Assembly (NCBI GenBank): GCA_017399305.1
Contig: JAFQDK010000008.1
Location: 1-32,138 of the forward strand
Reading direction: 5' to 3'
Length of the DNA: 32,138 bases
From: Clostridia bacterium
GTDB taxonomy: Bacteria; Bacillota; Clostridia; Oscillospirales; CAG-272
The notes below the pieces were generated by a model, which was not told the origin of the DNA, made no database searches, and saw nothing but the letters and a program-made list of their open reading frames with translations. Shown piece after piece: positions 1 to 32,138 of this stretch; position 1 is the stretch's first letter, and each line of letters begins with the position of its first letter. The translations under genes were made by a program, and so were the position numbers.

Positions 1-420
1 CATCATTTCTCTACGTTCGGCGTACCATGTGTGCGTATGTTTGCCACGAAAAACATAATTATAAAAAGTACCTCTTGGAACATCCAATGCATCGCATAAA
101 AGATGAATGCTATACCGCCCTTGTAACAATTCCATAGCCGGCAGTTTCACATCCAAAGTATTGCTTGGCGAGCATCCTGATTCTTTAATTACCTCGATAA
201 TGCTCTCCAACCGTTTCACTCTGCTTTCAAGTTTTCGATAATCTTTGACAGTAAGCTCAATATTTTTGGGTGCCTTTATTTCCCGGCTTTGCGAAATCCA
301 ACCATATATGGTACTGCGTGCAATTCCAGTTTCTGTTACTATGTCTGCTACAGATTCATTGTCAATTAAAAAACGATTAACTATCGCTTGCCGTTCAACT
401 TCACTATGTCTTTTACCCAT
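1..420 (-). CDS. IS3-family transposase, N-terminal part (cut by window edge)
   Basis: The gene reads leftwards from the ATG at 420 and stays open for 140 codons to the window edge, so its 3' end is missing. Residues 21-43 (ESVADIVTETGIARSTIYGW) form a helix-turn-helix like the OrfA part of IS3 transposases. Residues 57-80 are a short leucine-rich coiled coil, as in OrfA multimerisation zippers. Residues 103-124 (YSIHLLCDALDVPRGTFYNY) resemble the start of OrfB (HTH_21). The OrfA-like and OrfB-like parts are in one frame here, without the usual -1 frameshift. The DDE catalytic domain would lie outside the window. An AAAGGAG ribosome site lies about 9 bases upstream, inside a hairpin loop. The family call is by motif and order; the exact IS group is not determined. 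Confidence 0.85.
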   Translation of the reverse strand, partial: MGKRHSEVERQAIVNRFLIDNESVADIVTETGIARSTIYGWISQSREIKAPKNIELTVKDYRKLESRVKRLESIIEVIKESGCSPSNTLDVKLPAMELLQGRYSIHLLCDALDVPRGTFYNYVFRGKHTHTWYAERREMM

Positions 421-454
421 GATACAATCATCTCCTTTAAGAAGATTGTATCAT
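419..454 (-). promoter_or_regulatory. Hairpin over the transposase start codon and ribosome site
   Basis: Bases 419-429 (ATGATACAATC) and 444-454 (GATTGTATCAT) are a perfect 11-bp inverted repeat with a 14-base loop. In the transposase mRNA the AAAGGAG ribosome site falls in the loop and the first two bases of the AUG fall in the stem. Such a structure could limit translation, as known for several insertion sequences. The structure is seen; the regulatory effect is inferred. Confidence 0.6.
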
Positions 455-506
455 AACACCAGAAGTGTTGCCATATTGTCAAAATGGTAGAAAAAACTAC
501 AAATAT

Positions 507-516
507 ATGGTATAAT
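507..516 (+). promoter_or_regulatory. Extended -10 promoter of the Pycsar-like operon
   Basis: TGGTATAAT (508-516) matches the extended -10 consensus TGnTATAAT. No good -35 box lies at 17 bases, which is normal for extended -10 promoters. It sits 33 bases before the first ATG of the operon at 550, whose ribosome site is AAGGAG (536-541). Confidence 0.6.
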
Positions 517-549
517 AAATGCAATAACATTTTTTAAGGAGAACCAACC

Positions 550-1101
550 ATGGGAAATGATCATGAAAAAGTAAAAACCATAGAAATAAAACAGGCCTTT
601 TTATCAAATGCGATATCGGATATTTCTGCATATATTCAATTAGCAGATACTAAAGTGTCAATAATTATGGCTGCAGTTGTTGCTATTTTAGCCGGTATTG
701 CCACTTGCTACGAGCCTATTGAAACTGCTATTTTGGATATTACGCCATGCAGTTGGATTGGTGTACTGTTTATAATATTTGCATTACTATGTACAATAAG
801 TATCATTTTGGTTTTCATGTTCGGTTTATTGACTGTTAGAGCCCATTCAAGTGTTATAAATTACAAGTCGAAGTGGTTCTTACCAAAATCAACAAAGGAA
901 TACTCATTTGATGAGTTTTCGAAAGATGTACAAAAAATGAGCGATGAAGATATTATTAAAAATATGGCTGCAGAACTATACAAGTTAAATGATATAAATC
1001 GCCAGAAAATGAAAACGTTAAAATGGACTTTAGTTTCATTTTCTTCCGTGCTTGTAACCATAGCGACTATTGGGATTCTCTTTCTGGTAAATATAATATG
1101 A
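550..1101 (+). CDS. Pycsar-type transmembrane effector (PycTM/DUF5706-like)
   Basis: A 183-residue membrane protein. An amphipathic N-terminal helix leads into LADTK (31-35), followed directly by a hydrophobic segment (36-54). This 'aDTK + membrane helix' junction is typical of the DUF5706/PycTM family. Further membrane segments are at about 69-96 and 160-181, with a charged cytoplasmic helical stretch (105-158) between them. In known Pycsar systems PycTM is activated by a cyclic pyrimidine nucleotide made by a neighbouring PycC cyclase and damages the membrane, stopping phage growth. Here the neighbours are two nucleotide cyclases 8 bases downstream, which supports the call. Family membership rests on motif, size, topology and context; ligand and toxicity are inferred. 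Confidence 0.75.
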   Translation: MGNDHEKVKTIEIKQAFLSNAISDISAYIQLADTKVSIIMAAVVAILAGIATCYEPIETAILDITPCSWIGVLFIIFALLCTISIILVFMFGLLTVRAHSSVINYKSKWFLPKSTKEYSFDEFSKDVQKMSDEDIIKNMAAELYKLNDINRQKMKTLKWTLVSFSSVLVTIATIGILFLVNII

Positions 1102-1109
1102 GGTATTAA

Positions 1110-1832
1110 ATGAATATTGACGTACAAAAAGTTTACAACAGTACTTGGGAACATTATCAACAAGCAAAAAAGAATGCTTTAGAACGTAGGTTTATGCTTG
1201 AGCATAAGGATACCGCCATATCCGATGTAATCCCTGGATTTGAAGCCGACAAATTAGAGTTTGGCTCATTTGATAAAGAAAACTATGCTGTTCTTTTTGT
1301 GGATATGAGAAATTCCACTTTAAGAGCACAGAATGTTGGTGCAGAAAAAACTTTTCTTACAATGCATGTTTATTTAACCGCCTTACTCGAAGTTGTTAAA
1401 CATCATCACGGAAAAGTTGTTGATATTATGGGCGATGGATTGATGGTGTTTTGGGGCGGTCACAAAGCAAGAGAAGATGAAAATGAAACAAATAAATTTG
1501 CTGTACAAAATGCCGGTCTTTGTGGCCGTGATATGTTAACAATTTGTAAAAACGTTATTAATGTTATCATAGAAAAAGAAAGCCTTGGCACACCGATTGA
1601 TATTGGTGTTGGCATAACTTTTGACAGTGTTATTGTAACAAAAATTGGCATTCCTGGCTCGTACGATGTAAAAGCATTTGGCGATTGCGTTAATACGGCC
1701 TCAAAATATTCAGCTAAAGTTACAAATCAAGTAAAAGTATCTAAAAAGGTAAAAGAATTGTGGCCTAAAGGCCCCAATGGAACAATACACTTCACCTCAA
1801 TAAATGGTGAAGATGCTTACTTGTTATCGTAA
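1110..1832 (+). CDS. Class III nucleotide cyclase, PycC-like (first of two)
   Basis: 240 residues, essentially a single cyclase catalytic domain (about 58-240) after a short helical N-terminus, with no membrane segment. The first metal Asp is D65 in LFVDMRNST and the second is D109 in MGDG. The ribose/transition-state motif is GDCVNTASK (191-199), with Asn195 and Lys199 where most adenylate cyclases have Arg. The residue four before the second metal Asp is Asp105, not the Lys of adenylate or Glu of guanylate cyclases, so purine specificity is not supported. It follows the PycTM-like gene by 8 bases (ribosome site GAGG overlapping its end) and precedes a second cyclase by 14 bases. Role proposed: make a cyclic pyrimidine nucleotide upon phage infection. 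Product identity is unproven. Confidence 0.8.
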   Translation: MNIDVQKVYNSTWEHYQQAKKNALERRFMLEHKDTAISDVIPGFEADKLEFGSFDKENYAVLFVDMRNSTLRAQNVGAEKTFLTMHVYLTALLEVVKHHHGKVVDIMGDGLMVFWGGHKAREDENETNKFAVQNAGLCGRDMLTICKNVINVIIEKESLGTPIDIGVGITFDSVIVTKIGIPGSYDVKAFGDCVNTASKYSAKVTNQVKVSKKVKELWPKGPNGTIHFTSINGEDAYLLS

Positions 1833-1846
1833 TAAAAGGTGACTAC

Positions 1847-3208
1847 ATGAATGAAAGAATAATAAAATCAGAAACAGATTTGCTTTCCACGGCTATCAAA
1901 AGAATATTTGATACTGAAGTATTGGAAAAAGATTTATCAGGAAAACTTCCTAAACTAGAAAGCTTACATGATTCTAATAAGATTTACACAGGCAAAGCAT
2001 CGGTTTTATTTGTAGATATGCGTGGATCAACAAAATTACCTGAACAATTTGATGCAGAACAGCTTGTTAAAATATATAGAAGTTATATTAGAACGATTGT
2101 TCAAGCAGTCCGCTATTCAAATGGAGTTGTTCGCGATTTCATGGGAGATGGTATTTTGGCCGTCTTTATAGATGATGACAATGGTAAATCCGAAGATAAA
2201 GCTGTTTATGCAGCACGCTATATTACCACCGCTATTGATAAATTTCTTAATCCTATTTTAGACGAAAAATTCAACCATCGTATATCCTGTGGAATTGGAA
2301 TACATACCGGAGAAATATCTCTTTCAAAGGTCGGAATGAAAGGTAAGGAGCAAGACGAAGAAACGGAAAGTGAATTTGGAATAGCTTGGATAGGAAACAG
2401 CACAAACCTTGCATGCAAACAATGCGGGGCTGTTGAATGCGGCACCATTTTTATAAGCACTTCAACTTATTCGAAACTGTCAAATATTAACAAGAAAGAT
2501 ATTTGGCGCTCAATTGATATTCAAAAAGGAAGCAGCTTGCTGAAAGGTTATGTTGCAGAACATTACTATTTAGCTCTTGATGAAGAAGTCACGCCTTGTG
2601 TACCAGATGGACAAAGCGCACCTACTGATGTTTTGTTACTAATTCAAAACAAAATAGACGAATTAGCGAAACAATCTGAAATGTTAGGAAAAAAAGAACA
2701 AGATTTAAATGATAGACAAAAAGAGTTGCGCGGCAAAGAAATGGTATTATCTAAAAAAGAAGAACTTTTGAACACAAAATCCGACATGCTAAATCTCTCA
2801 AAGTATACATTTCTATGTGATGTATTAGGAAGCGGACATTGTAAACATGATTATGTTACTGCCATGGGGCAAGAATTTTGGGAAGAAAAGTTAGAAGAAA
2901 CCATTTCTGCCGGAGAAGAAATCGGAAAAACGGAACATGAAGTAAAACAAGATGTGAGTTACGCAATGGTTAGCATATATGAAGATTTAGAATTGTATGA
3001 TAAAGCTTATGACTTTCTAGTTGAGCAAGCAACTGGCTGCAGTTGGTTACTACTATCTGTGGTAAAGAAAATTGTAACCAAAATAGGGTATTGTGATGCA
3101 CTAAAAGACGCACTATATTCTAGATTATCTAAAGGCGACCTTCCTTATAATAAACAAAAAGAGTTCGAAGAAATTAAAAATTGGCTCGTTTTTGAATTTG
3201 AAAAATAA
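1847..3208 (+). CDS. Class III nucleotide cyclase with C-terminal coiled coil (second of two)
   Basis: 453 residues. The catalytic domain (about 50-245) has metal residues D57 (FVDMRGST) and D101 (MGDG), GIGIHTGE (149-156), and WIGNSTNLACK (181-191) with Asn187 and Lys191. As in its neighbour, the purine-selecting position carries Asp (D97). A charged insertion (about 164-177) precedes the WIGN motif. Residues about 262-320 are a heptad-rich, Lys/Glu-rich coiled coil, followed by a helical domain (about 320-453) that I do not recognise. Ribosome site AAAAGGTGA is at 1834-1842. It may sense infection and signal through its own product, or pair with the first cyclase as a heterodimer. Both retain full metal sites, so each could also work alone. 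Confidence 0.78.
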   Translation: MNERIIKSETDLLSTAIKRIFDTEVLEKDLSGKLPKLESLHDSNKIYTGKASVLFVDMRGSTKLPEQFDAEQLVKIYRSYIRTIVQAVRYSNGVVRDFMGDGILAVFIDDDNGKSEDKAVYAARYITTAIDKFLNPILDEKFNHRISCGIGIHTGEISLSKVGMKGKEQDEETESEFGIAWIGNSTNLACKQCGAVECGTIFISTSTYSKLSNINKKDIWRSIDIQKGSSLLKGYVAEHYYLALDEEVTPCVPDGQSAPTDVLLLIQNKIDELAKQSEMLGKKEQDLNDRQKELRGKEMVLSKKEELLNTKSDMLNLSKYTFLCDVLGSGHCKHDYVTAMGQEFWEEKLEETISAGEEIGKTEHEVKQDVSYAMVSIYEDLELYDKAYDFLVEQATGCSWLLLSVVKKIVTKIGYCDALKDALYSRLSKGDLPYNKQKEFEEIKNWLVFEFEK

Positions 3209-3264
3209 AGCAATTCGATATTAAATCTTTTTCTTTTTTCACCCTCAAAAAAACGATTGCCCTA

Positions 3265-3370
3265 TTTGCACCCCCTCCCCTCTTTTGAGCCGTAAATTTT
3301 GCACCCCCTTTGAGCAAAAAATATGCAATTTGCACCCCCTCCCCTCAAAAAAGGGGCGATTTGCACCCCC
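3265..3370. repeat. Four spaced TTTGCACCCCC direct repeats
   Basis: Copies of the 11-mer begin at 3265, 3298, 3329 and 3360, spaced 33, 31 and 31 bases. The first and third copies extend to TTTGCACCCCCTCCCCTC. The in-between sequences are short (about 20 bases), unlike each other and purine-rich. Function unknown; possibly iterated protein-binding sites. Confidence 0.75.
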
Positions 3371-3403
3371 CTATTTTTTCTATCAATTTATGCATTCTCA
3401 CAC

Positions 3404-3441
3404 AGAACGAAAAGCACCCATATGGGTGCTTTTTTCGTTCT
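3404..3441. terminator. Terminator-like hairpin downstream of the cassette
   Basis: AGAACGAAAAGCACCC (3404-3419) pairs with GGGTGC...CGTTCT (3424-3441) around ATAT, with a T-run in the right arm. It is near-symmetric, so it could act on both strands. It is the first strong hairpin after the second cyclase, about 195 bases downstream. Confidence 0.55.
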
Positions 3442-3457
3442 CTTTTGCTGTGGTAAT

Positions 3458-3528
3458 GATTTGTAACCGCATTGTATCCCGAAGGGAGACATCAGGGCTC
3501 GCATAGCAAGACCTTGGGGTTACAAATC
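3458..3528. repeat. 11-bp inverted repeat enclosing a small hairpin
   Basis: GATTTGTAACC (3458-3468) and GGTTACAAATC (3518-3528) are perfect inverse copies 49 bases apart. Inside is a small CCCGAAGGG hairpin (about 3478-3486). The right arm continues into CCCGCCCCCGCAACCA, which resembles a tRNA acceptor end with CCA. No complete tRNA fold can be made. Confidence 0.55.
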
Positions 3529-3549
3529 CCGCCCCCGCAACCAGAATGA

Positions 3550-3577
3550 AAAAGAACATCTGTACGGATGTTCTTTT
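3550..3577. terminator. Terminator-like hairpin
   Basis: AAAAGAACATC (3550-3560) pairs perfectly with GATGTTCTTTT (3567-3577) around TGTACG. The right arm ends in T-rich sequence. It follows directly on the tRNA-like 3' end. Confidence 0.6.
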
Positions 3578-3584
3578 CGTTTTG

Positions 3585-3622
3585 CAATAAAACCGTTCTC
3601 AAAACTGAGAACGGTTTTATTG
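3585..3622. terminator. Strong bidirectional hairpin
   Basis: A perfect 16-bp stem (3585-3600 with 3607-3622) has a six-base AAAACT loop and A/T-rich outer ends, so either strand would give a U-rich tail. It probably insulates the plus-strand cassette from the minus-strand surface-protein gene. Confidence 0.7.
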
Positions 3623-3657
3623 TTTATAAACATTTCATCAACCAAAAAGAGGATCTC

Positions 3658-3694
3658 AAAGGCACCCAAACATTAAGGTGCCTTTGATGTTTTT
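3658..3694 (-). terminator. Terminator of the giant surface-protein gene
   Basis: AAAGGCACC (3658-3666) pairs with GGTGCCTTT (3677-3685), starting 13 bases beyond the stop codon at 3699. On the minus strand a CTCTTTTT run follows shortly; the plus strand also has a T-run (3690-3694), so it may work both ways. Confidence 0.7.
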
Positions 3695-3698
3695 CGAG

Positions 3699-6600
3699 TT
3701 ATTCGATTCCCTCGCAAAATCTCTGCATAAGTGTTGCAATTTCTGCTCTGGTTGCAGTATCTTTGGGATTGAGTGTGTTTGCGCTCTTACCCTTGATAAG
3801 ACCTGAGCCAACTGCATACTGAATCGCCTCTACTGCATATTCAGAAATGTTATCAAAATCGGTATAAGAGTTGATATCTGCTTTTGTAGAAATGTCATAT
3901 CCCTTATACTGCATGTAACGATAAAGCATTGTTGCCATCTGCTCGCGGGTAATTTCATCGTTTGAGCCATACTCAAAGCTACTATAGCCGTTAACTATCT
4001 TTTCAGCCGTTGCCCAACGTACTGCCTCTGCATACCATGCATCCTGCGGCACATCTTCAAAGGTCATCAGATAGTTGACAACAGGGCTGCCTTCCATACG
4101 CCAGAGTATAGTAACAAGCTGTGCACGGGTTACTTTACTGTCTGGTCCAAACATTGTGTCGCCCATGCCGACCATAAGGCCGTTTTCAAGTGCATAGTGC
4201 ACTCCATCGTGATACCATGCGGTATAAACAAGATCAGAGAATGCAGCCATCGGGCAAGTTTCCTCAGTACATCCAACCTCTTCAAAGATAGCCTCAACAC
4301 GGTAAGCTCTTGTAATTTCAAGAGTGTACTCGGTCTTAGCACCAACACTCACACCGTCAACAAGGATTTCCTTAAGAACATATCCTTCGTTAGCAGTCGT
4401 CTTGAACGTAACCTTTTCGCCCTTTTCGTATTTCTGCTCTCCCTCGGGAGTGATCCTACCTCCTACTGTTGCAATAATTGTAACTTTGTAAGTGTCAGAA
4501 GATGCGGAGGGACCGCCACTTAATCCGCCACCATACGAAGGAGTATAAGTTTTTTTATAGTAGCCTACTGCAAACGGTGAAAAGCTGTTAACTGTAAATT
4601 CAATTCCGCTATCTGTCTTTACCGGTGTAATGGTTTCGGTATCTCCAATGTTATGACCGTCCATATCACTTGTAAACATATGAATTACAGTAAAGTTATA
4701 GGTTTTATCCACCTTATCTGCAATATCCTCATAAGGAATACAAACCTTTATGCCGCCTGCAGGATAATGCTCTGCAGTTGCCTCAAGCCATGTTTCGCCG
4801 CCGTCGGTGGTGTACTTGAGAACTATATCAAATACGGTAGTATTCTTATAGCTCTTATCAACCTTTGTAACCTCAGTGCGAAGTGCCTTTTCAAGTTCAT
4901 CAAGCTTTGTATACTTTCCGGTAAGGCTTTCGGGAACCTCCAAAAGTTCGCCAAGAACTACCTGATACATCAAAGCCTCTGCTGTAAATGTAAGTTCGTT
5001 TACATCGCTTACGGTAATGGTGTAGCTACCATCGCCGTTGTGAGCAACAGTGATGTCATCACTTTCAGCATCGCCGAAAATGTCAAACTCATTTACAATA
5101 AGCTTTTTAAAGTGATGCTCCTCTTCGGGGGTTACTGTGAAGGTAATGTCGCCACCATCACGGATTTCGGTAGCGGGTGCTGTATCATCGGGAGTGCGTA
5201 CTACATCGGTAATTGTGTAGCCGCCGTCCGATACAGGAATGGTATATCCCTTATACTCTGTGAATGTAAGCACTACGTCTGTCTTTTCGGTAAGTTTTTC
5301 GATAGTGAGTACATTTGAAAGATTGTCAACAGTATTGCCGTTTACAGTCCATGATGCAACCATGTCTGCGTTATTCTCGCCATTCATCGCGGGAGATGCG
5401 GTGAATACAACTGTGCTGTTACCAACTACACGAACAGGCTCTGTAGATGTGGGATAAATCTCGACACCGCCTACACTTACGCTTGCGGTAGACACATTAC
5501 CTGTTTCACATACTACGGTAAAGGTTACGTCGTAGCGAATTGCTTCCTTGAAAGCTGCGCTTACTTCAATATCCTTCTTGATATCGGTTATTGTAAGCTC
5601 TGCTCCGCTTTCGTTGTCAAGCACTCCGTCAACAGTCCATGCATCAAACTGATAGTAAGTGTCGGGAAGTGCGGTAACTGTAACGCTACCGTTTCTTGAA
5701 ACGGTGATTTCCTCCTCACTTACCGAGCCGTTTTCACCCGATGTTACGGTAACAGTATAGGTGGGACGAGAAATGATTTCAACGCTGACGGTAACATCAC
5801 CTGTAACTGTAGTTGTGTAGGTGAGGGCTGCATCGGAAGTGCCGGTCATTTCGTAACCGTCGGGAGTTTCGCCGTTAACTGTCCACTTACTTACCATGTT
5901 TGTGCCTGCAGGAGTTACTGTAATAACAAGCTCTGCATCATGGTCAACGATATCTCCACTCTTTACCTTTTCGCCGTTTGCAGTAACACGGATAGTACCA
6001 TTTTCGCCAACAGTTTCAAAAGCTACGGTGTAGCCGTCGGGCTCAAATACCGCCTCAATGGTGGTATCACCGGTGACAGTAAGAGTAAGGGTTTCGGTAG
6101 TTTCATCATGCTTCTTGCCGTTTACCTTCCAAGAACCAAACTTGTAGCCGTCAAGTGCGGTTGCGGTAATGGTAACCTCGTCGCCCTCTGCTACATAGGT
6201 TCCGCTTGCGGTTTCACTTGCAAGTGTACCGCCGGTAGTATCGGTATAAGTTACGGTAAAGCTGTTGCGCTCAAGCATCGCTTCAACAGTGAATGTATCT
6301 ACGGGTGTGTCAAGCGCTGCTCCGTTTTCAACAACCCATGTAAATGTGCTGCCGCTAACGCCCTGGCTTACGCCGTTTACAAGCCAATCACAAACGCCAT
6401 AGCCGATTTCGGGACTTGCGGTAAAGGTAAGACTTGTGCCGCCACGTGCCATACCCTCATCGTTGAGAGTAGCCACGCTGATGCTGCCATTTTCAATCTC
6501 GGTTTCTATAGTGTAAAGTATCTCACGGAACTGTACAGTAATTGCAGTTTCATCGTTGCCGTTCGATACATAGGTGTACTCGGTCATACCCTCGGTACCT

Positions 6601-9600
6601 TCTACGAGAGTGCCGTTTGTATACCAACCTGCAATCTCATAACCTGTAGCCTCGGTTGCTGTGAGGTTGAGTTCAACGCCATCCTCAAGTACAAGACCGT
6701 TTGCATTTTCGTATACGTCAACGTTTGCAGCAGTTGCAGCAGAAATGTAGCCGCCTGTGCTATCTGCATCGGTGGGATCAAATGTAATGCCGCTGCCAAT
6801 CTTTACAAAGCGGACTGTAATTGTTACGTCGCCCTGTACGTTTGCAAGAAGCTCTGTAGGAACAGCAGTTCCCTTGCCTTCATTTCCGCCGATATTCCAT
6901 GTGTAGGTCTTAACGCGGTATCCTTCATCAGGAGTTGCGATAATTGTAATATCACTGTCACGGTAGAAGCTGCCGCCATTTGCAAGGTCCCCTGTGTAGC
7001 CGTCAAGCTCTTTACGTGTAACACTTGCAGAAATTGTGCCGTGTGCGCCGCCCTCGTCAATTTCCTCTGTAGAAATAGCTATTTCATACTGAGGAATGGC
7101 CTTTGAGCTAACGCCGATTACAACGTTTGCGGTAATATTTCCTGCCACTGTGTAAACCGTAACGTCGTTTTCCTCAACATTTTCATTTTCGTGAGCCACA
7201 CCTGTACCGCCAAGTGTCCAGTTATCGGTTTCATAGCCAATCTCGGGAGCCGCGGTAAAAGCAATATCGCCACTGTACTTTTCAACGTGGTCGCCGCTTG
7301 TGAGTGTAGTTTCGCCCTGCGCTGCAGTAACGGTAATGTTACTGTCACCTGCGAATGTTACAACAGGCTTTTCTGCGTAAGCCACCTCAATTTCGGTGTC
7401 TTCGGTGATGCTTTCAATATCAAAGGTCATCTCGCCGCCTGTGTAATCGGTTTCGTTATCTGTGTAGATAGCTTCGCCGTCAACGTAAACTGCACTTACG
7501 TAATAGTTTTCATCGGGAGTTGCGGTAACTGTGAGCTGGCTGTCGAGGTCAACATGCTCTGCATCACCCTCTGCAATGTTCACATCGGTATCGGTAGTGT
7601 CAACATTTGTGCCAATAGCTGTTACTGTACCGTTGTCTGTTTCATTCACAGTAACAACAGGCTTTTCTGCGATAACAACGTCAACCTCAAGGTTTGCGTT
7701 GAGCGCCGTAAGAGTTGCATTCTTAAGAGTGCCGTCTACGGTAACTGTATCGCTCCACTCTACTACATAATAGTCGGAATTAAGTGTGAGTTCAAAATCA
7801 ACGGGGATATATGCACCGTATGTGCCGCCGCTTGCAAGCGCTGCACCGTTGCCGTTTGCAGTGAGCTTTGCAATACCATCGTCGGCAACCTCTTCACCGC
7901 CGAGAAGTACAGCATAGCTGAGAGTGTAGCTCTGTGCATTGGTAACGATTGCACGTACGTATGTATTTTCGCTGATATTGTAAAGTGTATAGCCACCCTT
8001 GCCGCCCGAACCTCTTACGGTTGTATATGTTACGCCGTCGGTAGAGGTCTGCCATTCCTTAACTGTGTTATTGGTTTCGTTAAGGTTTGCGGTAAAGGTT
8101 ATAGAAGTGTTCTTTGCGATGTCGGCAAGCGAAATGTCCTCGCCGCTTTCCGCATCGGTTGCGGAAATTGTAGCAAGCTCTGCCGCGGGTACGCCGCTTT
8201 CGCTGTAAACCGAGGTGGTAACGCTGTATTTTTCAGTGCTTTCGATGAAGTATACAACAACGGTGTGATTCTCATCAATATTTTCGATGCTGAGGACCTC
8301 ACCTGCGTACTTATCGCCGCTTTCCCATGTGTAAATATCGCCGTTTACTACCCAACTGTCAATTACGTAGCCGTCAAGCGCGGTTGCGGTGAAGACAAGG
8401 TCAACGCCCTTTGCAACCGAGGTGCCGCTTACAAGAGAAGTGTCGTTTCCGTCATCGACAACTGCCGCAATGCTACCGCCTACGTTGCCGTTTACACTGT
8501 AGGTAACTACGTTTGATGCGGATGCAAATGCAACCTCAACCTCTAAAGCACCGTCACTTATCTGATCGCCGCTCTCTGATGCATCAAAACGGTCAATAAC
8601 AAGTGCATTGCCGTCAAAACGGAACCAATCGGGATGAGCGGCACTGTCTACAAAATACTCTGCGCCGTTGATTATCCACTTGTCAACTGCATAACCCGCA
8701 TCGGGCTCAGCATTAAAGGTGAGCTTTGTGCCGCTTGTCTGGCTGCTACCCGAAGCCATAAGGAAGAGATTATCGCCAGAACGTCCGACAACAGTACCGT
8801 TTTCACCGCTTGCAAAGTATACGGGTGCACTGCTCGGCTTAATGGTAAAGCCTGCGCTATTAAGTGTTACCTGGAAATTGCCCTTGAATTCATCCACTGC
8901 AGCACCTGTCTTGTATCCGAGAGATACTGTAAAGATGCCGGATGCAGAATGGCTTGCAAAGTACGGACAGTTTACATTGAATATTGTCTTGAGATATCCG
9001 TCTGTGTGTCCGCCATACGTACTTACAAGTGTTACGTCGTCTGCACTCATAGGAGTAGAATCCCACGTGGGAGTAATTGTAACAACAAGACGGGTAACGT
9101 CAAGCGCTACTGCCGCAACAAGTGCGTTTGCATCTATCTTGTTGCCCCTGTATACCTTAACCGTATACGCACCTGCCTTTGAGGGCGTGTAGGTGAAAAT
9201 ATCGACTTCACTTTCAGCCTTTCCGGGAGCAGTAATTGTATATGTGAAGGTTTCGCCAATCTGTGCAGTGTAATCTGCCCACTCGTTTGTGCCTGTAACA
9301 CGGCTCTGGAGTGCAAAGCCGAAGGTGTTACCGAAGGGCATTGTACCTGCAAGTGTTTTACCGTTATCGGTGAGAAGAAGTCTGTACTCTGTGGTATTGT
9401 CAGCAGTAGGTGTGCCGAGTGCATCATAATACTTTGCCCCACTTACAGAGCCAAGGTATTTTGTATTGCCGCCAACCACGATCTCAAGTTTGTAGAGGTT
9501 GGAGGCTGGCGCATGCCACTCTGCTGTAGCCTTGCCGCTTGCATTTGCAACTGCCTTAAGCTCGTCAACCGCACCGGAAACAGTGTTTATCATGCGGAAT

Positions 9601-12600
9601 GTAACGTTTGCATTTGAAAGTGCTGTGCCTGTGTTATCAGTTACAGTTGCGGTAAGCGAAATGCCGCTTCCCTGCTTGGGAGTGTATACGGGAACAGAAA
9701 CAGTTTCGATATTCTCAACAGTAATTATAGAAAGTGTTGCACTGTCGAAGCTATAGTCTGCATCATTCAATACATACTTGTGAACTTCGCTTTCGGTAAA
9801 GGGAGTTACTGTATAGAATGCGGGAGTGGGAGCATCCCCCTCGGTTGCGGGAGTGTAAACAACGTCGTAGTACCACATCTCCTCAACGTCGGTATAGTCC
9901 TCCTCGTCCACTACAGTATAGGTTTCACCCTTACCGAGAACTACTTCGGTTTCGCCTTTGACGTATACTTCGTAAATCTCGTCTGTCGAAACGCCGGTAA
10001 CCTTTTCGCCGATTGCGCCGCCCTCGCCATAAGCATACACCTCACCGTCTACCATCCAGTAATAGGTGATATCGGTAAGTCCTTCAAGACGGGTGTCAAC
10101 AGTGATAACAGCCTCCTCGCCCTCTTCAGGTTCAGGTGCGGTAATCGGAGTTTTTGTAGTACCTGTAACAGCCGCTACAAGATAGTATGTAGAACCGTTT
10201 GCATCGGCAGTAATACGCAAATCGCTGTCAAACCCTGCAGGTGCTTCGGAAATGCCGCTATATACCTTTTCAAACGCCTCTTTAATCTCGCCGTCAACAG
10301 TGAAATCACTGCCGCTTTCGGTGAGTGCATAGTACGCACCGCTTTCACTGTCATAGCCGAAATAAGGAGCGCCGATAGTGGTGTTTTCGCCTACGGTCAC
10401 AGGAGTGCCGTAAACGATAAGCTCAGTGCCGTTATAATCGGTAGTAAGATTTTTGTTGGTAGTAACGTGTGTATCGGTAGTGCCGCTTTGTACAAGGTAA
10501 TCAGCCTTGCCGGTATAAGGCTCGGCAAGCGTGCCGTAGCCGTCTGTGTAGCCGCTAACGGATAGCTCTACCTCAGAAGACGCCTTGCCAATGTGAAGCT
10601 TTGCAACATCACTGTAATATGTGATAAGCGAGCCTGCATAAAGTGCATTTATCTCACAACGGTAGAGAGTACCGTCCATCTCGGCGGTAACGTTTTGAAC
10701 TGTGAGAGATTTGCCTGTCGCCTTGTCAACATTTACCCATGACGAGCCGCTTTCACGCTTCTGCCACTGATAGTCAACTGTAGTGTACTTGTCGCCGGGG
10801 AGAGTAACGTCTACGTTAAAGGTTGCGCTTGCGCCAACTCTTGTGTGAACGTCATACGCACCGTCAATAAGAATAGGTGCAGCCCCCTCAGGCGCAGTTG
10901 CAAACGAAAGTGCTTCGCTGTTTACAGATTCGCCGCCGATACCGACAGAACCTGTAGGCGCAGTGTATGAACGTACTACTACGGTGTAGGTGTTATCGGG
11001 GAGAAGATTTGTAATCTCGCAGGTTGTTTCGGTACCGTCAACAGATGCAACGTGAATGTACTTATCATTCTGTGCAAAATACTGATAAATACGGTATTCC
11101 TCTGCGGGACGCGAGCCGTGATTCCAGGAAATCTTCGCACTTGTGGTGGTCACTTCCTCAACGCCGAGGTCCTTTGGAGGAGAAGGAGGTGCAACGATGT
11201 CACGGATAATGTATCCGAGAACAGGGATTTCGGTGCCGTTGATGGTGGTGTTCCAATGAGCGAACTGCCACTGGAAGTCATAGCCGTCTACCTGAATACC
11301 GCTTACAGTACCCGCCTTGGAAATCTCGGTGGTGTTAACGGTGCTCTCGGAGGTAGTGTGCGCATAGCCTGCACCGCCGCCGACCTTTGCGCCGAATACC
11401 ATGCCGTATGCGGTAAAGGAGGTGTTAAGCTCGTACTCATACTCAGAGCTTGTAGAAGTACCGTTAGTAAAGCTCTGGGTAATTGTGCCCGTGCCGTTAT
11501 ACTGTGTAGTAAGATTATCCTTTGTAGCTACGTTTTCAAGACCGTCCTTGGAGGAGCGGTAAGAGAAAGGATTTCCGGGTTCGCCGAGCATCCCCTCGGG
11601 AATCAGATCAAGACCGTACTGTGCAGCCGCATCATTGTATTCCTCAACCGAGATCATGCTGGTAGAAAGCTCGCCCTCTTTAGCAAGCACCATGGTATTA
11701 TCCGTACCGCGAACCTCGTATTCGTATACGATTACAGGACGGCGGTATACAATAACTGCATTTTCGCCGCTATCGTTTGCATAGTTTACCTCAAAAGTCT
11801 CATACTGTTCCTCGGATGTTGACCATGTAAAGTTATTTTCAATAGTAGCCTCAAAGCCTGCGCCGCATACAAAGCCTGCGCAAATATCGTCTACCGACCA
11901 CTCAAAGCCTGCAACTACGTTTGTCTGGAGAGTGTTGCTTGTGCTTGAACCAACACCTGCGGTATCGCTCTTACCGTAGGAGGTTTCACTGTTGTTGATA
12001 CTGTCGGGAATTTCCTCAAAATAAGGAGTTGCCTCGAGGATCGCAAGCACTTCAGGCTCGGTATACGTACGTGAAACGTCCTTGATTCTTACAACAGTGG
12101 AGTCGCTGGAGTCGAGGTCAGGTGCACAAAGTGTGATAAAAGCATCTGCATCGTCATAGGTCAGCCAACCGTCATCATAGCTGTCCCAGCCCTCGGTAGG
12201 TTCGCTGAATTCGCCACTGTCGCAGGTATATGTATACATGCACGAGAAATAATCGTTGACAGCCTTCTGCTTTTGCATTGTCGCAAAGACAAGCTGCTCT
12301 CTGCCGTCAGGGTCGTTTGCAAAGTTACCTGCGGTTACGTCGATAATAAGTCCGTTTGTGATAATGTGAGCGCCGATGCCGTCATCGTCATCATCAAAAT
12401 AGCCTCTGTGATAAAGCTCTTTAATCTGATTGTTTTCAATTTTATATACAACGCCGCCTGCAAAAATAGCATCTGCATGGCCAGGGCCCCAAGGAGAGAA
12501 CACCTGTACGGGAACAAGCGCCTCTACGCTGTCATCATAAAAGCCGCCGTAAACAAATTCCTTGGTATTTACAGTTCCGAGCGATGAATGGCTGTAGTTA

Positions 12601-13832
12601 CCGACAGCAGTTCCGCCAAAAGCATAAGCCTTGGTACAGGTTACCTGATTAAAGTTGATCGTTTCACCGTCAAGTCCGATGCCGTTGCCGCCGTCACTGT
12701 CAACCCAGCCTGCGGAAATAATTTCGGGGTAATCAGCGCCGCCGCTCGTTGCGGTAACATTACCAACAGAGGAGGATGCAAAACGAAGGCGTCCGCTGCT
12801 TGATGCACTCTGGCCCGCACCGCTTTTATGGAGTGCCGCCTTGAATGTCTGGTTAAAGCGAGCCTCAGTGCTATCTCCGTTCGGAAATTCGGGGATGAAG
12901 TCGTAGATAAAGAGCTGAGAGCCAACCATTCCGTTGCCGTCAACGCCTTTGCCTATATTGTCATAGGTATCGTGCATACCTGCGGTAATGATAACCTCGT
13001 CAATATTATCGTTGTCTACGTCCTCTGCAAGAACCTGAACAGCAGGAGTGTTGCGGAGCACACGCGTGTTCTTGGAACGGGTATTTGTAAGGTTGTCATT
13101 GCCGAGAAGATCGAACACATGTGTGCCAAGAACATCGCGTACCCAGCTTATCTGACCGTTTTCAACCTTATATTCCGCAATTGTAGGAGATGCATCCTCC
13201 ATTTGTGGGATATATGCAATAATAGTGTCAACACCGTCGCCATCAAAGTCGCCTGCCGCAACCGATACAAAGCCGGTTGTTGCATATGCAGAAACAGCGT
13301 CGAGGTTGTCGATGCGGTCGCCCTTTGCAAGATCGTATGTATTGGTAACACGGTCGCCGTTTTTGTCGGTAACGAAAAGTTCAAGCGTCGAGCCGCCGTA
13401 CCAGTACGCAACAGTTGCCACATACTCCTTGCTGCCTGTACCGTAGAGGTCAATAGGCGATGTGTCCATCATAGTAAAGCCTCTGTCATTGCCCTCGTTC
13501 TTGCCGCCAATGCGCTCACCGTCACGCACTTTACCCATGGTACCGTCATAGTCATATGAACGGAAATATCTGCCGTTCTCATGCCCTTCGACATAGTACA
13601 ACTCATTTGCCGTAAAGAGTGGGAACCATTCTTCAGTTCCGTAAGGGTTGTTTTTCTTGTAATTTGCCACTTCATCGGCATTAAGGTCACCCTCAATTAT
13701 AATGCCGAATGCATCACGGTTTATAGTAGGTGTATTTTCTTCTGCCGCCGCAATGGGAACTACGGGAACAAAGGAAAACAGCATAGCCATTACCAAAATC
13801 CATGACAGTGTCTGTTTGAAAGTCTTTTTCAT
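3699..13832 (-). CDS. Giant exported SLH-anchored multi-repeat surface protein
   Basis: 3377 residues. A signal peptide (1-30; KK..., hydrophobic core, PIAAA) leads to a region of about 120-560 with FG-GAP/VCBS-like, calcium-binding-type loops (DFDGDGVD, DVDNDNIDE). Residues about 630-870 are an unassigned beta-rich segment. Then come fibronectin III (about 885-975, PPSPPKDLGVEEVTTTSAKI), an Ig-like domain (about 985-1070), a bacterial Ig domain (about 1385-1470), and a long run of InlB-type B-repeats (about 1665-3190, pattern Y.V....NG.V......GY....W..NG). Three SLH domains close the protein (about 3196-3375, each with TR.Q/E..T...R). SLH domains bind secondary cell-wall polymer, so the protein is displayed on the surface. 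Likely adhesin or ligand-binding protein. ATG is supported by AAGGAG at 13840-13845. The TetR gene lies 30 bases upstream on the same strand. Confidence 0.88.
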   Translation of the reverse strand: MKKTFKQTLSWILVMAMLFSFVPVVPIAAAEENTPTINRDAFGIIIEGDLNADEVANYKKNNPYGTEEWFPLFTANELYYVEGHENGRYFRSYDYDGTMGKVRDGERIGGKNEGNDRGFTMMDTSPIDLYGTGSKEYVATVAYWYGGSTLELFVTDKNGDRVTNTYDLAKGDRIDNLDAVSAYATTGFVSVAAGDFDGDGVDTIIAYIPQMEDASPTIAEYKVENGQISWVRDVLGTHVFDLLGNDNLTNTRSKNTRVLRNTPAVQVLAEDVDNDNIDEVIITAGMHDTYDNIGKGVDGNGMVGSQLFIYDFIPEFPNGDSTEARFNQTFKAALHKSGAGQSASSSGRLRFASSSVGNVTATSGGADYPEIISAGWVDSDGGNGIGLDGETINFNQVTCTKAYAFGGTAVGNYSHSSLGTVNTKEFVYGGFYDDSVEALVPVQVFSPWGPGHADAIFAGGVVYKIENNQIKELYHRGYFDDDDDGIGAHIITNGLIIDVTAGNFANDPDGREQLVFATMQKQKAVNDYFSCMYTYTCDSGEFSEPTEGWDSYDDGWLTYDDADAFITLCAPDLDSSDSTVVRIKDVSRTYTEPEVLAILEATPYFEEIPDSINNSETSYGKSDTAGVGSSTSNTLQTNVVAGFEWSVDDICAGFVCGAGFEATIENNFTWSTSEEQYETFEVNYANDSGENAVIVYRRPVIVYEYEVRGTDNTMVLAKEGELSTSMISVEEYNDAAAQYGLDLIPEGMLGEPGNPFSYRSSKDGLENVATKDNLTTQYNGTGTITQSFTNGTSTSSEYEYELNTSFTAYGMVFGAKVGGGAGYAHTTSESTVNTTEISKAGTVSGIQVDGYDFQWQFAHWNTTINGTEIPVLGYIIRDIVAPPSPPKDLGVEEVTTTSAKISWNHGSRPAEEYRIYQYFAQNDKYIHVASVDGTETTCEITNLLPDNTYTVVVRSYTAPTGSVGIGGESVNSEALSFATAPEGAAPILIDGAYDVHTRVGASATFNVDVTLPGDKYTTVDYQWQKRESGSSWVNVDKATGKSLTVQNVTAEMDGTLYRCEINALYAGSLITYYSDVAKLHIGKASSEVELSVSGYTDGYGTLAEPYTGKADYLVQSGTTDTHVTTNKNLTTDYNGTELIVYGTPVTVGENTTIGAPYFGYDSESGAYYALTESGSDFTVDGEIKEAFEKVYSGISEAPAGFDSDLRITADANGSTYYLVAAVTGTTKTPITAPEPEEGEEAVITVDTRLEGLTDITYYWMVDGEVYAYGEGGAIGEKVTGVSTDEIYEVYVKGETEVVLGKGETYTVVDEEDYTDVEEMWYYDVVYTPATEGDAPTPAFYTVTPFTESEVHKYVLNDADYSFDSATLSIITVENIETVSVPVYTPKQGSGISLTATVTDNTGTALSNANVTFRMINTVSGAVDELKAVANASGKATAEWHAPASNLYKLEIVVGGNTKYLGSVSGAKYYDALGTPTADNTTEYRLLLTDNGKTLAGTMPFGNTFGFALQSRVTGTNEWADYTAQIGETFTYTITAPGKAESEVDIFTYTPSKAGAYTVKVYRGNKIDANALVAAVALDVTRLVVTITPTWDSTPMSADDVTLVSTYGGHTDGYLKTIFNVNCPYFASHSASGIFTVSLGYKTGAAVDEFKGNFQVTLNSAGFTIKPSSAPVYFASGENGTVVGRSGDNLFLMASGSSQTSGTKLTFNAEPDAGYAVDKWIINGAEYFVDSAAHPDWFRFDGNALVIDRFDASESGDQISDGALEVEVAFASASNVVTYSVNGNVGGSIAAVVDDGNDTSLVSGTSVAKGVDLVFTATALDGYVIDSWVVNGDIYTWESGDKYAGEVLSIENIDENHTVVVYFIESTEKYSVTTSVYSESGVPAAELATISATDAESGEDISLADIAKNTSITFTANLNETNNTVKEWQTSTDGVTYTTVRGSGGKGGYTLYNISENTYVRAIVTNAQSYTLSYAVLLGGEEVADDGIAKLTANGNGAALASGGTYGAYIPVDFELTLNSDYYVVEWSDTVTVDGTLKNATLTALNANLEVDVVIAEKPVVTVNETDNGTVTAIGTNVDTTDTDVNIAEGDAEHVDLDSQLTVTATPDENYYVSAVYVDGEAIYTDNETDYTGGEMTFDIESITEDTEIEVAYAEKPVVTFAGDSNITVTAAQGETTLTSGDHVEKYSGDIAFTAAPEIGYETDNWTLGGTGVAHENENVEENDVTVYTVAGNITANVVIGVSSKAIPQYEIAISTEEIDEGGAHGTISASVTRKELDGYTGDLANGGSFYRDSDITIIATPDEGYRVKTYTWNIGGNEGKGTAVPTELLANVQGDVTITVRFVKIGSGITFDPTDADSTGGYISAATAANVDVYENANGLVLEDGVELNLTATEATGYEIAGWYTNGTLVEGTEGMTEYTYVSNGNDETAITVQFREILYTIETEIENGSISVATLNDEGMARGGTSLTFTASPEIGYGVCDWLVNGVSQGVSGSTFTWVVENGAALDTPVDTFTVEAMLERNSFTVTYTDTTGGTLASETASGTYVAEGDEVTITATALDGYKFGSWKVNGKKHDETTETLTLTVTGDTTIEAVFEPDGYTVAFETVGENGTIRVTANGEKVKSGDIVDHDAELVITVTPAGTNMVSKWTVNGETPDGYEMTGTSDAALTYTTTVTGDVTVSVEIISRPTYTVTVTSGENGSVSEEEITVSRNGSVTVTALPDTYYQFDAWTVDGVLDNESGAELTITDIKKDIEVSAAFKEAIRYDVTFTVVCETGNVSTASVSVGGVEIYPTSTEPVRVVGNSTVVFTASPAMNGENNADMVASWTVNGNTVDNLSNVLTIEKLTEKTDVVLTFTEYKGYTIPVSDGGYTITDVVRTPDDTAPATEIRDGGDITFTVTPEEEHHFKKLIVNEFDIFGDAESDDITVAHNGDGSYTITVSDVNELTFTAEALMYQVVLGELLEVPESLTGKYTKLDELEKALRTEVTKVDKSYKNTTVFDIVLKYTTDGGETWLEATAEHYPAGGIKVCIPYEDIADKVDKTYNFTVIHMFTSDMDGHNIGDTETITPVKTDSGIEFTVNSFSPFAVGYYKKTYTPSYGGGLSGGPSASSDTYKVTIIATVGGRITPEGEQKYEKGEKVTFKTTANEGYVLKEILVDGVSVGAKTEYTLEITRAYRVEAIFEEVGCTEETCPMAAFSDLVYTAWYHDGVHYALENGLMVGMGDTMFGPDSKVTRAQLVTILWRMEGSPVVNYLMTFEDVPQDAWYAEAVRWATAEKIVNGYSSFEYGSNDEITREQMATMLYRYMQYKGYDISTKADINSYTDFDNISEYAVEAIQYAVGSGLIKGKSANTLNPKDTATRAEIATLMQRFCEGIE

Positions 13833-13862
13833 ATGCTTTCTCCTTTTTGATTTATATATTAT

Positions 13863-14546
13863 TTATTTTAATTTATTCGAAAACTTTTTAAATAATTGCA
13901 TACTTACATTAGCATAGTCAAACTCATTCAGTTTTTCTATGACGTTTTTTCGTTCCTCTGCGGAAATATCATAAATCTTCATCATGCAGTCAAGCGTGAG
14001 CGTAACCTTATCCGAAAGAGTATAATATCGGTCGCAAGGCGAAATGAATGCAGCAAGCTCAATGCCACTTGTTATATTTTCAAGATTACGGAAATCACTT
14101 TCGTGCAGATGCGGTAGTCTCTCGCCTAACAGATTATGCGTTTTCTTCGCCGCCCAGTCCTTGATAAATGAAAATGTTATAGGGTGGCTGTACGCAGAAT
14201 AGTATAAATCCCACGCCTTTTTATCGTTTTCGCAAAGTGCAATCTGCACCGCAATTTCCATTGCATAAGAAAGCAGTTTGTCGCTTGTACTTACCGCCGC
14301 TTCTTCAATAACATCCGAATGAAAGTCCATCAGTTCTTCAATCAGCAGTTTTAGCAAGTCCTCTTTTGTGCGAAAATGGTAGGTCAACGTGCCAAGACCT
14401 ATGCCGCTTTTCTCTGCAATCATGCGCTGTGTTGTTGCAGAAAATCCCTTTTCCAGAAAGAGCTGCGTCGCCGCACGGACTATCTGTATCTCTGTATCGG
14501 ATAACGGTGCTAATTTACTGTGTCGCTGAATTATACTGTTTATCAA
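13863..14546 (-). CDS. TetR/AcrR-family transcriptional regulator
   Basis: 227 residues. The N-terminal helix-turn-helix (about 20-66) has the TetR hallmarks: ATQLFLEKGFSATTQRMIAE, then GIGLGTLTYHFRTKEDLL as turn and recognition helix. The rest (about 70-227) is an unconserved helical ligand/dimer domain. The start is TTG at 14546. A GGAGGAAGG ribosome site lies a few bases upstream, and the next in-frame Met (residue 42) would cut the DNA-binding domain. It is 30 bases upstream of the giant surface-protein gene with no separate promoter visible between, so the two are probably cotranscribed and autoregulated. Ligand unknown. Confidence 0.88.
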   Translation of the reverse strand: MINSIIQRHSKLAPLSDTEIQIVRAATQLFLEKGFSATTQRMIAEKSGIGLGTLTYHFRTKEDLLKLLIEELMDFHSDVIEEAAVSTSDKLLSYAMEIAVQIALCENDKKAWDLYYSAYSHPITFSFIKDWAAKKTHNLLGERLPHLHESDFRNLENITSGIELAAFISPCDRYYTLSDKVTLTLDCMMKIYDISAEERKNVIEKLNEFDYANVSMQLFKKFSNKLK

Positions 14547-14566
14547 TGCGCCTTCCTCCCGTATAT

Positions 14567-14611
14567 ATTTCGTACACGTACTATATTAACACAGTTTGGT
14601 TATAAAGTCAA
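14567..14611 (-). promoter_or_regulatory. Promoter and candidate operator of tetR-surface protein operon
   Basis: On the minus strand, TTGACT (14606-14611), a 17-base spacer and TAATAT (14583-14588) form a good sigma-A promoter. Immediately downstream, GTAC-AC-GTAC (14572-14581) within an imperfect palindrome (14567-14586) is well placed for the TetR protein to block transcription. Confidence 0.6.
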
Positions 14612-14867
14612 TATCATGCTGATAAATTCTTAACATTTGAATCAACATGCCTATCAAAAAACACATTCAGTTTCGCACGCGGCGTAAAACAAAATCATAA
14701 CCACTGGTAAAACAGTGGTTTGCACCGCCGTTTTCCTCCGTTGTGCATTGTACAGTTTCTAAAACCATTTTTCTCTTGGTGTTCCATGATGAGGAGGAAT
14801 TGAAAGTATAGTAGAACCCCCACTGCTCATAAATGAACAGTGAGGGTTGATTAAGTACCGTTTTTAA
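14612..14867. other. Gene-free stretch between tetR promoter and GH127 gene
   Basis: Together with 14547-14611 this makes 321 bases without a gene. It holds an 8-bp-stem hairpin (14699-14706 with 14713-14720, AACCACTG) and the hairpin at 14815-14848. A 30-codon minus-strand frame near 14695-14790 has no ribosome site and no recognisable product. Confidence 0.5.
14815..14848 (-). terminator. Hairpin after the exported GH127 gene
   Basis: A 16-position stem (14815-14830 with 14833-14848), 19 bases past the stop codon. In the minus-strand RNA all 16 positions pair, two as U-G; in plus-strand RNA those two would be C-A mismatches, so it serves the minus strand. The U-tract after it is weak. Confidence 0.55.
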
Positions 14868-17800
14868 TTATTTTACGATCTTTTTCAAAAGCTGTAATAC
14901 GTCTACAAGGTTAATATTGCCGTCCACATTCATATCACCTGTTGTTGCATTGCCATTTAAAATATTTTTAATAAGCATCATAGCATCGTATATGTCTACA
15001 ACTTCATCGCCGTTGATATCGCCCTCTATCGCTGACTCTTCAACGTATGTAAGCTTGATGCAGTCAAGTCTTGCAAAAGACTCTTCAAGCTCATCATTAT
15101 ACATAAACGTAATGGTGCTTGCTCCTTCATCAAGAGCTAAACGAACCGTCTGCTTTTCCCAGTTTACCCAGCCGCTGAGTTTTTCATACTTTACAGTAGT
15201 TACATACTCATCGTTTACTAAAATCTTATTTGAAGAATTGGGATAAGCGTTGCCGTCACCGGAATAGGTGATCTCAACGTCGTAAAGACCTGCCTTTGCA
15301 ACATAGACGTCCATTTTTACACCGGACTCTGCATTGTCAACTTGGTGCACAAATCCGTTTGCGCTGGACAGCGGGTCGGAAATCTTAAAGCGTTTCAGTG
15401 TGATGCCGAGGGCGGTACCGTTTTCTGCCTCGTAAATCTTGGGGAGAACAAACGCTTTATTTGTAACTTCACCGTCAAGACGCCATTCAACAATGCCGGG
15501 TTGAGCCACGGTAGCGGTCATATTGGCATTCTTGGGAAGAAGTCTTATCTTGGTAGTGGTTATCTCGTCAAAACCGTAGTAGCTTTCACCGTTTATGTTG
15601 TGGTTTGCAGTAGTCCAGCCCTTGTTGATCTTAAACGTATCGGTACCTGTGAGGTTCGTTACATTTTTCCATTCGGTGCCGTTCCAATATACGATGTCAA
15701 GAGCATCAGGCACCTGAACTCCGCCGCCATCATGATACCATGTTACCCACGAACCGCGGAGAGTTACCTCACCGTCAAATGCATACTCAATGTAGTTTTC
15801 GGTCGTTTTTGAGCCATATGCAGTCCAACGGGTAGAAGCAAGGTATGAGCCGTCATTCAGCGCACCGAGCGAGTCGGTCGAGCATGTATGAGACGCACTG
15901 GGCATTGCATAATACTCAAGCGGCTTATTACAATCCACATCAGAAGCCTCTGTGAGGAACAACGTCATGTCCGAATAACCGCGGTTATTCCACGTATAGT
16001 AAGGAATAAGCGTAACGGTGGCTTCTTGTGCGCCGTCAAAGAGTGTATTATATTTCGCTGAATAGCTGATAGTACGGATATTTTCGATATTGTAGGGGTC
16101 GCTGCTGTCGCGACCGGAAAGCTTGGTCATTTCGCTTACGGTAAATTCAGCATCCTTTGGAAGAACTGTCGAAAGAACATCTACATCGTTATCGGGCGAC
16201 TCTGCGCAGTAAATGATAGGACCGCGGCGTACCGAAACAAGACCTTCGTTTGCAGTGATATTTTCATTTGTGTAAAGGCGCTCTGCTTCCATCGGGAAAT
16301 CAAGAACAACCTTGTCACCCTCTGCCCAAATTCGGTCAATTACAACATAGCCGTCATCGTCAGTGGTAAGCGATACATTTTCACCGTTAAGAGTGATTAC
16401 ATTTTCGCCCTTTGCCCATTCGGGAACGCGGAAACGGATTGCAAATGCAGCTTTCGCGGTTTTGTTTACAGTAAGAGTTGCGTTGCCGTCCCACGGGAAG
16501 GAGCCTTCCATAGTAATATTTACACTTTCGCCGCCGACATTCATTTCGGCAGTGTTGCCTATGTACTGGTTAACGGTGATATTTCCCTCGCCGTCCTGAG
16601 TGTAAATGTAGCCGCCGATTGAAGCAACCGTGCGGAGGAGGTTAGGCGGGCAGCATGCAGTGCCGAACCATACAGAGCGAGTAAAATCACTGTTGCTTGT
16701 AACATGGTTCTGGTAGAAGAAGCGGTCACCGTCAAGGTTTACGCAAGAAACTACCGAGTTGTAAAGTGTCCACTCCATAAGGTCGACATATTTTGAGTCG
16801 CCGTAGAGGAGATTCATGCGCTGATTCCACATCACGTTTGAAATCTGTGCGCAGGTTTCGCAGTATGCGTTATCATTTGGAAGCGCATATGACTCACTGT
16901 AAGACTCGCCGGCGGGGATACCGATACCGCCGTGTACATACATCTTGGTGAGCATATCATTCCAAATTGAATTGAGCGCAGTGTCATATGGGTTTTCGCC
17001 GCCGTTTGCAGTGGCCAAAAGTGCAACATCCGCCATAGCGGTGTACATATAGTTTGCGCGTACGCAGTGACCGTGAGCTGTAGTCTGCTCTGCTACGGGC
17101 GCATCATTCTGATAATATATAAGGTTGTTGCTGAGGGGCTTGTGATACTCGCTGTTGTTTCCTCTCTCGTCTAGGAAGAATTTCGCAACAGCAATATAGC
17201 TATCCGCCTTTGCTGCGTAATCTATACCGTTAGCGGTGCCGATTTCCAAGCAAAGATTTGCAAGTTTGATAAGTGCAAGCTCGATTTCCTGATGTCCCGG
17301 AACAACATATGCCTGACCTTCGCCCTTGCCGCATGTGCGTGCAACGAGGTCAGCATTTTTCACTGCCACGTCAAGAAGTCTGAAGTCACCGGTTGCTCTG
17401 TAATGTGCAACAGCCGCTTCGTAAAAGTGTCCTGCACAATAAAGCTCATGGTTATCCATGTTTACTTTGGATGCATAATCAGCCGTGCCAACGGTATCAT
17501 AAAGAGAGCCGTCAGTGTGAACGGGCATATCGTCTGTACGGCCGGTAAAACGCATATCCGCAGTTCTTGTACTGCTAACATATGTAAGTGTATAGGGGGT
17601 GTAGAGATAGCCGTCAGCCTCTTGTGAGCCAACGATCCAGGGAATCCACTTTTCAAGCTCTGCCTTGATCGCCGCCTGACCTGCAAGCATCTCTTCATCA
17701 CCATTTGCATCAAGGGTGAGCGCATAGCACATAGCCTCAATTACCTTATAGTCGTCAGAGTCTACGTAAATCGCACCGCCATGACCGGGAGCGTCAGTAG

Positions 17801-18950
17801 TTGTGTAGTTGCCGCTCTTGGTTGCGAGGTATTCGGATGCGATGCGGAAGTTTTCCATACCGCCGGTCTTTGTGCTGATATTGGAAATTGCAACGGGGAT
17901 AACCTTGCAAACAAACTGCTTTTGGAGGTTTGACCAATAAGCATCCTCAACGTTTACCTGCGAAAAAGGAACAGAGTGAGTATAATCAATCACCGCAGGA
18001 GTATCCTTTACGGTTACTGTTGCCTTGGCGGTGAGACTTTGGGGATTTCCGTACGCACTCTCACCGAGTGTTCCGACAAACTCATATCTGCCTGCAGCAT
18101 CACCGTCATAGTTTGCACATGTCCAATTTGCAACCGGAATGCTTACTTTCTCAGTTCTGGTAACGCCAACAGTTGCGAGATGCTCGTCTGTGAGTTGGTT
18201 TATCGAGAAATTATCAATGCTGAATGCCTGATTGTAGGCACGAAGACCTACATTACCTGCCGCATAGGAGTTCTGCGCGCCTGTGTAAACAAAGGTGTAA
18301 TCGTCAGCGCCTGCTTCTTTGATAAGCACATAATACTTCTCACCCCATACGATCACGCGAAGACTATACGCAGTATCAACCTCAATGGCATGAACAAAGG
18401 TGGAAATCTGATGCCATTTGCCGTCGGCGTATCCAATTGTAAAGCCGGTAGATGTACCAAGCTTACCAATACCTACATAGTATCCGTTGTAAGAGTCGGC
18501 ACCGGTATTTGTAGCATTTGTATTGCGGAAGATAAGTCCCGCATTTGAAGTAATTTCGCCATCAAGAGTGATGTCAAAATCCACAACATAGTCGGTCATT
18601 GCTTCGTCACCGACTACGGTCTTGACGTTTGCACCCTTGGCAAGCTGCATCTTGCCGTCAACACCTGTGATAGAGGTGGAAAGCACGTTCCAGTCGCTTT
18701 CGATGCCGTCATCAAAGGTGTAGCTTACCTCGTCCACACTGTCAATGGGCGTGGGATCAAGCACGGTTGCCGCCACGTTTTTAGGAAGTGCCGAAACCGC
18801 ATCCTCAAACGAGGTGCCGTGCGCAACGGTTGCCACATAGTTTTGTTCAACACTGTAAAGCTCCATGTTGCTTTCTGCCGCACCGGTAAGCATTACAAGA
18901 CTTGAAAAAAACATACATGCCGCCAAAAATACCGACAGAATTTTTTTCAT
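14868..18950 (-). CDS. Exported GH127 beta-L-arabinofuranosidase with binding modules and dockerin
   Basis: 1360 residues from ATG 18950. A TTG 15 bases earlier overlaps the GGAGG ribosome site (18959-18963) and is rejected as start. Signal peptide 1-25, then a LamG/3-keto-disaccharide-hydrolase-like domain (about 78-251), an Ig-like linker (about 255-318) and a GH127 catalytic region (about 322-1000). By family comparison (HypBA1), Glu682 (PAGESY) is the acid/base, Glu698-x-Cys700 (YCETC) and Cys766-Cys767 (ACCPPN) form the zinc/nucleophile site, so all catalytic residues are present. C-terminally there is a discoidin-like domain (about 1027-1163), a CBM35/6-like domain (about 1173-1303, YEAENGTALG) and a type I dockerin (about 1303-1360, DINGDEVVDIYD and DMNVDGNINLVD). 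It should remove beta-L-arabinofuranose outside the cell while docked on a cohesin scaffold. It follows the unexported GH127 by 21 bases. Confidence 0.88.
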   Translation of the reverse strand: MKKILSVFLAACMFFSSLVMLTGAAESNMELYSVEQNYVATVAHGTSFEDAVSALPKNVAATVLDPTPIDSVDEVSYTFDDGIESDWNVLSTSITGVDGKMQLAKGANVKTVVGDEAMTDYVVDFDITLDGEITSNAGLIFRNTNATNTGADSYNGYYVGIGKLGTSTGFTIGYADGKWHQISTFVHAIEVDTAYSLRVIVWGEKYYVLIKEAGADDYTFVYTGAQNSYAAGNVGLRAYNQAFSIDNFSINQLTDEHLATVGVTRTEKVSIPVANWTCANYDGDAAGRYEFVGTLGESAYGNPQSLTAKATVTVKDTPAVIDYTHSVPFSQVNVEDAYWSNLQKQFVCKVIPVAISNISTKTGGMENFRIASEYLATKSGNYTTTDAPGHGGAIYVDSDDYKVIEAMCYALTLDANGDEEMLAGQAAIKAELEKWIPWIVGSQEADGYLYTPYTLTYVSSTRTADMRFTGRTDDMPVHTDGSLYDTVGTADYASKVNMDNHELYCAGHFYEAAVAHYRATGDFRLLDVAVKNADLVARTCGKGEGQAYVVPGHQEIELALIKLANLCLEIGTANGIDYAAKADSYIAVAKFFLDERGNNSEYHKPLSNNLIYYQNDAPVAEQTTAHGHCVRANYMYTAMADVALLATANGGENPYDTALNSIWNDMLTKMYVHGGIGIPAGESYSESYALPNDNAYCETCAQISNVMWNQRMNLLYGDSKYVDLMEWTLYNSVVSCVNLDGDRFFYQNHVTSNSDFTRSVWFGTACCPPNLLRTVASIGGYIYTQDGEGNITVNQYIGNTAEMNVGGESVNITMEGSFPWDGNATLTVNKTAKAAFAIRFRVPEWAKGENVITLNGENVSLTTDDDGYVVIDRIWAEGDKVVLDFPMEAERLYTNENITANEGLVSVRRGPIIYCAESPDNDVDVLSTVLPKDAEFTVSEMTKLSGRDSSDPYNIENIRTISYSAKYNTLFDGAQEATVTLIPYYTWNNRGYSDMTLFLTEASDVDCNKPLEYYAMPSASHTCSTDSLGALNDGSYLASTRWTAYGSKTTENYIEYAFDGEVTLRGSWVTWYHDGGGVQVPDALDIVYWNGTEWKNVTNLTGTDTFKINKGWTTANHNINGESYYGFDEITTTKIRLLPKNANMTATVAQPGIVEWRLDGEVTNKAFVLPKIYEAENGTALGITLKRFKISDPLSSANGFVHQVDNAESGVKMDVYVAKAGLYDVEITYSGDGNAYPNSSNKILVNDEYVTTVKYEKLSGWVNWEKQTVRLALDEGASTITFMYNDELEESFARLDCIKLTYVEESAIEGDINGDEVVDIYDAMMLIKNILNGNATTGDMNVDGNINLVDVLQLLKKIVK

Positions 18951-18971
18951 ATCATTTTCCTCCAATATATA

Positions 18972-20774
18972 TTATTTTTCCAATAACCAAACGTTCATTT
19001 CGCTTGTGCCGCGATTGGCAAAAGCATAGTAAGGAATAAGCGTAAGCGGCATCTCTACCCAATTATCCTCTGCCGCAAAATAAAGCTCGTCACTCTCGGG
19101 GAGCTGGTATGCGGTCGTATGTATCGTTGGGAGAAGGAACTCGGAGTCCTTTATCTCAAAATCACCATTTTTGTCGATTCGGATGTTGCGCGTATCCTTG
19201 CCATTGTCAACACCCTCTGCGCAGTAAACGATGGGGCCGCGCATTACCGCAACACGACCTGCATTGTCATGAACGCGGCGATTTGCACGAATAACGGTTG
19301 CGGGCATATCGAAGTCGATATTCACCGTGCCGCAACCCTTGGAAATAACGGCGTAGCCGTTTTCCATAACGTACTCGCAGTCAATATCAAATTTGCGGCA
19401 CCAACCGGGAATACGAAGCGCAAGTTTTCTACCGTTTGTATTGAACTTTATCTTAACGCTTCCGTTTTTAGGATACTCAGTAGTCTGTTCAACGGAAATT
19501 CCGTTTTCGTTTGCTACGGAGTTTACGTACTGGTGTACATACAAAACCTCGTCGTCATAACTGTAAAGGTAATTTCCGATGCTTGAAATAAGTCTGATGA
19601 TATTGGGCGGACAGCATGAGCAACCGAACACTTCTTTTCTCTCTGTTGAGGCAAAGCGTTCACTGCGCTTGGCCGCGCTGTATACGTTGTTGAAATCGGG
19701 ATCCATCTCAAGCGGATTCTCATAGAAAAACGCTTTGCCATCCATGGATACGCCCGATAAAAATCCGTTATACAAAGCTCGTTCCACCGCATCCGCGTAT
19801 TTTGAGTTTTTATCAAGCTTGAACATTCTCTTGCCGAAAAGCGCAAGCGCATACGAAGCACAGGTCTCGGCATAGGCAGTGCGGTTTGGCAGATGATAGT
19901 CGGCAGTATACGCCTCACCAATATGGGTGGAGCCGGATGCACCGGTTATATACATTCTCTTGTTTACAAGATTGTCAAAAACTCGCTTGCATGCATCGGC
20001 AAGCTCCTTGTCGCCGCGCAACGCGGCAACATCTGCAGCCGCGGAATAGAGATAAAGAGCCCGCACACTGTGACCGTCAATTGTAGTGCGATCCTTAAGC
20101 GGCATATCGTCCTGATTGTACTTTGGTGCGGTAGTTTCTCCTACAGTCTCAGAATACTTTCCGTGCTCGTCAATAAAATACTCGGCAAGCTCGAAATAGC
20201 GCTTTTCACCGGTTGCGGCATAGAGTTTTACAAGTGCAAGCTCGATTTCGGGATGACCGGGGGTTATAAACGCCGCACTTTTTTCAATTTTAAACACCTT
20301 TTCAATATAGTCAGCGTACTTACACATAGCTTTAAGAAATCTGTCGTTGCCTGTGGCATCGCGGTGTGCTATAGCCGCTTCAATAAGGTGTCCCGCGCAA
20401 TAAAGCTCGTGCTGACTGCGAATTTTAAACCGCTTTTCCTGCTCTGTCACGAGAAAATGCGAGTTGAAATATCCGTTTTCATCGGCATTTGAAATTATAT
20501 CGTCAACGGCAGCTTCAACTTTTTTCAAAAGCTCGTTATTCTTCTCTTCTTGGAGGATGTATGCCGCGCCCTCAAGCCATTTTGCGACATCCGAATCCCA
20601 GAAAATATGAGGGGTATATTCTTCGGTCAAGGGCTTGCATTTAAGCGCGTCAAAACGGTGTGTATCGCTAAAGCGGTCGTAAACCGCATCAACGGTTACG
20701 TTTTTCACCATATCCTGCTTTGTTTTCCAAAATCCGCAGTTTATATTAACATGCGAAAATCCTATATTTTTCAT
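18972..20774 (-). CDS. GH127 beta-L-arabinofuranosidase, no signal peptide
   Basis: 600 residues, close to the length of a bare GH127 enzyme, and no export signal (MKNIGFSHVNINCGFW), so it should act in the cytoplasm. The GH127 site is complete: Glu287 (GEAYTADYHLP) as acid/base, Glu303-x-Cys305 (YAETCA), Cys387-Cys388 (CSCCPPN), plus the family stretches HELYCAGHLIEAA and TPGHPEIELALVKL. It would cleave beta-linked L-arabinofuranose from imported short oligosaccharides. It is first in an operon with the exported dockerin-bearing GH127. AGGAGA at 20781-20786 supports the ATG. Other GH127 specificities cannot be excluded from sequence alone. Confidence 0.9.
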   Translation of the reverse strand: MKNIGFSHVNINCGFWKTKQDMVKNVTVDAVYDRFSDTHRFDALKCKPLTEEYTPHIFWDSDVAKWLEGAAYILQEEKNNELLKKVEAAVDDIISNADENGYFNSHFLVTEQEKRFKIRSQHELYCAGHLIEAAIAHRDATGNDRFLKAMCKYADYIEKVFKIEKSAAFITPGHPEIELALVKLYAATGEKRYFELAEYFIDEHGKYSETVGETTAPKYNQDDMPLKDRTTIDGHSVRALYLYSAAADVAALRGDKELADACKRVFDNLVNKRMYITGASGSTHIGEAYTADYHLPNRTAYAETCASYALALFGKRMFKLDKNSKYADAVERALYNGFLSGVSMDGKAFFYENPLEMDPDFNNVYSAAKRSERFASTERKEVFGCSCCPPNIIRLISSIGNYLYSYDDEVLYVHQYVNSVANENGISVEQTTEYPKNGSVKIKFNTNGRKLALRIPGWCRKFDIDCEYVMENGYAVISKGCGTVNIDFDMPATVIRANRRVHDNAGRVAVMRGPIVYCAEGVDNGKDTRNIRIDKNGDFEIKDSEFLLPTIHTTAYQLPESDELYFAAEDNWVEMPLTLIPYYAFANRGTSEMNVWLLEK

Positions 20775-20941
20775 AATGCATCTCCTATTGCCCGAAGTAC
20801 TTGAATTTTAGGCTAATCTGTAATATAATTATAGAATAAAACACTAAATTTATAAAATTTATATAATTTTTCAATATAATTATAGTATTTTTACATATTT
20901 CATTCAATACTAAAAACTGATAAATACGGAGAAAATCAGAC
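20775..20941. promoter_or_regulatory. Divergent control region of GH127 operon and araC-type gene
   Basis: A very A/T-rich 167-base region. A 13-bp direct repeat AATATAATTATAG occurs at 20822-20834 and 20873-20885, 51 bases apart. For the minus strand, TTTATA (20851-20856), 17 bases, TATAAT (20828-20833) is a plausible promoter; for the plus strand, TTTATA (20858-20863), 17 bases, TATAGT (20881-20886). Low complexity makes exact sites uncertain. Confidence 0.45.
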
Positions 20942-21721
20942 ATGTTAACTTTCGACAATACAAATTTTTCTTTCCTTTCCGTCGGTGAGCTTTCTACTGA
21001 CAATCCATATATCCACATGAAAAGAGTTATGAAAAGTTTTGAGGTTATTTTTGTGACAAACGGTACTCTTTATATGGAAGAGGACGGGATTCAGTACGAG
21101 CTTACGCCAAACCAGATTCTTGTTTTAGAGCCGGACAAGCTTCACCGCGGCTATAAAATCCACGAAGGCGGCACAGCGTTTTATTGGTTCCATTACAAAA
21201 CTGACAACCTCCCTATTCCGTTTAAAACTTATACCGGCAATGAATATCACGAAGCAAAGCTTCTTTTAAAAAAGCTTTTACATGTCTCAAATACTCCGTC
21301 ATATTCGGTCTACGCACGCGATGCTCTTGCCCTCAGTGTCTACGAGGAACTGAAAAAAATCATGAAAGAAGATGCTTTTTTTAAGCCGACGATCAAGAGG
21401 ATTACCGAATATGTCAGAGGCAATATTAAAAGCAACATTACTGTGGCATCGGTTGCGGCGGCACTTGGCTACAACCCCGACTATCTCAGCAAAGCGTTTT
21501 GCAAAGCAACCGGCATTACTCTGAAAAAATACATCATAGATATGCGACTCAACGTAGCAAAAGACTATCTGCATACCTCAAATCTTTCGGTAAAGCAGAT
21601 TTCATACGAGCTTGGGTTTGACGACGAAGCCTTGTTTATAAAGTTTTTTACATACCACGAAAAGCTCAGTCCAACTGCATACAGAAACAAGTATTTCAAT
21701 ACATTTATACTAAACAAGTAG
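20942..21721 (+). CDS. AraC-family transcriptional activator
   Basis: 259 residues. The N-terminal half is a cupin-type sugar-sensing domain (about 25-100, with VTNGTLYMEEDG and LVLEPDKLHRGY). The C-terminal AraC DNA-binding domain (about 154-253) has two helix-turn-helix units: ITVASVAAALGYNPDYLSKA and the family signature SVKQISYELGFDDEALFIKF ending in SPTAYR. It diverges from the GH127 operon across a 167-base control region, so it most likely activates arabinoside utilisation in response to an L-arabinose-containing ligand. GGAG lies 10 bases before the ATG. A weak hairpin follows. Confidence 0.88.
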   Translation: MLTFDNTNFSFLSVGELSTDNPYIHMKRVMKSFEVIFVTNGTLYMEEDGIQYELTPNQILVLEPDKLHRGYKIHEGGTAFYWFHYKTDNLPIPFKTYTGNEYHEAKLLLKKLLHVSNTPSYSVYARDALALSVYEELKKIMKEDAFFKPTIKRITEYVRGNIKSNITVASVAAALGYNPDYLSKAFCKATGITLKKYIIDMRLNVAKDYLHTSNLSVKQISYELGFDDEALFIKFFTYHEKLSPTAYRNKYFNTFILNK

Positions 21722-21774
21722 CACCGATTTAGACATACTCCTCGAAAAAAGCAACAAACTAAAATTCATATATC

Positions 21775-21814
21775 AAGAGCAGATTTTGCGACTATTTTCG
21801 TGAAGTCTGCTCTT
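21775..21814 (+). terminator. Weak hairpin after araC-type gene
   Basis: AAGAGCAGA (21775-21783) pairs with TCTGCTCTT (21806-21814), with a 22-base loop and a short T-run after. The large loop makes terminator function uncertain. Confidence 0.4.
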
Positions 21815-21830
21815 TCGCTTGCTCAAACTA

Positions 21831-21860
21831 TTGACAAAAAACAATACTTCGTGATATGAT
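21831..21860 (+). promoter_or_regulatory. Promoter of the PadR operon with candidate operator
   Basis: TTGACA (21831-21836), an 18-base spacer and extended -10 TGATATGAT (21852-21860). An inverted repeat AATAC-N13-GTATT (21843-21865) spans the -10 box and could be the PadR autoregulatory site. Confidence 0.7.
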
Positions 21861-21884
21861 GTATTACGTAAAAGGAGGTATGGT

Positions 21885-22205
21885 ATGGATATTCAATTAA
21901 AACGAGGTCTTTTGGATGTCTGCGTTTTGGCAGCAATCAAAGACGAAGATTCGTACGGTTATAAGATCATTAAAGATATGAAGCCGTATATTGAGCTTTC
22001 CGAATCCACCTTGTACACCATTCTTAAACGCTTGGAAACAGCGCATATGCTAACTGTTCATACTGCTGAGCATGGTGGCAGACTTCGGAAGTATTACCAT
22101 ATTACTGATAATGGGATAAAACGCATTGAAGATTTCAAAATCGAGTGGAAAGAAATCTTATCTATATACCGATTTGTAACCAAGGAGGACAATGGCGATG
22201 AGTAA
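21885..22205 (+). CDS. PadR-family transcriptional regulator
   Basis: 106 residues, the usual size of short PadR proteins. A winged helix occupies residues 3-85: KRGLLDVCVLAAIKDEDSYG, then LSESTLYTILKRLE as recognition helix and GRLRKYYHITDNG as the wing. These proteins normally repress their own operon until a small molecule or envelope stress releases them. AAAGGAGG (21871-21878) gives a clear start. The end overlaps the next gene by 8 bases, so the pair is translationally coupled. Confidence 0.92.
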   Translation: MDIQLKRGLLDVCVLAAIKDEDSYGYKIIKDMKPYIELSESTLYTILKRLETAHMLTVHTAEHGGRLRKYYHITDNGIKRIEDFKIEWKEILSIYRFVTKEDNGDE

Positions 22206-22797
22206 ACAAGAATTCCTTTCGCAGTTGCGCAAAGGTTTATCCGGATTACCTCAGGATGATATTGAGGAGCGTTTGACATTTTACAGTGAAATGATTGAGG
22301 ATAGAAAAGAAGAAGGTCTTTCGGAAGAAGAAGCGGTAGCGGCAATAGGCACTGTCGAAGAAATTGTCGCACAAGTGGTAGCAGAAACGCCTCTTTCGAA
22401 AATCGCTAAGGAAAGAATTAGATTTAAAAGACAGCTAAACACAGGCGAAATCGTACTTTTAGCACTCGGTTCTCCTATATGGCTTTCCTTGGCAATTGCC
22501 GCAGTTGCTGTAATCCTCTCGCTATACGCATCCTTATGGGCCATTATAGTTTCCATGTGGGCTGTCTTTGCTTCACTCACGGCTTGTTCTGTCGCCTGTG
22601 TACCATCAGGTATCATTTTTGCCATAGCCGGTAACGGTGCTTCGGCTCTTGCTATGCTCGCCGCAGGAATTGTTTGTGCAGGGCTCTCTATCTTTATGTT
22701 TTACGGATGTAAGGCAGCAACAAAAAGCGTATTGATACTCACCAAGAAGACGGCAATATGGATCAAGAATTGCTTTATCAAAAAGGAGGAAGCGTAA
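22198..22797 (+). CDS. DUF1700 (HAAS-domain) membrane protein
   Basis: 199 residues from ATG 22198. The ATG at 22192 lies only 3 bases after the AAGGAGG ribosome site, so 22198 (9 bases) is preferred. An N-terminal helical HAAS/DUF1700 domain (about 1-60: KQEFLSQLRKGLSGLPQDDI, then EGLSEEEAVAAIG) precedes hydrophobic segments at about 78-130 and 138-172. The PadR-DUF1700-DUF4097 gene order is common in Firmicutes and is thought to serve envelope stress or lipid homeostasis; the molecular role is unknown. It overlaps the next start by one base. Confidence 0.85.
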   Translation: MSKQEFLSQLRKGLSGLPQDDIEERLTFYSEMIEDRKEEGLSEEEAVAAIGTVEEIVAQVVAETPLSKIAKERIRFKRQLNTGEIVLLALGSPIWLSLAIAAVAVILSLYASLWAIIVSMWAVFASLTACSVACVPSGIIFAIAGNGASALAMLAAGIVCAGLSIFMFYGCKAATKSVLILTKKTAIWIKNCFIKKEEA

Positions 22798-23762
22798 TGA
22801 GAACGAGAACAAAAGTATGGCTTATTATTGCAGCTACTCTTGTGTTGATCGGATGTATTGCTTTTGGAAGTGCAATGTCAATGCTTAACTGGGATTTTAC
22901 GAAATTATCAACTACCAAATACGAAAGCAATTCTTATGAGATCAGCGATAATTATAAAAATATATTGATTATAACTGATACTTCGGATGTTGTGTTTATA
23001 CCTTCAAAAAGCCTGACGACCTCGGTTGATTGCTATGAGCAGGAAAACACGAAACATACGGTCACAGTAAATGACAATACTCTTGTAATCAAAATGGTCG
23101 ACACACGAAAATGGTATGAATATATAGGCATAAACTTTGGCACCCCTAAAATAACGGTATCTATTCCACAAGAAGAATACAATACGCTTTCGGTAAAATC
23201 AAGCACAGGAGATGTAGAAATACCAAAAGACTTCAAATTTGAAAGTATTGATATTTCAGTAAATACCGGAAAAGTAACAAACCATGCTTCCGCATCAGAA
23301 ATTCTAAAAATAAAGACAAGCACAGGTAGCATTCGTGTCGAAAACACCTCCGTCGGCACACTTGACCTCTCGGTTTCCACAGGCAAGGTGACTGTTTCGG
23401 ACGTGACCTCTAAAGGAGATGTCAGTGTTAGCGTGTCAACAGGTAAAACATATATTACTGATACAAAGTGCAAAAGCGTTATATCAAACGGAGATACTGG
23501 CGGCATTTCTTTGGATAATGTTATCGCCGCCGAAAAGTTTTCTATTGAAAGAAGCACGGGTGATGTGAAATTTAACAATTCAGATGCCACCGAAATATAT
23601 GTAAAAACAGATACTGGCGACGTTACCGGTAATTTGCTGACCGACAAGGTGTTTATTGCGCAAACTGACACCGGCAAGGTAGACGTTCCCAAGACTGTAA
23701 TCGGTGGCAAATGTGAAATCAGCACCGACACAGGCAACATTATGATAAGTATTGGTCAGTGA
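22797..23762 (+). CDS. DUF4097 beta-helix envelope protein
   Basis: 321 residues from ATG 22797, which overlaps the preceding stop (TAATG) and has AAAGGAGG a few bases upstream. A longer frame from 22758 is rejected because that ATG lacks a ribosome site. A single N-terminal membrane anchor or uncleaved signal (about 6-28, VWLIIAATLVLIGCIAFG) is followed by an exported domain of repeated STGDV/NTGKV/DTGNI units, about 20 residues apart, the signature of the DUF4097 right-handed beta-helix. It likely works with the DUF1700 partner at the outer face of the membrane. Confidence 0.88.
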   Translation: MRTRTKVWLIIAATLVLIGCIAFGSAMSMLNWDFTKLSTTKYESNSYEISDNYKNILIITDTSDVVFIPSKSLTTSVDCYEQENTKHTVTVNDNTLVIKMVDTRKWYEYIGINFGTPKITVSIPQEEYNTLSVKSSTGDVEIPKDFKFESIDISVNTGKVTNHASASEILKIKTSTGSIRVENTSVGTLDLSVSTGKVTVSDVTSKGDVSVSVSTGKTYITDTKCKSVISNGDTGGISLDNVIAAEKFSIERSTGDVKFNNSDATEIYVKTDTGDVTGNLLTDKVFIAQTDTGKVDVPKTVIGGKCEISTDTGNIMISIGQ

Positions 23763-23775
23763 AGTGAAAGAGAAT

Positions 23776-24594
23776 ATGAATAACATTATAGAAATAACAG
23801 ATTTTTTTGATCCAAGGCTTGATGTATATGCTCGGCTGACCGAGGGGCAACTATTAAACAGAGAGTTCCCCGAAAAAGGCATGTTCATAGCGGAAAGCCC
23901 AAAGGTTATCGAACGCGCTCTTTATGCCGGATACGAAGCGGTATCATGCCTTATGGAAAAGAGGCATATTGAGGGCGAGGGCAAGCATATTTTGACAAGA
24001 ATAAAAGGCGTCCCGGTTTTTTGTGCAGAATTTGATGTTCTGACACAGCTTACGGGCTTTAAGCTTACAAGAGGCATGCTATGTGCTATGAAGCGAAAGC
24101 CCCTGTCTACCGTAAGCGAGATTTGCAAAAGCAAAAGCAGAATCGTTATACTTGACAAAGTTATGAACCCGACCAATGTAGGCGCCATAATCCGCTCGGC
24201 TGCGGCGCTTGGAATGGATGCAGTGCTCCTGACGCCCGGATGCTCTGACCCTTTGTACAGACGCGCCTCAAGAGTCAGCATGGGTACCGTATTTCAGATT
24301 GAATGGACTTTTTTAGCCGACGACAGTCTTGATGAAATTAAGGCTCTCGGATTTAAAACCGTGGCTATGGCACTTAAGGACAACTCGCTTTCAATTGACG
24401 ACCCAAGGCTTACAGCAGAAAAGAAGCTTGCCATTATCATGGGAACAGAGGGCGACGGACTTTCAGACGTGACCATAGCCGGATGCGATTTCACCGTGAA
24501 GATACCGATGTATCACGGTGTTGATTCGCTCAATGTTGCCGCCGCTTCTGCCGTGGCCTTTTATCAGCTAAGAAGCAAATCAAGCGATATCTAA
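23776..24594 (+). CDS. SpoU/TrmH-family RNA 2'-O-methyltransferase
   Basis: 272 residues from ATG 23776. An in-frame TTG at 23752 would overlap the previous gene and lacks a better ribosome site. An N-terminal RNA-binding substrate domain (about 1-100) is followed by the SPOUT knot fold with all three motifs: NPTNVGAIIRSAAALG (about 131-146), MGTEGDGLS (about 222-230) and IPMYHGVDSLNVAAASAVAF (about 243-262). It uses S-adenosylmethionine to methylate a ribose in rRNA or tRNA; the target nucleotide cannot be read from sequence. It sits 13 bases behind the DUF4097 gene and ends at a strong terminator, so it is probably read with the PadR operon. Confidence 0.9.
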   Translation: MNNIIEITDFFDPRLDVYARLTEGQLLNREFPEKGMFIAESPKVIERALYAGYEAVSCLMEKRHIEGEGKHILTRIKGVPVFCAEFDVLTQLTGFKLTRGMLCAMKRKPLSTVSEICKSKSRIVILDKVMNPTNVGAIIRSAAALGMDAVLLTPGCSDPLYRRASRVSMGTVFQIEWTFLADDSLDEIKALGFKTVAMALKDNSLSIDDPRLTAEKKLAIIMGTEGDGLSDVTIAGCDFTVKIPMYHGVDSLNVAAASAVAFYQLRSKSSDI

Positions 24595-24596
24595 AC

Positions 24597-24633
24597 AAAA
24601 AACAATCCCTCACACAGCGAGGGATTGTTTTTT
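24597..24633. terminator. Bidirectional terminator between convergent genes
   Basis: AACAATCCCTC (24601-24611) pairs with GAGGGATTGTT (24619-24629), flanked by A and T runs on both sides. It closes the methyltransferase gene and overlaps the stop codon of the minus-strand regulator (24632-24634). Confidence 0.88.
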
Positions 24634-25786
24634 ATACTATTATCTTGTTATGTTTTTCTTCCTGTTCACTGATTATCGCAAGCAGACTTTCTTTTTTTAT
24701 ATATGCGCAAAGGATGTCGGCCGCATCCGACCTTTTCTGCACACCAAGGGCATTGCGAATCTTGCGTACGCGGTATCTCGCCGTTTCGGCAGAAATAAAA
24801 CAAAACTCGCTCATTCTTTCATAATTGAAGCCGCAAAGCAGACAGTACATGATCTTTAAATTAACAAGGTCGCTTGATGCAAGTATACGCTCAAGTCTGC
24901 TGACATTACCTGTTGGAAGGTTGATTGTCTTTTTCTCAGACAAACTCGGTTGCTGCATAGGTACAGGCATATTTTTAGAAGGAATATACTGTTTATTCTC
25001 GGTACTTCCACGCACTTTGAGCTGAGCCGGCAACAAGTTTACCGACCGCGCAAATCCGTATTTCAATCGGTTGAAGTGAGTTTCAACAAGTATTCTGCCG
25101 CAATCGTAAAAATTAACAGTCATGGAAGTAATGCCTTCTCCGTAAAGTTTTGCCATAACAGTGTCTGTATGGCTTAGAATAAAGAGTTTTTCGCCTGCGC
25201 GCGGATGTTCCTTTAATTGCTCACTTAAGCATATAGCAAGCAAATCGTTAGTACAGATCGCTGCATCAAAACTATCCTGCACGGTTAAAAACTCATCAAA
25301 GCAATCCATCATATTATCTTCGGCATAGAATATGCGATAATCGTCGATATGCATATACTTTTTTAGCATAGCGGCACGTCCGTTATCATTACATGAATTA
25401 GGGTTTACGCCCACAAGCGCAATATGCCGCTTGCCGCAAGAGCGAAGATAGTCAACCATAGAGCGCATTGCAGCATCAATATCAGTGCCTACCATGCTAT
25501 AGGGGGCAGGTAACGCAACGTCAATATAATTAGCAGAAATTATTATATGTGTGCGACACTCCGAAAGCTCACTCATCGCTTCATACAGCCAAGGCATTGA
25601 ATCAAACAGCAAGATTACAGACGTATCCTCATCGCATTTCAAGGCGAGCTCCTTGGCGGCACTTATATTTGTATAGATTTGCGGCTGAATACGGCGGCGG
25701 GATGCCTCATCCATAATGCCGCGTATCTTAGTGTCACACCATGCACCGTGTCTGTATTTTTGGTCACATAAAACTATTAATGCCAT
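24632..25786 (-). CDS. Sugar-binding-type regulator with C-terminal LuxR-like HTH
   Basis: 384 residues. Residues 1-270 resemble the periplasmic-binding-like sensor of LacI/GalR regulators (VGTDIDAAMRSMVDYLRSCG, RHIALVGVNP, AAICTNDLLAICL), but the usual N-terminal LacI helix-turn-helix is missing. Instead residues about 305-365 form a LuxR/GerE-like helix-turn-helix (LLCGFNYERMSEFCFISAET, then VRKIRNALGVQKRSDAADIL). This inverted order is unusual. AGAGGTGAG supports the ATG. The gene diverges from the dockerin/VanY gene and shares a 156-base control region with it, so that gene and its paralogue are its likely targets. The ligand is not predictable. Confidence 0.75.
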   Translation of the reverse strand: MALIVLCDQKYRHGAWCDTKIRGIMDEASRRRIQPQIYTNISAAKELALKCDEDTSVILLFDSMPWLYEAMSELSECRTHIIISANYIDVALPAPYSMVGTDIDAAMRSMVDYLRSCGKRHIALVGVNPNSCNDNGRAAMLKKYMHIDDYRIFYAEDNMMDCFDEFLTVQDSFDAAICTNDLLAICLSEQLKEHPRAGEKLFILSHTDTVMAKLYGEGITSMTVNFYDCGRILVETHFNRLKYGFARSVNLLPAQLKVRGSTENKQYIPSKNMPVPMQQPSLSEKKTINLPTGNVSRLERILASSDLVNLKIMYCLLCGFNYERMSEFCFISAETARYRVRKIRNALGVQKRSDAADILCAYIKKESLLAIISEQEEKHNKIIV

Positions 25787-25942
25787 GGTCTCACCTCTCT
25801 TTTTCTCTATGATACCAAAATACCATATAAAATGTAAAGTTTTTCGTTAAAATTGCATGATTTTTTTGCAAATATTTTTACCCTGTTGGTAGTTTCTTCT
25901 ATATGATAAAATTATAATGTAAAAAATCATTGGAGGTAAACC
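25787..25942. promoter_or_regulatory. Divergent control region with repeated GGTA/TACC motifs
   Basis: For the minus-strand regulator, TTTACA (25833-25838), 18 bases, TATCAT (25809-25814). For the plus-strand gene, a TATAAT box at 25913-25918 and the GGAGG ribosome site shortly before ATG 25943. TACC occurs at 25813-25816 and 25821-25824 inside the regulator promoter, and TACC-N5-GGTA (25879-25891) lies upstream of the plus-strand -10; these may be binding sites of the regulator. Confidence 0.5.
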
Positions 25943-28900
25943 ATGAAAAAACTATTTGTTTTGATTTCTGCAATGCTTTGCATTATGCTACTTGCATTTT
26001 CCGCATCTGCAGAAGAGAATGTTGTCTATGTCGCAAGTGGCGGCACGGGTGACGGCTCCTCGGTAGAGTCACCTCTCGGCACGCTTGTTGACGCATTTAC
26101 TGCAGTAGGTGAAACCGGAGGTACTGTCGTACTTACAAGCGACCTCACTATAGGCGCTGCAGTAAATCTTCCCGACCACACAGGCAAGGTCGTTCTCACT
26201 TCCGTTTACGGCGGTGTTGACTACCGTGCCACAAACGATGCGGCGCTCCGCTACACTGCTTCTGCACGTCTTGTGCTTGGCGGTCCTACCGAAATCGACT
26301 ACTTCGATATCGAAATAGATTCGGGCGCAAACGGCGGTGCGGTGCTTGCAGCTGACTTCAACGACCTCAAGATAGGTTACAATGTCGATATCAGCTACAA
26401 CTACACTGTCAGCGGTGTTAAGATGTATGTCATCGGCGGTCCCAACAATGATAAAACAGGTAACACCCTTGATGAAGGCGAAAGTTGCACCATTGAAATT
26501 TACAGCGGTGCATATGAACAGGTAGATGCATTCAGCCGCAGTGTTGCAAACATGGCACACTACGGTACAGTTTATATGACTCTCGGCGGTAATGCTTCTG
26601 CACGTCTTTGTTACATGGGTGCAATAACCACAGGTGCAACAGGCGGCTCATGCGAGCTTACACTCAAAGAAAACTCAAAGGCAACCTGGCTTTACCTCAG
26701 CGGTAATGCAGGCGGAATGAACGGTAGTGTTACTGTCAATGTAAAAGACAAGGCTACTGTCACAAGCATCGACCGCTATGCGGATTCCCTTTTCCCGAAC
26801 GGCACAAAGACAATCAATCTTTACGGCGATGCATATACCGTTCCTGCTTCTCTTGAAACATATTTCACAACAGTGAATGTTATTGAAGAAGAAGTGGAAG
26901 AGCCCGATGTTCCTGTAGTAAACCTTGACACTGCATATGTTGCGCAAGGCGGAACAGGCAACGGCTCTACTGCAGATGCTCCTATCGGCACACTCGTTGA
27001 TGCCGTAACTGTGCTCGGAGATGACGGCGGCACTGTTGTAGTTGTGGGCGACACTACGATAAGTGCTCTTACCGAGCTCCCCGAACACACAGGCACAGTT
27101 ACCATTACCTCCGTTTACGGCGGTGTTGACTACCGTACAACCAATAGCGCCGCTCTCCGCTACACAGCTTCTGCACGAATCGTGCTTGGCGGCGACACCG
27201 TAATTGACGACCTCAACATTGAAATTGATCAGGGCGCAAGCTCAGGTGCTGTGCTTGCCGCAGATTTCCACAACCTCAAAGTTGGCTACGGTGTTGAGAT
27301 TATTCACAACTATACTCTCACATCCCTGCCTTCACGCATGTACATAATCGGCGGCTCCAACAACGATGCAAACGGCAACGGTCTTGCAGAGGGCGAAGTT
27401 TGCAACATCGAGATTTACAGCGGTGACTATATGCAGATAGCAGCCTTCAGCCGCGGAACTTCAAACAAGGCTCACTACGGTACAGTTAACCTCACCATCG
27501 GCGGTGACGTTACATCATACGAAACCTACCTCGGTGCAATAACCACAGGTGCAAGTGGCGGTACCGTAAACCTTGAGCTTAAGGAAAACGCAAAGCTCAA
27601 CAATCAAGGTCTTTTCCTTTCCGGAAACTCAGGCGGTATGAACGGCGATGTTACCGTAACTGTACGCGACAATGCGGTTATCACAAGCATCGGTCAGTAC
27701 AGCGCATCACTTCACAACGGTACAAAGACTATCAACGTTTACGGCGAGGCAGTTACTGTTCCCTCTTCTCTTGATACATACTTTGACGTTGTTAACATCT
27801 ACATTCCCAAGGACAGTGTAACCATTACCGAGAGTTTTGATGTTGCAAACATCGTTTCGGTGGCAGCCGACAATAATGCTATTACTGCAGACATTACAAA
27901 GGGCGATAACGGCATTACATTTGAGTATACCGAAGCCCTTGAAAACTTTACTCTTTCTGTCACCGTTAAGGGTGATGGCTACACCGTATATGAATACACC
28001 GTTACAGAAACAAACGACGTAGCATCTGCTACTCTCGCAGGTACCAAAACCTATGCAGGCGATGTTATCTACATCGGTGCTACAGACGGAAACGGTCTCA
28101 CCCCCGAAACTCCTGTTTCTACTATTAACAAAGCGTACGAAATGCTAGTTGGCAACAGTGGTACATTTGTTATATGCGGCGAGGTTACAATGGGCGCGGC
28201 TATCGTTGCTCCCGCTCACACAGGTACTCTCACCGTAACAAGTGTTTACGGCGGCACAGACTACCGTACAAGCGGAGCAAAGCTTGTATGCGCAACCTCA
28301 ATAGGCTGGCAGCTCGGCGGCGATACTGTATTTGAAAACCTTACATTTGACATTACTACATCTGCAGTTATCAGTGCAGCATTCAATCCCCTTACCTTTG
28401 ACGAGGGTATTGAGGTAATTAATGACTACGAAAATGCTGACAGTAACGGTCTTTACCTCATCGGCGGCCACAACAAGGGGGTAAATACCCTTGCAGAGTA
28501 TCCCGATGACACATCCATTACCGTTCGCAGCGGTCATATCCGTTGCATCATCGGCTTCTCGCGTTATAGCGGCGCACGTGTTCACACAGGTACAGCAACT
28601 ATCAACGTTGAGGGTGACGCATACGTACGCTACGTATTCGGCGGTGCTGCACAGGATAATGCTACATCCAAGGATACATTTATCAACGTAAAAGATCAGG
28701 CTATCGTAGAAAACCTCTACACCGGCGGCAGCGCAAATACAAACTTCACAACCGGCAAGGTAATTATTGACGTTACCGAGCTTAACGGCGGCGATATTTA
28801 TGAGTTTGATACCGTAAGTATTCGCACTTCCGACGGCAAAGTAGAGCTTCACTATGACCCGAGAACTGTTGCAAACGGCATAACCACCATGGCTAGCATG

Positions 28901-30514
28901 GCTCAGTTTGACGTTCTCTCACTCTGCGATCTTGCAGGTGAGCATACATTTGGCGAAACTTACGCAAATCCCTTTGGCGGCGGACTCACCGCTCACACAT
29001 GTAAGATTTGTGAGTACACATGCCTTATTGAAGAAGCTCCCGCAAAGGTTGCTGAAAAAGTGGTATTCGTTGCTGACGGCGGCTTTGGCAACGGTGTAAA
29101 CCCGCTTCATCCTTTCGGAAATCTTGAGGATGCATTCAATGCGCTCGGCAAGGACGGCGGTACTGTTGTTCTTATCGGCGAGTGCACTCTCCCCGTTAAC
29201 CTTGAGTGGAAGTTCGGTGCATCACACGTTTCCTTCCAGGAACCCACTCACACAGGCGAAGTTCTTGTAACTTCTCTTTACGGTGACGTTGACTACCGTG
29301 ACGCAGGTGCAAAGCTTATCTTTGACGGCAATATGCACTATCGTCTTAGCGGTCCTACAACATTTGACAGCATCGTATTTGACACGGTTGGCAATCCCAC
29401 AACAAACCTCATCGCTGCAAGATACAATCCTCTTGTATTCGGCGAGGACTGCAAGATGAACAAGACCTCTGCAGACGGCTACAACCTTTGGGTAGTCGGC
29501 GGCTATCAGTACTTCCGCTACACCGACTTTATCGGCGTTGAGGTTGAAGACCGCTATCTCGACATGGTAACTCCTGCACGTCCCAAGGCTTGGGATTGGC
29601 AGCCAGATGACCTTGTAGAATTTACATATACAAGCGGTAGCGGCAAAACTCATACCGTTACGCTTCAAAAAGATGCGGCTGCAGCTTTTGAACAGATGTT
29701 TAAAGATATGGAAGCCGAGGGACTTTATGTTCCGTATCCGAGCTGGCCTTTCAGAAGTGCACATACACAGTACGGCATCTTCTCAGACTCTGTAGGTAAT
29801 CAGCGAGTTAATGGTAAGGACTTTGACACAGCTTATCTCGCTATAGCAAGAAGTGCTTCGCCAGCGGGTAACAGTGAGCATCAGCTTGGCTTTGCATTTG
29901 ACATCTACGATGAAAGACTTGAAGAAACCTACGGTGCAGGCAAAGCACATGAGCATTACCATGACACTCCCGAATGGCAGTGGATTGTAGAAAACGGTCC
30001 GAAGTATGGTCTTATCCACCGTTTCCTTAAAGGCAAGAGCGAAGTAACAGGCTTTATCTACGAGGCATGGCACTTCCGCTATGTAGGTGTTGAGCATGCT
30101 ATGGCAATCGCCGAAACCGACTACTGCCTTGAAGAATATGTTGCTGAACAAATGGGTATGTTTGACCAGAATTCAAGCGTAACAATTCTCAGCGGTGACT
30201 TCTATCAGGTAATGGGCGGTTCACGCGGTTGTGACTATCTCACATTTACAGGTACAAACCATGTTACCGTCGGTGAAAATGCAAATGTTACAAATCTTGT
30301 AGACGTTGACGGTGAAGTCGGCGAGATAATCACCCCCACTATGGGCGATGCTAACGGTGATGAAACCGTAAACCTTCTTGACTTTATCCGTGTATTCAAG
30401 TATACTGTTGACAGCACTGTTAAGATCAGCGTTGAAGCAGCAGATATGAACAGCGACAGCGTAGTTGACATCAAGGACGCACTCCTCATTCTTAAGGCTG
30501 TCGTAAACGGCTAA
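25943..30514 (+). CDS. Exported beta-repeat protein with inserted VanY carboxypeptidase and dockerin
   Basis: 1523 residues. Signal peptide 1-24 (LLAFSASA). Four related Gly-rich, beta-helix-like repeats start at about 28, 329, 708 and 1039. Each carries VYVA.GG.GNG, DGGTVV, S[VL]YGG.DYR, and the first three also IGG.N and a SG......FSR stretch. The fourth copy is split: after VVGGYQ (about 1185) comes a VanY/M15B D-Ala-D-Ala carboxypeptidase domain (about 1215-1400) with zinc ligands His1313 and Asp1320 (SEHQLGFAFD) and His1377 with catalytic Glu1374 (EAWHFR). The repeat then resumes at about 1411 (VTILSGDFYQVMGGSRG). A CxxC pair (AHTCKICEYT) lies between repeats 3 and 4. A type I dockerin ends the protein (about 1467-1523, DANGDETVNLLD and DMNSDSVVDIKD). 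It would act on peptidoglycan stem peptides outside the cell; the partner scaffold is not in the window. Confidence 0.85.
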   Translation: MKKLFVLISAMLCIMLLAFSASAEENVVYVASGGTGDGSSVESPLGTLVDAFTAVGETGGTVVLTSDLTIGAAVNLPDHTGKVVLTSVYGGVDYRATNDAALRYTASARLVLGGPTEIDYFDIEIDSGANGGAVLAADFNDLKIGYNVDISYNYTVSGVKMYVIGGPNNDKTGNTLDEGESCTIEIYSGAYEQVDAFSRSVANMAHYGTVYMTLGGNASARLCYMGAITTGATGGSCELTLKENSKATWLYLSGNAGGMNGSVTVNVKDKATVTSIDRYADSLFPNGTKTINLYGDAYTVPASLETYFTTVNVIEEEVEEPDVPVVNLDTAYVAQGGTGNGSTADAPIGTLVDAVTVLGDDGGTVVVVGDTTISALTELPEHTGTVTITSVYGGVDYRTTNSAALRYTASARIVLGGDTVIDDLNIEIDQGASSGAVLAADFHNLKVGYGVEIIHNYTLTSLPSRMYIIGGSNNDANGNGLAEGEVCNIEIYSGDYMQIAAFSRGTSNKAHYGTVNLTIGGDVTSYETYLGAITTGASGGTVNLELKENAKLNNQGLFLSGNSGGMNGDVTVTVRDNAVITSIGQYSASLHNGTKTINVYGEAVTVPSSLDTYFDVVNIYIPKDSVTITESFDVANIVSVAADNNAITADITKGDNGITFEYTEALENFTLSVTVKGDGYTVYEYTVTETNDVASATLAGTKTYAGDVIYIGATDGNGLTPETPVSTINKAYEMLVGNSGTFVICGEVTMGAAIVAPAHTGTLTVTSVYGGTDYRTSGAKLVCATSIGWQLGGDTVFENLTFDITTSAVISAAFNPLTFDEGIEVINDYENADSNGLYLIGGHNKGVNTLAEYPDDTSITVRSGHIRCIIGFSRYSGARVHTGTATINVEGDAYVRYVFGGAAQDNATSKDTFINVKDQAIVENLYTGGSANTNFTTGKVIIDVTELNGGDIYEFDTVSIRTSDGKVELHYDPRTVANGITTMASMAQFDVLSLCDLAGEHTFGETYANPFGGGLTAHTCKICEYTCLIEEAPAKVAEKVVFVADGGFGNGVNPLHPFGNLEDAFNALGKDGGTVVLIGECTLPVNLEWKFGASHVSFQEPTHTGEVLVTSLYGDVDYRDAGAKLIFDGNMHYRLSGPTTFDSIVFDTVGNPTTNLIAARYNPLVFGEDCKMNKTSADGYNLWVVGGYQYFRYTDFIGVEVEDRYLDMVTPARPKAWDWQPDDLVEFTYTSGSGKTHTVTLQKDAAAAFEQMFKDMEAEGLYVPYPSWPFRSAHTQYGIFSDSVGNQRVNGKDFDTAYLAIARSASPAGNSEHQLGFAFDIYDERLEETYGAGKAHEHYHDTPEWQWIVENGPKYGLIHRFLKGKSEVTGFIYEAWHFRYVGVEHAMAIAETDYCLEEYVAEQMGMFDQNSSVTILSGDFYQVMGGSRGCDYLTFTGTNHVTVGENANVTNLVDVDGEVGEIITPTMGDANGDETVNLLDFIRVFKYTVDSTVKISVEAADMNSDSVVDIKDALLILKAVVNG

Positions 30515-30521
30515 ACATTTT

Positions 30522-30555
30522 AATATGCGGCGGAAAACACCGCCGCATATTTTTT
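30522..30555 (+). terminator. Terminator hairpin between tandem paralogues
   Basis: AATATGCGGCGG (30522-30533) pairs perfectly with CCGCCGCATATT (30540-30551) around AAAACA, followed by TTTT. It starts 8 bases after the stop of the dockerin/VanY gene and ends 9 bases before the next ATG, so it can attenuate the downstream gene. Confidence 0.85.
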
Positions 30556-30563
30556 GAGGAATT

Positions 30564-32138
30564 ATGAAAAAAAGAACTGTATATGTCGCAAACAGCGACG
30601 AATTTGAAAAAGCATTTGAAGAATTAGATAGCGGTGGCACTGTTGTGCTATCGGGCAGTATCACTGCGAAACATACACGCCTTGCAAAGCATGGCGGAGT
30701 TATTACCATAACGGGCGAAAAACTTGTTTTTGCCGAATCTGCAACTATTACACTTGGTGGAGAAACGGTATTTGAAAACATCACAATAGATGTTGCAACA
30801 TCGGGTGTTATTGCTGCAAATTTCAACCACTTGACCTTTGGTGAAGGTGTAACGGTAAACTGTGACCTCACAGAAGAAGGCAACGGACTTTATATCATCG
30901 GCGGAGAAAACAACTGTGCAAACGAAAAAGAAGCGTACGTGGATGACACCGACATAACACTAAAAAGCGGCACTTTCAGCCGTGTTGTCGGCTTTTCACG
31001 CGGATGCATAAACCGTGCTCATACAGGTCACGCAGCACTTAACATAGGCGGCAATGCCTATGTGCGCTACGTGGTTGCAGGTGCAATGGGTAACGGTGCA
31101 ACTGCAGGCTCGGCTTCGCTTTCTCTGCATGAAAATGCAGTGATTGAAGCTATCCACATGGGCGGCGGAAAAGAAGAAAACACCCTTTCGGGTGACATGG
31201 ATATTTTTGTAGACGGCGGTGACATTTACCGTTTTGACAAGGTGGGGCTTTCTGCGGTTTTGGGCAAGCGCAGCCTTGTCTATAATCCAAAAACCGCCCC
31301 CGACGGACTTTTATATCTCGCAGAGCTTGCACTGTTCGACAGCATAAAATCCACATGCGACATTGACGGTCACGTATTTGGCGAGCCGTTTGATAATCCT
31401 TTCGGCGGCAAGCTAAAAGCACACACATGCACCGTTTGTGGCTATACTGAGCCTGTAGAAAAGGAGCCGCAAGCGATAGCTGACAATGTGATATTCGTTT
31501 GTGACGGCGGTTTTGGAAACGGAATGTCGCCACACTTTCCTCTTGGCAGCTATGCCGATGCATTAGCAAAGCTCACAAATGGCGGAACGGTAGTTATCAA
31601 CGGCAAGTGCACGCTTTCGGCTAACCTTATCGACCAGTTTGAAAAGGTGACAGACGCATATCAGGAGCCTCGGCACAGTGAGAATATAACAGTGACATCG
31701 CTTTACGGCGGTGTTGACTACCGTGAAAACGGTGCCTGCCTTTACTTTGAAAAAGACATCGACTATCGCATGTCGGGACCGCTTACCTTTGAAAACATTA
31801 TTTTTGTTGCATCCGAAAAAGCAAAGTGCAACCGCATTATTGCAAGATACAATCCGCTTATTATAGGCGAAGACTGCAAAACTCCGACAAGAGATAACTA
31901 CAGCCTCGACATTATCGGTGGATACCTGCAGTTCAGATACACCGACTTTGACGGCGCCGTAATTGAAAACGAGTACGAAAACCTTGTGAGTATTTGTCGC
32001 AGATTGCCGCTTGGTTATAAAATAGACAACCTTGAGCCTATTAAAAGATACCCACGTTGCTCATTAAGAAGCGAAGCGGCTGACGCATTCAACAGAATGT
32101 TCGATGATATGGAAAAAGAAGGGCTGAAAGTGCCAACC
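30564..32138 (+). CDS. Paralogue of the beta-repeat/VanY protein, no signal peptide (3' end cut off)
   Basis: The frame opens at ATG 30564 (ribosome site GAGGA, 30556-30560 region) and continues 525 codons to the window edge. It aligns in order with residues from about 708 onward of the preceding protein: a repeat with YIIGGENN and FSRVVGFSRG (about 1-210), the AHTCTVCGYTEP CxxC segment, a second repeat with DGGFGNGMSP, TSLYGGVDYR and FRYTDF, and then the beginning of the VanY domain (EAADAFNRMFDDMEKEGLKV). The first residues (MKKRTVYVANSDEFEKAF) are charged, so there is no export signal. The VanY catalytic residues and any dockerin lie beyond the window. It may be a cytoplasmic or non-classically exported partner, or a decayed duplicate. 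Confidence 0.8.
   Translation, partial: MKKRTVYVANSDEFEKAFEELDSGGTVVLSGSITAKHTRLAKHGGVITITGEKLVFAESATITLGGETVFENITIDVATSGVIAANFNHLTFGEGVTVNCDLTEEGNGLYIIGGENNCANEKEAYVDDTDITLKSGTFSRVVGFSRGCINRAHTGHAALNIGGNAYVRYVVAGAMGNGATAGSASLSLHENAVIEAIHMGGGKEENTLSGDMDIFVDGGDIYRFDKVGLSAVLGKRSLVYNPKTAPDGLLYLAELALFDSIKSTCDIDGHVFGEPFDNPFGGKLKAHTCTVCGYTEPVEKEPQAIADNVIFVCDGGFGNGMSPHFPLGSYADALAKLTNGGTVVINGKCTLSANLIDQFEKVTDAYQEPRHSENITVTSLYGGVDYRENGACLYFEKDIDYRMSGPLTFENIIFVASEKAKCNRIIARYNPLIIGEDCKTPTRDNYSLDIIGGYLQFRYTDFDGAVIENEYENLVSICRRLPLGYKIDNLEPIKRYPRCSLRSEAADAFNRMFDDMEKEGLKVPT

What the first reader, a model, noticed from the sequence alone, without database searches (positions are those of the whole stretch)
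508..3208. Pycsar-like operon with two different class III cyclases and one membrane effector
The sequence shows a PycTM/DUF5706-like gene followed by two non-identical cyclases, both with complete metal Asp pairs, in one tight operon. Described Pycsar systems use one cyclase and one effector. Two cyclases suggest two signals, a heterodimeric enzyme, or two infection sensors feeding one effector. The A/T-rich composition and transposase neighbour support a mobile defence island.
Basis: partly seen in the sequence, partly recalled or inferred. Interest (0 to 1): 0.85.

Follow-up and report, generated by a model that had tools for sequence, protein, structure and literature searches.

The report
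Two-cyclase Pycsar-type phage-defence operon
This bacterium carries a small gene cassette that looks like a known suicide-type virus defence, but with two different signal-making enzymes feeding one membrane protein instead of one enzyme, and the same and similar double arrangements turn up in other bacteria, plasmids and viruses.

Summary
Window 550-3208 encodes a PycTM-like membrane protein, a 240-aa class III cyclase (type S) and a 453-aa class III cyclase with an extra C-terminal region (type L), 8 and 14 nt apart. Both cyclases keep both metal Asp. The order TM-S-L recurs in Flavonifractor sp. An112 and a Lachnospiraceae MAG (58-69% protein identity per gene, synonymous sites saturated, DNA similarity confined to the cassette). 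Other multi-cyclase clusters pair other types: L + clade-C-like (Ruminococcus phage, two viral contigs), S + a third type (Desulfosporosinus plasmid), clade-D-like + clade-C-like (two Curtobacterium plasmids), three cyclases (Arthrobacter plasmid). Partners are 17-26% identical in the eight pairs measured, so not recent duplicates. Each of the five main types also occurs alone beside one PycTM-like protein, and no active-site half is lost in the window pair; this favours two self-sufficient enzymes over an obligate heterodimer, without proving it. Most likely: a Pycsar-type abortive-infection cassette with two inputs into one effector. Substrates and phage protection are untested. The open papers searched listed no multi-cyclase Pycsar; the founding paper was not held. 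New variant of a known kind.

The parts
488..541 (+). promoter-like site (TAGAAA-17-TATAAT with TG, 488-516) and AAGGAG (536-541) upstream of the first gene
   Evidence: 14 promoter-like sites in 380-3700 against a shuffle mean of 12.8, so not significant by itself; sequence read
550..1101 (+). PycTM-like membrane effector, 183 aa, three hydrophobic stretches (about 29-57, 59-103, 159-183)
   Evidence: PADLOC PycTM 1.6e-16; Pfam PF18967 1.5e-4, below gathering; hydropathy; 61-64% identical proteins in L044/L045
1110..1832 (+). cyclase S (short class III nucleotide cyclase), 240 aa, metal Asp D65 and D109, N195, K199, K188
   Evidence: 68-69% identical in L044/L045, 41-42% in a Desulfosporosinus plasmid and in viral contig L056
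1847..3208 (+). cyclase L (long class III nucleotide cyclase), 453 aa, metal Asp D57 and D101, N187, K191; residues about 265-453 are a coiled-coil-like stretch plus a region without a Pfam family above cutoff or a solved relative
   Evidence: 58-63% identical in L044/L045
3409..3434 (+). intrinsic-terminator-like hairpin about 200 nt after the last gene
   Evidence: 5 found in 380-3700 against a shuffle mean of 2.4, sd 1.6
1..420 (-). IS3 OrfA-like transposase frame cut by the contig end; neighbour, not part of the system

Best explanation
A mobile Pycsar-type abortive-infection cassette with two separate cyclases and one membrane effector. Infection switches on cyclase S, cyclase L or both; each makes a cyclic mononucleotide as its own homodimer; the product opens or assembles the PycTM protein, the membrane fails and the cell dies before phage is released. 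The two cyclases give the effector two inputs: they differ in a residue near the base (K188 in S against A/V at the matching place in L) and in their regulatory parts (S is a bare domain; L carries a coiled-coil-like stretch and a C-terminal region that is my candidate sensor). SHOWN: gene content, complete metal Asp in both cyclases, conservation of the triplet, recurrence of other cyclase pairs, each type occurring alone. INFERRED: catalysis, cyclic pyrimidine as product, homodimers, two triggers, membrane killing, phage defence.
For: Family matches. TM-S-L order in three genomes, with DNA similarity limited to window 570-3096 (L044) and 563-2472 plus 2802-3036 (L045) of the 1-3800 compared. 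Synonymous differences saturated (pS 0.71-0.79) while nonsynonymous stay at 0.15-0.27 in all three genes, so all three are under purifying selection. Both Asp of both cyclases conserved in 3 of 3. Each type stands alone with one PycTM-like protein elsewhere: S in L056, L in L061/L062 and, more loosely, L065, clade C in 8 loci, GEC type in 5, clade D in L078; rechecked by BLAST of every reading frame of 60 aa or more kept per locus. L changes partner: S in three loci, clade C in L057-L059. No complementary loss of Asp or of the transition-state Asn in the window pair.
Against: No activity, substrate or phage-protection data. Published pyrimidine-specificity residues (BcPycC Y50/D94/R97; AnPycC F60/K104/F109; EaPycC F100/R142/Q144) are not matched beyond the shared Phe, so the product could be another cyclic nucleotide. 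S fits no PADLOC PycC model well (67 bits at best, against over 300 for clade C and D proteins). Apyc1 cleaves all cNMPs equally (PMC9117128, passages), so two signals would not escape that counter-defence. Joint conservation of S and L would also fit a complex. The effector tree does not resolve the branching of the three triplets (77/29, another order than the cyclases), so co-inheritance of all three genes is not shown by trees. L065 is only loosely of type L (58/92). PF18967 is below its gathering score. No structure could be predicted.
Confidence: 0.5

Rival explanations
1. S and L form one heterodimeric cyclase, a split counterpart of clade A PycC with two fused cyclase domains or of mammalian C1/C2 adenylyl cyclase. 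One signal, made at a composite site, drives the effector.
For: 8- and 14-nt spacing and joint conservation of the pair; class III active sites form between two protomers; clade A precedent (PMC11224242). In the Arthrobacter plasmid L079 one of two tandem cyclases reads Ser at the transition-state Asn place while its neighbour keeps Asn (by eye, sequences printed).
Against: All five main types occur alone with one PycTM-like protein; L pairs with S in some loci and with clade C in others; neither half-site is lost in the window pair. Changes at the place four after the Asn in clade C occur in single-cyclase loci too.
Confidence: 0.22
2. Opposed signals, as in Panoptes or Clover: one cyclase makes a resting (inhibitory or decoy) cyclic nucleotide that holds the effector closed, and the system fires when that pool is destroyed by a phage nuclease or outcompeted by the other cyclase's product.
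For: Precedents for inhibitory nucleotide signals: Panoptes (PMC12657218, passages), whose authors speculate about yet-unseen Panoptes-like guards of Pycsar signals, and Clover (PMC12265719, abstract and opening). Two dissimilar cyclases with one effector is the minimum layout; a base-pocket residue differs between S and L.
Against: No direct evidence; each type also stands alone with one PycTM-like protein, where it would have to be the activator if those loci are ordinary Pycsar.
Confidence: 0.13
3. Two Pycsar systems collided and one effector was lost; the extra cyclase is a passenger.
For: Most clusters read have one cyclase (20 of 35); L030 has a whole clade-C-like cyclase beside a decayed clade-D-like one; L031 holds a 326-nt fossil of the L gene.
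Against: Three related triplets with all genes under purifying selection at saturated synonymous divergence, and repeated different pairings.
Confidence: 0.08
4. Not phage defence: a cyclic-nucleotide-gated membrane stress or signalling module.
For: No functional data; PF18967 match below gathering score; Guanylate_cyc match of L barely above its cutoff.
Against: PADLOC PycTM and PycC matches; relatives on phages, plasmids and what looks like a conjugative element; patchy presence: apart from the query's own or centre genome, no S-type relative judged close among 295, 391 and 299 genomes.
Confidence: 0.07

Closest known systems
Pycsar (PycC + PycTM), as described in PMC11224242
   Same: class III cyclase next to a PycTM-family membrane effector; metal Asp pair
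   Different: two cyclase genes of distant clades for one effector; S fits no PADLOC PycC model well; L has a long C-terminal extension; published base-selection residues not matched beyond one Phe
Pycsar clade A PycC (PaPycC), two cyclase domains in one protein
   Same: two cyclase domains per system
   Different: here two genes; weak scores to PDLC02366, the model I take for clade A (23.6 bits for S, 22.7 for L, against 67 and 121 for PDLC02367)
Panoptes (OptS + OptE)
   Same: nucleotide synthase next to an effector; a model for a guard or decoy signal
   Different: its signal is a cyclic oligonucleotide; here two class III cyclases. Resemblance in logic only and untested
CBASS with a 2TM effector
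   Same: P0001 also scores against PADLOC '2TM Effector' models (best 1.3e-12); that these are CBASS models is recalled
   Different: no CD-NTase matched; the enzymes are class III cyclases; the PycTM model scores higher (1.6e-16)

Membership tests
Pycsar | class III nucleotide cyclase of the PycC group | tested here: met
   Pfam Guanylate_cyc above cutoff for both; PADLOC PycC 3e-19 (S) and 9.9e-36 (L). S is a poor fit to every PycC model.
Pycsar | both metal-binding Asp present | tested here: met
   D65/D109 and D57/D101, conserved in L044 and L045
Pycsar | adjacent PycTM or PycTIR effector | tested here: met
   PADLOC PycTM 1.6e-16; Pfam PF18967 1.5e-4 but 22.6 bits against a gathering score of 27.2
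Pycsar | makes cCMP or cUMP | not testable with these tools
   needs purified protein
Pycsar | published base-selection residues of clades B, D or E | tested here: inconclusive
   only the Phe two before the first Asp agrees; around the second Asp, -4 is D, -2 is M, +1 is G in both. These positions differ between clades, and my alignment carries the mapping
Pycsar | N-terminal helix called a hallmark of PycC in PMC11224242 | not tested
   structure prediction was never accepted
Pycsar | protects against phage | not testable with these tools
   needs bench work
Pycsar in its described layout (one cyclase, one receptor) | a single cyclase gene | tested here: not met
   two cyclase genes, conserved in L044 and L045; hence filed as a variant, not as the described layout
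Pycsar clade A | two cyclase domains in one polypeptide | tested here: not met
   two separate genes; weak scores to PDLC02366 (that this model is clade A is inferred from its length)
CBASS | CD-NTase | tested here: not met
   no nucleotidyltransferase match among the four window proteins scanned
Panoptes | OptS synthase with OptE effector | not tested
   compared only in logic, from passages of PMC12657218

The most novel reading that the evidence does not exclude
Multi-cyclase Pycsar is a modular two-signal immune design: dissimilar cyclases with different base pockets make two different cyclic mononucleotides that one PycTM effector integrates, one activating and one restraining it. That would be the Pycsar-side counterpart of Panoptes and Clover, guarding the cyclic-mononucleotide pool against phage nucleases.
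Probability: 0.12. Interest if true: 0.9.

Novelty: new variant of a known kind. Interest (0 to 1): 0.6.

Why it matters
Pycsar is described as a two-gene circuit: one cyclase, one receptor. How PycC senses phage is, as far as I know, unsettled. Natural operons in which two unrelated cyclases share one effector give a direct test: which phage activates which cyclase, whether two nucleotides are made, and whether one restrains the other. The partner exchange seen here (L with S or with clade C; clade C with L or with D) suggests that cyclases are interchangeable input modules. The C-terminal region of L is a concrete candidate sensor.

Tried and rejected
Recent tandem duplication of one cyclase: rejected; partners are 17-26% identical in the 8 pairs measured and sit in separate groups. 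The two tandem cyclases of the Arthrobacter plasmid L079 are 43% identical and may be an old duplication; L077 and L079 were in neither measure.

Assembly or chance artefact: rejected by three related triplets in different contexts.

tRNA or Rfam element as integration site: none found in the window. Tandem repeats at 3150-3700: none called.

C-terminal region of L: no Pfam family above cutoff (only a weak coiled-coil-type match) and no solved relative (best E 0.11).

Viral scans (7 of 8 used): searches found nothing; 68, 78, 92 and 132 found L056, L058, L059, L065 and L081 (L063, L064, L080 and L082 are L058 and L059 again). Rarity: S type, 12 of 295 family genomes matched, the window's own included; the others are distant cyclases plus the L fossil (L006). 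6 of 391 at 1e-15, the other five with open frames of about 440-620 aa, judged not S type by length and score., 1 of 299, its own centre. L type: 2 of 300, one the centre, 1 of 309, the centre.

Which cyclase the effector 'belongs' to: the PycTM tree puts P0001 on the side of the L and clade C effectors (95/90), on a long branch; too weak to build on.

First filed wrongly, then corrected: I had taken L036 for a CBASS locus; one search shows a cyclase-like frame in it (E 2e-6), so it is now listed as unclear.
Full report
OBSERVATION. Three + strand genes lie 8 and 14 nt apart at 550-1101, 1110-1832 and 1847-3208. P0001 matches PADLOC PycTM (1.6e-16) and, below gathering score, Pfam PF18967 (22.6 bits against 27.2). 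P0002 (type S) and P0003 (type L) match the class III cyclase domain above cutoff (L barely) and PADLOC PycC at 3e-19 and 9.9e-36. Both keep both metal Asp. They are 23% identical over 212 aligned positions. They are the only two matches to P0002 in the window's own genome, held as 63.7% complete. The operon has 34.3% GC against 45.8% for 3700-32138. The left neighbour is an IS3 OrfA-like frame cut by the contig end.

RECURRENCE OF THE SAME TRIPLET. The one scan of the genome-contig collection (84,980 species by its description) returned two relatives of S: Flavonifractor sp. An112 (L044) and an uncultured Lachnospiraceae MAG (L045). Both have TM-S-L in the same order; protein identity to the window is 64/69/63% and 61/68/58%. 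The scan used only two peptide patterns, so more may exist. Of window 1-3800, DNA similarity covers 570-3096 (L044) and 563-2472 plus 2802-3036 (L045), apart from one short stray match. Neighbours differ: restriction-modification-like genes in L044, relaxase-like and nuclease-like genes in L045 (by eye). Pairwise pS is 0.71-0.79 and pN 0.15-0.27 for all three genes: all three are under purifying selection. The S and L subtrees both join L044 with L045 (88/63 and 98/88); the effector tree does not resolve this (77/29 for another order). A 326-nt fossil of the L gene, 79% identical DNA, lies in another genome of the window's family.

OTHER CYCLASE PAIRS. L + clade-C-like: Ruminococcus phage NatCom_28274 (L057, order L-TM-C); viral contig L058 (C-L-TM); viral contig L059 (C-L, where the contig ends, so no effector is seen). 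S + GEC type: Desulfosporosinus acidiphilus plasmid pDESACI.01 (L037, S-TM-GEC; the same locus came as L018). D + C: Curtobacterium plasmids P20 (L069) and D40 (L077, where the middle gene is annotated 'Pycsar system effector family protein'). Three cyclases: Arthrobacter plasmid NtRootC7-1 (L079), a D-type facing two tandem cyclases and a gene that looks like a membrane protein by eye but matched none of my PycTM set. Clade letters are my reading of PADLOC models by length and score and of the tree. 'GEC type' is my label for cyclases with GEC where S has GDC.

FROM LISTINGS ONLY, NOT READ. A Paraclostridium sordellii plasmid has an L-like match at 58079-59332 and a C-like match at 56587-57306 on one strand. 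All 4 Mycobacterium marinum records with a D-like match also have a C-like match; in NZ_HG917973.1 the two lie 49 nt apart and convergent.

COUNT. Clusters whose DNA I read and that hold a PycC-like class III cyclase or a frame like one: 35, rechecked by BLAST of their reading frames. Ten hold two or more whole cyclases: window, L044, L045, L037, L057, L058, L059, L069, L077, L079. Twenty hold one cyclase beside a PycTM-like gene: L032, L034, L035 (effector frame broken by stops), L038-L041, L043, L056, L061 (L062 is the same place), L065, L066, L068, L070-L074, L078, L081; for several only 3 kb on each side was seen. Five are unclear: L033 (cyclase frame apparently broken), L030 (second cyclase decayed), L036 (weak cyclase-like frame, 2e-6), L067 and L075 (no effector found). 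Left out: L031 (fossil), L042 (an unrelated kind of cyclase), and the cyclases (L003-L005, L007-L013, looked at only by BLAST with the window proteins; L046-L051, neighbourhoods not looked at). By type, share in multi-cyclase clusters: L 6 of 8, S 4 of 5, C 5 of 15, D 3 of 5, GEC 1 of 6. This is not a random sample: the queries were S, L, C and D proteins. I read 6 of 7 plasmid records with an S-like match, 9 of 32 with a C-like match, 4 of 13 with a D-like match and 2 of 5 with an L-like match. In the one effector-led sample (14 of 398 genomes matched) two of the eight best-scoring loci hold two whole cyclases, the window being one of the two.

NOT DUPLICATES. Partners are 17-26% identical in the 8 pairs measured. 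In a tree of 37 cyclases they fall into separate groups: window S with L044/L045 S 100/99, window L with L044/L045 L 100/100, clade C 99/99, GEC type 100/99, L069's D-type with L035 100/99. S and GEC types share a wider group (95/93). I infer at least four pairings: S+L, L+C, S+GEC, D+C.

MECHANISM. Class III active sites lie between two protomers: one gives the Asp pair, the other the transition-state and base-contact residues (established knowledge). In an obligate heterodimer one would often expect complementary loss. None is seen: S has D65, D109, N195, K199; L has D57, D101, N187, K191 (L044's S has His for K199). Each of the five main types also stands alone with one PycTM-like protein, and L changes partner. 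I therefore favour two self-sufficient cyclases acting on one effector (0.5) over a heterodimer (0.22), opposed signals (0.13), passenger (0.08) and a role outside defence (0.07). The position that aligns with the adenine-contact Asp of mammalian C2 (recalled; alignment mine) is Lys in the five S-type and six GEC proteins and Ala or Val in the three triplet L proteins, so the base pockets probably differ. In the pairs of L057-L059, L069 and L037 this one residue does not differ in that way, though other pocket places do. Published pyrimidine-selection residues are not matched beyond one Phe, so the products are unknown. Apyc1 cleaves all cNMPs equally (PMC9117128, passages), so escape from Apyc1 is a poor reason for two signals; two triggers, or escape from a nucleotide-specific sponge, are better ones (inference).

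THE LONG CYCLASE. Residues about 265-453 of L are coiled-coil-like and then a region conserved in L044 and L045 (58 and 51% over that part) and recognisable at 24% in L057. It has no Pfam family above cutoff and no solved relative. It is my best candidate for a sensor or scaffold (inference). Structure prediction was asked for and never accepted.

KNOWN OR NEW. Searches of the open-paper library for Pycsar with cyclase and effector (30 of 41 listed), 'two cyclases' (24, none), PycTM with PycC (25, 3), 'second cyclase' (106, none), 'heterodimer' (107, 9), uridylate cyclase with cUMP, phage and operon (108, none) and PycC/Pycsar/operon (139, 20 of 75 listed) showed no paper on multi-cyclase Pycsar, judged from titles, abstract starts and what I opened: PMC11224242 (parts 1-2 of 7 and passages), PMC12657218, PMC11719660 and PMC9117128 (passages), PMC12265719 (abstract and opening). 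The founding paper (Cell 2021, recalled) is not held, so it may mention such loci. Clade A PycC has two cyclase domains in one chain. I file this as a new variant of Pycsar, not as a member of the described one-cyclase layout and not as a new kind of system.

Recounting changed two statements: S-like plasmid records read are 6 of 7, and L036 is unclear rather than CBASS. Neither changes the odds.

Noticed in passing
   Followed up: no
   Followed up: partly
   Followed up: no
L040 (Salmonella enterica subsp. houtenae contig), 3420-6151: PycTM-like gene, one GEC-type cyclase, a TIR-like small protein (by eye) and a caspase-like protein (annotated ICE-like protease p20) in a row.
   Followed up: no
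L079 (Arthrobacter sp. NtRootC7 plasmid), 3013-6114: Three cyclases; of the two tandem ones (43% identical) one reads Ser where the other has the transition-state Asn, the only hint seen of a C1/C2-like division of labour.
   Followed up: partly
L056 (IMGVR_UViG_651053002_000003), 5923-7332: Viral contig with a single S-type cyclase plus PycTM between small phage genes and a terminase-like gene: a virus-borne Pycsar.
   Followed up: partly
window 3699-13832, - strand: 3377-aa secreted-looking protein ending in what look like S-layer-homology-type repeats (by eye), of higher GC than the cassette.
   Followed up: no
window 3240-3375: Several near-copies of a TTTGCACCCCC-containing stretch right after the operon; Tandem Repeats Finder does not call an array.
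   Followed up: partly
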